64,000 bases of DNA, from positions 62,001-126,000 of the forward strand of contig DASPKU010000011.1 of NCBI GenBank assembly GCA_035627955.1. The letters are read 5' to 3'. Of the stretch, positions 1 through 64,000 are shown one piece after another (the stretch's first letter is position 1; every line of letters begins with the position of its first letter). The notes under the pieces were generated by a model. It was not told where the DNA came from. It made no database searches and worked only from the letters and a program-made list of their open reading frames with translations. Both the position numbers and the translations under genes were made by a program. This stretch comes from Phycisphaerales bacterium. Lineage in GTDB: Bacteria > Planctomycetota > Phycisphaerae > Phycisphaerales > UBA1924.

Positions 1-404
1 ACCGCTCCCGCATCAAGGTGGAGCCGCCCGCGCCCGCCGAGGGCTCTGTCATGCCCGCGTACCACGCCGTCGACATCTCCCTCGACACGTTCCCCTACAA
101 CGGCACCACCACGCTCTGCGAGTCGCTGTGGATGGGCGTGCCCGTGGTGTCGCTCACGGGCGACCGCACGGCCTCGCGCATGGGGCTCACCATCCTCTCG
201 CGGGTGGGGCTGCCGGAGCTGGCGGCGAGCTCTGAGGACGCGTTCGTCAACACCGCCGCTCTGCTCGCAAGCGACCACCAGCGCCGGGCGGAGCTGCGGC
301 GCACGCTGCGGGCGCGGGTGCAATCGGCGCTGTGCGATGCGGGCTCGTTCGCTCGGGCATTCGAGGACGCGCTCGAACAGTCGTGGTGCGCACGCAAGCC
401 CTAG
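1..404 (+). CDS. C-terminal fragment of an OGT/SPINDLY-like glycosyltransferase (GT41), 5' truncated by window edge
   Basis: The open frame enters from the window edge (frame starts at base 3) and stops with TAG at 402-404. The visible part contains DISLDTFPYNGTTTLCESLW followed by MGVPVVSLTGDRTASRMG and a VGLPEL segment. This is the hallmark of the C-terminal catalytic half of GT41 O-linked GlcNAc transferases, in which TPRs precede the transferase domain. Only about the last 130 residues are present, so the TPR part and the real start lie outside. A GTG at 18 is in frame but is not expected to be the start. In planctomycetes such proteins are usually long TPR-transferase proteins; substrate unknown. 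Confidence 0.85.
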   Translation, partial: RSRIKVEPPAPAEGSVMPAYHAVDISLDTFPYNGTTTLCESLWMGVPVVSLTGDRTASRMGLTILSRVGLPELAASSEDAFVNTAALLASDHQRRAELRRTLRARVQSALCDAGSFARAFEDALEQSWCARKP

Positions 405-453
405 TGCACGCGAGCGCAGTGCGGCGGCTGCCCGTCCTCTCCGAAGCTCAGCG

Positions 454-1134
454 TCACTTCCGCCCGGTCTTCAAGTCCTCGGGCTTGATTCCGTACTTCT
501 TCACGGCCTTCTCCGCGTGCTTGACATTCTCCTGCCACTGCTTGAACGCCGGATCCTTCTCGCGGCTGGCGTCATAGGTGGAGGGCTCGGGCTTGCCGGT
601 GGGAGCGTTGGACTTCGGCGGCTTGGGCGCCTTCGGGATAGTCGAGGTTTTCGAGGCCGAGCCACTCGTCACCGGCGGCTTGGGCAGCGGGCGCGACGTG
701 TTGCCCGTCGGCTTGGGCAGGTTCGCGCTCATCGATCCGCCGGTTGGCTTCGGGGGCGCGATCGGAGCCTTGCCCAAGGCCGCAGGACCGCTGGCGCCGC
801 TCGCCGATGCCGAGCCCGCGGAAGCAGAGGCGCCGGACTTCGCGGGGCCCGCAACGCCGGCGTTGCGACTCGTGCTCTTCGACGCTCCCGCGGAGCCGTT
901 GACGGCCGCGGGCTTCTTGTCCTTCCCGGTGGGTGCGCCCGGACCGCCAGCGTTGGGGCCAGCGGGGCCCGGGCCGCGCCCACCTGCGGCGCCGGGTCCG
1001 GCTTTGCCGGGCGGCGCGGGTTTATTCGCGCCACTCGCCGCGGACTTGTCCTTGGCGGCCGGGGCGGCGCCCGGCGGCGTGGGCAGCGGGCGGTTCGCGT
1101 TCTTGTTCACGGGCTTGTTGGGGGGCGGCGGCAT
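454..1134 (-). CDS. Low-complexity Pro/Ala/Lys/Gly-rich protein, hypothetical
   Basis: 226 residues, starting MPPPPNKPVNKN. About residues 10-180 are a disordered stretch rich in Pro, Ala, Gly, Ser and Lys with PKPP/KPTG-like steps. The last 45 residues are more ordered and charged: DPAFKQWQENVKHAEKAVKK looks helical. There is no signal peptide and no membrane segment. It is strongly basic, like the next gene on the same strand (1173-1616), and the two probably form a small operon. A nucleic-acid-associated or scaffold role is possible but is only inference from composition. Convergent with the glycosyltransferase fragment. Confidence 0.6.
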   Translation of the reverse strand: MPPPPNKPVNKNANRPLPTPPGAAPAAKDKSAASGANKPAPPGKAGPGAAGGRGPGPAGPNAGGPGAPTGKDKKPAAVNGSAGASKSTSRNAGVAGPAKSGASASAGSASASGASGPAALGKAPIAPPKPTGGSMSANLPKPTGNTSRPLPKPPVTSGSASKTSTIPKAPKPPKSNAPTGKPEPSTYDASREKDPAFKQWQENVKHAEKAVKKYGIKPEDLKTGRK

Positions 1135-1172
1135 AGCAGAGTTCCAGTGGATGGGTGTGTTATTACCTTTGG

Positions 1173-1616
1173 TTAGGCCTTGGGCTTCTGACTTCCGGGC
1201 TTCGTCGTCGGCGCAGGCGTCGACGGGCGCGCGGGCGGCTTCGCCCCGGTGGGCGCGGGCTTCTTGATAGCCAGCTTGATCTCTTTCTGGGGCGTGGCGA
1301 CTTTCGGTGCCTTAGCCGCGGCCTTCGCGTCAGCCTTGGCGACGACCGACTTCTTGACACCCGAGGCGAACGCGGCGACCGGGCCCAGCGGCGTGACGCT
1401 GGCGGCGCCCATGGCGGCCGCGGCGGCCCGCGTGCCGGCGGGGATCTTGGGCATGTCCTTGCTCGTGCGCCCGGTCACGATGGCTTTGATGTTGTCCTTG
1501 GGCCCGCCGATGCCGCCCTGGCTCTTGTACAGCGCGTTGTAGGTTTTGCCGATCTGCTTCACGCCCTGCTTGAGGTGGTCGGCGACCTTGCGGTTCGCGG
1601 GGTTGTTCTTCGACAC
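1173..1616 (-). CDS. Small basic Lys/Ala/Pro-rich protein, hypothetical
   Basis: 147 residues with the GTG start at 1616, chosen because AGGAG lies 8 nt upstream; the open frame continues upstream to 1670 without a comparable site. The N-terminal 60 residues (SKNNPANRKVADHLKQGVKQ onward) look folded and helical. A central Ala/Gly hydrophobic stretch (TRAAAAAMGAASVTPLGPVA) could be a short membrane-interacting or packing helix. The last 70 residues are Lys/Ala/Pro-rich, like histone-H1-style tails. It has the same composition class as the downstream gene at 454-1134. No known family recognised. Confidence 0.6.
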   Translation of the reverse strand: MSKNNPANRKVADHLKQGVKQIGKTYNALYKSQGGIGGPKDNIKAIVTGRTSKDMPKIPAGTRAAAAAMGAASVTPLGPVAAFASGVKKSVVAKADAKAAAKAPKVATPQKEIKLAIKKPAPTGAKPPARPSTPAPTTKPGSQKPKA

Positions 1617-1679
1617 GGCGCGGGCTCCTGTGAAGCAGCGCGCCCGCAGCGGTCCCCCCGCCCGGCACACGCGGGGGCG

Positions 1680-1685
1680 AGTATA
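1680..1685 (-). promoter_or_regulatory. -10 element (TATACT) for the 1616 gene
   Basis: Reading the minus strand, TATACT lies about 64 nt upstream of the GTG at 1616, in the short gap behind the zinc-ribbon gene. It is a good match to a sigma-70 -10 hexamer. No convincing -35 box was found. Confidence 0.4.
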
Positions 1686-1708
1686 ACGGAGTCCCGTCAG
1701 CGATGTGC

Positions 1709-1722
1709 AGCTGGCGCCAGCT
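1709..1722. repeat. Perfect 14-bp palindrome AGCTGGCGCCAGCT
   Basis: A perfect palindrome overlapping the stop codon of the zinc-ribbon gene and just upstream of the next promoter. It could be a protein-binding site or chance in high-GC DNA. Confidence 0.35.
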
Positions 1723-1948
1723 AGTGAGGCTTTGCCCGCTCGCCCATCAGCTTGCGGGCCTTCACAACGTCACCAACGAACTCCACCGTCCCGCAGTCCA
1801 AGCACATGTTGGCGTCAACGGCGACGTCATTGGACGCCATGGTGAGGAACGGCGTGTTCTTCGGGCGAAAGGTGAGGCTGAAGGAGCCGAGAGCCCCGGG
1901 CTCCAGCCGCGTGCCGCCGCATCGGATGCACTTCTTGGTGTCGCTCAT
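1721..1948 (-). CDS. Small zinc-ribbon protein with two CxxC pairs
   Basis: 75 residues starting MSDTKKCIRCGG. The start is the ATG at 1948, 14 nt after the stop of the FHA-GspE gene, with AGGGG upstream. Two CxxC pairs (Cys7/10 and Cys49/52) form a treble-clef or rubredoxin-like zinc ribbon. Between them lie about 35 residues with beta character (GSFSLTFRPKNTPFLTMASN). The ending is basic (KARKLMGERAKPH). It probably belongs to one transcript with the upstream ATPase. Many such small ribbons are annotated only as hypothetical; function unknown. Confidence 0.7.
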   Translation of the reverse strand: MSDTKKCIRCGGTRLEPGALGSFSLTFRPKNTPFLTMASNDVAVDANMCLDCGTVEFVGDVVKARKLMGERAKPH

Positions 1949-1962
1949 CGCCGGCCCCTGCG

Positions 1963-3630
1963 TCAGGACATCCCCGCCACGCGATCGACCTCGTCCAGGC
2001 TCGTCACGCCGTCGGCCACCAGCCTCCAGCCGAACTGCTGGAGCGTTGAGAATAGCCCCTGCTCGATCACCTTCTTCATCGCTGTGATCGAGGGGTCGCG
2101 GAGCACAATGTCGCGCAGCTCGTCGTTGAAGTCCAGCAGCTCGAACAGCGCCCGCCGCCCGCGGTAGCCCGTCCGCAGGCATCGCGAGCAGCCGGTGGCC
2201 GTGTAGATCTGCGTCTTTCCCTGCAGGAACTTGCCCAGGCGCGTGGCCTGACCGGGAGCGACCGGCTGCAGCCGCTTGCAGTTGTCGCACAGCATCCGCA
2301 CCAGCCGTTGCGCAAGGATCAGGTCGAGCGAGTTGGCCACCAGGTGCCGCTCGACCTTGAGGTCCAGCAGGCGGAACACGGCCGTGATGGTCTCCTTGCT
2401 GTGCACGGTGGAGAACACCAGGTGCCCGGTGATGGCGGCCTGCATGGCGGTGCGGGCGGTCTCCTCGTCGCGGATCTCGCCCACGAGGATGACGTCGGGG
2501 TCCTGGCGCAGCACGGATCGGAGCAGCTGGCCGAAGTTGTTGCCCTTCTGCTCGTCCACCGGGATCTGCGTCACGCCCGCGAGCTGGTACTCGACGGGGT
2601 CCTCGATCGTGATCACGTTACGGGTGGTGCGGTCGATTTCGCGGATGGCGTTGTAAAGCGTCGTCGTCTTGCCGCTACCGGTGGGGCCGCAGGTGATGAT
2701 GAGGCCGCTGTCCTGGCTGCACACCTGCCGGATGCGCTCGTGCATCCAGGGCGTCATGCCCAGGTCGCCCAGCGATTCGGGCGTGCCCCGCTGGTCCAGA
2801 CGCCGTACCACGAGCTTCTGCCCGTACATGCTGGGCGTGAAGCTCACGCGGTTCTCCACCCGCCGATCCGGGAACACCGTCGAGAAGTGCCCGTCCTGCA
2901 CCGCGTCGCGCCCCGCCACGTGCATGTGGCACGCCGCCTTGATTACGCCGAACACCAGCTCGCCCACGCGCTTGGGCAGCTCCATGATCGGCACCATGTC
3001 GCCGTCCACGCGCATGCGGACGTTGCAGATCTCCGCCTTGGGCTCCATGTGGATGTCGGTCGCCCGGCTTTTGCTCGCCAGCTGGAACAGCATCCGCACC
3101 GCGTTGGGCCCATCGCTCGTCCCTGAGAGCACGTCGCTCGGATTACCGTTCGCATCGACGATCCGCACCTCCTCGGGCGCGCTGTCCTTGGGCGGCAGGG
3201 CGTTCATTACCTCCGCCAGCTCGAACATCCAGCCCACCTCGCGGCTGGCCTTGAGCCCCGTCTCCTTTGCGATCTCGCTGTGCTCGTACGCCGCATTGAC
3301 GTCGAGCTCCTTTGCCTGCAACTCCGGGATATTGGGCCGGTCGCCCTCGATCAGGAACTCGTGCTGCCCCACCTTGAGCACATCGCCGGGTTTGAGGATC
3401 GCCGTGGTGACCTTCTCTTCGTTGAGCTTGGTGCCGTTGCGGCTGCCCAGGTCGCGGACCATCCAGCAGCCCTGGTGGTCGAGCTCGATGACGCAGTGGC
3501 GGCGGCTGGCCCGCTCGTCGATGAGCGGGATGGTGTTATCCGGCCCGCGCCCGATGCTGACAGCACCGTCGGTGACCTGGAGAGCCTTGGCGTTGCCGCG
3601 GATGGGGGTGAGCTTGAGGCGGAGGGACAT
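1963..3630 (-). CDS. FHA-domain GspE/PilB-type secretion or pilus assembly ATPase
   Basis: 555 residues from the ATG at 3630; the frame stays open to a GTG at 3693, but that has no Shine-Dalgarno. An N-terminal FHA domain (about residues 1-100) shows IGRGPDNTIPL, SRRHC and LGSRNGTKLN, the phosphothreonine-binding signature. A linker then leads into a GspE/PilB ATPase: Walker A CGPTGSGKTTT (about residues 313-323), the Walker B region DPDVILVGEIRDEET, the His-box phrase STVHSKET, and a tetracysteine zinc motif (CDNC and CSRC) near residues 446-484. Such ATPases power type IV pilus or type II secretion machines at the inner membrane. The FHA fusion suggests control by a Ser/Thr kinase (inference). 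A prepilin-type protein is encoded at 22570. Confidence 0.9.
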   Translation of the reverse strand: MSLRLKLTPIRGNAKALQVTDGAVSIGRGPDNTIPLIDERASRRHCVIELDHQGCWMVRDLGSRNGTKLNEEKVTTAILKPGDVLKVGQHEFLIEGDRPNIPELQAKELDVNAAYEHSEIAKETGLKASREVGWMFELAEVMNALPPKDSAPEEVRIVDANGNPSDVLSGTSDGPNAVRMLFQLASKSRATDIHMEPKAEICNVRMRVDGDMVPIMELPKRVGELVFGVIKAACHMHVAGRDAVQDGHFSTVFPDRRVENRVSFTPSMYGQKLVVRRLDQRGTPESLGDLGMTPWMHERIRQVCSQDSGLIITCGPTGSGKTTTLYNAIREIDRTTRNVITIEDPVEYQLAGVTQIPVDEQKGNNFGQLLRSVLRQDPDVILVGEIRDEETARTAMQAAITGHLVFSTVHSKETITAVFRLLDLKVERHLVANSLDLILAQRLVRMLCDNCKRLQPVAPGQATRLGKFLQGKTQIYTATGCSRCLRTGYRGRRALFELLDFNDELRDIVLRDPSITAMKKVIEQGLFSTLQQFGWRLVADGVTSLDEVDRVAGMS

Positions 3631-3710
3631 TCGCGTGGATGGTACCGGGTTGGGAGCGGAGAGGGGCACAGGGGTGGTACCGGCGTGTGACACGCCGGTT
3701 GCATCGCAAT

Positions 3711-3754
3711 AAGAACCCTGACCGTCAGGGAGGGACTCGGCCCGCCGCGGGCCG
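3711..3754 (-). terminator. Hairpin pair downstream of lpxK
   Basis: Two adjacent short hairpins lie between lpxK and the GspE-like gene: CGGCCCG/CGGGCCG (3738-3754) and CCCTGA/TCAGGG (3716-3730). On the minus strand the second is followed by TTCTT. This is consistent with a terminator for lpxK. Confidence 0.45.
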
Positions 3755-3768
3755 ACCTTCGCACCCCT

Positions 3769-4854
3769 TCAACCTTCGTCCTTGAATAACCGCACACACT
3801 CCAGCACCGCCCGCTCCAGCGCCTCCCCCTGCCGGTCAAACGACAGCTCCAGCCGCGGCCTTGCCACCGCACACGGCCACCGGTCCAGGGGCACGTGCAG
3901 CAGCTTTGACCAGTCCTTCTCCGTGACCAGCAACACGTCCGCCGAATGCCGCCGCAGGTCCTCGATCAGCCGGGACAGCACCTCGGGCTCGAACTCGGCG
4001 TGGTCCTTGAGCACCATCGCGCCGACGGGCTCCTGCCCGATCGCCTCCCGCGCCGCCCCCAGGAACGGCCCGGGGTTGCCGATCGCGCACGCGAGGTACA
4101 CCCGCTGCTGTCGCAGCCATGCCGTGGGCCGCTCCTCATCCTCCGCCGGCCCGGCGACGAGCACGCCCGTCCACGCGTGCCGGCAGACCGAGACAACGCC
4201 CTTGGGCAGGAAGTTCCACAGGCGCGTCTCGATCTCGATCGCGTCGGTCCGCGTTACCGCCTCCGCATGCGTGACCACCGCCGCGTGCGCCCTCGACAAG
4301 CTGGAGATCGGCTCCCGCAGCCACCCCGCCGGCAGCAGCTTGTCGCCGAACGGCGGGCGTGTCGCATCCACCAGCACGATGTCCAGCTGCCGCGCAATGC
4401 GGCGGTGCTGGAATCCGTCATCCAGGATGATGCAGTTGACCCGCTCACCCTCCTCTGTCGCGAACAGGTTCAGCAGCCCCTCGGTCCGATCGGGCTGTGC
4501 CACCATGGGCAGGTCGGGGAACGCACGCTGATAGACCTGCGCCTCGTCAGAAGTCAGCCCCTCGCCCCGTGCCCGCCCGTACCCCCGCATCGCCACGCAC
4601 GGCCAGCTCCCGTTCTCCCGCAGCAGCCGTACCAGGTGCAGCACCATTGGAGTTTTGCCCGTGCCGCCAACGGACAGATTGCCGACGCTGATCACCGGCC
4701 GATCAAAGGTGACAACGCCTTTGCCGCGATCGAATGCGCGGTTGCGTCGGGCCACCACCGCCCCGTACACCTTCGAGGCAAGGGAGCCCAGCACCCCGCT
4801 CATCGGGGCCTTCGGCCGGTTCGCGCTCAGTTGTGCGTCATCAAGCGTGCCCAT
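3769..4854 (-). CDS. lpxK: Tetraacyldisaccharide 4'-kinase
   Basis: 361 residues from the ATG at 4854 (MGTLDDAQ). LpxK phosphorylates the 4' position of the lipid A disaccharide at the inner face of the inner membrane. Features seen: an N-terminal hydrophobic/amphipathic segment, the P-loop SVGNLSVGGTGKTP (GGTGKT at residues 63-68) typical of LpxK, the MRGYGR motif and the DDGFQHRRIARQLDIVLVDA segment with catalytic-type residues. Length is normal for the family, which usually runs 320-360. Its presence argues for lipid A synthesis in this organism. The next upstream gene on this strand ends at 4977, about 120 bp away. Confidence 0.93.
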   Translation of the reverse strand: MGTLDDAQLSANRPKAPMSGVLGSLASKVYGAVVARRNRAFDRGKGVVTFDRPVISVGNLSVGGTGKTPMVLHLVRLLRENGSWPCVAMRGYGRARGEGLTSDEAQVYQRAFPDLPMVAQPDRTEGLLNLFATEEGERVNCIILDDGFQHRRIARQLDIVLVDATRPPFGDKLLPAGWLREPISSLSRAHAAVVTHAEAVTRTDAIEIETRLWNFLPKGVVSVCRHAWTGVLVAGPAEDEERPTAWLRQQRVYLACAIGNPGPFLGAAREAIGQEPVGAMVLKDHAEFEPEVLSRLIEDLRRHSADVLLVTEKDWSKLLHVPLDRWPCAVARPRLELSFDRQGEALERAVLECVRLFKDEG

Positions 4855-4902
4855 GCAGGTGCGCACAGGTTACACACGCGGACCGGCCGATGGAACGAGC
4901 CC

Positions 4903-4950
4903 GATGAACGAGCCCGACGCGCAAGCCCTACGCGCAAGCGAGCGTCTTCG
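4903..4950. repeat. Dispersed repeat GAACGAGCCCGACGCGCAAG... (copy 1, partly duplicated)
   Basis: Contains GAACGAGCCCGACGCGCAAG followed by an almost repeated ACGCGCAAGCGAGCGTCTTC. It is the same family as the copies at 16628-16655, 20951-20980 and 49699-49723. Here it sits between lpxK and the next gene. Confidence 0.7.
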
Positions 4951-4976
4951 CCCGGCGCCGCGCTAGCCCAAGCCAC

Positions 4977-5405
4977 TCACGACCTGCTCTTCGCCCCCGC
5001 CGCCACCGCCCGCGCCTCCGCGATCTGCCGCCGCAGCTCCGCCCGCTCCCGCCGGTGCATCAGCATGCTCGCGCCGATGTCCAGCAGCGCCAGCCCCAGC
5101 ACCAGCACGATCAGGCCAACCACCAGGATCCAGGTCATCAGGAACAGGCGGGTGTTCGTCGGCGGAATGAACGCAAAGGCCGCCGCGATCAGCGGGATCG
5201 TGAACATCATCAGCAGCCCGTTGACCGTCCGGATCCGCTTGCGCGTCGCCGGCTGGTCAGAACGATCGATGAGGACAACGTGCCCCCCCACCACCAGCAT
5301 CGCCACCGCAGCGATAGGCACCACCAGCCAGAAGGGCGCCAGCGGCACAGGTGACAGCGTCTGCGAAGCACCGGCAACAAGCTGGCCAAGAACAAGCTGA
5401 GTCAC
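4977..5405 (-). CDS. Small multi-pass membrane protein coupled to maf, hypothetical
   Basis: 142 residues. The GTG start at 5405 shares GTGA with the stop of maf, so translation is probably coupled. Hydrophobic segments: LAPFWLVVPIAAVAMLVVGG, then LLMMFTIPLIAAAFAFIP and LFLMTWILVVGLIVLVLGLA, giving about three membrane helices. A positively charged cytoplasmic-type tail follows (MHRRERAELRRQIAEARAVA, helical). No family recognised. The close link with maf suggests a conserved pair, but function cannot be read. Confidence 0.75.
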   Translation of the reverse strand: MTQLVLGQLVAGASQTLSPVPLAPFWLVVPIAAVAMLVVGGHVVLIDRSDQPATRKRIRTVNGLLMMFTIPLIAAAFAFIPPTNTRLFLMTWILVVGLIVLVLGLALLDIGASMLMHRRERAELRRQIAEARAVAAGAKSRS

Positions 5406-6160
5406 GCGGGAACCTTTACATCCTGCGGCATCGGCGCACGCGCCACACCGAGCCTGGTGAGCAGGGGCGCGAGCCGATCCATCGGCAGCCCCATGATCGT
5501 CGTCATGTCGCCCGTGTGCGAAAGCGGCCAACCGGCCGCGAGGGCCTCGCGGTAGTTGTAGCCCCCCGCCTTGCCCTGCCACGCCCCGCTCGCGATGTAC
5601 CGGGCGATCTGGTCCTCGCTGAGGCGCCCGAGCCGGACGCTGGCCGTGTCGGTGAAGATGTACCGCACCGGCTCGTCGGCTCGGCAGTCCACCACCGCCA
5701 CCCCCGTCAGCACCTCGTGCTCGCGCCCCATGAAGCCGCGGATCATGGCCTCCGCCTCCTGCTGCGTCGTTGGTGTGCCGATCAGCCGCCCGTCCATCAG
5801 GCACGCGGTGTCCGCGCCGATGACGACGCGCGGGGCCGCTCCCGGCTCGTTGGCCTTCGCCCAGGCCTTCAGGTACGCCAGGCTGGCGACCCACGCCGCC
5901 GGGTTCTGTGTCGCGGGCTTGAGCACGCTGTCCTCGAACCCCGGGTGCGTCGCCTCGTGGGCGCCGAAGCCGAACTCCTCCAGCAGCTGCCGCCGGCGCG
6001 GCGACCGCGACGCCAGGAGAATCGTGGAGTTGTTCGACGGGCCCGTCACGCCCAAGTATTCGGCACTCCGCACCGCCCCGGGCGAGCTTTCGTGTGAAGC
6101 CCGTGCGAAGCTCAGGGGCTCGCAGCGGCAGCGGGTTTGGCGGGCTGATACGGTTGTCAT
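5402..6160 (-). CDS. maf: Maf-like nucleoside triphosphate pyrophosphatase
   Basis: Maf proteins hydrolyse non-canonical or dTTP/UTP-type nucleotides in the cytoplasm. Seen: STILLASRSPRRRQLLEEFG at the core N-terminus (the family motif), GADTACLMDGRLIGTPTT, HEVLTGVAVVDCR, and the ending GDMTTIMGLPMDRLAPLLTR. The core begins about 45 residues after the ATG at 6160, so the N-terminus is longer than in typical 190-200 aa Maf proteins. GGAAGGA precedes 6160 by 8 nt, but GTG at 6073 (223 aa) is an alternative. The 6160 start abuts head-to-head the ATG of the amidase gene at 6161, which makes the exact start doubtful. Coupled to the downstream membrane protein by a GTGA overlap. Confidence 0.88.
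   Translation of the reverse strand: MTTVSARQTRCRCEPLSFARASHESSPGAVRSAEYLGVTGPSNNSTILLASRSPRRRQLLEEFGFGAHEATHPGFEDSVLKPATQNPAAWVASLAYLKAWAKANEPGAAPRVVIGADTACLMDGRLIGTPTTQQEAEAMIRGFMGREHEVLTGVAVVDCRADEPVRYIFTDTASVRLGRLSEDQIARYIASGAWQGKAGGYNYREALAAGWPLSHTGDMTTIMGLPMDRLAPLLTRLGVARAPMPQDVKVPA
6149..6154 (+). promoter_or_regulatory. -10-like TACGGT placing the amidase start at +1 (leaderless)
   Basis: TACGGT is followed by exactly 6 nt and the ATG at 6161. The same TAnnnT-(5/6)-start layout precedes the genes at 22570, 28204, 46143, 59239 and 62187, suggesting leaderless transcripts. Confidence 0.4.
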
Positions 6161-7126
6161 ATGGGCAGTCCTTCCGATTCGAATCAGGCCGTCACTTCGG
6201 CCCGCCGGGCGCACCTGGTCCAGCTGGACATCGCCTGGGAAGACCCCGCCGAGAACCACGAGCGGGTGCGGCAGCTGCTCGACCGGGCTGAGGTGTCGCC
6301 GGGCGACCTCGTCCTCCTCCCAGAGATGTTCGCGACCGGCTTCTCCTTCAACATCCAGCAGACGAACGACAGGACGGGGCAGACGCTTGCGTTGTTAGCG
6401 GAAATCGCCGCTGAGTTTCAGTGCTTCGTGCAGGGCGGGCGCACCGTGGCCGCGTGCCATCAGGTGGCGTGCGGGGCGAGCAACGTCATGACCGTTGTTT
6501 CCCCCTCGGGCAAGATTGTCTGCGAGTACACGAAGATTCACCCCTTCTCGATCGGCGGCGAGCACGAGACCTTCGCGCCCGGTCGCGAGGTGGTCGTGTG
6601 GGATTGGGCTTTCGGAGGGACGAGCCTCAAGGTCGCCCCCGCGATCTGCTACGACCTCCGCTTCCCCGAGCTCTTCCGCACCGCCACCCTCAGGCAGGGC
6701 GCCGAGGTCTTCGCTCTGGGCGCCTGCTGGCCGGTCTCGCGCCAGCACCACTGGCGCGCCCTCGCCATCGCCCGCGCTATTGAGGACCAGGCGTACATGC
6801 TGGCCGTGAACCGCACGGGGCGCGACCCCAGGCTCGAATACGCCGGCGGCTCCATCGCCGTTTCATCCAAGGGGGAGATCCTCGGAGAGCTCGGCCCCGA
6901 GCCGGGCGTGCTCTCGGTCGAGGTAGACGCCAGGGAGGTCCGCCGCTGGCGCGAGAAGTTCCCGGCCTTGGGGGATGCCCGCCTGTTCCCGACCGCCCCT
7001 AGGGCCGAGAACTCGGACAGAGCGCCTCCGGCGCTCCGCGCTGACGCACCCTCCCTCGCATCCCTTGGAAAACTCGGTACGCTGGAAGGGCCGTGGGGGC
7101 ACGGCCTTTTCCCAATTCCGTCCTGA
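6161..7126 (+). CDS. Carbon-nitrogen hydrolase, omega-amidase (YafV/NIT2-like)
   Basis: 321 residues. The nitrilase-superfamily catalytic triad is visible: Glu55 in LLPEMFATGF, Lys125 in EYTKIHPFSIGGEHE, and Cys163 in PAICYDLRFPELFR. The KIHPFS...GGEHETF phrase is typical of omega-amidases, which deamidate 2-oxoglutaramate or 2-oxosuccinamate in glutamine/asparagine salvage. The conserved domain ends near residue 285 (ALGDARLFP). About 35 extra residues follow, and their DNA contains a GC hairpin plus T-run (7089-7110), so the real tail is probably non-conserved sequence running into a terminator. The start follows TACGGT-6 nt rather than a Shine-Dalgarno. Confidence 0.9.
   Translation: MGSPSDSNQAVTSARRAHLVQLDIAWEDPAENHERVRQLLDRAEVSPGDLVLLPEMFATGFSFNIQQTNDRTGQTLALLAEIAAEFQCFVQGGRTVAACHQVACGASNVMTVVSPSGKIVCEYTKIHPFSIGGEHETFAPGREVVVWDWAFGGTSLKVAPAICYDLRFPELFRTATLRQGAEVFALGACWPVSRQHHWRALAIARAIEDQAYMLAVNRTGRDPRLEYAGGSIAVSSKGEILGELGPEPGVLSVEVDAREVRRWREKFPALGDARLFPTAPRAENSDRAPPALRADAPSLASLGKLGTLEGPWGHGLFPIPS
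7089..7110 (+). terminator. Hairpin GGCCGTG/CACGGCC + TTTT
   Basis: A 7-bp perfect stem with a GGGG loop followed by TTTT, located in the last codons of the amidase frame and 30 nt before the next gene. It is likely an intrinsic terminator or attenuator ahead of the secreted protein gene. Confidence 0.6.
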
Positions 7127-7138
7127 TGTGAGCCCACC

Positions 7139-10042
7139 ATGCGTTCTCTCTTCGCTCTGGCCCTGACCCTCGTCGCCCCTGCCGCCCTCGCCGACTTCAA
7201 CTTCGCAACGTTCCCCAACGCCAACGGGCTCTCCCTCGTCGGCGCGGCCTCCATCAACGGCGGCGCCACACTCCGACTTAACGCCGCCGCGGCAAACAGC
7301 GTTGGCGCGGCCTGGCACACCACCCCGCAAGCGGTCGCGGACGGATTCACCACCACTTTCAACTTCCGTATCCACACGCTCGCCGGGGGCGGTGCGGACG
7401 GGTTCGCGTTCGTCATCCAGAACTCCGCCGTTAACGCCGTCGGCCTTGGCGGCTGCCGCATCGGCTACCACGACATGCCCAACAGCGTGGTGGTCGAGTT
7501 CGATACGTTCCAGAGCGGCACGTGCGACGCCGGCACCGTGAACGACCCCAACGGCAACCACGTGAGCATCCACACCCGCGGACAGCAGCCCAACTCCGCC
7601 GAGGAGGCCGCGTCCATCGGCATCAACACCACGCTGGGCAGCCTCTCCAACGGCTCCGTGCAGACGTGCAAGGTCACCTACGTGCCCGGGGTGGGCGGCG
7701 GCAACGGCGTCATGTCCGTTTTCGTCGGCGACATGACCACGCCCAAGATCACGGCCTCCATCAACCTCGCCACGACCCTCGCGCTCAACCAGGGCAGGGC
7801 CTGGGTTGGATTCACCGGCGCCACGGGAGGCTCGACCGAAATCCACGACATCCAGGCGTGGTCCTTCACCGAGGGCGCCCCCGCCCAGCCCAACAACCCG
7901 CGCACGCCGATCATCACCGAGCCCACTTTCGACGGACGCGTGGTCAACCCAGCCGACGTGCACATGGAAACCGACGTCTTCTTCTCCCCCATCGGCGCCA
8001 CCCACCGCTGCACCGACTGGGAGATCTGGACCGTGACCCCCTCGGAGGTCGTCTGGCGGGCCGCGTGCCTGACCGGCGTTGAACGCCTGCACACGCACAT
8101 CGGCGACGGCGTGTTCCTCAACTCCCACGCGGGGCGGGCCGAGTTCCTCCCCAGCACCAACTACACGCTCCGCGTCCGCCACCGTGACGACACCAGCTCC
8201 GCCACCGAGTACAGCGCCTGGGCGCAGCGGCCCTTCTCGACTGGCACGATCACGTCCAACCTGCCGATGTCGATCGAGGACGTCACCCTGCCGCCGCGCT
8301 GGACCATCGCCAGTACCGGGGCTCCGGTGGAACTACCCAACGCGTCTACGCCTCCGCGCCTGCGGCTCGAGTCCGGCCATGGCGACCTGCTCGTCGAGCT
8401 CGCGGCTTCCGCGGGTGGGCACGTGATCACAAACCCGGCCGCCCTCACCGAGCACGTCGAGGTCCGCGCCCACTTCATCGCCGGCTCGTCCCCGCTCTCG
8501 CTCCCCGCCACCAACCTCGCCGTCGTTAACGAGCACTGCACCACCAAGACCATCTACCTGCCTGCGGTCAACCTCGCCGCTAACCAGCACGCGTACTACT
8601 GGGCCTCCGCCGCGGGCAACACCTACACCGGCACCGCCGCCCAGGACCACGCCGACTTCACCACCCTTGCCCGCGGCTCGGAGATGCCCTTCCTCGCCAC
8701 CGAGCACGGCTATGCCGTCGAGAAGTTCGCCACCGGGTTCCAGCTCCCGGTCAACATTGCGTTCGTGCCCAACCCCGGCCCCAACCCCACCGACGTCTTC
8801 TGCTACGTGACCGAGCTCTACGGCACCATCAAGATGGTCACGCGTGACGGCACGCTCAGCGATTACCGCACCGGCCTCATCAACTTCAATCCCACCGGTG
8901 CCTTCCCGGGCAGCGGCGAGCAGGGCCTCGCGGGCATCTGCGTGGACCCGACCAATGGCGACGTCTATGCCACCGTTCTCATGGACGACGGAACCGGCAA
9001 CCACTACCCGCGCGTCATCCGCCTCCAGAGCAACGATGGCGGCCGCACCGCCGCAACTGTCACCACGATTCTCAACATGCCCGCGGACCCGCAGGGCCAG
9101 AGCCACCAGATCTCCAACATCTCCTTCGGCCCCGACGGCATGCTCTACGTCCACAACGGCGACGGCTTCGTGGCGTCCACCGCCCAGGACCTCACCCGCT
9201 TCCGCGGCAAGATCCTCCGCATGACCAAGGCGGGCGCCGCCCCCACCGACAACCCCTTCTACAACGCGACCGACGGTATCTCCGCTCGCGACTACGTCTG
9301 GTCCTACGGCGTGCGCAACCCCTTCGGCGGCGCGTGGCGCCTCGCCGACAACCTGCACGTCATCATCGAGAACGGCCCGACCGTTGACCGCCTTGCGAAG
9401 ATGGTCCGCGGCCGGAACTTCGCGTACACCGGCTCCGACGCCAGCATGGCCAATTTTGCGATCTACAACTGGAACCCCTCCCGCGGCCCCGTGAACGGCG
9501 TCTTCATTCAGAACGAGGTCTTCAACGCCAGCGGCTTCCCCGCCGACAAGCACGGCAAGCTCTTCGTCACCGAGTCCGGCCCCACCTACGCCACCGGGCC
9601 GCAGGTGCTCGGCAAGCGGATCGTCGAGTTCGGCGTGAGCGCGGGCGCCAACGAGACCGACCAGGGCTCCCTCACCTCCGGCCCCGGCACCGTGCTCGAG
9701 TACGCCGGCGCCGGCAAGGGTTCGATCGTGGGCCTCGCCGCGGGCCCCAACGGCCTCTACTTCACCGACCTCTACAAGGACTTGGGGGCCGCGTCACCCA
9801 TCGAGCGCGGGGCGAGCCTCTACCGCCTCTACTACGCGGGCGAGACCGGCGTCTGCTGCTCGTCGGACTTCAACGGCGACGGCGACTACGGCACCGACCA
9901 GGACATCGAGGCGTTCTTCGCCTGCCTCGGCGGCACCTGCTGCGCGACGTGCCAGGGCGCCGACTTCAACCACGACGGCGACATCGGCACCGACCAGGAC
10001 ATCGAGTCGTTCTTCCGCGTGCTCGGCGGCGGCAGCTGCTGA
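7139..10042 (+). CDS. Secreted L-type-lectin / glucose-sorbosone-dehydrogenase-like protein with dockerin-like C-terminus
   Basis: 967 residues. Signal peptide MRSLFALALTLVAPAALA. Residues about 20-240 look like a legume (L-type) lectin beta-sandwich (DGFAFVIQNS, VVVEFDTFQSG, NHVSIHTRG, AWVGFTGATGG). The middle about 250-510 is a beta-rich, fibronectin-like region. Residues about 525-880 resemble a six-bladed sugar dehydrogenase of the glucose/sorbosone type (PVNIAFVPNPG, GEQGLAGICVDPTNGDVYAT, SHQISNISFGPDGMLYVHNG, YVWSYGVRNPFGGAW). The C-terminus (bases 9857-10039) carries two calcium-loop-like repeats, DFNGDGDYGTDQDIEAFF and DFNHDGDIGTDQDIESFF, with Cys pairs. An extracellular carbohydrate-binding oxidoreductase is likely; cofactor and substrate unknown. 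Confidence 0.85.
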   Translation: MRSLFALALTLVAPAALADFNFATFPNANGLSLVGAASINGGATLRLNAAAANSVGAAWHTTPQAVADGFTTTFNFRIHTLAGGGADGFAFVIQNSAVNAVGLGGCRIGYHDMPNSVVVEFDTFQSGTCDAGTVNDPNGNHVSIHTRGQQPNSAEEAASIGINTTLGSLSNGSVQTCKVTYVPGVGGGNGVMSVFVGDMTTPKITASINLATTLALNQGRAWVGFTGATGGSTEIHDIQAWSFTEGAPAQPNNPRTPIITEPTFDGRVVNPADVHMETDVFFSPIGATHRCTDWEIWTVTPSEVVWRAACLTGVERLHTHIGDGVFLNSHAGRAEFLPSTNYTLRVRHRDDTSSATEYSAWAQRPFSTGTITSNLPMSIEDVTLPPRWTIASTGAPVELPNASTPPRLRLESGHGDLLVELAASAGGHVITNPAALTEHVEVRAHFIAGSSPLSLPATNLAVVNEHCTTKTIYLPAVNLAANQHAYYWASAAGNTYTGTAAQDHADFTTLARGSEMPFLATEHGYAVEKFATGFQLPVNIAFVPNPGPNPTDVFCYVTELYGTIKMVTRDGTLSDYRTGLINFNPTGAFPGSGEQGLAGICVDPTNGDVYATVLMDDGTGNHYPRVIRLQSNDGGRTAATVTTILNMPADPQGQSHQISNISFGPDGMLYVHNGDGFVASTAQDLTRFRGKILRMTKAGAAPTDNPFYNATDGISARDYVWSYGVRNPFGGAWRLADNLHVIIENGPTVDRLAKMVRGRNFAYTGSDASMANFAIYNWNPSRGPVNGVFIQNEVFNASGFPADKHGKLFVTESGPTYATGPQVLGKRIVEFGVSAGANETDQGSLTSGPGTVLEYAGAGKGSIVGLAAGPNGLYFTDLYKDLGAASPIERGASLYRLYYAGETGVCCSSDFNGDGDYGTDQDIEAFFACLGGTCCATCQGADFNHDGDIGTDQDIESFFRVLGGGSC

Positions 10043-10051
10043 GGCTCCCGT

Positions 10052-10591
10052 TTATTCGCGAGCCAGCAGCACCACCGCGTGCACCTCGATCGCGCGCCCC
10101 TCCCCCACCGCATCGACCTTCTCGTGCGTCTTGCCCTTGATGTTCACCCGCTCCACCCCCACCGCCAGCGCGGCAGCCACATTCCCCCGCACCCGCTCCT
10201 TCACCGGGCTCAGCTTCGGCCGCTCCAGGATCACCGTCACGTCCAGGTTCGACACGACGTACCCGCGCTCGCGCGCCAGCCGCGCGGCCTCCTCGATGAA
10301 CACCCGGGAGTCCTGCGACTCGTGCCGCGGGTCGGTATCGGGGAACAGCTGGCCGATGTCCGGCAGCCCCAGCGCCCCCAGCACCGCGTCCGTCACCGCG
10401 TGGTAGAGCGCATCGCCGTCCGAGTGCGCCACCGGCCCGTGCGTGTGCTCCAGCCGCACCCCCCCGAGGATGAACGGTCGCCCAGCCCCTTGCGGTGCAA
10501 GCACTTCCAGACGGTGCAGGTCATACCCGTGCCCAATGCGGCACGCGGGCTGAACGTTCACCTGGTCTGTCGTCGTACGGGAGGGTGTCAC
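10052..10591 (-). CDS. ispF: 2-C-methyl-D-erythritol 2,4-cyclodiphosphate synthase
   Basis: 179 residues with the GTG start at 10591; GGGAGG is upstream, although spaced 12 nt. The IspF signature RIGHGYDLHRL supplies the Asp and His metal ligands. Also seen: HSDGDALYHAVTDAVLGALG, LFPDTDP and the C-terminal IKGKTHEKVDAVGEGRAIEV. It converts CDP-ME 2-phosphate to MEcPP in the MEP isoprenoid pathway, as a cytoplasmic trimer. Convergent with the secreted protein gene, only 9 bp from its stop. No ispD neighbour is present. Confidence 0.95.
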   Translation of the reverse strand: MTPSRTTTDQVNVQPACRIGHGYDLHRLEVLAPQGAGRPFILGGVRLEHTHGPVAHSDGDALYHAVTDAVLGALGLPDIGQLFPDTDPRHESQDSRVFIEEAARLARERGYVVSNLDVTVILERPKLSPVKERVRGNVAAALAVGVERVNIKGKTHEKVDAVGEGRAIEVHAVVLLARE

Positions 10592-10716
10592 CGGCTCAGT
10601 GTACCTCCCGGCAGGACCAGCAACCGTGGTGTACGTTGGTGCTGGACCGGCTGAATAGGCGATACAGTGGGCCCCGGGACTCACACCGGCCCCACTGACC
10701 TTTGGAGACCTTGGGA

Positions 10717-11115
10717 ATGAACAAGCTCGGCGTCCTCGCGGCACTCACCCTCGCACCCGCCCTCCTGGTCGGCTGTGATGTCTACGAGAAGCAGACGTAC
10801 ACCAGCACCGCCGCCGTGCCGCAGACGGTCAGCCTCCGCGACGTCGGCACCAACGAGCAGCTCTGGAGCTACGACATTCCCCCGGGCCAGCAGCTCAAGC
10901 TCTGGTTCAGCAACTCCAAGTCCCGCGCCAACGACCTGGGCTACGACGAGATGGTGTGGACGGTCGGCCCCATCGGCCAGTCCTCCGGCCCGCAGAACAA
11001 CCGCATGCGCGTCCCCCCACCGATGTCCCGCCGCCTCGAGGGCTCCGTCCGCCCCGCCGAGCTTGGCACCAAGGCCGCCCCGGCCCCGGAGCTCACGTCG
11101 CCTGCGATGAAGTAA
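10717..11115 (+). CDS. Small lipoprotein, hypothetical
   Basis: 132 residues from the ATG at 10717, with GGAG about 9 nt upstream. The signal sequence MNKLGVLAALTLAPALLVGC ends in a lipobox (LLVGC) with lipidated Cys20. The mature part is about 110 residues, beta-rich (QTVSLRDVGTNEQLWSYDIP, GQQLKLWFSN), with a Pro/Arg-rich tail. No known family was recognised. It is probably attached to a membrane in the periplasmic space. Confidence 0.8.
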   Translation: MNKLGVLAALTLAPALLVGCDVYEKQTYTSTAAVPQTVSLRDVGTNEQLWSYDIPPGQQLKLWFSNSKSRANDLGYDEMVWTVGPIGQSSGPQNNRMRVPPPMSRRLEGSVRPAELGTKAAPAPELTSPAMK

Positions 11116-11125
11116 GCCCGCCTTG

Positions 11126-11162
11126 AAAGCCCCTCCCAGAGGGAGGGGTTCGGGTGGGTTCG
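11126..11162. repeat. Dispersed hairpin repeat AAAGCCCCTCCCAGAGG... copy 1
   Basis: AAAGCCCCTCCCAGAGGGAG then GGGTTCGGGTGGGTTCG. The CCCCTCCC/GGGAGGGG arms (11130-11148) form a hairpin with a 3-nt loop. A nearly identical copy lies inside a gene at 15892-15928, and a diverged one at 16664-16699. Confidence 0.75.
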
Positions 11163-11226
11163 TTCAGCACAGAGTCAACGAGTTTCAGTGGGATCAACTC
11201 CCGCCGGGTTGACTCCGCAAACACGT

Positions 11227-11270
11227 CCCTCTCCGCGCAACTCCGCCCTCTCCGCGTCCTCCGCGGTAGG
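11227..11270. repeat. CTCCGCG-type dispersed repeat, copy 1
   Basis: Alternating CTCCGCGxAACTCCGCC / CTCCGCGTCCTCCGCGGTAG. The same theme recurs at 41163-41207 and 44808-44850, and in the opposite orientation at 58913-59145 and 59660-59745. No reading frame is conserved across copies. Confidence 0.65.
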
Positions 11271-11277
11271 CCTCTCC

Positions 11278-12417
11278 TTAGTGCGCCGACTGGCTGCACG
11301 TGTAGGACACGTCGCGCGCCTTGAGCTCCCGCAGCAGGTCCTCCACCAGCCCCGGCACGCCCGCGATCATCTCCGGCGCCAGCACGCCCTTCTCGCCGAC
11401 CCGCCCTGAAAGCAGCATCCGCGCCACGATTGTGCACGGGAACGCCGTCGTCCGCGCCATGCTCGTCGCCTGAGAAGCCTTGTCGTAGAAGTCCAGCAGG
11501 TCGTACGTCACCCGCGCCGGCTTCCCGCCCCGCTCGCCCGACGCAGTCACCCGCATCACCGTCAGATCCTCCTCGCCCGGCCCGTACGTCCACTTGGGGA
11601 ACAGCAGCGCACTCGTCACATCCAGCGGCCGCACGCTCACGCCCTTCACTTTCACCGGCTCCTTGCTGAACAGCCCCGTCTCCCGCATCACCCGCATCAG
11701 CTCGATGTGCCCGGGGTAGCGCAGCGTCTTCTCCTTCATGAACGGCACCTTCAGCGACGTCGTGAGGCTCCGCAGCCCGTCGGTGTTGAACGCCTCCAGC
11801 GTCCCCACCCCCGCGAAGTCCATCAGCTCCGGCTCGCTCAGGGCCTCCCGCGTCACCACCCGCCCGTGCTCCACCAGCCGCGCCGGGCGCGTGTACTCCT
11901 CGATCACGTCCGCGGGCGCGAACGCCGCCTTGTACTCGTACGGCCACCTCCGCTCCCGCGGCAGCCCGCCCACGTAGATCTCAATCTCCTCGCACCGGTC
12001 TAGCTGCGCCGCCCCGTACGCCGAGAGGATGTGGCTCATCCCGGGCGCCACGCCGCAATCGACCACCGCCGTCACACCCTTCGCCCTGGCCTTCGCCGAC
12101 AGCTCCCCAAAGTCCTCCGCCATGAACGAGATGTCGCAGTAGGGCCGCCCCGCGTCGATCACCGCCCCCAGCGCGCCGTACCCAAGGTGGCTCGCCAGGG
12201 CCCCGCACACCAGGTCGTGCTGCGAAGCCAGTCGCGTGATGGCCGCGGCACTGGACAGGTCCTCGCGCACCGTCTTCAGCCGCGCCCCGCACCGCGCCCT
12301 GGCGGCTTCCAGGTTCCGCTCGCTTACATCCGCGACCGTCACCTCAAAGTCACGGCACAAGTCCGCGGCCATGACCGACCCCACCATCCCCGCACCGAGC
12401 ACAAGCACTTTTTCCAT
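11278..12417 (-). CDS. Saccharopine dehydrogenase-family NAD(P)-dependent enzyme
   Basis: 379 residues; GGGGGGAA lies about 5 nt before the ATG at 12417. An N-terminal Rossmann fold with GAGMVGSVMAADL (residues 8-20) and an acidic end of strand 2 (VTVADVSE) binds NAD(P). CDISFMAED and DCGVAPGMSHILSAYGA match the saccharopine dehydrogenase / LYS9 family. The substrate-binding domain spans about 130-350. This family works in lysine (alpha-aminoadipate) catabolism or in carboxynorspermidine/homospermidine synthesis. No partner gene here distinguishes these, so the substrate is left open. Confidence 0.85.
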   Translation of the reverse strand: MEKVLVLGAGMVGSVMAADLCRDFEVTVADVSERNLEAARARCGARLKTVREDLSSAAAITRLASQHDLVCGALASHLGYGALGAVIDAGRPYCDISFMAEDFGELSAKARAKGVTAVVDCGVAPGMSHILSAYGAAQLDRCEEIEIYVGGLPRERRWPYEYKAAFAPADVIEEYTRPARLVEHGRVVTREALSEPELMDFAGVGTLEAFNTDGLRSLTTSLKVPFMKEKTLRYPGHIELMRVMRETGLFSKEPVKVKGVSVRPLDVTSALLFPKWTYGPGEEDLTVMRVTASGERGGKPARVTYDLLDFYDKASQATSMARTTAFPCTIVARMLLSGRVGEKGVLAPEMIAGVPGLVEDLLRELKARDVSYTCSQSAH

Positions 12418-12488
12418 TCAAGTTCCCCCCGGTGGCACGACCCGCCTAGGGGTCCTGCTTGGCCAGCCACTCACCTTCCGCAAGTCGA

Positions 12489-13370
12489 TCACCCCGGCCT
12501 CACCGCCAAGACCGAGCACGGCGCCGTTCGCAGCAGCCGCTCGGCGGTGCTCCCCAGCAGCAGGTCACGCAGGTTGGTCTGCCCGCGCTTACCCATGATC
12601 ACCAGGTCCGCCCCCACCTGCCTGGCATACGCCGAGATCCCGTGCGCGGCCGTGTCGTGCTGCACCAGGGTGTACACGGGCTTGAGGTACTGCATCTCGT
12701 GCGACAGCGGAGCCGCGAACTCCCGCAGCTTCTGCTCCATCCCCGCTCGCAGCGCCTTCTCGAGTTCCGGCACCTCGCCCGGCTTGTTCAGCTTGTGCCC
12801 CCACGGGCTCGCGTACGCGTGCACGATGTGCAGCCCCGCCCCGTCCTGCGTGGCGAACCGCACCGCCTGCTCCAGCGCCCGCTTCGAGGTCGGCGAGAAG
12901 TCCACGGCCACCACCACCGTCGTGAACGGCCCGCTGTGCCCCTGCTGCACCAGCAGCACGTCCGTCCCCGCCCGCTGCACCGCCCCGCTCGCGACCGGCC
13001 CCGCCCCCTTTGACTTGGTAACCCCTTCCACGCCCATCACCAGCAGCCCCGCATGGGCGTCACCCACCCGGCGCGAGATCGCCGCCACGCTGGAGTTGAC
13101 CTCCACCTCCAGCTTCAGCTTCTCGGCCCCCGGCACCCTGGCCGCGAACTCCGCCCACCGCTGCTGCGACGAGTTGATCAGCTCCTGCGTGGCATCCGCC
13201 ACCATGGGCACCAGCGGCGCGTTCACGTCGATGACCACCAGGGTTTCGATAACGTGCACCGGCCGCACGCTCGCCTGCCCGAACGCCGCGATCCGGATCG
13301 CCTGGGTCAGCGCCGCCGCGCTCGCGGGAGAGAAGTCAATACCCACAACGATGGTTCCAAGGCCGTGCAT
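12489..13370 (-). CDS. Tandem universal stress protein (two Usp domains)
   Basis: 293 residues from the ATG at 13370, preceded by GGAGGT with 4-nt spacing. Domain 1 (about 1-145) starts LGTIVVGIDFSPASAAAL. Domain 2 (about 147-293) starts FTTVVVAVDFSPTSKRAL and ends with GKRGQTNLRDLLLGSTAERL, containing the G-x2-G-x9-GS nucleotide-binding pattern. In domain 1 the equivalent site is weaker (MGVEGVTKSKGAGPVASGAV). UspA-type proteins bind ATP or other ligands and respond to stress. Divergent from the ParA fusion gene (120 bp gap). Confidence 0.92.
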   Translation of the reverse strand: MHGLGTIVVGIDFSPASAAALTQAIRIAAFGQASVRPVHVIETLVVIDVNAPLVPMVADATQELINSSQQRWAEFAARVPGAEKLKLEVEVNSSVAAISRRVGDAHAGLLVMGVEGVTKSKGAGPVASGAVQRAGTDVLLVQQGHSGPFTTVVVAVDFSPTSKRALEQAVRFATQDGAGLHIVHAYASPWGHKLNKPGEVPELEKALRAGMEQKLREFAAPLSHEMQYLKPVYTLVQHDTAAHGISAYARQVGADLVIMGKRGQTNLRDLLLGSTAERLLRTAPCSVLAVRPG

Positions 13371-13493
13371 GAGGACCTCCGTGCCGGATCGTAGAGCCTT
13401 GCCCCGGGCTTGCACGAGCGTTTCAAGCGGCAACTGCTGCGCGGTCGATAAGCGTGCCTGATTCCACTCTCCAGACACGAGGTCAGGCACCCC

Positions 13494-14999
13494 ATGCGCA
13501 CCATCGCGATCATCAACCAGAAGGGCGGCTGCGGGAAGACCACCACGGCCATCAACCTCGCCGCCGGTCTCGCCCGCCAGGGCCGCCGCACCCTCCTCAT
13601 CGACATGGACCCCCAGTCCCACTGCGCCGCCGGCCTCGGCATCCCCGAGCAGCGCATCGAGATGGACATCGGCGACGCCATGCTCGCCGTCGGCCAGCGC
13701 CCCATCGACCCCACCAAGCTCCTCTGGAGGGCCGGCCGCAACCTTGACCTCGCCCCCTCTCGCATGCGCCTGGCCGGCCTCGAGGCGCCCCGGGGCGGCC
13801 TCGCTGACCTTGTGGACAAGGACAAGCGCCTCGCCAACGTGCTCACGCACCTCAAGGGCGACTACGACGTCTGCTGCATCGACTGCCCGCCCTCGATCGG
13901 TCTGCTCACGTACAACGCCCTCGCCGCGGCCGACACCGTCCTCATCCCCGTTGAAACCTCCTTCTTCTCACTCCAGGGCGCCAACCGCCAGCTCCAGACC
14001 GTCAAGACCATCGCCCGCCGCCTGGGTGTCTCGCTCCCAGTGTGGGTGCTGCCGACGATCCACGACAATTCCAACGCCGTCGCCATCGACCTCCTCGAGG
14101 AGCTCTACAAGCGCTTCAAGGAGAAGAGCTTGCCGCTGGTGATCCGGCGCGACGCCAAGCTCCGCGAAGCCGCGAGCTTTGGCCAGTCCATCCTCGACTA
14201 CTCCCCCGAGTCCGCCGGCGCCGAGGACTACCTCAAGCTCGCTCAGTGGGTCGCCGAGAACCTCAAGCCCCGCGGCAGCACGGTTGTCGACCTTGACGAT
14301 GACATCACCGCCGACGAGACACCCGCGCCCGCACCGGTCGCCGCGGCCCCGACTATTCCAAGCGTTCCCACCTCCCCCGAGGTCAAGCCGATCTCCCGCG
14401 CCGAAGATGTCGCTCGGCGCGCGCAAGAGTTCCTCCGGCGCGTCGCCCTGGGCAAGAACCCCGGCACACCCGCACCCGAGACCACCCCCACCAGCTTCGC
14501 CCCCGTGACCCCCGCCCCCACCCTGCCGACCCCCACAGTCCCCTCCGGCCCGACGGTCGACAACGCGAGCGGCGGCGTGGCCACGCTGATCCAGCCGCCG
14601 GCCACCACGGTTCAAGCCACCCCCCAGCCCCGCTCCACCGTCCTCAAGCTGATCGAGACCCCCGCGACCAAGCCCGCCCCCGTCTCCCCCAGCACCCACC
14701 GCCTCCTCGGCGTGCGCGAGACCAACCAGGGCGTGCTCTTCGTCCAGCCCCTCACGCTGGGCGACAGCGTCTCCATCGCCGCCAGCTTCAACAACTGGAA
14801 CCCCACCAGCCACGTGCTGAAGGCCAATCCTGAGCTGGGCGTGTGGGAGCTCTGCGTCAAGCTGCCCCCCGGCAAACACACCTACCGCCTCGTCATCGAT
14901 GGCCAGTGGTGCACCGACCCCTACAACGACACCTGCGAGCCCAACCCCTTCGGCGAGACCAACTCGGCCTTCACCGTCGGCGCCCCGGCCCACATCTGA
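13494..14999 (+). CDS. ParA/MinD-type ATPase fused to a C-terminal CBM48/AMPK glycogen-binding-like domain
   Basis: 501 residues. The N-terminal ParA domain (1-265) has a deviant Walker A IINQKGGCGKTTTAINLA (KGGCGKT), Walker A' LLIDMDPQSH and Walker B YDVCCIDCPPS. A long Pro/Thr/Ala linker follows (about 270-405). The last about 88 residues (GDSVSIAASFNNWNP, LGVWELCVKLPPGKHTYRLV, IDGQWCTDP) match the AMPK-beta/CBM48 early-set fold that binds glycogen or starch-type glucans. ParA proteins position cargo by dimerising on ATP. The fusion suggests that glycogen or another glucan, or a glycogen enzyme, is the cargo (inference). No ParB is adjacent. The next gene begins 47 nt downstream and looks like a degenerate relative. 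Confidence 0.88.
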   Translation: MRTIAIINQKGGCGKTTTAINLAAGLARQGRRTLLIDMDPQSHCAAGLGIPEQRIEMDIGDAMLAVGQRPIDPTKLLWRAGRNLDLAPSRMRLAGLEAPRGGLADLVDKDKRLANVLTHLKGDYDVCCIDCPPSIGLLTYNALAAADTVLIPVETSFFSLQGANRQLQTVKTIARRLGVSLPVWVLPTIHDNSNAVAIDLLEELYKRFKEKSLPLVIRRDAKLREAASFGQSILDYSPESAGAEDYLKLAQWVAENLKPRGSTVVDLDDDITADETPAPAPVAAAPTIPSVPTSPEVKPISRAEDVARRAQEFLRRVALGKNPGTPAPETTPTSFAPVTPAPTLPTPTVPSGPTVDNASGGVATLIQPPATTVQATPQPRSTVLKLIETPATKPAPVSPSTHRLLGVRETNQGVLFVQPLTLGDSVSIAASFNNWNPTSHVLKANPELGVWELCVKLPPGKHTYRLVIDGQWCTDPYNDTCEPNPFGETNSAFTVGAPAHI

Positions 15000-15046
15000 C
15001 CGCTCGTCGTGCCATCGCCGCTCCAAGCTGCGTTTCGGAGAAACCA

Positions 15047-16465
15047 GTGCCCCCCATCCCCGCCCCCACGCCCGTCATCGACATGGATGTCGCCCCCACC
15101 GATTACGACGCCCTCGCCGACCTCTTCCTCGCCGACGAGCCCCTCGCCCGCCCGGCCGCCATCGGCCCGCGCCTGAAGCTCGCCAGCGACGAGGCCGAAG
15201 CCAAGCTCGACAAGAAGCCCGAGCCCACCAAGAGCTCAAACGGCACCACCGACTCCTCCAGCCGCGCCCCCGGCGTGGTCATCGAGGGCGTGCTCGCCGG
15301 CCACCTGCCTGTCCTCGCCTCCGCCTGGATCACCCAATACGCCCGCCACCTCGCCGACACCGACGATCAGCCCGTCGCTCTGCTGCGTCTGGTCTCCGGC
15401 CAGGCTGTCCTCGACCTCATCCTGCCCACCGGCCACAAGATCCCTGCCGACATCAGCACCGCCCCGGGCGAGAAGCTCACGGCCGTGCTCGCCCGCATGG
15501 CCGCGCGGTTCCGCCGCTGGGTCATCCGCGTCGATGAGCCCTCCGAGAGCGACTTCTTCCAGCAGCCCCACCTCGCCGGCATCGCCATCCTGACCGGCGG
15601 CGACGACCCCGCGATCGTCTCGACCTTCCAGGCCATCAAGGGCCTCTCGCATGACCTCACCGACACCGCCCCCGCGGTGCACCTGGTCATCATGGGCGCC
15701 ACCGACGCCCGCGCCGAGCTGGCCGAGTCCCGCCTGCGCCGGGCCGCAAGCCAGTTCCTCCGCCGCGACCTCCCCGCCGCGACGCGTATCCCCCGGATCA
15801 GCAGCTCCCTCGCCGTGCAGCTCTACCGCGCCCCGACGACAACAACCATCGCCGAAGTGATCGCCGCGCTGCGGGCCGCTCCCGCTGCCCCAAAGCCCCT
15901 CCCAGAGGCAGGGGTTGGGGTGGGTTCAAGCGACGCTCGCCCTGCAACCCCGATAAACAAGCAGCCCGTCGTCATCCCCACCATCCAGCCCGCACCCGCG
16001 TCCATCGCCCCCGCGCAGGTCCCCCACTCCTCCACTCCCCCGCTCCTCCACTCCACTTCTCCCACTCCCCACACCGCCTCCCGCGTCGGCCCGCTCGCGG
16101 TCGTCTCCGACCCGCTCCTCTCGCAGCTCCACCTCACGCCGCTCACCATCACCTGCCCTTACGCGCCCTCCATCCGCATGGCCGCAGACGCCCAGGGCCG
16201 CCTGCACCTGCTCGCCCTCGATGACATCGACCCCTCCGACGGCGCCGCCCGCCTGCTGACGGCCGCGTCCTGGGCCAACGACCACGCCCCCCTCCTGGTC
16301 GCCGCGGCCCCCGCCCTCAAGTCCGCCGCCGACCCCGCCCTGCACGTCCTCACCAATGATGCCAAGCTCGTCCGCCCGCTGCTCGACACCGGCCTGCGTC
16401 TCCACGCCATCACCCGCGTCGAGGTCGGCGGCCAGTCCATCACCGCCGTGATCGCCCTCAACTAA
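15047..16465 (+). CDS. ParA-fold-like protein lacking a Walker A, partner of the ParA-CBM48 fusion
   Basis: 472 residues from the GTG at 15047 (GGAG 6 nt upstream). Residues about 70-260 read like a SIMIBI/ParA Rossmann fold: strand PGVVIEGVLAGHLPVLASAW where the P-loop should be (no GKGGxGKT), then QPVALLRLVSGQAVLDLILP in the position of Walker A', and later VHLVIMGATDARAELAESRL. A Pro/Ser-rich linker (about 280-350) includes an in-frame dispersed repeat (15892-15928). A second alpha/beta region follows (PLTITCPYAPSIRMAADAQG to the end). It is probably co-transcribed with the ParA fusion. I infer a pseudo-ATPase partner; this needs structure prediction, and the family is otherwise unrecognised. 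Confidence 0.65.
   Translation: MPPIPAPTPVIDMDVAPTDYDALADLFLADEPLARPAAIGPRLKLASDEAEAKLDKKPEPTKSSNGTTDSSSRAPGVVIEGVLAGHLPVLASAWITQYARHLADTDDQPVALLRLVSGQAVLDLILPTGHKIPADISTAPGEKLTAVLARMAARFRRWVIRVDEPSESDFFQQPHLAGIAILTGGDDPAIVSTFQAIKGLSHDLTDTAPAVHLVIMGATDARAELAESRLRRAASQFLRRDLPAATRIPRISSSLAVQLYRAPTTTTIAEVIAALRAAPAAPKPLPEAGVGVGSSDARPATPINKQPVVIPTIQPAPASIAPAQVPHSSTPPLLHSTSPTPHTASRVGPLAVVSDPLLSQLHLTPLTITCPYAPSIRMAADAQGRLHLLALDDIDPSDGAARLLTAASWANDHAPLLVAAAPALKSAADPALHVLTNDAKLVRPLLDTGLRLHAITRVEVGGQSITAVIALN
15892..15928. repeat. Dispersed hairpin repeat copy 2, inside the 15047 gene
   Basis: AAAGCCCCTCCCAGAGGCAG then GGGTTGGGGTGGGTTCA. It matches the intergenic copy at 11126-11162 with few changes and is read in frame as PKPLPEAGVGVGS within the linker. 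Confidence 0.75.
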
Positions 16466-16593
16466 ACCCGCGGCCCCGAACAGCCGACCTACACTCCCGC
16501 CGATGCACGCCCGCCCAGCGATTCTCGCCGCCCGAATTACCCCGCCCCGCTGAGGGTCGGTCGCGGCGTGCTCCCATCCGAGTACCTCCACGA

Positions 16594-16620
16594 GGCCGAC
16601 CCCCACGGGGCGGCCTTTTT
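16594..16620 (+). terminator. Hairpin GGCCG...CGGCC + TTTTT
   Basis: GGCCG pairs with CGGCC, with an inner CCCC/GGGG pairing, followed by five T residues. Likely intrinsic terminator of the ParA-CBM48 operon. Confidence 0.65.
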
Positions 16621-16627
16621 CCATTCC

Positions 16628-16655
16628 AACGAGCCCGACGCGCGAGCGAGGGTCC
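16628..16655. repeat. Dispersed repeat AACGAGCCCGACGCGCGAGCGAGGGTCC (copy 2)
   Basis: Second copy of the family seen at 4903, 20951 and 49699, directly downstream of a terminator. Confidence 0.75.
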
Positions 16656-16663
16656 TTTCCCGT

Positions 16664-16699
16664 CCCCTCCCCTTGAGGGGAGGGCTAGGGCCGGGTTGG
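16664..16699. repeat. Hairpin repeat CCCCTCCCCTTGAGGGGAGG..., diverged copy 3
   Basis: CCCTCCCC/GGGGAGGG arms followed by GCTAGGGCCGGGTTGG. It has a similar build to the repeats at 11126 and 15892 (hairpin plus G-rich GGGTT tail). Confidence 0.6.
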
Positions 16700-16797
16700 C
16701 AAGCCACACCCCAACCTGCGATCAATCGGCACCGCGCCGCCGCGACTCAATTGCACACCCCGCTCACCTAACATCCCGTTCCACCTGAGAACACCCT

Positions 16798-19700
16798 ATG
16801 ACCACGCCCGCTCAACCCGCGACCTCTCCGACCTCCGCCAAGAAGGGCGAAGAGAAGAGCCGCTATCGCGCCACCCTCAACCTCCCCCAGACCAGCTTCC
16901 CCATGAAGGCCAACCTCGTGCAGAACGAGCCCGCCTCGCAGAAGCGCTGGGCCAAGGTCGGCGTCTACCAGAAGCTCCGCCAGGCACGCCAGGACAAGCC
17001 CCGCTTTGCCTTCCATGACGGTCCGCCCTACGCCAACGGCTCCATCCACCTCGGCCACCTCATGAACAAGACGCTTAAGGACTTCGTCGTCCGCGCCAAG
17101 TCCATGAGTGGCCTGGACTGCCCCTACATCCCAGGCTGGGACTGCCACGGCCTGCCGATCGAGCACAAGGTCATGACCGAGCTCGTTGAGGGCGGCAAGG
17201 TCGAGAAGCTCAAGACGCTCGACGAGTGGACCCGCCGCATGGCCGTGCGGCGCGAGTGCCAGAAGCACGCCGAGAAGTACATCAAGCTCCAGGCAGGCCA
17301 GATGCAGCGGCTGCTCACCCTCGCCGATTACGACAACCCCTACCTCACCATGGCCCCGCAGTACGAGGGCGACACGCTCGAAGTGCTGGCCTCGCTCCTC
17401 GAGCGCGGCCTCGTCTACCGCGCCCTCAAGCCCGTCCACTGGTCCATCGCCAACGAGACCGCCCTCGCCGAGGCCGAACTGGAGTACTACGACCGGGAAG
17501 ACCTGTCCGTCTACGTGGACTTCGAGGCCGCCGACGGCGAGGCCGTGTACGACGCGTTCGGCCTGAAGGACGAGGAGACCGACGAGACCCTCGAAGACGC
17601 CGATGGCGCCGACGAGGCCGAAGCCGGTGAGAGCGAGTCCAAGCGCGGCGGCCCCCCCAAAGGCCGCCCCTCGCAACGCCCCACCTTCATGATCTGGACC
17701 ACCACCCCCTGGACCCTGCCCGCCAACCTCGCCATCGCGGTGAACCCCAAGTTCGAGTACGCGCTGGTGTGGGTGGACGGCAACATCACGGTCATGGCCG
17801 CGGACGCCGTCACGCGCGTGACGCAGCTCGCCAAGTCCGAAGAGGTCTCGATCCTGGCCCGCACCACCGGCGACCGGCTCGTCGGCCTCAAGTACCGCCA
17901 CCCCTTCGTCACCCTCGCCTCGCAGGAGGGCGTCGCCTCCCCCACCTTCACCGCCGCGGCCCGCCAGCAGGCCACGACCGAGAAGGTCTATTCCGTCATG
18001 GGCGCCGACTACGTGACGCTCGAGGACGGCACGGGCCTCGTTCACACCGCCCCCGGGCACGGCGCCGAGGACTATCAGACCGGCCTCCGCGAGGGACTCC
18101 CCATCTACTGCCCCGTGCGCGGCGATGGCACCTACGACGCCACCGTCCCTCAGTGGCTCCGCGGCCTTTCCGTCTGGGACGCCAACGAAAAGGTCACCAA
18201 GCACCTCCGCGACAGCGGCCACCTCTTCTACGACCACAAGTTCACCCACAGCTACCCGCACGACTGGCGCAGCAAGACGCCCACGATCTTCCGCTGCACC
18301 GAGCAGTGGTTCATCGCCGTGGATCAGGCGTTCGACGTGCAACAGCACGGCAAGGCCTCGCTCCGCGACCGCTCGATGAACGCCGTGTCGCCAGGCGAAA
18401 ACGCGGTGAAGTTCGTCCCCGAGTGGGGCCGCAACCGCATGCGCGGCATGCTCGAGTCGCGCCCCGACTGGTGCATCTCGCGCCAGCGCGCCTGGGGCCT
18501 GCCCATCCCCGCCTTCGTGCTCGAGGACGGCACGACCTTCATGACGCCCGCCAGCGTCCGCGCCATTATCGCGCTCGTGAAGGCCAAGGGCTCCGACGCC
18601 TGGTTCCAGATGCAGCCCGCCGAGCTGCTCGCCGGCTACAACCCCGCGAGCGACCCGCACGCGAGTGCCGCGGTGAAGGCCGCGCACGCCGCGGGCTGGG
18701 AGAGCGTCAAGAAGGGCGGCGACATCATCGACGTGTGGTTCGAGTCCGGCTCCTCGTGGAACTCGGTGATCCGTGCCCGCAACCTCGGCTACCCCGCCGA
18801 CCTCTACCTCGAGGGCTCCGACCAGCACCGCGGCTGGTTCCAGGCCTCGCTGCTTCCCGCCCTCGGCGTCACCGGCGAGCCGCCCTTCAAGACCCTCCTT
18901 ACCCACGGCTTCATGGTCGACAAGGACGGCCGCAAGCTCAGCAAGTCCCGCGCCGACGCCGCCCGCTACGAGGTCGACAACCTCACCGTTGAGTTCGGCG
19001 TCGACGTCATGCGCTGGTGGGTGGCCTCGCTGCCCTACGAGAACGACGTCAAGGTGGACGTCGAGTTCTTCGCCCTCGCCGGTGAGAGTTACCGCAAGGT
19101 CCGCAACACCCTCCGCTTCATGCTCAGCAACCTGTATGACTTTGATGGCACCGGTCTTGGTGGCACCGGTCTTGGTGGCACCGGTCTCCCGACCGGTGCG
19201 CCTTTCGACTTTCCCCCAACGTCGCTCGACGCCTGGGCCCTTTCCGAGTACCACCGCGTCGCCGAGGCCGTGACCGCCGCCTACCACGCCTACGACTTCA
19301 AGACCGCCCAGTCCAAGCTCTACGACTTCTGCAACGACACGCTCTCCGCGGTCTATCTGGCGGCCGTGAAGGACCGCCTCTACTGCGACAAGCCCGACGC
19401 ACCGCGCCGCCGCCGCACGCAGGCCGCGCTCTACCTGATGACCGACGGCCTCGCTCGCCTGCTCGCGCCCATCCTCCCCCACACCGCCGACGAGACCTAC
19501 CGCGCCCTGCTGAAGGCCGACCAGAACAGCGACGCCTGCGTCCACCTCGAGACCTTTGCCCCCGCGCCCAACGCCAAGGCCGACCCCGCGTGGACCGAGG
19601 TCGCCTCCCTCCGAGCCGCGGCCCTCATCGAGCTCGAAAAGGCCCGCCAGCAGCTCCGCGAACGCGAGTCCGCGGGCGACCCCGCCGCAAAGTCCGCCGA

Positions 19701-19950
19701 ACCCCTCGACTTCGGCGTCACCCTGCCCGACACCTCCGGCACGCTCTCCCGCTTCGACATGGAAGACCTCGCCGACCTGCTCGGTGTCAGTCTCGTCCGC
19801 ATCGATGCCAAGGCCACCGGCATCACCGTCGAGGACCGCCGCAAGGAGCCGCAATGCGAGCGATCCTGGAAGCGCGACGGCACCGTCCGGCAGCGCAGCG
19901 ACGGTGGCCTGCTCACCGACCGCGACGCCGCGGCCGTGGGCGTCCAGTAA
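16798..19950 (+). CDS. ileS: Isoleucine--tRNA ligase
   Basis: 1050 residues, class I synthetase charging tRNA-Ile. Seen: the HIGH motif as HLGH (residues 84-87, in NGSIHLGHLMNKTLKDF), PYIPGWDCHGLPIEHKV, editing-domain phrases (FMIWTTTPWTLPANLAIAVN; GTGLVHTAPGHGAEDY), WFESGSSWNSV, DQHRGWFQASLL, and KMSKS as KLSKS (713-717). Oddities: an acidic insert (about 258-300); three 15-bp repeats that add GTGLGGTGLGGTGLPTGAP after YDFD; and a C-terminus where the usual zinc-knuckle CxxC is reduced to CERSW with no second Cys pair, so the zinc site is probably lost. The 1028-residue antisense frame is only a shadow. Confidence 0.97.
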   Translation: MTTPAQPATSPTSAKKGEEKSRYRATLNLPQTSFPMKANLVQNEPASQKRWAKVGVYQKLRQARQDKPRFAFHDGPPYANGSIHLGHLMNKTLKDFVVRAKSMSGLDCPYIPGWDCHGLPIEHKVMTELVEGGKVEKLKTLDEWTRRMAVRRECQKHAEKYIKLQAGQMQRLLTLADYDNPYLTMAPQYEGDTLEVLASLLERGLVYRALKPVHWSIANETALAEAELEYYDREDLSVYVDFEAADGEAVYDAFGLKDEETDETLEDADGADEAEAGESESKRGGPPKGRPSQRPTFMIWTTTPWTLPANLAIAVNPKFEYALVWVDGNITVMAADAVTRVTQLAKSEEVSILARTTGDRLVGLKYRHPFVTLASQEGVASPTFTAAARQQATTEKVYSVMGADYVTLEDGTGLVHTAPGHGAEDYQTGLREGLPIYCPVRGDGTYDATVPQWLRGLSVWDANEKVTKHLRDSGHLFYDHKFTHSYPHDWRSKTPTIFRCTEQWFIAVDQAFDVQQHGKASLRDRSMNAVSPGENAVKFVPEWGRNRMRGMLESRPDWCISRQRAWGLPIPAFVLEDGTTFMTPASVRAIIALVKAKGSDAWFQMQPAELLAGYNPASDPHASAAVKAAHAAGWESVKKGGDIIDVWFESGSSWNSVIRARNLGYPADLYLEGSDQHRGWFQASLLPALGVTGEPPFKTLLTHGFMVDKDGRKLSKSRADAARYEVDNLTVEFGVDVMRWWVASLPYENDVKVDVEFFALAGESYRKVRNTLRFMLSNLYDFDGTGLGGTGLGGTGLPTGAPFDFPPTSLDAWALSEYHRVAEAVTAAYHAYDFKTAQSKLYDFCNDTLSAVYLAAVKDRLYCDKPDAPRRRRTQAALYLMTDGLARLLAPILPHTADETYRALLKADQNSDACVHLETFAPAPNAKADPAWTEVASLRAAALIELEKARQQLRERESAGDPAAKSAEPLDFGVTLPDTSGTLSRFDMEDLADLLGVSLVRIDAKATGITVEDRRKEPQCERSWKRDGTVRQRSDGGLLTDRDAAAVGVQ
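19147..19200. repeat. 15-bp tandem repeat and palindrome inserted in-frame in ileS
   Basis: GGCACCGGTCTTGGT occurs twice (19147-19176), followed by GGCACCGGTCT-CCCG-ACCGGTGCG, an inverted repeat. It is read through in frame and lengthens the linker after the catalytic core. The palindrome belongs in style to the GTGCCA-ended family seen elsewhere in the window. Confidence 0.8.
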
Positions 19951-20022
19951 CTCACCGCGTTATCGCACGTTCAGCCCCTCCGCACAAACGGCACGACCTG
20001 CCCGACTCCCAGAACCCCACCC

Positions 20023-20056
20023 GGCCCGCTGCTCATCCCCCGCAGCGGGCCGTTTT
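20023..20056 (+). terminator. Intrinsic terminator of ileS
   Basis: GGCCCGCTGC (20023-20032) pairs perfectly with GCAGCGGGCC (20042-20051), followed by GTTTT. Confidence 0.8.
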
Positions 20057-20088
20057 CGTTCCGCCCCACATCCGATCTTCAAGCTCAC

Positions 20089-20952
20089 ATGAACCCCGAG
20101 CGTGAAGACTCCAGCCAGCCGCCCCACCGGCGCACGCCCCTCACCGGTGCCAATAACGCTGCCGTGGGCCCGCTCGCCAGCTACGAAGAGGTCGAGCACC
20201 TCGGCGGCCTCATCGCCAAGCTCGACTCGCTCCTCGACGGCTCCAAGACCACGCTCGACACCCTCAAGTCCAAGTTATCGGGCGAGTCCGTGCTCGAGAT
20301 CGCCATGGCTGGCGAGGTCGAGAAACGCCTCACCACCGCCGCGCAGGCCTTGGAGCGCATGAGCGAGCTCGTGCACAACGCCATGCAGGGGCCCTCGCTC
20401 TCCATCGGCTCCGCATCGCTCGCCCGCTCGCGCCCGGTCACGCTCGCCGAGGCCATCGACCACGCCGTCGAGCTCCTCACGCCCATGGCCAAGCGCCGCG
20501 GCGTCGACTTCCACCTCGACCTCGTCCCCGCCGTCGCATCGCTCCCCGCCGGCGCTCTGTACACCGTCGTGCTCAACGCGCTCCAGAACGCCGTCGAGTC
20601 GATCTCGCGCCGCGGCGTCCGCGGGCGTGTCGACATCAGCGTCCGCCACGACCGCGCGCCGGTCATCGGCGGCTATGGGCGCGACACGCGCGACTGGTAT
20701 CTCCTTGAAGTCACCGATGACGGCGCCGGCCTCCCCGCAAACGTCGATAGCGCCCGCCTCTTTGACCTTGGCTTCACCACCAAGCCCCGCGCCAGCGGCG
20801 TCGGCCTCGCCGTCGCCCGCAACGTTGTCCAGGGCATGGGCGGCACCATCGAGCTCGCCCCCCGCGAGGGCGTCCGCGGCGGCGCGATCCTCCGCGTCAA
20901 GTTCCCCAGCCCCGCCGCCAGCGGCACCCTCCGCCTCGGCGGCGCCGCCTGA
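20089..20952 (+). CDS. Histidine-kinase-like ATPase (HATPase_c), no transmembrane or receiver domain
   Basis: 287 residues. The C-terminal HATPase domain has the N-box VLNALQNAVESI (about 161-172), G1 DDGAGLP (210-216), the F-box-like LFDLGFTTK (224-232) and G2 GVGLAVAR (237-244), then GGTIELAPREGVRGGAILRV. The N-terminal 110 residues are helical (YEEVEHLGGLIAKLDSLLDG; EVEKRLTTAAQALERMSELV) and may act as a dimerisation bundle, but no clear H-box His was found. It could be a soluble orphan kinase or an ATP-binding regulator. No response regulator is adjacent. Confidence 0.8.
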   Translation: MNPEREDSSQPPHRRTPLTGANNAAVGPLASYEEVEHLGGLIAKLDSLLDGSKTTLDTLKSKLSGESVLEIAMAGEVEKRLTTAAQALERMSELVHNAMQGPSLSIGSASLARSRPVTLAEAIDHAVELLTPMAKRRGVDFHLDLVPAVASLPAGALYTVVLNALQNAVESISRRGVRGRVDISVRHDRAPVIGGYGRDTRDWYLLEVTDDGAGLPANVDSARLFDLGFTTKPRASGVGLAVARNVVQGMGGTIELAPREGVRGGAILRVKFPSPAASGTLRLGGAA

Positions 20953-20980
20953 ACGAGCCCGACGCGCAAGCGAGGGTCTT
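20951..20980. repeat. Dispersed repeat GAACGAGCCCGACGCGCAAGCGAGGGTCTT (copy 3)
   Basis: It starts 2 nt before the end of the HATPase gene, so its first bases provide that gene's TGA stop. Same family as 4903, 16628 and 49699. Confidence 0.8.
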
Positions 20981-21084
20981 CTTCCTACCGCCGCACCCGC
21001 CGCACCTCTCCCCCCCCCACACACCTGCGCCCTCGCTTCACCCGCGCTTCGCCCCCGCCTCAACCCCACCCCGCCCACTTGGGC

Positions 21085-22560
21085 ATGGCCGCCCCGCTCC
21101 CCTCTGTCTTCTGGTACCGCTCCCTCCCCACTACCCGCCGCCCCGCTCTCACGGGCACGCACCGCACCGACAACCTCGTGATCGGCGGCGGCATCGCTGG
21201 CCTCTCCTGCGCCCAGCGTCTCATCGAACTCGGCCAGCAGGTCACGCTCATCGAGGCATCGTTCATCGGCGCGGGCGCCACGGGCAAAAGCTCCGGCTTC
21301 ATCACCCCCGACAGCGAGCTCGGCGTCACCCAGCTCCGCCGCCGCTTCGGTGACGCTACCGCCCGCACGTTGTGGCAATCCGCCAAGGACGCCTGCGACC
21401 TCATCAAGCAGAACGTCATCGATTCCGGCCAGGACTGCGGCATGATTGAGGCCGACAGCTTCTACTGCTCCCGCGGCCGCTCCGGCCCACGCTCCCTCCG
21501 CGACGAGCACGATGCCCAGACCGCCCTCGGCTTCGACGCCCACTGGCACGAGCACGACATCACCGAATGGCTCGGCACCTCCCGCTACACGGCCGCGCTC
21601 CGCACCTCCGGTACCTTCGGCATTCAAGGCACGCAGTACGCCAACGCCCTCGCCACCCTGCTCGAGTCCCGCGGCCTCACTCTCCTCGAGCACACACCCG
21701 CCACCGACATCGCCGAAGGGCTCGTCACGACTCTCAACGGCACCATCGAGGCCCAACGCATCTTCGTCTGCACCGACCGCTACGCCCCCAGGCTCGGGAT
21801 TCAGACCCGCAGCGTCTACCGCGCCCGCACCTACCTCGCCATCACGCGCCCGCTGCCGCGCGATCTCCTCCACCAGCTCTTCCCGAAGGGCCCGCTCCTC
21901 GTGTGGGACACCGACCTCGTCTACCAGTACTTCCGCCCCACACCCGACCACCGCCTCCTCGTCGGCGGCAGTCTGCTGACGCACTCCACCCGCGCCGGCA
22001 CCCCGGACCCCGCCGCGGGGCTCCGCCACCTCACCCAATACATCGAATCCACCTTCCCACAGCTCGCGCCCGCGCGCTTCGAGGCATACTGGCCCGGCCT
22101 CATCGGCGTCAGCAAGGACATCCTGCCCATCGCTGGCCCAGTTGCCGATACGCGCACCATCCACTGCGCCCTCTGCGCCGCCGGCCTCCCATGGAGCACC
22201 CTCGCTGCCCGCACCGCCGTCGATTCAGCCCTCGAACGCCCTTCCCCCATCGCCCCCTACTTCAACCCCGCCCGCGCCTTCGGCCCCGCCGACTCCCTCC
22301 AGCCGCTGCTCGGCAAGCCCAACACCTGGGGCCTCGCGTACTACTACGCCCGCGAGTACCAGCGTGGTGGCCTCCGCCGCGCCCGCACCGAACGCAACCT
22401 CACCGCCGCCGCCCTCACACTCGCCGCCGCGGCCGCCCTTTACGCCACCGCCCGCGCGCTTCGGAATCGTGCCACCGAGATGTCCTCATCTCGGTGGGCC
22501 CCCACCCCACGGCACCGCCAACCCGCGAAACCGCTCGCACGCCCCCACCACGCGCGGTAA
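21085..22560 (+). CDS. FAD-dependent oxidoreductase (DAO family) with C-terminal membrane helix
   Basis: 491 residues from the ATG at 21085 (a TTG two codons earlier is also possible). A dinucleotide-binding GxGxxG appears as NLVIGGGIAGLSCAQRLIEL, ending in acidic LIEAS, then GAGATGKSSGFITP. This is the DAO / glycine-oxidase pattern. The C-terminal FAD-binding phrase is AYWPGLIGVSKDILPIAGPV. A hydrophobic helix LTAAALTLAAAAALYATA near residues 450-468 may anchor it. The last about 25 residues are encoded by a dispersed palindrome (22472-22497) plus trailing DNA, so the natural C-terminus may have been replaced. Substrate unknown. Confidence 0.85.
   Translation: MAAPLPSVFWYRSLPTTRRPALTGTHRTDNLVIGGGIAGLSCAQRLIELGQQVTLIEASFIGAGATGKSSGFITPDSELGVTQLRRRFGDATARTLWQSAKDACDLIKQNVIDSGQDCGMIEADSFYCSRGRSGPRSLRDEHDAQTALGFDAHWHEHDITEWLGTSRYTAALRTSGTFGIQGTQYANALATLLESRGLTLLEHTPATDIAEGLVTTLNGTIEAQRIFVCTDRYAPRLGIQTRSVYRARTYLAITRPLPRDLLHQLFPKGPLLVWDTDLVYQYFRPTPDHRLLVGGSLLTHSTRAGTPDPAAGLRHLTQYIESTFPQLAPARFEAYWPGLIGVSKDILPIAGPVADTRTIHCALCAAGLPWSTLAARTAVDSALERPSPIAPYFNPARAFGPADSLQPLLGKPNTWGLAYYYAREYQRGGLRRARTERNLTAAALTLAAAAALYATARALRNRATEMSSSRWAPTPRHRQPAKPLARPHHAR
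22472..22497. repeat. GTGCCA-family palindrome CCACCGAGATG-TCCT-CATCTCGGTGG
   Basis: Perfect 11-bp arms with loop TCCT, preceded by GTG, inside the 3' end of the oxidoreductase gene. A sister copy at 44527-44552 differs by one compensated base pair. Confidence 0.85.
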
Positions 22561-22563
22561 GCT
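22558..22563 (+). promoter_or_regulatory. -10-like TAAGCT for the pilin gene (leaderless layout)
   Basis: TAAGCT overlaps the TAA stop of the previous gene and is followed by 6 nt and the ATG at 22570. No Shine-Dalgarno is present. TAAGCT also precedes the gene at 34926. Confidence 0.4.
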
Positions 22564-22569
22564 GAACCC

Positions 22570-23379
22570 ATGACGCACCCGCGGCCCACCCTGCCCCGCG
22601 CGTTCACGCTCATCGAGCTCCTCGTTGTCATCGCCATCATCGCCCTGCTCATCGGCCTGCTGATGCCCGCGCTGGGCAAGTCCCGCGAGGCCGCGCGCAC
22701 CGTCATCTGCCTGAGCAACCAGCGGCAGATCGGCGTCGCCCTCATGGGCTACGCGGCCGACCGCAAGGAGTACATCCCGCGCGAGAGCGGCGACAGCGAG
22801 CAGTGGCCCGGCCGCCCCACCCAGCCCCGCAACCCGCAGTGGCCGCAGGTCCTCCGCCCCTACCTCGACCCCGAGGCCGCGAAGAAGGACAACGAGCTCT
22901 ACCCCAACGGCGAGCGCGAGTGGTTCCGCGAGGCACCGTACTACAAAGACCCCAGCCGCCGTCGCGGCGACAAGCACCAGATCCACTACGTCGTCAACGG
23001 CTTCTCCTTCTCCGCCCCAGGCATGCTCAACAGCATCGCCAAGAAGGCCACGCCCATGCACCGCTACCCCCGCCCCAGCGAGTGCATCTGGATGTCCTGC
23101 TTCGCCGACGACCCCACCAACGTGCACTCGGGCGCGTGGTACGCCCCCGGCCAGACCAACGTCCAGGTCGCCCAGCACTACGACCTTCACGAGCTCTCCA
23201 ACCTCGACGGCTCCGTCCCCAACAACCCCATCTACATCCAGCGCATCTCCCCTAAGCGCCATGGGATGGGCGCCAATGCGATGTATCTCGATGGCCACGC
23301 CAAGACCGAAAAGGCCGACGTGCTCGTCACCCTCAAGACCTGGGAAGACGGCGACTACCGGCCCAATGGCGAGCCGTGA
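22570..23379 (+). CDS. Prepilin-type protein with H-X9-DG tail (DUF1559-like)
   Basis: 269 residues. The N-terminal class III signal [20 protein letters not shown] has the conserved Glu at +5 after the processing site, so it is a substrate of prepilin peptidase and of type IV pilus or T2SS-like machinery. The helix continues to [15 protein letters not shown], the usual planctomycete pseudopilin pattern. Near the C-terminus [12 protein letters not shown] matches the H-X9-DG motif. Planctomycete genomes carry many such proteins with unknown roles. The FHA-GspE ATPase at 1963 could serve the same machine, though it is not adjacent. Confidence 0.9.
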
Positions 23380-23445
23380 GCCACGAGTGCTATTCCCCCG
23401 CACCTGAACTCCTGCTCGCGTTCGCGTCCTCTCTGGAAGCTATCG

Positions 23446-25701
23446 ATGCACCATCTCCGGCGTCTGACCCTGCCCCTTGGCCTCTGCCTCGCGATCACCG
23501 CCTGCACAACCCGCCCGGCACCGCAGCAGACCGCGACCTCAGTCGCGCAAGTCTCGATCAAAGCACACAACGAAGACTTCCTCCGCCAGTACGCGGCCAC
23601 CTACCGCTTCACATTGGGCCGCCCGAAGTCCATCACCGTCACGCCTGACGGCAAGGCCGTGCTCTTCCTCCGCTCCGGCCCGCGGTCCTTTGTCCACGAC
23701 CTCTACGAGTTCGACGTCGCCACCGGCAAGGAGCGCGTGCTCTTGACCGCCGAGCAGGTTCTGGGCGGCCAGGACGAGCAGCTGACGCCCGAGGAAAAGG
23801 CACGCCGCGAACGCCTTCGCTTGTCCAGCCGCGGCATCACCAGCTACGAGCTCTCTGATGACGGCTCGAAGCTGGTCGTCCCGCTCTCCGGCCGCCTGTT
23901 CATCATCGACCGCGCCACCGGTCACCGCACCGAGATCAAGAGCGACGCGGGCGCGCCGATGGACCCCCACCTCTCGCCCGACGGCGCCCGCCTCGCCTGC
24001 GTCCGCAACGGGGAGGTGTACGTCACCGACCTCGCATCGGGCCAGGAGCGCAAGGTGACCAGCGGCGCCGGAGGCTCCATCACCAACGGCCTGCCCGAGT
24101 TCGTCGCCCAGGAAGAAATGGGCCGCTTCCGCGGCTACTGGTGGTCGCCGGATTCCACGCACATCGTTTTCCAGCAGACCGACACCTCCGCCATGGAGGT
24201 CTTCCACATCGCCGACCCCATGCACCCCGAGGCCGCGCCCAACGCGTGGCCCTACCCCCGTGCCGGCGGCAAGAACGCCGACGTCAAGCTCGGCATTGTC
24301 AGCGTCGACGGCGGCGACCCGGTCTGGGTTCAGTGGGACCGCGAGCAGTACCCCTACCTCGCCACCGTGAAGTGGCCCAAGAACGCGCCGCTCACCATCC
24401 TCGTGCAGAACCGCACGCAGACCGATGAGATGCTGCTCGCTGTGAATCTGGAAGGCGGCTCGACGGCCGCGCTCCGGCGCGAGCGCGATGACGCCTGGGT
24501 CAATCTCCAGCAGAGCTGCCCGCACTGGCTCCAGGACGGCAGCGGCTTCCTGTGGCTGACCGAGCGCACCGGCGAATGGTCACTCGTGCACCGCGCTCGC
24601 GAGCACGCGATCCAGCGCTCGCTCACTCCCAAGGGCTTTGGCTTGATCGACCTGCTCGGGGCCGACGAGAAGCACGGGATGGCCTACGTCATCGCCAGCC
24701 CCGACGGCATGCAGATCCACCTCTGGGCCGTGCCGCTCGCGGGCGGTGAGCCGGTCCGGCTTTCCACCCAGGCCGGTCAGCACAGCGCGACCTTCGCAAA
24801 GGGCGGCGGTGCCCTGGGCACGTGGGTCCACTCGTGCAACCTCGCGGACGGCACCGTCAAGGTGCTGGTGCGACGCGGCATGGAAGCGGAGCCGATCGGT
24901 GAACTCTCCTCCGCCGCCGAAGAGCCCCCCTTCATCCCCAACGTCGAGTTCACCACGGTCACCGACCGCAACCTCCGCGCCGCCATCATTCGCCCCCGCT
25001 CCTTCGACCCGGCCCGCAAGTACCCAGTCATCAACAGCGTCTACGGCGGCCCGCACACCAACGTCGTCAACGCCACGCCCCGCTCATACCTCCTGCACCA
25101 GTGGCTCGCCGACCAGGGCTTCATCGTCGTTTCCATCGACGCCCGCGGCACGCCCCGTCGCGGGCGCGACTGGGAGCGCTCCATCAAGAACAACGTCATC
25201 GACGGCCCCCTCGAGGACCAGGCCGCCGCGGTCAAAGCCCTCGCGGCCAAGTACCCCGAGATGGACATCACCCGCGTGGGCATCACCGGCTGGTCCTTCG
25301 GCGGGTACTTCTCCGCCATGGCCACGATGCGCCGCCCCGACGTCTTCAAGGCCGGCGTTGCTGGCGCCCCGGTGTGCGACTGGCAGGACTACGACACGCA
25401 CTACACCGAGCGCTACATGGGCCTGCCGCAGGAGAATGCCGCGGGCTACCAGGCCAGCAACGTCCTCACGTACTGCAAGGACCTCACCGTACCGCTCCTC
25501 ATCATCCACGGCACCGCCGACGACAACGTCTACTTCATGCACTCACTGAAGATGAGCGAGGCCCTCTTCCGCGCCGGCAAGGTGCATGACTTCCTGCCCC
25601 TCTCAGGCTTCACACACATGGTGCCCGACCCCAACGTGACGGTGAGTCTCCAAGGCCGCATCGCCACGTTCCTGAAGGAGCACCTGGGCGAGCCGCGGTG
25701 A
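23446..25701 (+). CDS. Dipeptidyl-peptidase IV-like S9 family peptidase, lipoprotein
   Basis: 751 residues. A lipoprotein signal peptide ends in LAITAC. Residues about 45-490 form a DPP-IV-type beta-propeller, including the Glu-containing PEFVAQEEMGRFRGYWWSPD segment whose Glu residues bind the substrate N-terminus. The alpha/beta-hydrolase domain (about 500-751) has Ser617 in GWSFGGY, Asp in IHGTADDNVYF and His in GFTHMV. It should remove N-terminal dipeptides (often Xaa-Pro) from peptides in the periplasm or at the surface. No operon partner; the next gene is convergent. Confidence 0.93.
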   Translation: MHHLRRLTLPLGLCLAITACTTRPAPQQTATSVAQVSIKAHNEDFLRQYAATYRFTLGRPKSITVTPDGKAVLFLRSGPRSFVHDLYEFDVATGKERVLLTAEQVLGGQDEQLTPEEKARRERLRLSSRGITSYELSDDGSKLVVPLSGRLFIIDRATGHRTEIKSDAGAPMDPHLSPDGARLACVRNGEVYVTDLASGQERKVTSGAGGSITNGLPEFVAQEEMGRFRGYWWSPDSTHIVFQQTDTSAMEVFHIADPMHPEAAPNAWPYPRAGGKNADVKLGIVSVDGGDPVWVQWDREQYPYLATVKWPKNAPLTILVQNRTQTDEMLLAVNLEGGSTAALRRERDDAWVNLQQSCPHWLQDGSGFLWLTERTGEWSLVHRAREHAIQRSLTPKGFGLIDLLGADEKHGMAYVIASPDGMQIHLWAVPLAGGEPVRLSTQAGQHSATFAKGGGALGTWVHSCNLADGTVKVLVRRGMEAEPIGELSSAAEEPPFIPNVEFTTVTDRNLRAAIIRPRSFDPARKYPVINSVYGGPHTNVVNATPRSYLLHQWLADQGFIVVSIDARGTPRRGRDWERSIKNNVIDGPLEDQAAAVKALAAKYPEMDITRVGITGWSFGGYFSAMATMRRPDVFKAGVAGAPVCDWQDYDTHYTERYMGLPQENAAGYQASNVLTYCKDLTVPLLIIHGTADDNVYFMHSLKMSEALFRAGKVHDFLPLSGFTHMVPDPNVTVSLQGRIATFLKEHLGEPR

Positions 25702-25746
25702 GCTTCCAACCCTCGCGATATATTGCTGCACCAGCGGTACTGTAAG

Positions 25747-26007
25747 TTACCCTGCGCGCCTGCGAGCGTGCGTCACTTCCGTCCAATCGATGGCCCGGAC
25801 TTGCGAAGAACTGACCTCCGCCACCGCAACCGTTTCACCGCTCAGAGTGAGGAACTCAACCAGGTACCCCTGACCATCGCTCGCGACGTCGACAACCGTG
25901 CCAACGTCACCAGCTTTGAGCGCGTACTGAGCCAGGTCCTCGGTGAGGACGACACGGTGAAGCTCAGGAATGCCGTGGGTTTCAGCCATGCCGTTCAATG
26001 GTATCAC
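25747..26007 (-). CDS. DUF4926-type small protein
   Basis: 86 residues. The GTG start at 26007 shares GTGA with the stop of the preceding DUF6883 frame, which supports it over the ATG at 25989. The core LHRVVLTEDLAQYALKAGDV then GTVVDVASDGQGYLVEF and GETVAVAEVSSSQVR fits the DUF4926 pattern (VaLtedlp...L..GdvGtVVdv...YeVEF). In many genomes this small beta domain follows a DUF6883 gene, and the pair is found here too. Biochemical role unknown; a toxin/immunity-type or phage-derived pair is a guess. Confidence 0.75.
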   Translation of the reverse strand: MIPLNGMAETHGIPELHRVVLTEDLAQYALKAGDVGTVVDVASDGQGYLVEFLTLSGETVAVAEVSSSQVRAIDWTEVTHARRRAG

Positions 26008-26392
26008 TCCGTTCCGATCTCAGGGCGAAGACCCAGCGGGTACGCGGTTACAAGCCTCGGGTGGTCATGAGGTGGCTTGATAATCCATACCGATCGAACC
26101 TGGGGCAACCGACCGTCGGGGCAGGGCATCGGAGCATCGATCCCATAGATGGTCCCATAGGAAACAGCCGTGACTTAGCTGGCGGGGTTCTCAGCCACAT
26201 GAACCAGCAGCGCCGCGACGAGAACTGCAGGCTCATTCCTCGAGAAGCCGAAGCGAGAGAAGAATCTCGCCTTGGGACTTCCGTCGGGATGGCTCGGATT
26301 CAAGAGGTATTCTGTGACCTTCGGAAGCGGGACTTCGGCTCGAGCACGCTCCGGCACCCAGGTCGGTATTCCGGCGGCCCCGCCGTTATCAC

Positions 26393-26396
<4 letters not shown>
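26004..26396 (-). pseudogene. DUF6883 gene interrupted by an in-frame TAA
   Basis: From the GTG at 26396 (sharing GTGA with the mutase stop) the frame gives EVPLPKVTEYLLNPSHPDGS and KARFFSRFGFSRNEPAVLVA, then a TAA at 26175-26177 (codon 74). The same frame continues without any shift as VTAVSYGTIYGIDAPMPCPD, GRLPQVRSVWII and HPRLVTAYP, to a TGA at 26004-26006. Both halves match DUF6883: the N-terminal YLLnpahp..KA.FF.afGf and the C-terminal dGr.p.vrsVWi...PrLvTAYP. So the whole domain is there except for one nonsense codon. Causes could be recent inactivation, a base-call error or stop readthrough. Both ends are coupled to neighbours by 4-bp overlaps. Confidence 0.8.
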
Positions 26397-28204
<1,808 letters not shown>

Positions 28205-28210
28205 GCCCCA

Positions 28211-28216
28211 ATCATA
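28211..28216 (-). promoter_or_regulatory. -10 element TATGAT, 6 nt before the mutase ATG
   Basis: On the minus strand TATGAT is followed by TGGGGC and the ATG at 28204, the best -10 match among the leaderless-type starts in this window. Confidence 0.5.
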
Positions 28217-28229
28217 TCGCCCCGGCCGC

Positions 28230-29528
28230 TCACTCCCCCTTCTTCGGCGCCGGGTTCACAATGAAGTCCAGGCCCCCGGCCCTGCCCGCCATCCCCCGCC
28301 CGGTGATCGCGCGCGTCGGGTCCTCCGTGTCTTCCCTGCCGCCATCATCCTTCTGGTCATACCCCGCCGAGTACACCACCCACGCCCGGCCGCCCGCGTG
28401 CGGCCCGCCCTTCGGCCCCCTGTACAGCATCTCCGCTCCGGTGAACGGGTCCCGCGGCACACTCCTCAAGAACGCGGGCGACAGCGGCGCCAGCGTTTCC
28501 GGGTACGCCCCGTGCTTGAGCCGGTACCGCTCCAGGGCCACCATCACCTCCACGCCGGCAGCTTCCACCTCCACCTCGTCCATTTTCTCAATCGCGCCGG
28601 GCAGGTTCGGCATCGTCACAGCCAGCACGCGGTGACGCTTGGTATCCAGCGCCGACTCGAACTCCGCGAACCTGAACGCATCTTTCCGGCGCTCCGCGAA
28701 TCCGAGCCCCACCACTCGTCCCGCACCCGCGTAGAACTCCTCCGTCTTCGCGACCGCCTCCTGCCGCGACGCCATCCCGGGAGGATCATCCCGCGTGTAC
28801 GTCGCGTGGATGGATGCCAGCGACATCAGCCTGGCCCCCTGCACCGCCGCGCCAGGTCGTGGCAGTGGCAGTGAAGAGTCAAGTAGAGACGCAAGGCGGG
28901 CCAGCGCCGCCTCCGGCACGGTCCCACGCCCCAGCACGCGCTCGATGTCCTCCAGCGTTACCTGGCACACCACCACCCCGGCAAGGTACCCCACCATCTC
29001 CGTGTCCGTGGAGTACACCTTCGCCATCGCGAAGTTCTCCGCCGCTCGGTCCACCCACGCGTCCCACCGCCCCTCCTCCGCGGCCTGCAACATGTCCACG
29101 CGGTTCACCCAGCAGCAGGCCCGCAGCGTCCACAGGTCGCAGAGGTCGCTCTCCACCAGCGCCACGTCCGCGGGCATCGGGCGCCCGACGTTCCCCGCCT
29201 GCGCAACCCGCGCAATCACCTCGCCGATGGCGGCCTTCCGCACCTCCTCGAGCCCTCGCTGCGCCAACCCCCGCTCGCCCGGGTCCGCCTGCTCGTCCAC
29301 CAGCGCCGCCCACGGGATGCCACGCCCCCGCTCCCCCATCACCGCTTCGCCCGCCTTCAGCAGCAGCTCGCGGGCCTCCATCAGCGCGTCCCACGCGACC
29401 GGCCCCGCCGCCTTCGCTCGCAGCTCCTCGAGCTGCTTGCGGTAGTCGGTGCGGCCGGGCGTACCGTCGCCGCCAACCACGGGCTGCACCGCAAGGCACA
29501 CGCACGCACTCAAGACGGCAACGATCAT
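28230..29528 (-). CDS. Secreted protein with C-terminal pseudopilin-like module (paralogue A)
   Basis: 432 residues from the ATG at 29528, with GGAAGGGG upstream. The N-terminus MIVAVLSACVCLAVQPVVGG is a signal sequence. A helical middle (about 30-320) has no known motif. The last 110 residues read AAGVEVMVALERYRLKHGAY, PETLAPLSPAFLRSVPRDPF, then YRGPKG and VVYSAGYDQKDDGG. This is the C-terminal pattern of GspG-type pseudopilins (ALE-YR...G.YP..L..L.P.yl...P.DP..G..l.Y) but without the N-terminal pilin helix. Three further paralogues lie at 29586, 30980 and 36896. Likely co-transcribed with 29586 (57 nt gap). Function unknown. Confidence 0.75.
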   Translation of the reverse strand: MIVAVLSACVCLAVQPVVGGDGTPGRTDYRKQLEELRAKAAGPVAWDALMEARELLLKAGEAVMGERGRGIPWAALVDEQADPGERGLAQRGLEEVRKAAIGEVIARVAQAGNVGRPMPADVALVESDLCDLWTLRACCWVNRVDMLQAAEEGRWDAWVDRAAENFAMAKVYSTDTEMVGYLAGVVVCQVTLEDIERVLGRGTVPEAALARLASLLDSSLPLPRPGAAVQGARLMSLASIHATYTRDDPPGMASRQEAVAKTEEFYAGAGRVVGLGFAERRKDAFRFAEFESALDTKRHRVLAVTMPNLPGAIEKMDEVEVEAAGVEVMVALERYRLKHGAYPETLAPLSPAFLRSVPRDPFTGAEMLYRGPKGGPHAGGRAWVVYSAGYDQKDDGGREDTEDPTRAITGRGMAGRAGGLDFIVNPAPKKGE

Positions 29529-29585
29529 GAGGTCCCCTTCCTGTTCGAGCACCGCTCATTGCGGCATCGCCTGTAGACCGCGACA

Positions 29586-30983
29586 TCATTCGCCTTTTCG
29601 AGTCACCACTTTCGGCGCCGGATTCACCACGAAGTCCAAGCCCTTCCCTGTCTCCGTCACCGCCCACACGCGGCTCTTCGGGTCGCACTTCCCGTCGTTG
29701 TCGGTGAGGTCATAGCCCACCGAGTACAGCAGGTACTCCCGCCCGCCCTCGTACCCGCCCTCCCGCGGCCCCTTGTACACCAGCCCCCCGCCCGAGAAGT
29801 AATCCCGCGGCACCTCCGCCACGTACCGCGGCACCAGTTCGCCCAAACTCGCAGGCAGCCGCCCATGCTCCGCCCGGTACCACTCCAGCGCCACCATCGC
29901 CCGCGCGCCCGCCTGCTCCGCCTCGATCTGCCCGATGCTCGCAAAGTACTTCGCGATCGCGGGCAGTGTCATCGCCACCACAGGGTTCTTATGGATGGAC
30001 TGCCGTCGCTCGTATTCATCAATCTTGAACGGGTCCGCAATCCGCTCTCTGAAGGGCAGCGACAGCAGCCGCACGGCGTTGTCGTGCAACTCATCCACGC
30101 TCGCGTGCGCCGCGGCCCTGGTCACCCACCCCGCGATCGGAGGGTCCTCTGACAACGGCAGGCCCGCGTCGTTCGGCGGCGCGAGTCGGTTGTCCTCATA
30201 CACGCGCGCCAAGTACCCCACACGCTGCCAGCTGTTCCGCTCGTACACATAATCAATTGCAGCCTTGATCACCAGCCGCGATGCCTCTATCCCGCGCGTC
30301 GGCCGTTCCCGCATCCCCAGTCCATCCAGCAGCCCAGCGACCCGCTCCAGCTGCGCTGCGTCCAACACCCTCTGGTCCACCACGCGCTCCAACTCCAGCA
30401 GCGCCGTGCTCTCAACTGCGAACCCGATCATGATCCCGATCAGGTAGGAATCCTCGCGGTACGCCCGCGCAATCCGTAGCAGCTGATCCAGCTTCTCGAG
30501 CCACCGCTCCCAGTCCCCCGCACGCGCATCCTCACGCATCAAGATCAGGTTGATCTTGCTGCACTGCCGCACCGTGATCAGGTCCGGCAGCAGGTCCATG
30601 ATCGCGAGCCCATCTCCCAGCGGCCGCACCACCCCACGGCCTTTCGCGATTCGCGCGATCGCCGGCTCGATCCCTCGTCCCGCGCTCAGCCGCAGCATCT
30701 CCCGCGCGACCTCCACATGGTGCGGCTCCTCGGCCTCACCCAGCAGCGCATCAAACGGCATCCAGTAGGGTTGATCGAAGAGCTGCACCTCTTCACGCAC
30801 CCCGTCGAGCAGCCGCCTCGCCTCCATCACCGCCTCATACGCGTTCGGCCCGGGGATCGCCGCGAGCAGCTCTCGCTGCCGCGCCCGGTAAGGCTCCTGC
30901 GAGCCAAAGTCGGGCATGCGATCGATGCTCTCGGGCTGTGCGGCGGCGACCAACGTCGCCGCCACGACCGCGGCGATACTCAT
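29586..30983 (-). CDS. Secreted protein with C-terminal pseudopilin-like module (paralogue B)
   Basis: 465 residues from the ATG at 30983, with AGGAG 5 nt upstream. That ATG shares ATGA with the stop of paralogue C. Signal sequence MSIAAVVAATLVAAAQPES. It has the same plan as its neighbours: a helical body with QLLRIARAYREDSYLIGIMI, then the C-terminal module AGARAMVALEWYRAEHGRLP, ASLGELVPRYVAEVPRDYFS, GGLVYKGP and LLYSVGYDLTDNDG. The ending DFVVNPAPK is nearly the same as paralogue A (DFIVNPAPK). Tandem duplication is likely. Confidence 0.75.
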   Translation of the reverse strand: MSIAAVVAATLVAAAQPESIDRMPDFGSQEPYRARQRELLAAIPGPNAYEAVMEARRLLDGVREEVQLFDQPYWMPFDALLGEAEEPHHVEVAREMLRLSAGRGIEPAIARIAKGRGVVRPLGDGLAIMDLLPDLITVRQCSKINLILMREDARAGDWERWLEKLDQLLRIARAYREDSYLIGIMIGFAVESTALLELERVVDQRVLDAAQLERVAGLLDGLGMRERPTRGIEASRLVIKAAIDYVYERNSWQRVGYLARVYEDNRLAPPNDAGLPLSEDPPIAGWVTRAAAHASVDELHDNAVRLLSLPFRERIADPFKIDEYERRQSIHKNPVVAMTLPAIAKYFASIGQIEAEQAGARAMVALEWYRAEHGRLPASLGELVPRYVAEVPRDYFSGGGLVYKGPREGGYEGGREYLLYSVGYDLTDNDGKCDPKSRVWAVTETGKGLDFVVNPAPKVVTRKGE

Positions 30984-32452
30984 CGCTTCTCCTCTCGCCA
31001 CGTCGGCGGAACGCTGAACACATAGTCATGCCCCGACGCCGTCGCCGGACCCATCAGCGAGCTTTGGTTCCGCATCGGGTCATACTCCCCACCATTGTCG
31101 ATGCCGTCGCCTCCGACAGAGTACAGCACGTACGAACGCCCTTGCGGGTCCGCAGCGGCGTCCAGCACGCGGTAGACCAGCGGCTTGCCCGAGATCGGGT
31201 CCCGCGGCAGCGAAGCCACGTATTCCGGCACCAGCGCCTCCAATCGTTGCGGCGCTTGCCCTGCATGCCGGTCCCGATACCGCTCTACCGCCAGAACAAG
31301 CCGCGCGCCGTCCAGTCTGAAGGCAGTAGCCTCCTCTGTGTCCCACCACTTCTCGTAGGCGCCGAAGCACAAGTCTTCGAGAATCCGGGTGTACGTGTGC
31401 CGCACCCCCTTTGGGAGCGGCATCTTCACTCGTAATCGCCGCTCTGGACGAGCCAGTGCCGTGTTCGTGCGGAACTCGTCGTAGGCGTGCCTCAGCACGC
31501 GCAGCGTCTCTGCCCTTGATGCCATCACCAGTCCCGTCAGGTTCCACGCCGCGTCCTCCGGGAGCCAGTCGAACCAGCTTCCCTCGTATTCCCCGAGGAA
31601 GCGCTGGATCGCTCGGATGAACTCGAACGACATGCGAAACTTCGAGTAGATCGGCCGCCCACCAGTCGGCCCGTCGGTGAACAGCTGCGCAGCGGTGAGC
31701 TCCAGGTCCACTCCGATGAGGTCAATGGTCGCATCCGGCGGCGTCATCCGCTCGCGCTCGAACACCGCGCTCAGCCGATCGAGCACCTCGCCCGGCACAT
31801 CCCGTGTGCCGATATCGACGAGAACCCTCTCCAGCGGCATGGTGACCGCCGCCAACCCCACCAGCCTGTTGAGGATCGCGCCACTACGCCCCGACAGCCG
31901 TCCAATCACAAGGGTGCACTCCACCGCGCTGACATACTCATCCCAATCGCCAGCCTCGGCCGCCAGCACCTGACGCGCGCTGTTCGCCCGAACGATCTGC
32001 CGGAGGGCGCCCAGGGCCACCTCCTGCTCGAACTGCTTTCCGGGCTCCTTGATCAGCCACACCACGTCCCGTGGCGCCCGCCCCGCTTCGAGCACGGCGT
32101 CGAACACGCCCTGCTTCCTCATCTCCTCCAGCGCCGCGATCGCGTGCGGCCGCCCCTCCGAGCGCACCTCGGGCGGGCGCGAGTCCGACCCTGTAATCTC
32201 CCCGAACCAAAGCACGTACTGCTCGCCGTTGGGGAGCTCCGCTTCCTGAGCCTTCTGCGTGACCCGCGTGGCGGTCTCGGTGGCCCGCTTGAGCGGCTCG
32301 GTCGCCGACTCACCCACCTCCGGCTCACCTCGCCGGATGATCGCGTTCCCACGCTCAACCAGCCCCGCCGTCGGCGTGGCCTGCTGCTGCACCAGCAGCC
32401 ACCCCTCCACCCCCCACGGCCACAACATCAGCAGCAACGCAACGATCCACAT
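30980..32452 (-). CDS. Secreted or membrane-anchored protein with C-terminal pseudopilin-like module (paralogue C)
   Basis: 490 residues. The N-terminal hydrophobic segment MWIVALLLMLWPWGVEGWLL is a signal or anchor. The long helical body contains EQEVALGALRQIVRANSARQ. The C-terminal module is LDGARLVLAVERYRDRHAGQ, APQRLEALVPEYVASLPRDP, ISGKPLVYRVLD and YVLYSVGGDGIDNGG. First gene of a three-gene cluster; its stop overlaps the next start (ATGA). It is divergent from the membrane-TPR gene at 32484 with only 31 bp between, so both promoters share that gap or lie in the coding DNA. Confidence 0.75.
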   Translation of the reverse strand: MWIVALLLMLWPWGVEGWLLVQQQATPTAGLVERGNAIIRRGEPEVGESATEPLKRATETATRVTQKAQEAELPNGEQYVLWFGEITGSDSRPPEVRSEGRPHAIAALEEMRKQGVFDAVLEAGRAPRDVVWLIKEPGKQFEQEVALGALRQIVRANSARQVLAAEAGDWDEYVSAVECTLVIGRLSGRSGAILNRLVGLAAVTMPLERVLVDIGTRDVPGEVLDRLSAVFERERMTPPDATIDLIGVDLELTAAQLFTDGPTGGRPIYSKFRMSFEFIRAIQRFLGEYEGSWFDWLPEDAAWNLTGLVMASRAETLRVLRHAYDEFRTNTALARPERRLRVKMPLPKGVRHTYTRILEDLCFGAYEKWWDTEEATAFRLDGARLVLAVERYRDRHAGQAPQRLEALVPEYVASLPRDPISGKPLVYRVLDAAADPQGRSYVLYSVGGDGIDNGGEYDPMRNQSSLMGPATASGHDYVFSVPPTWREEKR

Positions 32453-32483
32453 CCCCCGAGCCTATCACGTACCATCCCCCCCA

Positions 32484-34856
32484 ATGGCCCCCACCACCCC
32501 CGAATCCCAAGCGGCCCCCCGCCACTTCAAAGCCCTCGCCACCGCCGCCCTCGCCGGGCTCCTCATCCTCCTCATCGCCGTCACCGTCCAGAAACTCTGG
32601 TCCGCCGACTTCTGGTGGCAGCTCAAGAACGGCGAGTGGATCCTCGCCAACCGGCGCGTGCCCGACACCCTCATGTACTCGCACACGGCCCCCAACGAGC
32701 CGGTCCGCGAGATGCGCTGGCTCTACTCCATCATCATCACGTGGCTCTGGCAGGGCGGCGGCGGGGCGCTGCTCGTGCTCTTCCAGGCCGCGCTCGTGAC
32801 GCTCACCTTCTGGATCATCGTGTGGCCGGTTCGGCGCGTGCTGCTGACGCCGCTGGGCCTGCTCGCCGTCGGCCTCGCCCTGCTTGCCGGCTTCAACCGC
32901 TGGGTCGTCCGCCCCGAGTTGCTCACGTACGTCTTCTCCGCCGCGTTTCTCGTGATCCTTGAGCGTGCTACCCGCGACGGACTCTCGCGTGGAAGCCGCG
33001 CCCTCTGGCTCCTCCCGCTATTCCAGATCATCTGGACCAACACCCACTCCACCTTCGTCTTTGGCCCGCTGCTCGCGTGGACCTTCCTCGGTTCGCAATG
33101 GCTGCAATCGCGCCTGCGCGCCACCTCGCCCTCCACCGCCGCGCCCACCCGCAACCTCCTCATCGTCGCCCTCCTCACCACCGCCGCCTGCTGGATGAAC
33201 CCCTACGGCCACTGGGGCGCCATGTACGCCCTCGAGGTGTTCCGCCTCACCCAGCCCGGCCACACAACCGCCCGGGTCATCACCGAGATGGTCAGCCCCT
33301 TCAAGGTCCGCTTCGCCGACTGGGGCTGGGACTTCTGGGCCGCGGCCATCCTCTCCGCCCTCGCCGTGCTCACCTACCTCCCCGTCCGCAGGCTCGCCCC
33401 CATCTCCCGCGCCGTCATCCTGCTGATGTCCCTCTACCTCCTCGCCACGCTCCAGCGCAACCTCGGCATCGGCGCGGTGCTGCTCGCGTGGGTCGCCACC
33501 CGCAACTGCGCCGACCTCGCCGCGGTCCCCCACACCCTGAAACTCCGCGACAGCCAGCCCGCCCACCTCGCCAGCGCCGCCCTCGGGCTGCTCTTCGCGA
33601 TCACCGGCTGGCACATCGCCACCGACCGATACTCCGTCGCCCGCTCCCTCCCGCGCGAGTTCGGCCTGGGCGTTGTCGAGTGGTACCAGCCCCGCGGCGC
33701 CGAGCAGTTCATCCTTCAGCACAAGCCCCAGGGCAACCTCTTCAATATCGTCCGCGACGGCAGCTACTTCACCTGGCGAGTCAGCGACGTCCTGCCCGTC
33801 ATGATCGACGGTCGCATTGAGTACGGGCAGGAGATCCTCCGCGACGTCAGCGGCGCCGCCCCCGCCACCTGGAACGCACTCACCACCAAGTACAACCTCG
33901 GCACCGCTGTCATCCCCACCGCCAACTACGCGGACCTCGCATCATTCCTCTACACCTCGCCCGATTGGGCCCTGGTCTCACTTGACGCCACCAGCTACGT
34001 CTTCCTCCGCAACACACCGCAGAATGCCCCGCTCATCGCCCAGCACCGCATCGACGTCAACCGCTGGCAGCCCCCCGCAACCGAGCCCGACGACACCGTC
34101 CCCGCATGGAAAGCCGCGTACGGCGGTGTCGGGCGCGCCTGGTACAACGCCGGCCTCGCCAACGCCCTCGCCGCCCTCGACGGGCACGCCGCCGCGATCC
34201 CCTACTACGAGAAGGCCGTCGCCAACGCCCCCACGGTCCGCCGCCACAAGCTCGCCCTCGCGCCGTACTACATCGTGTCGGGCAAGTCCGCGGAGGCCGA
34301 GACGCTCCTGGCCGGCGTCTCCCGCAACGAGCTCGCCGATGTCGACCGCACCACCGCGGGCCTCCTCGCCCAGGCCGGCCAGATCCCCGCGGCCATCGCC
34401 CCCGCCCAGCGCGCCCTCGACGTCTACACCGGCGACCACACGCTCCGCATCTTCACCGCCGACCTCTACTTCCAGACCGGCAACTTCGCCAAAGCGCGCG
34501 ATATGTACACCCTCGCGCTCAAGGACGGCGTCGGCTCCTGGAACGAGCTCAACAAGCTCGCCCACGCCCACGAGCAGACCGGCAACCTCCAGGAAGCCGC
34601 CCGCGCCTACCGCGCCTCCCTCGAGGGGGAGCCCCGTCAGCCCACCATCTGGAACATGGCCGGCGAGCTCGCGGCCCGCATGGGCGACTTCGCCTGGTCC
34701 AAGAAGTGCTTCGAGACCGCCATCCGCCTCAACCCCGACTCCCAGCGCGCCCGCACCAACCTCCAGCAGCTCAACCAGCACCTCGCCAACTCGGAGCAGC
34801 CCTCGCACCCGCCCGCGCCGACCACCCCACAACCGCAGCCACCCCCACCGAAGTAA
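32484..34856 (+). CDS. Polytopic membrane protein with C-terminal TPR repeats
   Basis: 790 residues from the ATG at 32484. About ten membrane helices fall in residues 20-390 (AALAGLLILLIAVTVQKLW, LLAVGLALLAGFNRWVV, AVILLMSLYLLATLQ). The first loop, DFWWQLKNGEWILANRRVPD, is reminiscent of the D-W motif in planctomycete GT-C-like membrane proteins. Residues about 400-540 form a soluble domain (GNLFNIVRDGSYFTWRVSDV). TPR-like repeats follow (about 550-770: YYEKAVANAP, KARDMYTLALKDG, AARAYRASLE), then a Pro-rich tail. It may be a glycosyltransferase-like or assembly protein; no catalytic assignment is justified. Confidence 0.7.
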   Translation: MAPTTPESQAAPRHFKALATAALAGLLILLIAVTVQKLWSADFWWQLKNGEWILANRRVPDTLMYSHTAPNEPVREMRWLYSIIITWLWQGGGGALLVLFQAALVTLTFWIIVWPVRRVLLTPLGLLAVGLALLAGFNRWVVRPELLTYVFSAAFLVILERATRDGLSRGSRALWLLPLFQIIWTNTHSTFVFGPLLAWTFLGSQWLQSRLRATSPSTAAPTRNLLIVALLTTAACWMNPYGHWGAMYALEVFRLTQPGHTTARVITEMVSPFKVRFADWGWDFWAAAILSALAVLTYLPVRRLAPISRAVILLMSLYLLATLQRNLGIGAVLLAWVATRNCADLAAVPHTLKLRDSQPAHLASAALGLLFAITGWHIATDRYSVARSLPREFGLGVVEWYQPRGAEQFILQHKPQGNLFNIVRDGSYFTWRVSDVLPVMIDGRIEYGQEILRDVSGAAPATWNALTTKYNLGTAVIPTANYADLASFLYTSPDWALVSLDATSYVFLRNTPQNAPLIAQHRIDVNRWQPPATEPDDTVPAWKAAYGGVGRAWYNAGLANALAALDGHAAAIPYYEKAVANAPTVRRHKLALAPYYIVSGKSAEAETLLAGVSRNELADVDRTTAGLLAQAGQIPAAIAPAQRALDVYTGDHTLRIFTADLYFQTGNFAKARDMYTLALKDGVGSWNELNKLAHAHEQTGNLQEAARAYRASLEGEPRQPTIWNMAGELAARMGDFAWSKKCFETAIRLNPDSQRARTNLQQLNQHLANSEQPSHPPAPTTPQPQPPPPK

Positions 34857-34860
34857 GCCC

Positions 34861-34925
34861 CCACATCCGACATCCGAAGTCCGACATCCGACATTTTCCC
34901 GCCCGTGTGTTAAGCTGACCAACCA
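34861..34925 (+). promoter_or_regulatory. ATCCGACATCCGA direct repeats and TAAGCT box upstream of the 34926 gene
   Basis: CATCCGACATCCGAAGTCCG then ACATCCGACATT forms a run of CATCCGA units. TAAGCT follows at 34911-34916, 9 nt before the ATG. The CATCCGACATCCGACATC phrase also occurs at about 49385 inside another gene, so it is a dispersed repeat as well as a possible control region. Confidence 0.4.
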
Positions 34926-36281
34926 ATGCCCGACCCCGTCCCGGTCCCCCTCCTCAACGTCAGCGAGTCCATCCAAGTCCTCGCCATCTCCATGGGCCTG
35001 GGCGGCATCGTGGGCCTGCAGCGCGAGTGGGCCGAGTCCAACATCGCGGGCATCCGCACCTTCCCCCTCATCACGGTCCTGGGCACCATCGCCGGCCTGC
35101 TCTTCGGCTTCAACCAGCCCCTGGGCATCACGATGATCGTCATCTGCATGGTCGGCGTCATCGCCGCCAGCATGCTGGGCAACTACCTCCGCGCCCGCCC
35201 CTGGCTCCCGCCCCCCGCGCCCAACCCCCTCGGCTCTGTTCCGCGCAAGGAGAAGACGGGCTCGGGCATCACGACCGAGATGGCCATCCTCGTGATGTAC
35301 GCGGTGGGCGTCTACCTCGCCTTCGGCTACGCCACCGGCCACACCGTCATCGCTGTCGCGGTCACCGGCGCCGTCGTCCTCCTGCTCTACGCCAAGGACC
35401 TGCTGCACAAGTTCGTCAGCAGCCTGGGCGCCACGGATGTGCACGGCATCATGCAGTTCATCCTGCTCGCCTGCATCATCCTCCCCGTGCTGCCCAACCA
35501 GGGCTACGGGCCCTTCGAGGTCCTCAACCCGCGCAACATCTGGCTCGTCGTCGTGCTCGTCGTGGGCATCAGCCTCATGGGCTACATCGCCTACCGCCTG
35601 GTCGGCGAGCGCGCCGGCACCGTCCTCTCCGGCCTCATCGGCGGCATGATCTCCTCCACCGCCACCACCGCCAGCTTCGCCCGCATCACCCGCGACCAGC
35701 AGGACAGCAACGGGCACGCCGCCCGTACCGCCCTCGTCGCCATCATGCTCGCCTCCGCCATGGTCTTCATCCGCCTCTTCCTCGAGCTCTCCGCCACCGC
35801 CCCCAACTACCTCTGGACCATCTTCGCCCCGCTCCTCGCCATCGGCATCGCCACCGCCATCCTCGCCCTCATCCTCTTCGTCAGCTCCCGCGACAACCAG
35901 CAGTCCCTCCCCCAGCAGCAGAACCCCACCAACCTCCGCGCCGCCTTCCTCTTCGCCCTCATCTACGCCGCCGTTTCCCTCGGCGCCGCCTACGCCCAGG
36001 AACACCTCGGCTCCCGCGGCCTCTACGCCGTCGCCGCCATCTCCGGCCTCTCCGACATGGACGCCATCACCCTCTCCTCCGGGCGCGCCGTCACCGAGGG
36101 CCGCATGGAGCCCCACCAGGCCACCCGCGCCATCGCCATCGCCCTCATCTCCAGCATGGCCATGAAGGTCATCATCTGCGGCGTCCTGGGCAGCCCCGCC
36201 CTGCTCCGCCGCGCCGTCCTCGTCTTCGCCCTCAACGCCGCGGCCGCCGTCGCCGTCATCCTCTTCTGGCCGCGGATGTAA
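34926..36281 (+). CDS. MgtC/SapB-type N-terminus plus DUF4010 membrane protein
   Basis: 451 residues, almost entirely membrane helices. The first 150 residues show the MgtC-like pattern MGLGGIVGLQREWAESNIAG IRTFPLITVLGT (Gly-rich helix, GLxRE, then RTF). The second half has AGTVLSGLIGGMISSTATTA, typical of DUF4010, and GLYAVAAISGLSDMDAITLS at the end. The family is predicted to be an ion-homeostasis membrane protein, but transport has not been shown. Stands alone in + orientation. Confidence 0.88.
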   Translation: MPDPVPVPLLNVSESIQVLAISMGLGGIVGLQREWAESNIAGIRTFPLITVLGTIAGLLFGFNQPLGITMIVICMVGVIAASMLGNYLRARPWLPPPAPNPLGSVPRKEKTGSGITTEMAILVMYAVGVYLAFGYATGHTVIAVAVTGAVVLLLYAKDLLHKFVSSLGATDVHGIMQFILLACIILPVLPNQGYGPFEVLNPRNIWLVVVLVVGISLMGYIAYRLVGERAGTVLSGLIGGMISSTATTASFARITRDQQDSNGHAARTALVAIMLASAMVFIRLFLELSATAPNYLWTIFAPLLAIGIATAILALILFVSSRDNQQSLPQQQNPTNLRAAFLFALIYAAVSLGAAYAQEHLGSRGLYAVAAISGLSDMDAITLSSGRAVTEGRMEPHQATRAIAIALISSMAMKVIICGVLGSPALLRRAVLVFALNAAAAVAVILFWPRM

Positions 36282-36601
36282 GCGGGGTGCCATCGATCCA
36301 CCGTCGCTCTGGATAGTGATCGGTGATGCGACGACCGAACCGACGCTCTGCCGATGACTCCCCCAGTGCCGGTTCTCGCGCCCACCGCACCCACAAAACC
36401 TGCGCACCACGCGCCGCCTCACCACAGCTTCACACGATCTGCACGCCGCCCCTACGCGCCATCCACAATCTGCGCGCACCCGCGGGAAAAAAGCCGCACC
36501 GCCTTGAACACCCATGGCCGTGTGCTACAACAAAGCCGCGCCGCGTGAGCCACGAAGGCAACACCCGCGCCGACGAACGACCGCACAACGGAGCCTCAAG
36601 G
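36282..36601. other. Intergenic region with imperfect inverted repeat (36288-36331)
   Basis: 320 bp with no convincing gene except a possible small frame beginning at 36602. The first 50 bp hold GGTGCCATCGATCCACCGTC then GCTCTGGATAGTGATCGGTG, related to the element at 36820-36864. Confidence 0.5.
36288..36331. repeat. GTGCCATCGAT...GATCGGTGATGC imperfect inverted repeat
   Basis: It shares the core CGTCGCTCTGGA and the GTGCCAT end with the element at 36820-36864. The two bracket the short candidate gene at 36602-36805. Confidence 0.6.
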
Positions 36602-36805
36602 ATGAACACCCGCCCCGGTGCCGATACCACCGCGCACACAGCCGCCCTCACGCCCGCTCACCCCTGCGTCGCCCGCCCCGTCCCCGCCTCCGTCCTGCGC
36701 CAGCGCGAGGCCGCGATGGAAACCGCCTTCGCCCGCGCCCTCCGTGACGCCGACGAGCCCCCGCTCGTCACCACACCCGAGACGCGCGCGCACACCTGCG
36801 GCTGA
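36602..36805 (+). CDS. Possible small protein, hypothetical
   Basis: 67 residues from the ATG at 36602, with GGAG 7 nt upstream. The sequence is Ala/Thr/Arg-rich with one helix-like stretch (SVLRQREAAMETAFARALRD). No signal peptide and no known motif. It lies between two related inverted repeats. The ribosome site and G/C-rich third positions argue for a real gene; its length and composition argue for caution. Confidence 0.35.
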   Translation: MNTRPGADTTAHTAALTPAHPCVARPVPASVLRQREAAMETAFARALRDADEPPLVTTPETRAHTCG

Positions 36806-36819
36806 ATGACCACGGGTGG

Positions 36820-36864
36820 GTGCCATAGGTTCAACGTCGCTCTGGACGATGGATCGATGGTGCG
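36820..36864. repeat. GTGCCATAGGT...ATCGATGGTGCG imperfect inverted repeat
   Basis: GTGCCATAGGTTCAACGTCG then CTCTGGACGATGGATCGATG GTGCG. Sister of the element at 36288-36331, sharing the loop CGTCGCTCTGGA. Confidence 0.6.
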
Positions 36865-36895
36865 AAATCGGACCGTCACGAGTCCTCGCTCCACG

Positions 36896-38887
36896 CTATT
36901 CATTCACCACAAAGTCAAACCCGCCCTCCGCCCCGCGCGGCGCCGTCGGGTTCTTGCTGAACTGCGAGTGTCGGTGGTCCTTCCCCGGCGAGCGCCCGCC
37001 GTCATCCACGCCATTGCCGCCGATCGAGTACAGCGTGTACCCCCACCCGTTCCGCTCCTGTCCGGGCGCGTGCACGCGGTACTTGAGCGGCTGGCCGTCC
37101 CACGCGTCGCCCGGCACCGCCGCCAGGTACTTCGCCACCAGCTCCTGCAGCGTCGCCGGATACCGCCCCTCCGCCGCATAGAACCGCTCCAGCGCCACCA
37201 TCGCCCGCACCCCCGCCTCCTCCATCGCGATCAGGTCAAACGACCGCAGCGCCATGTCGATCGACGGCATCATTAGGTCCACCATCTTCAGGCCCGACAG
37301 CGTCGGCTGCCCCACCGGCCGCTCGCGCAGCGGCGTTGAGAGCAGCTTCGCCGCGCCCTCGAAGTACGCGTTCACCGCATCGCGGTTCTCCGCCCATGAG
37401 CCCACCCGCCCCGTGCTCCCCGCGTTCCCGAACGGCACGCCCTTGGACCACCGCCCCAGCCGCACCATGTGCTTGTGCGTGAACACCCAGCCGATCGTGT
37501 TCAGGCTCGACAGCCGCTCGCCCTCGAGCATCTCCGTCATATCCATCACCACCGCTTGCCGGTCCAGGATGGCGATGATCTTCTCCAGGGTCGCCGCCTC
37601 GGGGTGCGTCTTCAGAAACTCGCGCAGCCGCTCGTACGTCAGCGCCGAGATCGCAACACCTACGAGCTGATCGATCAGCGACGGCTGCAGCAGGTTCATC
37701 CGCGAGAGCGCCAGGTTTACCTCGAACGCCCGCAGCCACTCCGCGGTTCCCTCCGCGCCGCCCTCCTCGATCGCCATGTGCATCCGCGCGGCGTTCAGCC
37801 GCGCCATGTTCCGCGACTGCCCCAGCTCCGGCAGCAGCACCTCCACCGCGGGCTGGTCCTCCGGCAAGTGCAGCGGCCGCACCGCACGTTGGCGCGCCGC
37901 CATCTCGTCCATCAGCTCGAACACGCCCTTCTCGCGGTACTTCTCCAGCCGCGCCCGCGCCGCCTCCGCCGCCAGCTTGTCCTGCTCCTGCCGCAGCTTC
38001 CCGGCGCTGTCGTCCTCCCCCATCAGCTCGATCACCCGCGGCGAATAGATCAAAGCAAAGTCCGCGTACACCTCGTTCCCCATGCTGTCCTTGGGCAGCG
38101 GCAGCATCCCGTCCACGTCCATCATCCGCAGCTGCACCCGCGGGAACAGCTCCCACGCGTTGGGCGTGCCATCGCCCGCCCCCGCCGGCTGCCGACGCTC
38201 CACCAGCGCCATGAACTGCTCCAGCTGCGGCCGCTCCGCCCCCGCGGCCTTGGCCTGCCGCGTCAGCACCAGCTCGTACAACCCCCACAGCCCCGGCAGC
38301 AGCACGCACACCAGCACCCCCGCCGCAATCAGCCCGCGCTTGACGATCCGCCGCTGCCGCTCGCTCATGCCGCTCCCCTTCAGCCCCGCATCCTTCGGCG
38401 CAAACCGCCGTCCGCCGGTTTCACTTGTCTCCAGTTCGCCCAGCGACGGGTCAACCTCCGTCGGCGTCGCGCACTCCGGGCACACCACGATGCAGTCCTC
38501 CCCCACCGGCATCCCCAGCAGCGAGTAGCGGCAGTGCACGCAATGCGACCGCGCCACCAGCACCCGCCGCACCCGCGCCCGCAGCAGCCGGTCGCGCACG
38601 ATAAACGCCGGCACCAGGCACACCCCCGCCGTCACCAGCACCGCCACCACGCCCCACGGCGCCAGCGGATCCACCCGCGAAGGGTCCACACCCGCGAGCC
38701 ATGCCACCAGCACCCCCAACCCCACCACCACCGCCACCGTCAGCAGGTACGACGCCCACACCACCACCAGGTGCGGCGCCGCCCGCCAGCTCCGCCCCGT
38801 CGCCCGGATGAACCGCCCGCACTGCTCATCGCTGAACCGGTCCAGCTCCGGGAACGCCCGGTGCAGCTTCGTGGTAATCAATCGCAT
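36896..38887 (-). CDS. Membrane protein with zinc ribbon and C-terminal pseudopilin-like module (paralogue D)
   Basis: 663 residues. Two N-terminal membrane helices (about 40-66, 78-98), then a zinc ribbon CVHC...CPEC (Cys116, 119, 136, 139), then a third helix (184-208, LIAAGVLVCVLLPGLWGLYE). A long helical domain follows. The last about 110 residues are EAGVRAMVALERFYAAEGRY, PATLQELVAKYLAAVPGDAW, LKYRVHAPG and YTLYSIGGNGVDDGG, ending DFVVNE. So it combines the module of the 28230-32452 cluster with the ribbon type seen in the tiny genes at 39328-40486. Function unknown; an envelope regulator or assembly factor is possible. Confidence 0.75.
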   Translation of the reverse strand: MRLITTKLHRAFPELDRFSDEQCGRFIRATGRSWRAAPHLVVVWASYLLTVAVVVGLGVLVAWLAGVDPSRVDPLAPWGVVAVLVTAGVCLVPAFIVRDRLLRARVRRVLVARSHCVHCRYSLLGMPVGEDCIVVCPECATPTEVDPSLGELETSETGGRRFAPKDAGLKGSGMSERQRRIVKRGLIAAGVLVCVLLPGLWGLYELVLTRQAKAAGAERPQLEQFMALVERRQPAGAGDGTPNAWELFPRVQLRMMDVDGMLPLPKDSMGNEVYADFALIYSPRVIELMGEDDSAGKLRQEQDKLAAEAARARLEKYREKGVFELMDEMAARQRAVRPLHLPEDQPAVEVLLPELGQSRNMARLNAARMHMAIEEGGAEGTAEWLRAFEVNLALSRMNLLQPSLIDQLVGVAISALTYERLREFLKTHPEAATLEKIIAILDRQAVVMDMTEMLEGERLSSLNTIGWVFTHKHMVRLGRWSKGVPFGNAGSTGRVGSWAENRDAVNAYFEGAAKLLSTPLRERPVGQPTLSGLKMVDLMMPSIDMALRSFDLIAMEEAGVRAMVALERFYAAEGRYPATLQELVAKYLAAVPGDAWDGQPLKYRVHAPGQERNGWGYTLYSIGGNGVDDGGRSPGKDHRHSQFSKNPTAPRGAEGGFDFVVNE

Positions 38888-38986
38888 CGCCGCACTCTAC
38901 CGGATGCCGCCGATCAAAGGTGCACCAGCGACGTCCCCACGAGCCCGGAACGTCAGTGACGGGTCCGCCGTGCCACCGCATGCCCG

Positions 38987-39036
38987 CGCGTGCCATGGCG
39001 ACGGCTCTGCGTCGCTATGTGCCTCCGCCGCGGACG
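38987..39036. repeat. GTGCCATGGCGACGGCTCTGCG...: GTGCCA-family element
   Basis: GTGCCATGGCGACG-GCTCTG-CGTCGCTATGTGCC: the arms GGCGACG and CGTCGCT pair. Followed by CCGCCGCGGACGCGG. Closely related elements lie at 48331-48376 and 48427-48455. Confidence 0.7.
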
Positions 39037-39115
39037 CGGCGTACGGCCCTGGCTGGGACGTGGCGTCTTCGACACCGGTCGGCAGCATGCACCGACACCC
39101 CTTTCCCCCCCGCGT

Positions 39116-39331
39116 TCATGTTCTCCCACCCGCCACGATGCCACGGACGACCTCGAACACCAGCAAGGCACCAGTCGCGGTCAGCACAAAGGTCAGCCCG
39201 AAAGAAACCCAATGAGCCGCGGCGCTCGCGCCCGGTGCGTAGGTTGTGAGCGAGTGCTGCACGATGGCCGCTGCGAGCCCGAGCGATGCCGCCACTGCAA
39301 GCCGTTTTAGCCAACGCCTACGCACGATCAC
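39116..39331 (-). CDS. Small two-helix membrane protein (last gene of overlapping operon)
   Basis: 71 residues. The GTG start at 39331 shares GTGA with the stop of the upstream gene. A basic N-terminus (VIVRRRWLKR) is followed by the helix LAVAASLGLAAAIVQHSL and a second helix VSFGLTFVLTATGALLVFEV. It lacks the zinc ribbon of its three upstream neighbours. The overlap chain suggests that all four proteins are made together. Confidence 0.65.
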   Translation of the reverse strand: MIVRRRWLKRLAVAASLGLAAAIVQHSLTTYAPGASAAAHWVSFGLTFVLTATGALLVFEVVRGIVAGGRT

Positions 39332-39633
39332 ACCCCCCTGCCGCACTCCGGGCACGACGCATCCACCGACAATCCCGATCGGTCATACCCACACAAGGGG
39401 CAACACCGACGCCCCCGCCGCCGCCACTCCCTCACCCGCTTCAAGTCAGGCCGGAAGACGACATACAGAAACACCACCACCGCAACCCCGAACACCCCGA
39501 GCGACACCCACAGCGGCGTCCTCAGCTCATCCTCCAACACCGCCAGAACCGCGACCACCACACCAAGACCAGCGAACCCGGCGACCACGATCGCCAGATC
39601 CCGCAGCACGCTTGACGTCGAAGCCGGCCTCAC
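39328..39633 (-). CDS. Small membrane protein with C-terminal zinc ribbon (CPLCGYD...CPEC)
   Basis: 101 residues; the GTG start at 39633 overlaps the previous stop (GTGA). Two membrane helices (DLAIVVAGFAGLGVVVAVLA; WVSLGVFGVAVVVFLYVVF), then a basic linker VREWRRRGRR and the ribbon CPLCGYDRSGLSVDASCPEC, ending GRGV. This ribbon (CPxCGYDxxGl...CPECG) is common at the ends of planctomycete membrane proteins; its ligand or partner is unknown. Confidence 0.7.
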   Translation of the reverse strand: MRPASTSSVLRDLAIVVAGFAGLGVVVAVLAVLEDELRTPLWVSLGVFGVAVVVFLYVVFRPDLKRVREWRRRGRRCCPLCGYDRSGLSVDASCPECGRGV

Positions 39634-39917
39634 GCCCTCCCCCCGCACTCCGGGCACGCCGCGTCCGCAGCAAGGCCGCGCCGGTCGTAACCACACACAA
39701 GGCACTCCCAGCTCGGGCGCGGCGACTTAAGAGGCACGAGCCCCAGCGACCTCACGATCATGAACCAAGCCCATCCAAGCGCCACGGCCCCGATCACGAA
39801 CCACACCACAACCATCTGCCTCGGCAGCACCAGTATCGCAGCCACTACCAAACCAAACGCGAGCGCCCCCTCAATCAGCGCCAGCAACACTCGGAATGCG
39901 ATCCGCGCCCCCTTCAT
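39630..39917 (-). CDS. Small membrane protein with C-terminal zinc ribbon (CLVCGYD...CPEC)
   Basis: 95 residues; the ATG at 39917 shares ATGA with the previous stop and has GGGAGG 2-3 nt upstream. Helices: FRVLLALIEGALAFGLVVAA and MVVVWFVIGAVALGWAWFMI. The ribbon is CLVCGYDRRGLAADAACPEC followed by GGRA. Second gene of the four-gene chain, same design as its neighbours. Confidence 0.7.
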   Translation of the reverse strand: MKGARIAFRVLLALIEGALAFGLVVAAILVLPRQMVVVWFVIGAVALGWAWFMIVRSLGLVPLKSPRPSWECLVCGYDRRGLAADAACPECGGRA

Positions 39918-40486
39918 GCCCTCCCGCACTCCGGGCACGCCGCCGCAACCACAACCCCCGCGCGGTCGTACCCGCACCACGGGCACCGGCCACGCGTCCG
40001 CCGCGCCCGCCGCCGCCACGCCCCCGCGCCCTCGGTGAGCGTCAGGATCACACCGGCCGCGAGCAGGGTGTTGAGGGCGAAGCCGAGGGGAAGGATGCGC
40101 ATCGGTAGTTCACCAACGTTGTACGTCGGTCGCAACCAACCCAACGTGTCGCGCTTAATCGGTATCCCGTCAATGTCGGGCGAGCCGCTCGAGTCACGCC
40201 AGACCTCAGTGCATTGCATTGACCGCATGGGAAGACCGACCAGCGTGCGGACCACATGGTGGCCGCCAATCGCGTCTAGTTGGCGCTCCGTAGGCGGAGT
40301 CTCCCAGGCGGTGGTGTATGCGTCGAAAGCGATGCTCCGATGGCCGGTGTCCTCCGGACCCCAGAGGGCGCACCCCCACGCCACCGCCCACGTGACCACC
40401 ACGCCCGCGAGCAGGGCGAGGGTGATCTTGAGCGTCCAGCGGCGGAGGCGTGCGGAGTTGCGGAAGGACGTCACGGGCACGCCCAC
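39914..40486 (-). CDS. Membrane protein with extracytoplasmic loop and C-terminal zinc ribbon (first gene of chain)
   Basis: 190 residues from the GTG at 40486. One helix (TLKITLALLAGVVVTWAVAW), then a loop of about 90 residues (SIAFDAYTTAWETPPTERQL), a second helix (MRILPLGFALNTLLAAGVIL), and the ribbon CPWCGYDRAGVVVAAACPEC, ending GRA. It is the first and largest of four genes joined by 4-bp overlaps. Only this one has a sizeable loop between the helices, so it may be the sensor or ligand-binding member (inference). Confidence 0.7.
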   Translation of the reverse strand: MGVPVTSFRNSARLRRWTLKITLALLAGVVVTWAVAWGCALWGPEDTGHRSIAFDAYTTAWETPPTERQLDAIGGHHVVRTLVGLPMRSMQCTEVWRDSSGSPDIDGIPIKRDTLGWLRPTYNVGELPMRILPLGFALNTLLAAGVILTLTEGAGAWRRRARRTRGRCPWCGYDRAGVVVAAACPECGRA

Positions 40487-40601
40487 AGCCTACCGCGCTG
40501 TCGTGGTTTTTCTTTGGGAGGCTCCGCCCAGGTGTCGGTAGGACACAACCCGCGCCCTTGTGCAACCTGACCGACACCAGTGAGGCCGATGGATGCCCAC
40601 T

Positions 40602-40686
40602 GTGGCACGACCGTGCGCGTGGCACGCCCTGCTTTGACGGTCGTGGGCTCGCCGCAGGAAGACACGACCGTCAAAGCACGGTCGTG
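40602..40686. repeat. Nested double palindrome (CACGACCGT theme)
   Basis: The inner arms TGCTTTGACGGTCGTG (40630-40645) and CACGACCGTCAAAGCA (40663-40678) are perfect complements. The outer arms CACGACCGTGC (40606-40616) and GCACGGTCGTG (40676-40686) are also perfect and overlap the inner right arm by 3 nt. Two alternative hairpins, or one long cruciform, can form. GTGGCAC flanks both sides. Confidence 0.85.
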
Positions 40687-40893
40687 GCACAAATGGGTCA
40701 ACGGCCGACCCACTGGTGTCGGGCAAGAGTTGCCCGGTCAACAGAGAACTCGCACCCGACAACTTCGCGACGCGTCCCAAGTGGCCGTCGCCTTGCTCTC
40801 CGCACAACCGCGCTACTGGTGGCGAAGCACTCGCCGGTGACCCCCGTCGAAGCGGCTGCACTTCGCACGAAGGGTCCACCGTCCGACCCGCAG

Positions 40894-41061
40894 GGTCTGG
40901 TGTCTGCCCCGGAAGGTCTGCTGTTCGCCCCGGAAGGTCTGCTGTCTGCCCCGGAAGGTCTGCTGTTTGCTCCGGAAGGTCTGCTGTTTGCTCCGGAAGG
41001 TCTGCAGTTTGCCCTGGAAGGTCTGCAGTTTGCTCTGAACTGGGCACCGTTTGCTCTGAAC
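40894..41061. repeat. 21-bp minisatellite, about 8 units (GGTCTGCTGTTTGCTCCGGAA)
   Basis: Seven recognisable units of GGTCTGNNGTNTGCNCCGGAA in direct tandem from 40894, plus a diverged one ending at 41061. Unit length is a multiple of 3, so a frame is kept on both strands: a GLLFAPE heptad on plus and FRSKQQT on minus. No start signal identifies a real gene. A second 21-bp array lies at 46386-46553. Confidence 0.85.
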
Positions 41062-41162
41062 TGCAGGGCCCAATAACGCGACACCACACGGGCCGTTCCC
41101 CCGCGGCGTCAGAACGCCGTTTTTCTTGGACCTGCTCCTGCAGCTTGTTCAGTCCTCCTCCC

Positions 41163-41207
41163 CAACTCCGCGCCCCTCCGCCCACTCCGCGAAACTCCGC
41201 GGTAGCG
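41163..41207. repeat. CTCCGCG-type dispersed repeat, copy 2
   Basis: AACTCCGCGCCCCTCCGCCC then ACTCCGCGAAACTCCGCGGT. Same family as 11227 and 44808. Confidence 0.65.
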
Positions 41208-41240
41208 CCTTGACGCTCGCCCCGAGAACTCCAGCGCACG

Positions 41241-41270
41241 AAAAAAGCCCCCGCACTCGCGCACAGGGGC
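41241..41270 (-). terminator. Terminator of the 41324 gene
   Basis: On the minus strand a GCCCC...GGGGGC hairpin (with an inner TGTGCGCGAGTGC loop) is followed by TTTTTT. It is placed 54 bp after the stop. Confidence 0.75.
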
Positions 41271-41323
41271 CCTGGAGTCTCAACTCTTCACCACGGTCTC
41301 TTATAAGCTCTCAACAACAACCA

Positions 41324-42343
41324 TCAACCCCCGCCCGGACGCCGCGGCAGCGTCGGGTTGTCCGGCGTCGGGTTGCCCGGGTTCGTCGGGTTCAGCGGGT
41401 CGCGCGGCGGCGTGGGCCGGTTGGGGTCCGTGCCCGGCGTGCGCGGCACGTCCGGATCAGTCCCCGGCCGGCGCGGCAGCGTGGGGTCGGTCGTCCCCGG
41501 CGTGCGCGGCATGGTGGGGCTGGGCCGGTCGAGGTCGCGCGACGGGCGATCGGTCGGCGTCATGCCAGGGGTCTGACGGTGCGGCTGGTCGGGGTCGCCC
41601 GTCTCCTGGTTGTTGTCCACCTCGAACTTGAAGTCCTGGGTGATGGGGTCGTTGGTGCCCTGCTGGATCCCCTGCGCCACCTTGGCCATCTGGTCCTTGG
41701 CCTCCTCCACGCTCTTGCTGCCCTGGATGATGTCGTGGGCCAGGTTGAGGGCCGCGAAGTTCGCCTCTTCCTTGTCGCACACCGCGGCGATGGTGCCCGC
41801 CGTGCGGTTGATCACCAGGCTGCCGTCAAAGGCCATGAGGTCGGAGATCTTGTCCTGCGGCACCTTGAACTTGATCACGCCCATCAGCACGTCCTTGTGG
41901 GCCATGGGGAAGTTGTGGTCGTGGGCTTCCTTCGAGACGACCACCTTGTGCCATGGGCCCGCATCGTGCCAGATGAGCTCCTGGAACGTGCCGCCGTCGG
42001 GCGGCCCGTACTTCTCGAGCGTCGCCTGCGCCGCCTTCTTGCTCTCCTGCGGCCACGCGTTGATCAGCTGGTCCACCTGCTCGCGCGAGACCTTCTGCCC
42101 CTGCTGGAACTTGAAGTCCCCGCCCTGGTTCATGCCCGGCTGGCTGAGGGTGGGCGTGCGGCCCGGCTGCATGCTGGGATCGCGCCCCGGCAGCGACGGA
42201 TCACGCGGCTGCGTGCCCGGCTGCGTCGTGGGAGTCCCGGGCTGCGTCGGCCGCAATGTCTCGGGCTGGAACGCCAGCGACACCGTCGCCCCGACCGCCG
42301 CGACCAACGCACCGACAGTGACTACTCGGTTGAGTCTGTTCAT
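41324..42343 (-). CDS. Secreted protein with conserved globular core and Pro/Thr-rich tails (paralogue 1)
   Basis: 339 residues with AAAGGAG 6 nt before the ATG. Signal peptide MNRLNRVVTVGALVAAVGAT VSLA. Low-complexity TQPGTPTTQPGTQP-like and RPGTDPDVPRTPGTDPNRPT tails flank a globular core (about 75-250): REQVDQLINAWPQESKKAAQ, FQELIWHDAGPWHKVVVSKE, KISDLMAFDGSLVINRTAGT, FAALNLAHDIIQGSKSVEEA. The gene at 42545 has the same core, so they are tandem duplicates. No known family was recognised; it is probably periplasmic or extracellular. Confidence 0.8.
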   Translation of the reverse strand: MNRLNRVVTVGALVAAVGATVSLAFQPETLRPTQPGTPTTQPGTQPRDPSLPGRDPSMQPGRTPTLSQPGMNQGGDFKFQQGQKVSREQVDQLINAWPQESKKAAQATLEKYGPPDGGTFQELIWHDAGPWHKVVVSKEAHDHNFPMAHKDVLMGVIKFKVPQDKISDLMAFDGSLVINRTAGTIAAVCDKEEANFAALNLAHDIIQGSKSVEEAKDQMAKVAQGIQQGTNDPITQDFKFEVDNNQETGDPDQPHRQTPGMTPTDRPSRDLDRPSPTMPRTPGTTDPTLPRRPGTDPDVPRTPGTDPNRPTPPRDPLNPTNPGNPTPDNPTLPRRPGGG

Positions 42344-42450
42344 GCTGCTCCTTTCAATATTGGGAGAGGGTTGGCCGCTACCGTGCAGCCGCGCCCTGAA
42401 CCGCGCCTCAGCGCCGCATGCAAGAACGCGCCCACGCGCTCACACACGCG

Positions 42451-42477
42451 AAAGGGCCACCGCGCTCGCGGTGGCCC
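42451..42477 (-). terminator. Perfect 10-bp hairpin after the 42545 gene
   Basis: GGGCCACCGC/GCGGTGGCCC with a 4-nt loop. On the minus strand it is followed by TTT. A Rho-independent-like terminator with a short U tract. Confidence 0.65.
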
Positions 42478-42544
42478 CATGTGACTGCCAACGTAACTGC
42501 CTCAAGTTAGCGGCCGCATCAAGCGAGCCAGCTCAGGGCACCGC

Positions 42545-43714
42545 TCACGGCCCACGCCGCGGCGGAGTATTGGGCTCCATGCCAGGGCGGTCCTTGTCAC
42601 GACCCGGGGGCGTGTTGCTGGGGCGCCCCGGGTTGCCAGGCGTGCTGTCGCCCGGCCGGTTGATGCGGTCGTTGCCCGGCGGGTTGAAGCCCCCGTCACG
42701 GAACGGCACGCCATTGGGCCGGTTCATGTCACCGCCAGTGGGCGCAGCCGGCTGGAAGTTCAGCTGCATGGTGATCGGGTCCCGCGCCCCGCCCTGCTGG
42801 ATGGTCCGCGACACTTGGATCAGCTGCTGCTGCGCATCCTCCACCGTGCGGCTGCCCTGGATGATCTCGTGCGCCAGGTTGAACGTCGCGAACGCCATCT
42901 CCTGGCTGCTCGCCATCACGCCCACCTGCTTCGCCGTCTGGTTCACGATGATGCTGGGGTTGAACCGCATCAGGTCGCACGCCTTGGCCGCCGGCACGTC
43001 CATGCTCAGCCACGTGGTCATGAACTCCTTGGGCCCGCCCACGATCACCGTGTTGTCGTAGGCCTCGTTCATCACCATCACCTTCTCCCACGGCCCCACG
43101 TCGTGCCACACCACGAACTCATTCGTTGCCGCCACCGGGGCGCCGAAGGTCTCAAAGTGCGTGGTCACGAAGCGGCGCGTCTCCACCGGCCACGTGGTCA
43201 CGAACTGGTCCACCTGCTCGCGGGTCACGGTCGTGGTCTGCGTTGTGCGGTTGGCGTCACGCGTGATGGTCGTATCGCGCGTGGTGTCACGCCGCGTCGG
43301 GTCCGTCGTCCCCGGCTGCCGCGTGTCGCGGTTGGGATCGCGCAGGTCACGGTTAGGGTCGCGCGTGTCGCGGTTGGGATCCGTGGTCCCCGGCTGACGC
43401 GGCGTGGTCGGAGTCGTCGGCGTCGTCGTCGGTGAGGTCGGCTGGGTCGGACGCGTGGTGTCCGGAGTCCGCGGCGTCGTCGTCGGCGGTGTCGTCGGCT
43501 GCGTCGGACGAGTCGTGTCCGGCTGACGCGGCGTCGTCGGCTGATCCGGACGCGTCGGCGTCGTCGTCGGCGGCGTCGTGGGGTTCGTCGGCTGAGTGGG
43601 TTGCGTCGGCTGCGAAGGCTGCGTCGGCTGCGTCGTCGGCTGCGCGATCGACACGGCCGCGCCCACCGCCGCGATCAATGCGGTCACACTCACAAAGCGG
43701 TTCAGCTTGTTCAT
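42545..43714 (-). CDS. Secreted protein with conserved core and very Thr/Pro-rich N-terminal region (paralogue 2)
   Basis: 389 residues from the ATG at 43714 (AGGAG 5 nt upstream). Signal peptide MNKLNRFVSVTALIAAVGAA VSIAQ. Residues about 28-160 are TQPTQPSQPTQPTNPTTPPT-like repeats passing into DPNRDTRDPNRDLRDPNRDT, probably a stalk. The core (about 165-330) matches paralogue 1: REQVDQFVTTWPVETRRFVT, NEFVVWHDVGPWEKVMVMNE, VPAAKACDLMRFNPSIIVNQ, FATFNLAHEIIQGSRTVEDA. Secreted; function unknown. Confidence 0.8.
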   Translation of the reverse strand: MNKLNRFVSVTALIAAVGAAVSIAQPTTQPTQPSQPTQPTQPTNPTTPPTTTPTRPDQPTTPRQPDTTRPTQPTTPPTTTPRTPDTTRPTQPTSPTTTPTTPTTPRQPGTTDPNRDTRDPNRDLRDPNRDTRQPGTTDPTRRDTTRDTTITRDANRTTQTTTVTREQVDQFVTTWPVETRRFVTTHFETFGAPVAATNEFVVWHDVGPWEKVMVMNEAYDNTVIVGGPKEFMTTWLSMDVPAAKACDLMRFNPSIIVNQTAKQVGVMASSQEMAFATFNLAHEIIQGSRTVEDAQQQLIQVSRTIQQGGARDPITMQLNFQPAAPTGGDMNRPNGVPFRDGGFNPPGNDRINRPGDSTPGNPGRPSNTPPGRDKDRPGMEPNTPPRRGP

Positions 43715-43872
43715 ACAACTCCTTTCGTAAGCGAGAGAAGGGTCCAGCTCACCGTGCCGTGTGGACCTCAACATCCTCTCAACGAGAGTTGAAAGTCCCG
43801 GGGTGATCACCTAAGAACTCCACCCGGCTCTCACACCACCCGGGACCAAGCACCAGCACACGGAGTCAGCTC

Positions 43873-44520
43873 ATGCGCGCCGCCATCATCCTCATCCTCG
43901 CCCTCGCCGCCGGTGGCGGCATCCTCTACATGGCCACCAGCCCGCGGACCAACAAGGACGGTGGCAAAGAAGCCCCCGCCGGCAAGGTCACCAAGACCGC
44001 CGCTCCCGCCCCGCTCTCCGACGCCGACCTCCGCGCCCACGGCCAGTACCTCGTCACCATCATGGCCTGCAACGACTGCCACACCCCCCACGACGACAAG
44101 GGCCAGCCCATCAAGGACCGCCTCCTCTCCGGCCACCCCGAGCAGGCGCCGCTCCCCACCTGGAACCCGTCGATGATCCAGCAGGGCAACATCGGCACCA
44201 TCGCCCCCACCCTCACCGCCTTCGCCACGCCCCTGGGCACCGCCGTCGCCCCCAACCTCACGCCCGACATGGAGACCGGCCTCCTCGGCGTCATGACCCT
44301 CGACACCTTCGCCAAGAGCTTCAAGACCGGCCAGCACTGGAAGGGCGGCCGCCCCATCCTGCCCCCCATGCCCGTGGGCTACTACAAGGAGCTCAAGGAC
44401 GAGGACGTCAAGGCGATCTACACCTACCTCAAGTCCCTCCCCGCGGTGAAGAACAAGGCCCCCGACTCCACCTTCACCCCCCCACCGGGCATGCCCGCCG
44501 CACCCGCACCGGGCCACTGA
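43873..44520 (+). CDS. Membrane-anchored monohaem cytochrome c
   Basis: 215 residues. The N-terminal helix MRAAIILILALAAGGGILYM is an anchor. One CxxCH haem site, CNDCH (66-70), lies in GQYLVTIMACNDCHTPHDDK. The later MPVGYYKELKDEDVKAIYTY LKSLPAV segment is the typical class I cytochrome c C-terminal helix with a candidate axial Met in PPMPVG. GTAVAPNLTPDMETGLLG matches cytochromes with an APNLTPD phrase, as in alcohol/sorbitol dehydrogenase-associated or related haem proteins. It should transfer electrons in the periplasm; no oxidoreductase partner is adjacent. Confidence 0.9.
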   Translation: MRAAIILILALAAGGGILYMATSPRTNKDGGKEAPAGKVTKTAAPAPLSDADLRAHGQYLVTIMACNDCHTPHDDKGQPIKDRLLSGHPEQAPLPTWNPSMIQQGNIGTIAPTLTAFATPLGTAVAPNLTPDMETGLLGVMTLDTFAKSFKTGQHWKGGRPILPPMPVGYYKELKDEDVKAIYTYLKSLPAVKNKAPDSTFTPPPGMPAAPAPGH

Positions 44521-44526
44521 CCCGTG

Positions 44527-44552
44527 CCATCGAGATGTCCTCATCTCGATGG
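44527..44552. repeat. GTGCCA-family palindrome CCATCGAGATG-TCCT-CATCTCGATGG
   Basis: Perfect 11-bp arms with loop TCCT. Compared with the copy in the oxidoreductase gene (22472-22497) it has an A:T in place of C:G at one paired position, a compensated change. Confidence 0.85.
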
Positions 44553-44768
44553 TTGGCCAGCGACAGGTCACTCAACCGCAATCGCTGCCTGCAAGGCAGC
44601 AGGCCAGTAGCCGCGGGCAGAGCGAGGCGCTTCGCCGAGCGCCGCCCACGGACACCTCGGCCGCGCTCCCACCCGCACCCTGAAAGGGTGCACGAAGCGC
44701 GAAGTCCACCACCACGATCCCGGTCTTTCCCCCACCACTCCCACGCCCGCCATCCCCTAGAATCCCAA

Positions 44769-44791
44769 CCCCGCCCACCCGCGGGGTTTTT
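44769..44791 (+). terminator. Hairpin CCCCGC/GCGGGG + TTTTT
   Basis: A 6-bp GC stem with a 6-nt loop and five T residues, placed only 5 nt after a TAGAAT box. It is either a terminator of an unseen short transcript or an attenuator in the leader of the downstream gene. Confidence 0.6.
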
Positions 44792-44807
44792 CACTTCCAA
44801 GGTCCCC

Positions 44808-44850
44808 CCTCCGCGCACCTCCGCCCTACTCCGCGATCCTCCGCGTTAAG
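44808..44850. repeat. CTCCGCG-type dispersed repeat, copy 3
   Basis: CTCCGCGCACCTCCGCCCTA then CTCCGCGATCCTCCGCGTTA. It ends about 20 nt before the exoribonuclease start. Confidence 0.65.
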
Positions 44851-44870
44851 GCTCTGAAGCGAGACCCTGA

Positions 44871-45914
44871 ATGTCCACCATCGCCAACACGACCACCCCC
44901 ACCCCCCGCCCCGCCCCCACCAAGCCCGCCCGCACCTACATCAAGGACTTCTCCGAGCCCCCGCAGGACATCGCCGGCGAGTTCGCCATCATCAACAAGC
45001 AGCTGGGCACCACCAAGGACCAGAAGAAGTACTTTCTCAAGTGCCTGCTGGGCGACAAGACCGGCCAGGTCCCCGCCCGCATGTGGACCATCGACGAGCC
45101 CACCTACACCAGCCTCCCTACCGACGGCTTCGTCTACGTCGAGGGCCAGACCCAGGCCTACCAGGGCGAGGTCCAGTTCATCATCCAGCGCATCCGCCCC
45201 ATCGAGCCCACCCCCGAGCAGATGCGCGACCTGCTCCCCTGCTCCGCCCGCGACTGCGACGAGATGTTCGGCGAGCTCCTCGCCGTGCTCGACACGCTGA
45301 CGCACCCCGCCGCGAAGGCCCTCGCCAAGGCCTATACCGACGACAAGTTCTTAATGGACGCCCTCAAGCAGGCCCCCGCCGCCAAGTCCATGCACCACGC
45401 CTACCTCGGCGGCCTGCTCGAGCACACCCTGACCCTCGTCAAGCTCGCCGACCGCATCTGCCCCCTCTACCCCAAGATCAACCGCGACATCGTGATCCTG
45501 GGCCTCTTCCTCCACGACCTGGGCAAGACCCGCGAGCTCTGCTACGACCGCGCCTTCTGCTACTCCGACCGCGGCGAGCTTATCGGCCACATCGTGGACG
45601 GCGCCATCATGCTCCACGACAAGGCCCAGCTCGTCATGCGCGATTATGGGTTGCGCCTGCCGCATGGGTTGTTGACGGTGTTGCAGCACATCATCATCTC
45701 CCACCACGGCCAGCCCGAGTTCGGCGCCGCCAAGGTCCCCTCCACCCCCGAGGCCATCCTGGTCTCGCAGCTCGACAACCTGGACGCGAAGACGACGATG
45801 TCGCTGGCCGCAGCGCGGCCCGACCGCGCCAACGCGTTCGACCTCGGCGGCAACTTCACGGAGAAGCAGTGGGCGCTGGATACGAAGCTGTACCGGCCTG
45901 ATCCGCTGGCGTGA
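44871..45914 (+). CDS. YhaM-like 3'-5' exoribonuclease (OB-fold + HD domain)
   Basis: 347 residues. The N-terminal OB-fold nucleic-acid-binding domain (about 20-110) contains YFLKCLLGDKTGQVPARMW and FVYVEGQTQAYQGEVQFIIQ. The HD hydrolase domain (about 150-330) contains HHAYLGGLLEHTLTLVKLAD, LFLHDLGKTREL (His-Asp), GHIVDGAIMLHDK and HHIIISHHGQPEFGA-type metal ligands, ending SQLDNLDAKT. This matches the YhaM/CbfI family that trims 3' ends of RNA or single-stranded DNA in the cytoplasm. A Pro/Thr N-terminal tail precedes it. Monocistronic. Confidence 0.92.
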   Translation: MSTIANTTTPTPRPAPTKPARTYIKDFSEPPQDIAGEFAIINKQLGTTKDQKKYFLKCLLGDKTGQVPARMWTIDEPTYTSLPTDGFVYVEGQTQAYQGEVQFIIQRIRPIEPTPEQMRDLLPCSARDCDEMFGELLAVLDTLTHPAAKALAKAYTDDKFLMDALKQAPAAKSMHHAYLGGLLEHTLTLVKLADRICPLYPKINRDIVILGLFLHDLGKTRELCYDRAFCYSDRGELIGHIVDGAIMLHDKAQLVMRDYGLRLPHGLLTVLQHIIISHHGQPEFGAAKVPSTPEAILVSQLDNLDAKTTMSLAAARPDRANAFDLGGNFTEKQWALDTKLYRPDPLA

Positions 45915-45943
45915 CGTGCGGTGAGGTTCGTCACGACCCGGCG

Positions 45944-46115
45944 TGCCACTGGCGGCTTTGCCCGCCAGTGCGGCGGTGACGCGGGGCGCGGCGGCGACAC
46001 CCGCGCGCACAGGCGCAACCGCGGCACTGGCGGGCGAGCCGCCAGTGGCACCGGGCTCCTCCTCAGCACGGGGCAACCGCGGCACTTGTCGGCGAGCAAC
46101 CAGTCGCACCGGGCC
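45944..46115. repeat. Cluster of three GTGCCACTGGCGG-type palindromes
   Basis: CACTGGCGG/CCGCCAGTG at 45947-45970 and again at 46025-46047, and a decayed copy at 46080-46112 (CACTTGTCGG...CAACCAGTCG). The second and third units sit in direct repeat, about 43 bp each: AACCGCGGCAC...GCACCGGG. A fourth copy is at 46355-46383. Confidence 0.85.
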
Positions 46116-46131
46116 CTGCGCACCGCTGCAC

Positions 46132-46137
46132 TACGAT
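46132..46137 (+). promoter_or_regulatory. -10-like TACGAT, 5 nt before GTG 46143
   Basis: TACGAT-CAAAC-GTG. Same spacing class as the other leaderless-type starts, and it supports the small gene at 46143. Confidence 0.4.
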
Positions 46138-46142
46138 CAAAC

Positions 46143-46298
46143 GTGCTCAAGTGGATGCTGCGTAACTGGGCGTTCAAAAACCTCAACCCACGCGGGCGGC
46201 GGCTGGAGCGGCGCAGGACCCGCCAGGCGTGGCTCGTGATGCTGGGAGTGGTGGTCGTCTTCCTGCTCATCCTGGTCTACAGGATGGTCGCTCGCTGA
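46143..46298 (+). CDS. Small basic single-helix membrane protein
   Basis: 51 residues starting at GTG 46143 (or 47 from ATG 46155). A basic N-terminal half, NPRGRRLERRRTRQ, is followed by a strong membrane helix AWLVMLGVVVVFLLILVYRM and a short VAR tail. The positive charge before the helix predicts a cytoplasmic N-terminus. It is supported by the TACGAT box 5 nt upstream, although it sits between palindrome copies. No family recognised. Confidence 0.5.
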   Translation: MLKWMLRNWAFKNLNPRGRRLERRRTRQAWLVMLGVVVVFLLILVYRMVAR

Positions 46299-46354
46299 TT
46301 CAGTGCCGACATTGCGCGGGCCCTGAGGGTCCCCGCGCGCTCTGCGTCGCCGCG

Positions 46355-46383
46355 GCACTGGCGGGCAAAGCCGCCAATGGCAC
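46355..46383. repeat. GTGCCA-family palindrome, copy adjoining the 46386 minisatellite
   Basis: GCACTGGCGGGCAAAGCCGC then CAATGGCAC. One arm mismatch relative to the cluster at 45944. Its right end is fused to the start of the 21-bp array. Confidence 0.75.
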
Positions 46384-46613
46384 GAATGCTCGAGCAAACG
46401 CCGCGCATGCTCGCGCAAACGCGGGAAATGCTCGCGCAAAAGCTCCAAATGATCGCGCAAACGCGGCAAATGCTCGCGCAAAGACTCCAAATGATCGCGC
46501 AAACGCGGGAAATGCTCGCGCAAAAGCTCCAAATGCTCGCGCACTTTGGGCAACGGGCCGCGCCTGTTGCAACCTCGCGGCCATTTCAGAACCCGAACAG
46601 GCGTGGTCTTTGA
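46377..46613 (+). CDS. Possible heptad-repeat (coiled-coil) small protein encoded by a 21-bp minisatellite
   Basis: 78 residues. The frame reads MARMLEQTPRMLAQTREMLA, then QKLQMIAQTRQMLAQRLQMI and so on: seven-residue units with Met/Leu at a and Ile/Ala near d, a textbook amphipathic coiled coil. The array DNA is 8 units of 21 bp. No Shine-Dalgarno, and the ATG lies in a palindrome, so expression is uncertain. The other strand gives an Ala/Phe/Arg heptad, which looks less protein-like. Confidence 0.3.
   Translation: MARMLEQTPRMLAQTREMLAQKLQMIAQTRQMLAQRLQMIAQTREMLAQKLQMLAHFGQRAAPVATSRPFQNPNRRGL
46386..46553. repeat. 21-bp minisatellite, 8 units (ATGCTCGCGCAAACGCGGGAA)
   Basis: Units alternate between ...CAAACGCGGGAA and ...CAAAAGCTCCAA types, giving a higher-order 42-bp period. 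Not a CRISPR array: there are no unique spacers. Compare the 21-bp array at 40894-41061, whose minus strand also carries a GCAAAC core. Confidence 0.88.
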
Positions 46614-46721
46614 GGCGGTTATCAGGACGAAGCGGCCCGCGCCGACGGCGCAGGCGGAATAAACGGGCCAAATCCAGGCAAGTCAGTTCAGTTGAAAACC
46701 AGTGCCGCCGATGAGGGGTGC

Positions 46722-47474
46722 ATGACCTGGAGGGCCTGCGGCGACGTTGCCGGGGTTTCCGGGTGGAACTTTTCGGGTCCAGTACTGCCGTCCAAAGCGT
46801 CCGATCTCATCAACTTTGTCGCCGCGCGGGAGGAGGGGTGGGAGGACAACCTTGTCGCCCTCAACATCCCGCCCGCCCGCATCGCGGCCCTGAAGGCGGC
46901 GCTCGCCAAGGCGCAGGCCTCGGAGGCGGCGCAGATCAAGGCCAAGGCCGCGGCCCTGGCGGCCACCACCGAGTACAACACCAACACCCGCCTGCTCCGC
47001 GTGGAGGCGGCCGCGTGCGTGCGCGACATCGAGACCACCGCCCGCAACAGCAGCAACCCCGGCGCGACGTACGCCCTGGGGCAGATCCCCGCCCCCAAGG
47101 AGCCCGGCACCGCCCCGCCCCCCGCGCAGCCGCGGGACCTGACGGCGCAGATCGACAGCGACGGGGCCCTCACCATCAAGTGGAAGTGCAGCAACCCCCG
47201 CGGGATCAGCAACGTGGTCTACCAGGTCAAGCGCCGCCTCAACACCGGGGCCTTCGTGCTGCTGGACGTGGTGGGCGAGAAGCAGTTCGTGGATGCCACC
47301 ATCCCCGCGGGCACGCGGTCGGTGGCGTACATCGTGACCGGCAAGCGCGGGCAGCAGTCCGGCCCGCAGTCGGCCCTGTTCACGGTGCAGTTCGGGGTTG
47401 AGGGCGGCGGGGGGATGTTCATCGCCGACCAGTTCAGCCAGGAGACCCAGCTGAAGGGCAAGGCCGCGGCCTGA
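46722..47474 (+). CDS. Fibronectin type III-like domain protein, hypothetical
   Basis: 250 residues from the ATG at 46722 (GAGGGG 4 nt upstream); a TTG at 46692 is an alternative. The N-terminal part is helical (EEGWEDNLVALNIPPARIAA LKAALAKAQA). A Pro-rich hinge (APKEPGTAPPPAQPRDLTAQ) leads to a beta-sandwich (about 140-235): GALTIKWKCSNPRGISNVVY, LLDVVGEKQFVDATIPAG, SVAYIVTGKRGQQSGP. This FN3-like pattern recurs in planctomycete proteins of unknown role. No signal peptide. The first about 20 residues look unlike coding sequence, so the true N-terminus may have been altered by nearby repeats. Confidence 0.65.
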   Translation: MTWRACGDVAGVSGWNFSGPVLPSKASDLINFVAAREEGWEDNLVALNIPPARIAALKAALAKAQASEAAQIKAKAAALAATTEYNTNTRLLRVEAAACVRDIETTARNSSNPGATYALGQIPAPKEPGTAPPPAQPRDLTAQIDSDGALTIKWKCSNPRGISNVVYQVKRRLNTGAFVLLDVVGEKQFVDATIPAGTRSVAYIVTGKRGQQSGPQSALFTVQFGVEGGGGMFIADQFSQETQLKGKAAA

Positions 47475-47500
47475 GCCAACTCCCTTGGCGTCCTTTTCCG

Positions 47501-47528
47501 GCGGGGGCCTGCGCGAGCGGGCCCCCGC
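47501..47528 (+). terminator. Hairpin GCGGGGGC/GCCCCCGC downstream of the FN3-like gene
   Basis: 8-bp stem with a 12-nt loop 26 nt after the stop. No T-run, so it could be a Rho-type or mRNA 3' hairpin. Confidence 0.45.
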
Positions 47529-47644
47529 TGTCGTTGGCAGCCCGCCACTTTGGTGGCACGCCGCCCAACCCGGTGTAGCTTCCCCCTTATCGGAGCGCGC
47601 CGTGGAAACGGCTGGGCCACCGCCGCGCCCAAGGGAGTGAGCCC

Positions 47645-48300
47645 ATGCGTCCCGCACTGACCATCACCACCATCGCCGCAATCACCGCCATCACCGCCCT
47701 CACCGCCACCCACACCAGCGCCGACGTCCTCTTCAGCAACTTCGGCCCCGGCGACAGCTACGACACCGTCTACGGCTGGACCCTCTCCTACGGCGGCCCC
47801 CTCGGCGGCGACGCCTTCGAGGACGCCGTGCCCTTTACCGTCACCGGCGGCAACTACTACTTCGACTCCGCCGAGGTCGCCGTCAACCACTTCTACGGCC
47901 CCGACCGCGTCTTCTTCACTCTCCACGCCGACGCGAGCGGCGTCCCCGGCGCCGTCCTCGACCAGACCAGCGCGGGCGGCACCATCACCCCCGGCACCAT
48001 GCCCCCGCCCATGCTCGCCCCCTTCGGCGGCGACGTCATCCTGCAGAACGGCCAGACCTACTGGCTCTCCCTTCGCACCGAAGAAACCGACGCCCACCTC
48101 TCCTGGGCCTACAACGTTGTCGACGACTTCGGCCTCCGCGCCTGGCAGGTCAACAACGGCCCCTGGAACCCCGCCACCGGCATCCCCGGCACCGACTCCG
48201 AACGCGCCGCCTTCCGCATCAACGCCACCCCAGTCCCGCCCCCGCCGCACTCCCCATCCTCTCCATCGCCCTCACCACCCTCGCCCGCCGCCGCCGCTGA
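47645..48300 (+). pseudogene. Secreted PEP-CTERM-like protein with a frameshift just before its sorting tail
   Basis: Signal peptide MRPALTITTIAAITAITALT, then a beta-rich domain of about 175 residues (DSYDTVYGWTLSYGGPLGGD; FDSAEVAVNHFYGPDRVFFT; YWLSLRTEETDAHLSWAYNV). It ends in INATPVP at a run of five C (48239-48243). In the present frame the tail becomes PSSPSPSPPSPAAAADLS and runs on through repeats to 48511. Adding one C restores PPAALPILSIALTTLARRRR and a stop at 48298-48300. That is a short hydrophobic helix plus Arg cluster, the PEP-CTERM-type exosortase signal. So the gene is intact but for one base in a homopolymer; natural mutation, phase variation or a base-call error are all possible. 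Confidence 0.8.
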
Positions 48301-48629
48301 CCTTTCCAAGTGCACTGACGACGTCCTCGCGTGCCATGGCGACGTCTTCGTCGCTATGCGTCTTCGCCGCGGCCCACACTCCGATCACGTGTGGCATGCT
48401 CACCGCCTGGGTGAGCACGTCCTCGCGTGCCATGGCAACGTCTTCGTCGCTATGGACTCGCGCCCCCAGACACCTGGATCTCGACCAAACTCCCATCACC
48501 ACCTGACCTGAAACCGCTTGAACCAGCACGACGTCGGTCCCCGGCGCCCACGGCTAGCCTTGCGCGCTTGACCGCCCGCGTCCCGCGCGGTGCGTGCCGC
48601 GTGCGGCGGGCCAAACAAGGAGCAGACTC
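48301..48629. other. Intergenic: two GTGCCATGGCGACG elements
   Basis: 329 bp after the restored stop. GTGCCATGGCGACGTCTTCG then TCGCTATG occurs at 48331 and, as GTGCCATGGCAACG, at 48427. No gene seen until 48630. Confidence 0.55.
48331..48455. repeat. Two GTGCCATGG(C)GACG hairpin elements in direct repeat
   Basis: The arms CATGGCGACG/CGTCGCTATG pair apart from one wobble-type mismatch. Both copies are preceded by GTCCTCGC (TGACGACGTCCTCGC and GAGCACGTCCTCGC). They are related to the element at 38987. Confidence 0.75.
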
Positions 48630-48857
48630 ATGGCAAACGAACCCGGCAAGTACCAGGGACGCGGCGGGCCCGAGGGCGGCATGCCCACCGACGGACGCTT
48701 TGGCGCCAACCAGGTCCCGGGCCCGCAGGTGCAGGCCAACCTCGACCACCACAGCCAGCAGGTGCAGCAGAACCAGCAGCAAGAGAAAGGCGGCGACACC
48801 GGCGGCCAAGGGCGGCAGGCGCAGGGCGGGAGCGACAGCCAGCGCAAGAACAAGTAG
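48630..48857 (+). CDS. Small Gly/Gln-rich disordered protein
   Basis: 75 residues; AAGGAG lies 7 nt before the ATG, a strong ribosome site. The whole sequence is hydrophilic and disordered: MANEPGKYQGRGGPEGGMPT, then LDHHSQQVQQNQQQEKGGDT and a Gly/Gln/Ser/Lys tail. No Cys and no hydrophobic core. It resembles stress- or desiccation-type hydrophilins in composition only; no family claimed. Confidence 0.65.
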   Translation: MANEPGKYQGRGGPEGGMPTDGRFGANQVPGPQVQANLDHHSQQVQQNQQQEKGGDTGGQGRQAQGGSDSQRKNK

Positions 48858-49303
48858 CAGCAGCCCCGCGCCGGCCCCACCAGCCCGCGCGGGTATTCAG
48901 CGTACGGCGCTCGCCGGGGTGCCATCGATTGACCGCTGCCCTGAGCGGTCAATCGATGCGTGCGACACCGAGCGCCAAGCGAGATCGACTTGCCGCGCGC
49001 AGCCCCCTACACCACCCCCACTTACCACCGTCACCCCCACTTCCCCGTTCCAACGACCAGCGCAACCGTTGTCACCAGACGCGCGCAATCGCCCTCCCGC
49101 GCAACCACCCCACCCACACCACCTTCGCCACCATCGGCGACGTTTGTGCGCACAACTCCGCACGCGCACCAACCCGATCTCCCAGAATCGACAGATTTTC
49201 TTGCCCCGAGAATCACAGGCCCAAACGCACGCACGCCCACCACCACCCCTCAAAAAGCGCGCACAAACATCGCCCTCCACCCTTGAGGTAGAGGACCCGC
49301 GCG
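48858..49303. other. 446-bp region with a long perfect palindrome
   Basis: Besides the palindrome at 48923-48958 nothing clear is seen. The part from about 49000 to 49270 has a different texture (C/A-rich with CACC and CGCAC runs) and carries no supported gene. Confidence 0.5.
48923..48958. repeat. 15-bp perfect inverted repeat CATCGATTGACCGCT-6-AGCGGTCAATCGATG
   Basis: Fully complementary 15-bp arms with loop GCCCTG, preceded by GTGC, so it fits the GTGCCA-end palindrome family but with its own stem sequence. No T-run follows on either side, so it is not a typical terminator. Confidence 0.85.
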
Positions 49304-49894
49304 ATGCACACCCCACCCACCAACCCGCATGCCTCCCATGACTCGCACGCCTCCCATCCGCCCCTCCCCCCCTCCGACACCGCACATCCGACATCCGACA
49401 TCAACGCCCCCCTCACCCCCCGCGGCCGCGAGATCTTCGAAGCTTGGTTCGACCACGACTCCCGCCTCCCGCACCTCGCCCACAACCTCGGCATCTCCGT
49501 CCTCGAGCTTGCCGCCTGGGCCGCGCAGCCGCACATCAAGCACCACCTGGACCAGATCACCAGCATCGCCAACCATCGCACGCAGACGCTGCACGCCGAG
49601 TCCAACCACGCGGCCCTCTCGCGATTGCTCGGCATCGCCACCTACTCCAACCACGAAGAGACCGCCCGCCGCGCAGCCACCACCATCCTGCGCATGTCAA
49701 GCCCGACGCGCCAGCGAGGGTCCAACCCCGACGACCCCACGCACGACCCAAGACGCAGACCGCCCGACGGCTCACCTCCGCCTCCACGCTCGCCAGCGCC
49801 CCGCGCACCGACCCATCAACCAAGCGCCGCCACGACTCGCGCAACGGACAACGCCACGGCGAAGCCACCCGCCGGCATCATCACAAACCCAACA
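49304..49894 (+). CDS. Helical DNA-binding-like hypothetical protein, 3' end uncertain (repeat insertion)
   Basis: From the ATG at 49304, after a His/Ser/Pro tail, residues 35-135 look like a real helical domain: TPRGREIFEAWFDHDSRLPH, LAHNLGISVLELAAWAAQPH, and NHEETARRAATTILRM. The LGISVLELAAW segment could be a helix-turn-helix. The GAGCCCGACGCGC-type repeat (49699-49723) then follows, and coding character weakens. The frame stays formally open to 52108, antisense to two real genes, which is not credible. Other frames stop at 49991 and 50016. The repeat probably disrupted the original 3' end. The coordinates given are the plausible part only. Confidence 0.45.
49699..49723. repeat. Dispersed repeat AAGCCCGACGCGCCAGCGAGGGTCC (copy 4)
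   Basis: Same family as 4903, 16628 and 20951, here inside the 3' part of the gene starting at 49304. Confidence 0.75.
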
Positions 49895-50375
49895 TCACGC
49901 AACCAGCTTCGCCCGCAGCCTTGCGACCGCCGCGAGCACGTCGTCCCGCGCCGAGGCCGCCAGCATCCACCCCGGCAGCCGCGCGAGGTAGCTCCTGTTC
50001 ACCCGCTGCCCATTGACCACAACCCGCGGCCGGTGCGTCGCCGCGATGTAACTCTCAAGATCACCCAGCTGCCGCCCGTTGTACACCCACAGCGTCCGCC
50101 CGCGGCACGGCGTGACCAGCCACAACGGCAGCCGGAACACGATGTCGACCGCCTCGCGTCCCCACAAGAAGTTCGGCTTGCGCTGCTCCAGATGACCGCA
50201 CTGACACGTCAGGGTGAAGGGCCCCGACCACAGCGACCGCCGCTCGCCCCCCTTCCGATCCTCTTGGCGATGGAACCACCCGCGCGCGCCCCCTGCACCT
50301 TGGGCAGTGCACCAGGAACTCGTCCGCATAGGCGTACACCGAGCAACCCGAGTCGATGTGCCGTGCCTGCACCAT
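49895..50375 (-). pseudogene. Zinc-ribbon protein gene with a +1 frameshift in a C/G homopolymer
   Basis: The ATG at 50375, 5 nt after the carboxypeptidase stop, gives MVQARHIDSGCSVYAYADEF LVHCPRCRGRARVVP. After a run of six G on this strand (50247-50252) the frame must change to continue as RRSLWSGPFTLTCQCGHLEQ, then VFRLPLWLVTPCRGRTLWVY and RSYLARLPGWMLAASARDDV to the stop at 49895. Removing one G joins the halves into one protein of about 160 aa with CPRC and CQCG ribbons. This matches a known bacterial family that has YADEFLV..CP.C near the N-terminus and LPLWLqTPC.G.tLWayN later. As read, the gene is broken; phase variation or a sequencing error are alternatives. Confidence 0.75.
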
Positions 50376-50380
50376 GGTGC

Positions 50381-51955
50381 TCAGATCCCGTACACCGCCT
50401 CCGCCTTCTCGCGCAGGTGCCGCAGCAGCGGCTCCGCCGAGAGCTCCTTCCCCGTCACCTTCTTGCACAGCTCGCCCGCCAGGTAGCGGCGGCCATGCCG
50501 GTGGATGTTGGTGTTCAGCCATTCCTTCAGCTCGAGGAACTTGCCCTTGCTGATCTGCTTCTGCAGGTCGGGGATCTGCTCGTTGATCGTGTCCCACAGC
50601 TGCGCGGCGTACAGGTTCCCCAGCGTGTACGTCGGGAAATACCCGATGAGCCCGAAGCTCCAGTGCACATCCTGCAAACACCCGCGCCGATCATCCGGCA
50701 CGTCAACGCCCAGGTACTCCTTGTACCGCCGGTTCCACTCGCCCGGCACGTCCTTGACCGCCATGTCGCCGGCGATCAGCGCCCGCTCGATCTCGAAGCG
50801 GATCATCACGTGCATGTTGTACGTGCCCTCGTCGGCCTCCACGCGGATCAGGCTGGGCTGCGTGGTGTTGGTCGCCAGGTACAGGTCCTTGGGTGTGTAC
50901 TTGTCGAACTTCCTGGAGAGGTGCTTGACGATCTGCGGGTGCGCCCACTTCCAGAAGGCCTTGCTGCGGCCCACGAAGTTCTCCCACATCCGGGACTGGC
51001 TCTCGTGGATGCCGAGCGAGATCGCCTCCGCCAGGGGCTGGCCGAAGAGCGGGCCGTGCTTGTTCTTGGCGAGCTTGGGCAGCCCCTGCTCATACAGCCC
51101 GTGCCCGGCCTCGTGCATGGTGCCGTACAGGGCGTCGGTGAACTTCTCGTCGCGGTACCGCGTCGTGAGCCGCGTGTCGCCGGGCGCAAAGCCCGAGCAG
51201 AAGGGGTGCGTCGTCACGTCCAGCCGCCCGGCGGACAGGTCAAAGCCCATGTGCTCGAGCACCTTCTGCCCGAACTTGTGCTGGTCGGCAGGGTCACACG
51301 CGATGCTCAGCACCTTCGTGTTGACCTTCGTGCCCGACGCCTGCACCTGCTGGATCAGCTCCGTCAAGCTCGCCCGCAGCGGCGTGAATATCTTCTCGAC
51401 CTCCGCCGCCGTCATCCCCGGCTCGTACTCGTTCAGCAGCGCGTCGTACAGCTCGCCGCCTTTCGGCGCACCGTACGCCTCCGCCTTGCGGCGCGTCAGC
51501 GCCATCATCTTCTCAAGCCACGGCGCGAAGGCCGCGAAGTCCGACTTTTCGCGGGCGTGCTTCCACGCCTCCTGCGCCTGGCTGCCGGTGCGGGCGAGTT
51601 CGGCGACAAGCTCCGCCGGCAGCTTGGTCGCAAGGTCGTAGTCGCGACGGATCTCTCGCAGGTTCGCCGCCGACTCGCTGCCCGACTTATTGAGTGCCGA
51701 GTCCGACTCGCACGCGGCCAGCAGCTCGCCCATCCGCGGGCTGGTCTTCCGCTCGTGCACCAGCGCCGCCAGCATCGCCTGCTGCTCCGCCCGGTTCCCC
51801 GCCGCGGCCGCGGGCATGTACGTCTCCTGGTCCCAGCTCAGCAGCTGGCTGACCGCAGAAAGCGTGGCAACGTCGTACAGGGCCTTGCACAGCTCGCCGT
51901 AGGGGCTGGTGCTGTCCTTGGAAGCGGCAGAGGGCGCGGCGGCGGTAGCGGTCAT
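50381..51955 (-). CDS. M32 family metallocarboxypeptidase (Taq carboxypeptidase)
   Basis: 524 residues from the ATG at 51955 (GGAG 6 nt upstream). Zinc-site HEAGH (281-285) lies in LYGTMHEAGHGLYEQGLP, with the downstream Glu in IHESQSRMWENFVGRS. Other family phrases are LLSWDQETYMP at the N-terminus, DVTTHPFCSGFAPGDTRLTT, RVEADEGTYNMHVMIRFEIE and DVHWSFGLIGYFPTYTLGNL. It removes C-terminal residues (not Pro) from peptides in the cytoplasm. Full length for the family (about 500). Probably co-transcribed with the zinc-ribbon gene 5 nt downstream. Confidence 0.96.
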   Translation of the reverse strand: MTATAAAPSAASKDSTSPYGELCKALYDVATLSAVSQLLSWDQETYMPAAAAGNRAEQQAMLAALVHERKTSPRMGELLAACESDSALNKSGSESAANLREIRRDYDLATKLPAELVAELARTGSQAQEAWKHAREKSDFAAFAPWLEKMMALTRRKAEAYGAPKGGELYDALLNEYEPGMTAAEVEKIFTPLRASLTELIQQVQASGTKVNTKVLSIACDPADQHKFGQKVLEHMGFDLSAGRLDVTTHPFCSGFAPGDTRLTTRYRDEKFTDALYGTMHEAGHGLYEQGLPKLAKNKHGPLFGQPLAEAISLGIHESQSRMWENFVGRSKAFWKWAHPQIVKHLSRKFDKYTPKDLYLATNTTQPSLIRVEADEGTYNMHVMIRFEIERALIAGDMAVKDVPGEWNRRYKEYLGVDVPDDRRGCLQDVHWSFGLIGYFPTYTLGNLYAAQLWDTINEQIPDLQKQISKGKFLELKEWLNTNIHRHGRRYLAGELCKKVTGKELSAEPLLRHLREKAEAVYGI

Positions 51956-52104
51956 GCAGAACTCCAAAGTGTGCGGACGGGCAGTGTAGGTGGAGCGCCC
52001 CCGCGTGAGCAGGTCTTAACAATTTCGAAACAGTTGATTACGCGATCCGGTTATGCGACGATGCGCCCCGCCCCCGTCATGGAAAGAGTCAGGGAGGAAC
52101 CACG

Positions 52105-52680
52105 GTGAAGCAGGCGACCATCCAGGACGGCCCCGACGCGCCAGCGTCGCCCATCGTCGTCACCGAGTTCGACTCCCCGCTGGGCGGCATGGTCGCCGCC
52201 GCCACCGACGAGGGGGTCTGCCTGCTGGAGTTCAAGGACCGTCGCGCGCTCAAGACCGAGCTGCGCGACCTCCCAAAACTGACCCGGCGCGAGATCGCGC
52301 CCGCGGGAAGCAAGCTCCCCGGCCCGCTGGAGCAGCTGCTGCTGGAGCTGGCCGCGTACTTTGACGGCTCCCTCAAGCACTTCGACGTACCGCTGATGAC
52401 CCCCGGCACCGCGTGGGAGCAGAGCGTCTGGGGCGTGCTGCGGCGCGTGCCCTACGGAGTGACCCGCTCCTACGGAGAGGTCGCGGACGAGCTCGGCAAG
52501 CCCGGCGGCGCGCGGGCCGTGGGCCTGGCGAACGGCCGCAACCGCATCGCGATCGTCATCCCCTGCCACCGCATCATCAACAGCGACGGCGGCCTGCACG
52601 GCTACGGCGGCGGCCTCGACCGCAAGCGCTGGCTCCTCGAGCACGAAGCCCGCGGCGCACGCACCGTCCTGTTCTCGTGA
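52105..52680 (+). CDS. ogt: Methylated-DNA--[protein]-cysteine S-methyltransferase
   Basis: 191 residues with GTG start and GGGAGGA upstream. The active-site motif IVIPCHRIIN contains Cys154, which accepts the alkyl group from O6-methylguanine. Also visible: FDSPLGGMVAAATDEGVCLL at the N-terminal domain, TPGTAWEQSVWGVLRRVPYG VTRSYGEVAD (the recognition helix region with the conserved Tyr/Arg), and the C-terminal GLHGYGGGLDRKRWLLEHE. This is a suicidal DNA repair protein. Its stop is directly adjacent to, and convergent with, the kinase gene. Confidence 0.95.
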   Translation: MKQATIQDGPDAPASPIVVTEFDSPLGGMVAAATDEGVCLLEFKDRRALKTELRDLPKLTRREIAPAGSKLPGPLEQLLLELAAYFDGSLKHFDVPLMTPGTAWEQSVWGVLRRVPYGVTRSYGEVADELGKPGGARAVGLANGRNRIAIVIPCHRIINSDGGLHGYGGGLDRKRWLLEHEARGARTVLFS

Positions 52681-55161
52681 TTACGGCGCCTGCAGCTTCG
52701 CCAGATTGTTCTTCGCGTTCTTCGTCTGTGGGTGATCCGCGCCAACACGTGCAGTCAGTTCCGCGATCGCCGTGTTCAGCAGCGGCGCGCCCTCGTCCTT
52801 CCGCCCCTGCATCCACAGGCACCGGCCGAGATTGCCCATGTACGCGAACCGCAGCCAATGCTTCTCGGGGACGATGTTCTGCTCCGGCTGCGCGAGCTCG
52901 ACGGCTTTTCGCAGCCACGGCTCGGCGAGTGCAGGCCGGCCGGAGTTCATGTAGACGTTCGCGAGGTTGCCCATCGTGATGATGGTGTCCATGTGCCGCT
53001 CGCCGAGGGTGGCCGTGCGACGCTCGAGCACCTGCTTCATGTAGCGCTCGCCCTCCTCGCCCTGGCCCGAGCGGGAGAGCAGCGACCCGAGGTTGGACAT
53101 CGAGACGAGCGTGTGCGCGTGGTCGGCGCCGAGCGCCCTCCCTCGCCGCTCGACGATCTCGCGCCAGAGGATGAGCGCGTCGTCGGTGCGGCCGAGGTTC
53201 TCGACGGCGAAGGCCAAGTTGTGCTGCAGGGTGAGCGTGGTCGGGTGGTCAGGGCCGCGGACTTTAACCGAGGACTCGTAGGCCTCGCGGAGCGGCTTCT
53301 CGGCGTCGGCGAAGTGGCCTTGGTCCATGTGGAGCGTGGCCAGGTTGCTGAGGACGACGATGGTCTCGCGGTGGTCCTTGCCGCTCACGCGGGTGCGGTC
53401 GGCGAGGACCTGCTCGTACAGTTCCTGCGCCTGCGCGTACCGCGCCTGCGAGTGCAGCAGCGAGGCGAGGTTGTTGCGGAGGGCAAGGATGGTCTCGGGG
53501 TCCGTGTCGGCGCCCGCACTGGCAAGGGCCGCGCGGTACGTGGACTCGGCCTCGTCGAGCTTGTTGAGCAGTCGGCAACAGACCCCCAGGTCGTTGCGGG
53601 CGAGGATGGTGCTCTTGTGGGCGGGGCCCAGCACGGTGTCCATGCGGGCGATCAGAAAGCGCAGCAGCGGCTCGGCCTCCTGCAGCTTGGACTGCTGGAG
53701 CATCGCGTCGTAGACGTTGGCCTCGTACTCGAGCGTCTTGGGGTGGTCGGGCCCCATCTCCTCATGGTTCTGGGCGATGTGGAGCGCGGCGCGGGAATGA
53801 TGCTCGCTCTGGGGGAAGAGGCCCAGCGCGGCGTACGCGCGGGCGATGGTGGCGTGCATGTCCGCGAGCGCGGCCTGGTCGTGCTTCAGGTCCTGGTCGA
53901 CCGTCGCCGCTGCGCGGTCGAGGATGGTGACGACGCGGACGTCGCGCCCGCTCTCGTGGGCCTCGGGGTCGGCGGCGTGGAGCATCTGGGTGAGGAACCT
54001 GAGGTTGTTCTCGGCATGGATGGAGGCCTGCTGGGCGCGGTCGCGCTCGAGCGCGGCGGTGTCGGCGTACCGCATCACCGCGACGAGCGAGAGGCTGGAG
54101 ACGATGAGCACGACGGCGCCCGCCCAGGCGAGCACACGGTAGCGCACAGCCTGCCGGCGCATCGTGTTCCACATCGACTCGCGCTTGGCGGCGATGGGCT
54201 CGCCCGCGAGGTAGCGGCGGAGGTCCAGGGCGAGCTCCGCGGCGGTCTGGTACCGCTCGGCGGGCTCTTTGGCGAGGCACTTGGCGGTGATGACCTCTAG
54301 GTCCTCGTGGATGTCGGCGCGGACCTTGCGCAGCGGCGTGGGTGGAGCGCCGGCGATGTTGTTGAGGGCGGTGCGGATGTCGCTCTTGACGTCGTAGGGG
54401 AACTCGCCGGTCAGGAGCTGGTGGAGCACGACACCCAGAGAGTAAATATCGGTGCGGGTGTCGATCTGGGCGTGGCGGCCCAGGGCCTGCTCGGGGCTGG
54501 ACCAGGGGAGGGAGCCGAGGAACGCGCCGGTGGCGGTGATCTCGGTAAGGTCGCGGGTCGAGGCGGTCGCAAGGCCGAAGTCGAGGATGGTGGGCGTGCC
54601 GTCCCTGGAGAGGCGGATGTTGGAAGGCTTGAGGTCGCGGTGGATGACGGCGTGGAGGTGGGCGTGGTTGAGGGCCTCGGCGACGCGGGCGATGAGGTCG
54701 GCGATGAGGCGCTGGTCGCGGTTGTTCCTGACGGCGACGGCGTCGAGCGTCTCGCCCTCGACCCATTCCATGGTGAGGTAGAGGCGCCCGTCGGGCGTGG
54801 CCCCGCTGTCGTAGACGCGGACGACGCCTGGGTGGCGGAGGGCCGCGGCGAGCTCGACCTCGCGCTCGAAACGGCGGCGGGCGTTGTGGGAGGTCAGCGC
54901 GGTCGGGTGCAGGACCTTGACGGCGACCGGCCGGCGGGTGGGCGTGTGGGTGGCGGAGTAGACGATGCCCTGGCCGCCGCGCTGCACCTCGGCCATGCCG
55001 GTGTAGTTGGGGAGCGTGGGCGTGGCGTCGACGGTGATGCGGGCGCGCCGGAGCTCGGTCAGCAGCTCGTTCTCGTCGAGGAACCACTGCGAGTTGGACC
55101 CGAGACTCGAGCGGTCCACGCTCGAGGTCGCGTCGACGGGGTTGTGGGCAGCGCGGTCCAT
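52681..55161 (-). CDS. Transmembrane Ser/Thr protein kinase with C-terminal TPR (kinesin light-chain-like) repeats
   Basis: 826 residues. The kinase domain (about 50-320) has a Gly-loop RGGQGIVYSA (61-70), Lys82 in VAVKVLHP, the catalytic loop HRDLKPSNIRL (174-184), DFGLA (194-198) and LPWSSPEQALGRHAQIDTRT DIYSLGV. A membrane helix at 343-363 follows (VLAWAGAVVLIVSSLSLVAV). The C-terminal half holds about ten TPRs (HPGTTLTLQHNLAFAVENLG-type units, LGADHAHTLVSMSNLGSLL). In planctomycetes such kinases pair with an ECF sigma factor; here one lies 46 bp upstream on the same strand. The TPR half is probably outside the cytoplasm, acting as sensor or partner-binding (inference). Confidence 0.95.
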   Translation of the reverse strand: MDRAAHNPVDATSSVDRSSLGSNSQWFLDENELLTELRRARITVDATPTLPNYTGMAEVQRGGQGIVYSATHTPTRRPVAVKVLHPTALTSHNARRRFEREVELAAALRHPGVVRVYDSGATPDGRLYLTMEWVEGETLDAVAVRNNRDQRLIADLIARVAEALNHAHLHAVIHRDLKPSNIRLSRDGTPTILDFGLATASTRDLTEITATGAFLGSLPWSSPEQALGRHAQIDTRTDIYSLGVVLHQLLTGEFPYDVKSDIRTALNNIAGAPPTPLRKVRADIHEDLEVITAKCLAKEPAERYQTAAELALDLRRYLAGEPIAAKRESMWNTMRRQAVRYRVLAWAGAVVLIVSSLSLVAVMRYADTAALERDRAQQASIHAENNLRFLTQMLHAADPEAHESGRDVRVVTILDRAAATVDQDLKHDQAALADMHATIARAYAALGLFPQSEHHSRAALHIAQNHEEMGPDHPKTLEYEANVYDAMLQQSKLQEAEPLLRFLIARMDTVLGPAHKSTILARNDLGVCCRLLNKLDEAESTYRAALASAGADTDPETILALRNNLASLLHSQARYAQAQELYEQVLADRTRVSGKDHRETIVVLSNLATLHMDQGHFADAEKPLREAYESSVKVRGPDHPTTLTLQHNLAFAVENLGRTDDALILWREIVERRGRALGADHAHTLVSMSNLGSLLSRSGQGEEGERYMKQVLERRTATLGERHMDTIITMGNLANVYMNSGRPALAEPWLRKAVELAQPEQNIVPEKHWLRFAYMGNLGRCLWMQGRKDEGAPLLNTAIAELTARVGADHPQTKNAKNNLAKLQAP

Positions 55162-55207
55162 GCACTACAAGTGGGCTGATCGGGGCGTGTTGCTGAAAGG
55201 TTTTCGC

Positions 55208-55792
55208 TCAGCCCTCTTCTTCGACCTGCTGGCGGATGAGGGCGGAGAGGCGGCGGGAGATGCGGCTCTTGGCCTGGTAGACGCTGTCGACCGAGATGTT
55301 GAGGGCATCGGCCACGTTTTGCGCCGGCTCGCCGCGGAGGGCGTTGCGCTCGAATGCCTGGCGGTCGCTGTGCGAGAACTCGGCCTCGATGGTCTTGAGG
55401 GCGCGGCGGAGGTGGTACTGGCGCCACTCGGATTCCCAGAGTGCCTCGTCGGCCTCGTCGGCGGGCGTGCCGGTGGAGCCGACAGCAGATAGGCGTGCAT
55501 GCCGCGGGTTCTGAAGGAGCTTTTTGGAGATCGCGTGGACGACGACGGTCTTGAGGTAGGAGCGGAACTTGCCCTTGGAGGGGTCGTAGCGGAAGCCGGG
55601 CATCGACTTGGTGAGGGAGAGGAGCACGTCCTGAAGAGTGTCCTCGGTGTCGGCGTCGCTGAGGCCGCGGAGGTGACAGAAGCGGCGGATGAGGTCGGCA
55701 TAGCGCTCCACGAACTCGGCCCAGGCAGTCGGGTCCTGGGAGTCGGCCAGCCTCGCGAGGAGGATGGATTGTGTGGCGGAGTGCGAGAGCAT
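55208..55792 (-). CDS. ECF-type RNA polymerase sigma factor
   Basis: 194 residues. Region 2: WAEFVERYADLIRRFCHLRG, LSDADTEDTLQDVLLSLTKS, then FRSYLKTVVVHAI. Region 4: LRRALKTIEAEFSHSDRQAF, PAQNVADALNISVDSVYQAK SRISRRL, the helix-turn-helix that reads -35. The start is the ATG at 55792. It lies 46 bp before the Ser/Thr kinase gene, an arrangement known for kinase-linked ECF groups of planctomycetes, where the kinase takes the place of an anti-sigma factor. Phosphorylation control is inferred from that context. Confidence 0.93.
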   Translation of the reverse strand: MLSHSATQSILLARLADSQDPTAWAEFVERYADLIRRFCHLRGLSDADTEDTLQDVLLSLTKSMPGFRYDPSKGKFRSYLKTVVVHAISKKLLQNPRHARLSAVGSTGTPADEADEALWESEWRQYHLRRALKTIEAEFSHSDRQAFERNALRGEPAQNVADALNISVDSVYQAKSRISRRLSALIRQQVEEEG

Positions 55793-56010
55793 TGCGGGGG
55801 TAGATTATCCGAGAAAGCCCCGAACGGCAGGTGTTTTTTGCGGGTTGAGGCCCGGTAACGGGGGAGTGCGGGGCGGATTGGCGGGCCTCGGACGGGGGAT
55901 TTTATTTTTCGTCGCCTGCTGTCAGGAGAGGTGCGCGGTCGCTCTACGGCCTTCCGCGGGGGCCGCGAGGTTTCGTCGGCCCCGCTCGACACGGCACAAG
56001 GAGATCGGCA

Positions 56011-58842
56011 ATGAAGGTGCGCGCTCAGCGGGCGGCGGTTGTGGCATTGGCGGCGGGCGGGGCAGTGGCGGGGGTGACGCGGGCGGACTTCACGTTTGCG
56101 CCCTACTGCAACAACAACTGGTACCAGGATTGTGCGCCGGGCCCGCAGTGCAGCGGGGGCGGGTGGGTGCACTACAACAACTGGGGCTACACGGGTTGCA
56201 GCTCCGGGCTGCCAACCCCGGGCACGGCGGATGTGGTGCATCTCGGCGGAGCGTCGGTGGTGGTGAACGGGAATGTGAACGTCGGCGCGCTGGACATGAC
56301 GAGCGCGGCCGTGATGGACATCCACAGCGGCGACTTCCGCGTGGTGCAGCCGGTCACGAACACGGGCACGATGCGGATGGTGGGGGCGAACCTGACGTGG
56401 TCGGGGACCTACAACAACCAGGGAACCATCGTGGACATCAGCGGGTACGGGCGCTCGCTGGAGGCGTTCACCCTCAACAACAGCGGGACGCTGGAGTTCC
56501 AGAACAGCTACTGGGCGCCGGGCGCGGGCGGGGCGCTGGTGACGAACACGGGGCTGCTGAAGAAGACGACGGGGTCCAACGCGCAGCTGTTCATGAACCT
56601 GAACCAGCAGGGAGCGGTGCAGGTCGAGGGCGGGGGGCTGTTTCTGCGGAACAACACGGTGACATCGACACCAGCGGCGGCGTACAGCGTGGGCGCGGGC
56701 ACGCTGCTGCAGTTCGAGAACATGGCCGTGTCTGGCCAGTTCAACGGCACGAACGCGGGCGCGGTGCGGATGCACGGCGCGATCGCGGTGAGCGGCAACA
56801 CCGCGTTCAACATCACGGGCAATCCGCTCGAGTGGCACATGGGCAGCATCAACACCGGGCCGTCGACGTTCACGAACCAGGGGCTGCTGGTCCTGAACGG
56901 GGCCAACCTGACGTTGAACGGGACGTTCGTGAACAGCGGAACGTGGATGGACACGAGCGGGTACGGGCGGGCGTTCCAGAACGCGACGTTCACCAATCAC
57001 GGCACGCTGGAGTTCCGGAACACGTACTGGGCGCCCGAGGGCGGGGCGCTGCTCACCAACAACGGGACAATCCTGAAGACCACCGGCTCCAACGCGCAGA
57101 TGTTCCTGCCCACCGTCAACAACGGGGGTGTGAGCGTGCAGGAGGGGTGGGCGTACTGGCGGAACACGACGCTGAACTCAACGCCCGCGTCGAGCTGGAC
57201 GATCGGCGCGGCGGGGCTTGAGCTGGGGAACATGACCCTGAGCGGGCGGTTCGGGGTGTCGAACAACGGCACGTTCCGGGGCAGCGGGCCGCTGGCGCTC
57301 TCTGCTGACACCACGATCAACTCGGCGCCCAACGCGTTTGAGTGGCACGGCAACGACCTGAACACCGGGCCGTACACGCTGACGAACCAGGGGCGAATGG
57401 TGCTCAATGGGGCGAACACGGACCTCCGCGGCACGATTGTGAACACCGGCACGCTGTCGGACACGAGCGGGTACGGGCGCACATTCGTCAACGCGACGTT
57501 GACGAACAGCGGCGTGCTGGAGTGGCACAACACCTACTGGGTGGGCAGCGGCTCGCAGGTGGTGAACAACGGTGTGCTGCGCAAGCTCACGGGCGCGAAC
57601 GCCCAGATCTTCTTGCCATTCGTGAACAACGCCAGCGTTGATCTGCAGCAGGGGAACACGTACTTCCGCGGGCTGGTGACATCATCCCCCGCGGGCAGCT
57701 GGACGGTGGGGTCCGCGGGGCTGCTGTTCGAGAACGCCACCCTGCGCGGGCAGTACACGGGCGTGAACAGCGGGTCGGTGTGGGTGACGGGCGGGCTCTC
57801 ACTCGCGGACGACACCACGCTCACCTTCGGCGGCAACCCGGTGCAGGTGCAGGCCGGCGCGATCAACACGGGCCCGCACACCCTGACGAACGCGGGGCAG
57901 ATGGTGTGGAACGGGGCCAACCTCACCCTGACCGGCACGCTGCACAACACCGGCACGCTGGTGGAGCAGAGCGGGTACGGCCGGATGTTCGAGAACTTCA
58001 CGTTCACCAACAGCGGGACGGTCGAGTTCCAGAACACCTACTGGGCGGCGGGCAGCGGGGCGAAGGTGTTCAACAACACGGCCACGGCCCGGAAGACCAC
58101 GGGGGGGAACGCGCAGTTCTTCTTCCCGATCGAGAACTCGGGCGGGTTTGAGCTGCTGGGCGGCTGGACGTACTTCCACGGCGGGCTCCTCCAGACCGCG
58201 GGCGTAACGCAGTTGTCGGGCGGCGGGATCGGCGGCGGATCGGTGACGCTGGCGGGCGGGCGGCTTGAGGGAGCCGGCAGCGTGCAAGCGGTGGTGACTA
58301 ACAACGCGGGCGTGCTGGGCGCGGGCGTCGGGTCGGGCCCGGGCGGCGCGGGCGAGATTACGATCCACTCCAACTACACGCAGACCTCGGGCGGCACGTT
58401 TGAGGTGGACCTGGCGGGGCCGGTGCAGACCACGCAGTACGACCACGTGCGGGTGACGGGGAACGCGTCGATCGCGGGCAAGCTGCGGGTGAAGTGGAGT
58501 TCGGCCGCGCCGCTGGGGACCACGTACCGGGTGCTGGATGTGAACGGCACTCTGACGGGCGAGTTCGGACAGATCGAGGAGCCGGATGCGCCGTACTCGA
58601 GCACGGTGGCCGCGAGCTATGACGCGCATGGGGTGACGCTGACGGTGGTGCAGCGGTGCGGGTCGAGCGACTACAACGCCGACGGCGACTATGGCACGGA
58701 CCAGGACATCGAGGCGTTCTTCGCGTGCCTGGGCGGGACGTGCTGCGAGGGGTGCCACTCGGACTTCAACTACGACGGGGACATCGGCACAGACCAGGAC
58801 ATCGAGGCGTTCTTCCGCGTGCTGGGGGGCGGGGGCTGCTGA
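56011..58842 (+). CDS. Large secreted four-repeat protein with dockerin-like C-terminus
   Basis: 943 residues; AAGGAG lies 8-9 nt before the ATG. Signal peptide MKVRAQRAAVVALAAGGAVA GVTRA. Four repeats of about 155 residues each carry SGYGR, then NSGTLEFQNSYWAPG-like and TGSNAQ phrases (FTLNNSGTLEFQNSYW; FTNHGTLEFRNTYW; LTNSGVLEWHNTYW; FTNSGTVEFQNTYW). They are Asn/Gly/Thr-rich beta strands, likely a beta-solenoid. An autotransporter-like stretch follows (LAGPVQTTQYDHVRVTGNAS). The C-terminus (bases 58657-58839) has DYNADGDYGTDQDIEAFF and DFNYDGDIGTDQDIEAFF with Cys pairs, nearly identical to the tail of the 7139 gene. Surface adhesin or cell-wall structural role likely. Confidence 0.88.
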   Translation: MKVRAQRAAVVALAAGGAVAGVTRADFTFAPYCNNNWYQDCAPGPQCSGGGWVHYNNWGYTGCSSGLPTPGTADVVHLGGASVVVNGNVNVGALDMTSAAVMDIHSGDFRVVQPVTNTGTMRMVGANLTWSGTYNNQGTIVDISGYGRSLEAFTLNNSGTLEFQNSYWAPGAGGALVTNTGLLKKTTGSNAQLFMNLNQQGAVQVEGGGLFLRNNTVTSTPAAAYSVGAGTLLQFENMAVSGQFNGTNAGAVRMHGAIAVSGNTAFNITGNPLEWHMGSINTGPSTFTNQGLLVLNGANLTLNGTFVNSGTWMDTSGYGRAFQNATFTNHGTLEFRNTYWAPEGGALLTNNGTILKTTGSNAQMFLPTVNNGGVSVQEGWAYWRNTTLNSTPASSWTIGAAGLELGNMTLSGRFGVSNNGTFRGSGPLALSADTTINSAPNAFEWHGNDLNTGPYTLTNQGRMVLNGANTDLRGTIVNTGTLSDTSGYGRTFVNATLTNSGVLEWHNTYWVGSGSQVVNNGVLRKLTGANAQIFLPFVNNASVDLQQGNTYFRGLVTSSPAGSWTVGSAGLLFENATLRGQYTGVNSGSVWVTGGLSLADDTTLTFGGNPVQVQAGAINTGPHTLTNAGQMVWNGANLTLTGTLHNTGTLVEQSGYGRMFENFTFTNSGTVEFQNTYWAAGSGAKVFNNTATARKTTGGNAQFFFPIENSGGFELLGGWTYFHGGLLQTAGVTQLSGGGIGGGSVTLAGGRLEGAGSVQAVVTNNAGVLGAGVGSGPGGAGEITIHSNYTQTSGGTFEVDLAGPVQTTQYDHVRVTGNASIAGKLRVKWSSAAPLGTTYRVLDVNGTLTGEFGQIEEPDAPYSSTVAASYDAHGVTLTVVQRCGSSDYNADGDYGTDQDIEAFFACLGGTCCEGCHSDFNYDGDIGTDQDIEAFFRVLGGGGC

Positions 58843-58868
58843 GGTTTTTTAGTGATTGAGGGAGGAGG

Positions 58869-58904
58869 GGCCGCCCGTGCTGTGCGCGGGCGGCCTTTGT
58901 TTTT
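58869..58904 (+). terminator. Intrinsic terminator of the 56011 gene
   Basis: GGCCGCCCG (58869-58877) pairs with CGGGCGGCC (58887-58895), followed by TTTGTTTTT. Confidence 0.85.
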
Positions 58905-58912
58905 GAACGCGA

Positions 58913-59145
58913 AGGGGGCGGAGGCGCGAAGTGGAAGGCGGGTACGCGGAGTTGCGCGGAAGGGCGGAGTTTCGCGGAGGGGGGAAGGGAGTTGGAACGC
59001 GGAGGGGGAAGCAGGTTGGAACGCGAAGGGCGCGAAGGGGAGCGAAGGTGCGAAGAGGAAGGCGGGTACGCGGAGGTGCGCGGAAGGGCGGGGTTCGCGG
59101 AGGGAGGGGGAGTTTGAACGCTTAGAGCGCGAAGGGGGAAGGCTT
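58913..59145. repeat. CGCGGAG-type repeats (inverse orientation of the CTCCGCG family), expanded array
   Basis: At least two rounds of AACGCGAAGGG...GCGCGGAAGGGCGGAG TTCGCGGAGG. This is the longest stretch of this repeat in the window. Confidence 0.65.
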
Positions 59146-59226
59146 GGAGGCATTGAGACAATGGGCGAACGGGATTTGTGCGCACGAACCCGCGACTTCG
59201 GCGAGGACGCCTCAGTCCCGGCGTCG

Positions 59227-59232
59227 TAGGAT
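59227..59232 (+). promoter_or_regulatory. -10-like TAGGAT, 6 nt before ATG 59239
   Basis: TAGGAT-CGGGGC-ATG, leaderless-type layout. Confidence 0.4.
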
Positions 59233-59238
59233 CGGGGC

Positions 59239-59598
59239 ATGAAGCATCACATCATCGGCGTTGCGGTGGCGGGTATGGCTCTGGTGGCGGGCGGGTGTAA
59301 CTCCGCGCACCGGTCGTCGGATGTCCGCACGGCGGTGTTCAAGGTGGATGGGATGGCGTGCGAGAACTGCGCCAAGCACATCGAGGAGGAGCTCGTCGAG
59401 GTGCCGGGCGTGAAGACGGCGAAGGTCGACTTTGCGAGCAAGACGGCGCGGGTGACGCTGGATGAGAGCAACCCCGCGTCGCAGAAGGCGCTGGACGCGG
59501 CGGTCACGAAGTGGAAGATGGAGCACTTCGCGCAGGAGGAGGATCCGGAGTGCCTGGACCCGAAGCGGCGCGAGGAGATCAAGCGCGGGGGGAAGTAA
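59239..59598 (+). CDS. HMA-domain (heavy-metal-associated) lipoprotein
   Basis: 119 residues. Signal MKHHIIGVAVAGMALVAGGC with lipidated Cys20. A CopZ/Atx1-like HMA domain (about 30-100) has the metal site GMACENC (Cys41, Cys44) in VFKVDGMACENCAKHIEEEL, then VPGVKTAKVDFASKTARVTL. The tail is charged (DPKRREEIKRGGK). It should bind Cu(I) or another soft metal in the periplasm. Unusually for HMA proteins it is lipid-anchored. No P-type ATPase is adjacent; dsbD lies about 600 bp further on, on the opposite strand. Confidence 0.88.
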   Translation: MKHHIIGVAVAGMALVAGGCNSAHRSSDVRTAVFKVDGMACENCAKHIEEELVEVPGVKTAKVDFASKTARVTLDESNPASQKALDAAVTKWKMEHFAQEEDPECLDPKRREEIKRGGK

Positions 59599-59659
59599 GC
59601 GTCAGGGGTTGATGATCGTTCGAGACGGCCGCCGTGTGGTGGCCGTTTTTTTTGCGCGA

Positions 59660-59745
59660 AGGCACTACCGCGGAGGTTGCGGAGGGGGCGGAGTTGCGCG
59701 GAGGGGGACTTTGAACGCGAAGGTCGCGAAGGGGGAGCGAAGGCG
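59660..59745. repeat. CGCGGAG-type repeat, inverse orientation, second array
   Basis: CACTACCGCGGAGGTTGCGG, AGGGGGCGGAGTTGCGCGGA and AACGCGAAGGTCGCGAAGGG, the same phrases as 58913-59145. Confidence 0.6.
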
Positions 59746-59882
59746 CGAAAGGGAAGGCGGGAGCAGGTGGACGGCTGCGGAACTCGATGCTGGCGGCCAA
59801 TCCGGGGCTTCGCTCGAGGACTCGCTCAGTCCCGGCGTCGCGGCACATCGCAGCGTCGGGGTGGGGAGAGGCGCCGTGGTCC

Positions 59883-59920
59883 AAAAAAGGGAACGGCCCA
59901 GCGGGGGGAGCCGGGCCGTT
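59883..59920 (-). terminator. Terminator of tRNA-Gly
   Basis: On the minus strand AACGGCCC pairs with GGGCCGTT, followed by CCCTTTTTT. It lies 18 nt after the tRNA 3' end. Confidence 0.8.
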
Positions 59921-59938
59921 CGGGGGGGAAAAGCGGAA

Positions 59939-60010
59939 AGCGGGTGAAGGGACTTGAACCCTCGACTTTCACGTTGGCAACGTGACGCTCTACCACTGAG
60001 CTACACCCGC
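59939..60010 (-). tRNA. tRNA-Gly (GCC)
   Basis: A cloverleaf can be folded on the minus strand: acceptor GCGGGTG/CACCCGC, D-arm GCTCAGTGGTAGAGC, anticodon arm CACGT-TGCCAAC-GTG with anticodon GCC, and T-arm GAGGG-TTCAAGT-CCCTT. Discriminator base T; CCA is not encoded. A terminator follows. It explains the gap between the HMA lipoprotein and dsbD. Confidence 0.95.
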
Positions 60011-60159
60011 GGGTTGTCAGACCCTGTATCGGCCGCGTGGGCGGACGGGTTCAGGGGGAGAGAAACGTAGACGGGCTGGGGCGAGGTGTCAATGGGCGGG
60101 GCGGCCAATGGGGATGGGGCAATGGGCAATGGGAAGAAGGCAGTTGGCAACGGGAAAGC

Positions 60160-62187
60160 CTACCGCTGGGTCAGAGGTTTGGTGGCCGCCCTGTTAAGGG
60201 CGTCGATGACGGTTTCGGGGGTGTAGGCGTTCAGGATGACGGGCTGGGTGAGGCCGGGGCCGTAGATGGCGAGGGTGGGAACGCCGGTCTGGCCGAGCTC
60301 TTTGTGGAAGTCCCAGGCGGGGGCCTCATCGGCCGTGACGTCGGCTTCGAGGAGGACGACGTCGCGGAGGCGGGTGCGGACGGGGTCCTGGTCGAGGATG
60401 CCACGCTTGAGGGACTTGCAGGTGAGGCACCAGTCGGCGGTGAAGTCGACCATGACGGTGTGTCCCTCGGTGCGGGCCTTCTCGAGGAGGGAGCGGTCGA
60501 AGGGGCTCCAGGCGCCGGGGATGAGCTGGCCGGGGGCGGCGTTCTTGAGGGCGGCCATGCGGGCGTCATAGTCGCGCCGGTCGGACTGCGCGTAGGTGTA
60601 GGCGAAGGCGATGGCGCCCCAGCCGGCGGCGATCGCGAGCACGCTGAGGGTCACGCGCCGGAACGGGCCCTTGGTGATCTGCCAGGTGCGGAGGAGGAGC
60701 CAGAGGGCGGCGATGGCGACGAAGAGGCCCGCGGACCAGAAGGGCATGGAGCCGTGGTACCAGGGCTTGACGGCGAGGAAGGTCTTGATGCCCACGGCGA
60801 TGAAGTAGGCGGCGGCGGCGAGGAGGAGGAAGCCCATCACCTGCTTGACGAGGTCGCTGGCGGGCCCGGTGCGCGGCAGGTGCTTGACGAGCGCGGGGTT
60901 GATGGAGAGGACGAGGTAGGGCACGGCCATGCCGATGCCAAGGCCCACAAAGATGGCAAAGATGGTTGAGGCGGGGAGTGCGGCGCTGCCGGCGAGGAGG
61001 CCGCCGGCGACGAAGCCGAAGCAGGGCAGGCCGAGCACGCCGGTCATGACGCCGAAGAAGAAGGAGCCGCGGGCGGTGTCGGCCTTGGGGTTGATGAGAT
61101 AGACGGACTGTGGAAGGTTGAGGCTGAAAAGGCCCATGATGCCCAGGCCCATGAGGGCGATGAGGACGCCAAGGCCGAGCGTGACCCACCAGGTGCCGAA
61201 GATGAAGCGGGTGGGGTCGAGCGCGGCGTTGGAGGCCATGCGGGCGATGACGACTGGCAGGCCGACGGCGGTCCAGAAGGCGACCACCCCCACTGCCATC
61301 CACAGGCCGAGCACGACGCGGCGGTTGGAGCCGCCGGAGTGCTCGACGAGGGTCATGATCTTGATGGGGATGATGGGGAGGACGCAGGGGGTGAGGTTGA
61401 GGACGGCGCCGCCGAGGACGGATAGGAGGAAGAGGATGAGGAGGCTGCTGCCGACGTTCATGCCCAGGAACTTGCGCTGGGTGAGTTCGGGCGGGGGTGC
61501 TGGGGCTGGAGCCGGGTTGGCGGAGGGAGCGGCGGCGGGCTGGGTTGGGTTGCCGAGCGGTGCTGGCGGAGCGGTGGTGGTTGGCGTGACCTTACCCTGA
61601 TCAAATCCGGCGAAGAGGGTGGGATCGGACGCGGCGGCGGAGGGTTGGGCCGCGACGGTGATGTTCACCGGCAGGGTGAAGGTCTTGGGTGGGAAGCAAA
61701 CGTCGTCGTTGCAGGACTGGCTGCGGACTTTCAGCGGGATGGTGAGGTCACCGGGGTTGATGGAGGCGTCGAGCTTGAGGACGGCGTAAGCGGTGGCTTT
61801 GCCGGAGTAGACGGGTGCCTCGATCGTGCCGTTACCGTCGGGGTTGGGAGCCTTGTAGGGCTTGGAGGTCGGCCACTGGACACCGGTGAGGTGGACGCCC
61901 GCAGGCATGTCTTTGGCGGGGTCGATGCTGGTGCGGATGGCGAACTCATCAATGGCCTTGGGGAGTTCGGTGATCCTGGCGGGCCAGCTGTGGAGTTCGT
62001 CGCCGTGGTCGAGGGTGATGGCGACGACGAGGGTGCCGCCGGGAGCGACCTGTGTGTGCTGGGGGGTGGCGGTGACTTCAACGGCTTCCAGGGCGTGGGC
62101 GGGGAGGGCGAAGGCCGCGAGCGCGGCGGCGAAGGCGAGGAGGAAGCGGAGCGCGCGGGGGTGGAGCGCCGGGTGGGCGGGTTTCAT
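60160..62187 (-). CDS. dsbD: Thiol:disulfide interchange protein DsbD
   Basis: 675 residues from the ATG at 62187, which follows TACCCT by 6 nt. Signal peptide, then a DsbD-alpha-type periplasmic domain with the Cys pair in CNDDVCFPP. A Pro/Ala-rich linker follows. The DsbD-beta membrane domain has eight or so helices, with Cys in LNLTPCVLPIIPIKI and GVLGLPCFGFVAGGL. The C-terminal thioredoxin-like gamma domain has CLTC in VDFTADWCLTCKSLKRG. It passes electrons from cytoplasmic thioredoxin to periplasmic partners, such as those used in cytochrome c maturation. All three Cys pairs are present, so it should be functional. Confidence 0.95.
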   Translation of the reverse strand: MKPAHPALHPRALRFLLAFAAALAAFALPAHALEAVEVTATPQHTQVAPGGTLVVAITLDHGDELHSWPARITELPKAIDEFAIRTSIDPAKDMPAGVHLTGVQWPTSKPYKAPNPDGNGTIEAPVYSGKATAYAVLKLDASINPGDLTIPLKVRSQSCNDDVCFPPKTFTLPVNITVAAQPSAAASDPTLFAGFDQGKVTPTTTAPPAPLGNPTQPAAAPSANPAPAPAPPPELTQRKFLGMNVGSSLLILFLLSVLGGAVLNLTPCVLPIIPIKIMTLVEHSGGSNRRVVLGLWMAVGVVAFWTAVGLPVVIARMASNAALDPTRFIFGTWWVTLGLGVLIALMGLGIMGLFSLNLPQSVYLINPKADTARGSFFFGVMTGVLGLPCFGFVAGGLLAGSAALPASTIFAIFVGLGIGMAVPYLVLSINPALVKHLPRTGPASDLVKQVMGFLLLAAAAYFIAVGIKTFLAVKPWYHGSMPFWSAGLFVAIAALWLLLRTWQITKGPFRRVTLSVLAIAAGWGAIAFAYTYAQSDRRDYDARMAALKNAAPGQLIPGAWSPFDRSLLEKARTEGHTVMVDFTADWCLTCKSLKRGILDQDPVRTRLRDVVLLEADVTADEAPAWDFHKELGQTGVPTLAIYGPGLTQPVILNAYTPETVIDALNRAATKPLTQR

Positions 62188-62193
62188 ATGGGA

Positions 62194-62199
62194 AGGGTA
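62194..62199 (-). promoter_or_regulatory. -10-like TACCCT, 6 nt before the dsbD ATG
   Basis: Minus strand TACCCT-TCCCAT-ATG. No Shine-Dalgarno is present, supporting a leaderless start. Confidence 0.35.
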
Positions 62200-62331
62200 C
62201 GACCCGGCATGGAGGCGGGTTTGCCCGGGGGGTGTGGGGTAGGGTGGCGTGTGGTTTGTAGCGCGGGACGGGGGTGGGCCGATAAGAAAGGATTGCGGGC
62301 GGACGGGTGCCCCGGTTGAGGCAGGAGCGTC

Positions 62332-63348
62332 ATGGCTGACGTGCTGGATCAGAATGAGGTTGATGCGCTTCTCGCGGCGGTGGACGCCGGGGAGGTGAAG
62401 GAGGAGCGGAAGGACGCGCCGGTGTTCGCGCGGGGCCGGCGCGGGGCGGCGGAGTCGGCGGAGGTCAAGCCGTACGACTTCAAGCGGCCGGAGCGCGTGA
62501 GCAAGGACCAGATGCGGGCGCTGCAGACGCTGCACGAGGGGTTTGCGCGGAACTTCGGGGCGTCGCTCTCGGGATTCCTGCGGACGATCGTGGAGGTGAA
62601 GGTCGCGACGTGCGAGCAGATGACGTACTCGGAGTTCACGAGCGGTCTGCCGAACCCGACGTCGTTCAACCTGGTCACGGCGGAGGGGCTCGAGGGGCAG
62701 ATGTGCCTGGAGATCTCGCCGCTGATCATCTACCCGATCATCGATCGGCTGCTGGGGGGGACGACGCAGGACCTGTTCATCCCGCAGCGGCCAATGACGC
62801 TGATCGAGACGCGGCTGATCAGCAACGTGACGAAGCGCGGGCTGGTGGCGCTGGCGGAGGCGTGGGCGGGGATCAAGCAGCTGACGTTCACGGTGTCGGC
62901 TACGGAGAGCAACCCTCAGCTGGTGCAGATCGTGCCGCCGAACGAGGTGGTGGTGGTGATCGGGTTTGAGCTCAAGATGAGCAACCGCGCAGGGACGATG
63001 AACCTGTGCATTCCGTACAACGTGATCGAGCCGGTGATGGAGGTTTTGAGCAGCCAGAGCTGGTTCGCGGCCGCGAAGAATCAGAAGAGCAAGGAGATTG
63101 AGACGCAGATCTCGCGGACGCTGTCACGGGCACCGCTGAACGTAACGGGGCTGCTGGCGGAGACGACGATCACGCTAAGGGAGCTGCTGGAGCTCACGGT
63201 TGGCGACATCATCGTGACGGAGAAGCCCGCGGCGACGCCGGTGACGGTGTGTGTGGAGGGGGAGCGGAAGTTCGTGGCGCAGATCGGGCAGTTCCGGGGG
63301 AACCGGGCGCTGAAGGTGTTGCGGGCGACCACTAGCGAAGAGCGTTGA
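62332..63348 (+). CDS. fliM: Flagellar motor switch protein FliM
   Basis: 338 residues; GGAG is about 8 nt upstream of the ATG. The N-terminus MADVLDQNEVDALLAAVDAG is the conserved CheY-P-binding segment (LSQxEIDALL-like). The middle domain contains RALQTLHEGFARNFGASLSG FLRTIVEV and FIPQRPMTLIETRLIS. The C-terminal SpoA/FliN-like domain has TITLRELLELTVGDIIVTEK. FliM forms the C-ring with FliG and FliN and sets rotation direction. No other flagellar gene is within the window, so it is either a lone fliM or the end of a cluster elsewhere. Confidence 0.97.
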   Translation: MADVLDQNEVDALLAAVDAGEVKEERKDAPVFARGRRGAAESAEVKPYDFKRPERVSKDQMRALQTLHEGFARNFGASLSGFLRTIVEVKVATCEQMTYSEFTSGLPNPTSFNLVTAEGLEGQMCLEISPLIIYPIIDRLLGGTTQDLFIPQRPMTLIETRLISNVTKRGLVALAEAWAGIKQLTFTVSATESNPQLVQIVPPNEVVVVIGFELKMSNRAGTMNLCIPYNVIEPVMEVLSSQSWFAAAKNQKSKEIETQISRTLSRAPLNVTGLLAETTITLRELLELTVGDIIVTEKPAATPVTVCVEGERKFVAQIGQFRGNRALKVLRATTSEER

Positions 63349-63505
63349 CCTTGAGCCCCAGTCTCGGGTTTCACAGGTGAACTCTGAGTTCTCCCAGCTT
63401 CTGCCCTGCCGACGAACACCGGGTCTAACGCAAGTAGGCTTGCGGGTAGCCATTGGTCCGACTAGTCTGTGTAGGAGCCGCCGCGGGGCGGTCGGGAGAG
63501 ATGAC

Positions 63506-64000
63506 ATGCCGTTTCCGAACTGGCAAGCTCGTGCGAGCATTGCGGTTACAGCGCTGGTTCTCAGCGGCCAATCGCACGCTCAATGGTCCGTCGCCTACCT
63601 CAACCCAGCCAACCGTGCTTCTGTGGCCAGTGGGGTGTCATCCGGCGGGCAGGTCGGACTGAGTACTGGCATCCCAAGTGACGCAGCCGTCCTGTGGAAC
63701 GGATCGGCTCAGTCCTGGGTGAATCTCAACCCCTCTGGCGCTGGAAGGTCGAAGGCGAACGCGGCATTCGGAAGTCAGCAGGCCGGATCGGCAAACTACG
63801 GAGGTTGGGACCGCGCCACGATCTGGCACGGAACAGCTGCATCGGCGCAGGACATTCACCCCGTTTGGGCCAGCCTCTCCGAAGTCATGGCTACTTCTGG
63901 TGTGCAGCAGGCCGGATACGCGCTCGTCCCTTCGACCGGCCGCTATCACGCGACGGTCTGGAGCGGTTCATCGGCATCCGCAGTGGACCTCCATCCAGGG
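63506..64000 (+). CDS. Secreted WxGxxAS/DIHP-repeat protein, 3' truncated by window edge
   Basis: The open frame from the ATG at 63506 (GGGAGAG 7 nt upstream) runs off the window. A signal peptide ends ALVLSGQSHA. The mature part repeats a motif of about 50 residues: SQQAGSANYGGWDRATIWHG TAASAQDIHP, then VQQAGYALVPSTGRYHATVW SGSSASAVDLHP. This is the type of beta-repeat found in planctomycete secreted proteins, often with a C-terminal sorting tail (not visible here). Third-position G/C is lower than in the neighbours, which suggests a more recently acquired or less constrained gene. Confidence 0.75.
   Translation, partial: MPFPNWQARASIAVTALVLSGQSHAQWSVAYLNPANRASVASGVSSGGQVGLSTGIPSDAAVLWNGSAQSWVNLNPSGAGRSKANAAFGSQQAGSANYGGWDRATIWHGTAASAQDIHPVWASLSEVMATSGVQQAGYALVPSTGRYHATVWSGSSASAVDLHPG

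Follow-up and report, generated by a model that had tools for sequence, protein, structure and literature searches.

A ParA-type ATPase with an AMPK-type CBM48 domain and an adjacent MinD-like protein lacking the P-loop in Phycisphaerales

What does a ParA-type ATPase do when it carries a glucan-type domain and is encoded next to a look-alike that has lost its ATP site? The question is raised by two adjacent genes in a 64,000-nucleotide stretch (the window) of a Phycisphaerales bacterium (GenBank assembly GCA_035627955.1, contig DASPKU010000011.1, positions 62,001 to 126,000), and it concerns a class of proteins, the ParA/MinD ATPases, that organise chromosomes, carboxysomes, flagella and division sites. 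The first gene (P1, 13494-14999, forward strand) runs from an ATG at 13494 to a stop that ends at 14999, and its 501-aa product is a ParA ATPase with a C-terminal AMPK-type CBM48, as read from the ORF, Pfam, ortholog alignments and an AlphaFold model. The second (P2, 15047-16465, forward strand) starts with a GTG at 15047, 47 nt past the first gene, has a stop ending at 16465 and encodes a pseudo-ATPase partner of 472 aa, described from the ORF, ortholog alignments and an AlphaFold model. The fusion of ParA to CBM48 is likely new in print; a partial literature search, thin on subscription journals, returned no description of it.

The ParA domain of P1 comprises residues 1-260 (13494-14273, forward strand) and is defined by AAA_31 (Pfam, residues 1-179, E 5e-46) and by fold matches. 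The signature lysine, the deviant Walker A motif (KGGCGKT) and the switch and Walker B aspartates are all present, with K10, K15, T16, D39 and D130 kept in 47/47 aligned rows. The fold is nearest to Soj/ParA (VIA Z 36-37): Z is 36.1 for ParA 8ray (251 residues, rmsd 1.9, 40% identity) and 37.3 for the integrative model 9a6n, against 30.0 for McdA and 27.8 for BcsQ. PADLOC gives weak P-loop matches for P1 and nothing for P2. Fold and intact catalytic residues together suggest that P1 binds ATP and dimerises in the manner of ParA. P1 thus resembles ParA/Soj in the whole ATPase domain, the deviant Walker A motif and the catalytic residues, but differs in its additional linker and CBM48 and in having P2, rather than a ParB-type protein, as its neighbour. 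It also differs in the DNA-binding patch. At the positions that contact DNA in Caulobacter ParA (residue roles from the accessible part of PMC7229837), P1 is only partly basic, with R218 in 37/47 rows and arginine or lysine at 219 in 20/47, at 222 in 21/47 and at 224 in 46/47; this putative patch has fewer basic positions and is less conserved than that of a second ParA paralog of the family.

The CBM48 head, joined to the ParA domain via a flexible linker, spans residues 423-496 (14760-14981, forward strand) and was assigned by Pfam, by a match to the AMPK-beta structure 2f15 and by alignment. AMPK1_CBM scores 41.6 bits against a curated cut-off of 26.8, and CBM_48 scores 24.6 against 22.4. 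The sequence match to 2f15 (E 1.1e-7) aligns both FNNW and DGQW. The identity of the domain was checked by sequence and by the AlphaFold model, in which it is confident and beta-rich, the fold searches having covered the ParA domain of P1 and the MinD-like domain of P2. Among the CBM-bearing rows of the alignment, W435 is found in 41/41, R465 in 40/41, W472 in 39/41 and N490 in 36/41. The conserved tryptophans, basic residue and asparagine presumably occupy the positions that contact sugar in AMPK-beta. The head is therefore like the glycogen-binding CBM of AMPK-beta in sequence and in conserved contact positions, but it sits on a ParA and not in a kinase, and its basic contact is arginine where AMPK-beta has lysine. 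Judging from these contact residues, the domain is predicted to recognise an alpha-glucan or an oligosaccharide of similar kind. To our knowledge, neither is a CBM present in BcsQ nor a sugar-binding domain in McdA. In seven family genomes P1 and P2 persist although the CBM is missing, so the domain is not essential to the pair.

P2 has no Pfam or NCBIfam match. Two domains of its AlphaFold model are predicted with confidence, one spanning about residues 76-281 and the other about 355-472. The first (15272-15889, forward strand) is a MinD/FlhG-like domain without a P-loop, identified by AlphaFold, Foldseek and VIA. Its best match is the MinD-like ATPase FlhG (Foldseek E 1.2e-5; VIA Z 12.0, rmsd 3.6, 161 residues, 16% identity); residues 76-256, which give this Z of 12.0, reach 10.5 with FleN and about 9 to 10 with other SIMIBI folds. 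Walker A (GxxxxGK[ST]) occurs in 0/48 aligned P2 proteins. In the place of the P-loop lies GHLPVLASAW (residues 85-94; 15299-15328, forward strand; alignment and AlphaFold), part of a GHLPxxxxxW motif in which G85, L87, P88 and W94 are each kept in at least 90% of the 48 rows. In the model the first strand covers 78-84 and a helix starts at 91. The segments that the initial annotation had quoted as ParA-like correspond to this strand with the GHLP loop (78-94) and to a strand at 110-116, and its claim of a ParA-like fold without a P-loop agrees with the structural match. The likeness to FlhG and FleN rests on fold: hhalign of P2 against the P1 ParA-family profile, the one profile compared, finds nothing in the MinD-like domain, and P2 differs from both proteins in GHLPxxxxxW, in an N-terminal peptide and in a C-terminal domain. 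This last domain (residues 355-472; 16109-16462, forward strand; AlphaFold and alignment) has block-mean pLDDT values of 83 (351-360) and 88-98 (361 on) and an H387 that is invariant in 48 rows. Sequence searches of Pfam and the PDB gave no convincing match for it. A degenerate PD-(D/E)XK nuclease was suspected by eye; sequence searches were unconvincing and no such claim is made.

The N-terminus of P2 is poorly ordered and variable except for a conserved peptide, YDALADLFLA (residues 20-29; 15104-15133, forward strand; ortholog alignment). An LAxLFL-like motif is present in 47/48 rows, and related peptides, such as SEISHLFLSS, occur in other orders. According to the accessible part of PMC10241942, partner proteins of ParA/MinD ATPases dock via an N-terminal peptide. 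Because a conserved peptide in a poorly ordered tail resembles this arrangement, P2 is proposed to dock on P1 in the same way. The McdA-McdB system for carboxysome positioning, as described in that part of the source, likewise combines a ParA-type ATPase with a partner docking by its N-terminus; P2 differs from McdB by its folded MinD-like domain. Partner N-termini are said in the same part of PMC10241942 to be positively charged, whereas the P2 peptide is acidic in the host's order. On the P1 side, a short helix is predicted in the linker (residues 302-318, RAEDVARRAQEFLRRVA; 14397-14447, forward strand; AlphaFold pLDDT about 65, alignment), with the consensus SRAxDxAxRAxxLxRR in the ortholog alignment, and it is a possible docking site. 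A loose form of the motif occurs in 67/131 linkers of P2-bearing loci (which overlap between fetches and are not independent) versus 2.9% of shuffled linkers, and in 2/11 loci without a recognised P2. By eye, the loose pattern appears to miss the window's own helix.

The two genes travel together. P1 lies directly upstream of P2 in 78/80 fetched planctomycete loci, the other two starting at a contig end; the CBM is kept in 76 of the 78 loci that have the pair. P2 is found in 96/100 family genomes, including 79/79 of high quality, and P1 in 191/201 genomes of the order (E 1e-75). Beyond this order the fusion is found elsewhere in the class Phycisphaerae, in orders where about half of the loci adjoin a recognised, diverged P2 (8/17 have no recognised neighbouring P2); a strict search returned none outside the class. 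As far as examined, the CBM assignment, the side-by-side arrangement in relatives and the ParA-like fold of P2, on which the initial annotation had staked its proposal, all hold. The conserved neighbours aroB, rsfS, lpxA and clpX do not name a client. Whether P2 changes rapidly where the CBM is absent was considered by regression, at first on 89 pairs, a sample biased by CBM-bearing loci fetched mostly via P2 similarity, and again with 36 CBM-bearing pairs that had for the most part been obtained in other ways. In one CBM-less clade (L062, L063, L064, L080) the first domain of P2 is strongly changed (z 5 to 10) and the GHLP motif is lost; the change is mild in L066 (z 2.8 vs at most 2.5 among CBM-bearing pairs) and no effect is seen in L065, L213 and L162. 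Because only one clade is strongly affected, there is no general rule.

The initial annotation had proposed glycogen granules, or an enzyme bound to them, as the cargo; in such a model the granules would be spaced or inherited in the manner of carboxysomes by McdAB. A CBM of glycogen-recognition type and the match of the ParA domain to McdA are in line with this model, but the gene content of the hosts argues against it, and we regard it as very unlikely. The window's genome (G000, 95.67% complete) has no match to GT5 glycogen synthase (PF08323) at 1e-10, to GlgB (TIGR01515) at 1e-50 or to phosphorylase (PF00343) at the threshold used, and has one GH57 protein. Among 100 family genomes, GT5 occurs in 2, GlgB over the cut-off in 23, GH57 in 90 and phosphorylase in 72. 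Across the same genomes, of which 7 lack the CBM, its absence shows no association with GlgB (Fisher p 1.0), GH57 (0.56) or phosphorylase (0.67), and G023, one of two genomes with GT5, is itself CBM-less. A glycogen link is therefore rejected as a general rule on gene presence, and classical granules are an unlikely client in most members. Some intracellular glucan in the hosts is possible, the search for glucan synthases having covered the GT5 family. The missing GT5, GlgB and phosphorylase matches in the window's genome, together with a CBM that is dispensable while P1 and P2 stay, would also fit a head that binds no sugar and serves as a protein-protein or oligomerisation module, the pair then positioning a protein machine. 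Such a module would not need the residues of sugar-contact type, two tryptophans together with a basic residue and an asparagine, which nearly all CBM rows keep; this makes this reading unlikely, if a serious one.

Regulation of polysaccharide synthesis or export, tuned by the CBM, is suggested by the BcsQ-BcsE pair. In the accessible part of PMC11470070, BcsQ is a SIMIBI (MinD-type) ATPase and the N-terminal domain of BcsE is catalytically incompetent and NTPase-like, the same plan of an active ParA-like ATPase with a dead partner domain. P1 also passes Pfam CBP_BcsQ (55 bits vs a cut-off of 21.3), and its fold matches include BcsQ structures. However, the second ParA paralog passes CBP_BcsQ as well (50.9 and 44.9 bits), so the match is not specific, and P1 misses the NCBIfam BcsQ cut-off (TIGR03371; 94.2 vs 157.85 bits) and is nearer to Soj/ParA in fold. 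The P2 profile does not match E. coli BcsE (hhalign probability 0.1) and no polysaccharide synthase is found among nine neighbour proteins scanned; the explanation appears improbable, at about the level of the protein module. The likeness to Soj/ParA, the near-universal presence of P1 in the order and the absence of a recognised ParB beside the second ParA paralog in the loci examined could instead point to chromosome segregation, with P2 as a ParB substitute. Against this reading, the second paralog, taken from 12 family genomes, has the basic positions RRNIK in 12/12, a fuller patch than P1 although it too lacks some DNA-contact positions, and one example of it is nearer to Soj/ParA (203 vs 165 bits to 8ray). 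Its neighbours in the scanned loci are a glycosyltransferase 4, MurJ or a citrate-transporter-like gene. P2 matches no ParB or DNA-binding family in Pfam and profile searches, and segregation by P1 seems highly improbable.

The explanation that we tentatively prefer, with somewhat less than even confidence, is a ParA-type orphan switch whose head either senses a glucan or anchors to one, and whose pseudo-ATPase partner docks via its N-terminal peptide. P1 would bind ATP and dimerise, and the head on its flexible linker would hold an alpha-glucan or related oligosaccharide. The short conserved helix in the disordered N-terminus of P2 would dock on P1, with the linker helix and the ParA dimer as conceivable sites. 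The ATP-dead MinD-like domain and the C-terminal domain may couple P1 to a client or control how fast P1 hydrolyses ATP. The sugar may anchor the switch or report sugar status, as with AMPK-beta, and the pair might move a cargo. A stronger version, with the ParA-type ATPase tethered directly to, or gated by, a glucan that serves as positioning matrix or signal and the pseudo-ATPase partner completing the cycle across the class, is rather doubtful. A ParA with a glucan domain and an ATP-dead look-alike, near-universal in an order of poorly studied bacteria, suggests a client or signal that has yet to be described. If the stronger version is true, these organisms would possess a carbohydrate-reading positioning or regulatory system, distinct from nucleoid- and membrane-based ones.

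The gene pair lies on the forward strand of the window, with gene 1 at 13494-14999 (+, 501 residues, protein P1) and gene 2, which has a GTG start, 47 nt downstream at 15047-16465 (+, 472 residues, protein P2). P1 contains a ParA-type AAA_31 domain (Pfam, E 5e-46) and, at residues 423-496, an AMPK1_CBM domain (Pfam, 41.6 bits, cut-off 26.8) that also exceeds the cut-off for CBM_48 (24.6 vs 22.4 bits). These matches bear out the initial annotation of a ParA P-loop protein carrying an AMPK-beta/CBM48 domain. The AMPK1_CBM match of P1 is the only one in the window's own genome (search at E 0.001). In many relatives, AMPK1_CBM occurs in stand-alone frames of about 100-200 residues (for example G097:C40:17173-17418 and G099:C1:1777040-1777285).

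The AlphaFold model of P1 (mean pLDDT 81.9) comprises a confident ParA domain (residues 1-260), a mostly disordered linker with one short helix (302-318), and, from about 400 to 495, a beta-rich domain that is also modeled with confidence. Its ParA domain superposes on ParA 8ray (Z 36.1, rmsd 1.9, 251 residues, 40% identity), and the top structure match is the integrative model 9a6n (Z 37.3). Every ParA catalytic residue examined is unchanged in 47/47 P1 rows. By sequence, the CBM matches AMPK-beta chains (2f15, E 1.1e-7), and the alignment pairs both FNNW and DGQW. Among the 41 CBM-bearing rows, W435 is a tryptophan in 41, R465 an arginine in 40, W472 a tryptophan in 39 and N490 an asparagine in 36. 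Their counterparts in AMPK-beta, which contact sugar, are W100, K126, W133 and N150; the 2f15 alignment covers the first three. At the basic contact position, AMPK-beta has K126 whereas the P1 CBM has R465.

P2 has no match in Pfam or NCBIfam, and in a family scan of 48 homologs the hits were weak and scattered, none of them recurring in a second member. Its AlphaFold model (mean pLDDT 80.6) shows a low-confidence helix at 17-28 and confident domains at about 76-281 and about 355-472; for the latter, sequence searches gave no family. In structure matches from this single whole-chain model, the best match of the first domain is FlhG, a MinD-like ATPase (Foldseek E 1.2e-5; Z 12.0, rmsd 3.6, 161 residues, 16% identity), followed by FleN (Z 10.5) and other SIMIBI folds (Z about 9 to 10). 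At the place of the P-loop, just behind strand one, P2 has a loop with the sequence GHLPVLASAW. Residues G85, L87, P88 and W94 are each kept by 90% or more of the 48 rows, and Walker A is absent from all 48. The predicted FlhG-type fold thus supports the earlier description of P2 as a ParA-like protein lacking the P-loop residues. Comparing the P2 profile to that of the P1 family showed no resemblance in this domain, and the relation is therefore one of fold.

Both genes are widespread in the family, sampled as 100 species representatives, many of them incomplete. A P1 search at E 1e-30 matches 99 genomes, some through a second ParA paralog only; by reading of the matches, P1 itself is missing from three. 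P2 is matched in 96/100, including 79/79 of those at least 90% complete. AMPK1_CBM is present in 93 genomes and, by reading of the matches, lies within P1 in 87; this figure includes three contig breaks (G017, G054, G080) at which the CBM directly precedes P2. P1 lacks the CBM in seven (G015, G023, G032, G036, G043, G067, G084), and three genomes are uncertain (G007, G045, G057). One clade (L062, L063, L064, L080) has a P1 without CBM and a P2 that lacks GHLPxxxxxW and keeps its N-terminal peptide. At another locus (L076, G059), P2 has shrunk to a 305-residue frame beside a P1 with CBM.

A public-genome scan yielded 147 P2 relatives, and the best 80 were fetched. P1 is directly upstream of P2 in 78 of these 80, the two others starting at a contig end, and 76 of these 78 have the CBM (weak in two). 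In 20 further regions, mostly taken where the genome scored low for P2, the two genes occur together in 20/20, with the CBM in 19 (one weak). The pair is therefore kept side by side in relatives. The titles of the best 80 are planctomycetes, except a few "bacterium" and one "Leptolyngbya"; the latter, a metagenome bin named Leptolyngbya sp. PLA1 (L124, QWIH01000002.1), has a planctomycete P1-P2 pair and is probably mislabeled. P1 is found in 191/201 genomes of the order (E 1e-75) and 75/120 of the class sample, second paralogs scoring 210-247 bits with the P1 profile, little under the weakest of these matches. A strict phylum search (E 1e-85, at most four candidates per genome scored) places P1 in 38/392 genomes, all within the class. 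A P2 search based on the family alignment, which misses diverged relatives, gives matches in 14/294 phylum genomes: 13 belong to the order, and the 14th match, outside the class, is weak and has stop codons.

Twenty loci were drawn from the class and order samples, favoring full-length P1 matches; 17 are from other orders of the class. ParA carries a fused CBM in 18/20, including 17/17 from other orders. Profiles recognize a P2-like gene adjoining P1 in 9/20; at one more locus (L229), only its position and N-terminal peptide identify it. Because no P2 was recognized beside P1 in 8/17 other-order loci, ParA-CBM is a wider unit than the P1-P2 pair, with P2 as a frequent partner. In other orders the P2 N-terminal peptide is kept but altered, reading for example SEISHLFLSS or NMADIARLFL versus YDALADLFLA in the window; in a YRxLKxL-type segment, one lysine is invariant across a 14-row alignment. 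In P1 linkers without a recognized adjoining P2 (L221, L222, L228, L233, L235), a different short motif, ISASADELL or something very near it, takes the position that SRPAELVQRAR-like segments occupy in many relatives with P2. A variant of this motif is also present in L234, whose P2 is diverged.

In many compared relatives, lpxA, a metallo-beta-lactamase gene, rsfS and aroB precede the pair and clpX faces it (Pfam reading in one locus, carried to others by similarity). The block is broken in the window, where the gene upstream of the pair is a universal-stress gene and the one downstream encodes a class I tRNA synthetase, read as ileS. The neighbors suggest a housekeeping setting that points to no client.

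Glycogen granules, or a granule-bound enzyme, had been proposed as a natural cargo. GT5 glycogen synthase (PF08323) is nearly absent from the family (2/100; partial matches of 61.6 and 45.3 bits, over cut-off), the same search matching 11/14 control genomes. GlgB exceeds its cut-off in 23/100. With GH57 in 90 genomes and phosphorylase-like proteins found in 72, the near-absence of GT5 makes an unusual set of glucan-metabolism enzymes. At the thresholds used, GT5, GlgB and phosphorylase were all unfound in the window's genome, which has one GH57 protein (L185:8252-9580, G000:C19); by eye, no glucan-synthesis genes were recognized around it. Comparing the seven CBM-less with the 87 CBM-bearing genomes (excluding six that lack P1 or are uncertain), GlgB occurs in 2/7 vs 21/87, GH57 in 6/7 vs 78/87 and phosphorylase in 6/7 vs 61/87, an absence of association that has little power with seven CBM-less genomes. 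Three CBM-bearing genomes gave no match to any of these three enzymes (G008, G030, G077; 88, 93 and 60% complete). The scarcity of GT5, the enzymes not found in the window's genome and the absence of association between the CBM and GlgB, GH57 or phosphorylase leave glycogen granules unsupported as a general cargo. As the search covered these four enzymes, an alpha-glucan may still be the ligand of the CBM.

The DNA-contact positions reported for Caulobacter ParA (PMC7229837) are kept by P1 only in part: R218 in 37/47, R/K at 219 in 20/47, at 222 in 21/47 and at 224 in 46/47. The second paralog, taken from 12 genomes that have one, shows RRNIK in 12/12, also lacks several of the remaining contacts, and in the one case tested is more like 8ray (203 bits vs 165 for P1). 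On these positions, nucleoid binding by P1 is a possibility. In the loci scanned (L186-L197), no ParB was recognized beside second paralogs, which adjoin glycosyltransferase 4, MurJ or citrate-transporter-like genes. P1 and the second paralog are accordingly both no more than candidates for the role of chromosomal ParA.

Systems built on ParA/MinD ATPases are described as combining dimers of the ATP-sandwich type with a matrix and with a partner docking by its N-terminus (PMC10241942). P2 may be such a partner of P1: gene order, the conserved N-terminal peptide and the missing ATP site all fit. However, the partner N-termini described there are basic, whereas the P2 peptide is acidic. The nearest precedent for a machine that combines a working NTPase with a dead one is BcsQ-BcsE (PMC11470070, PMC7439463), but the BcsQ family test did not recognize P1, nor the BcsE comparison P2. 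The reading that we place first, with confidence a little below even, is a sugar-tethered or sugar-gated switch, in which the ParA of P1 would be tethered to sugar, or gated by it, through the CBM head.
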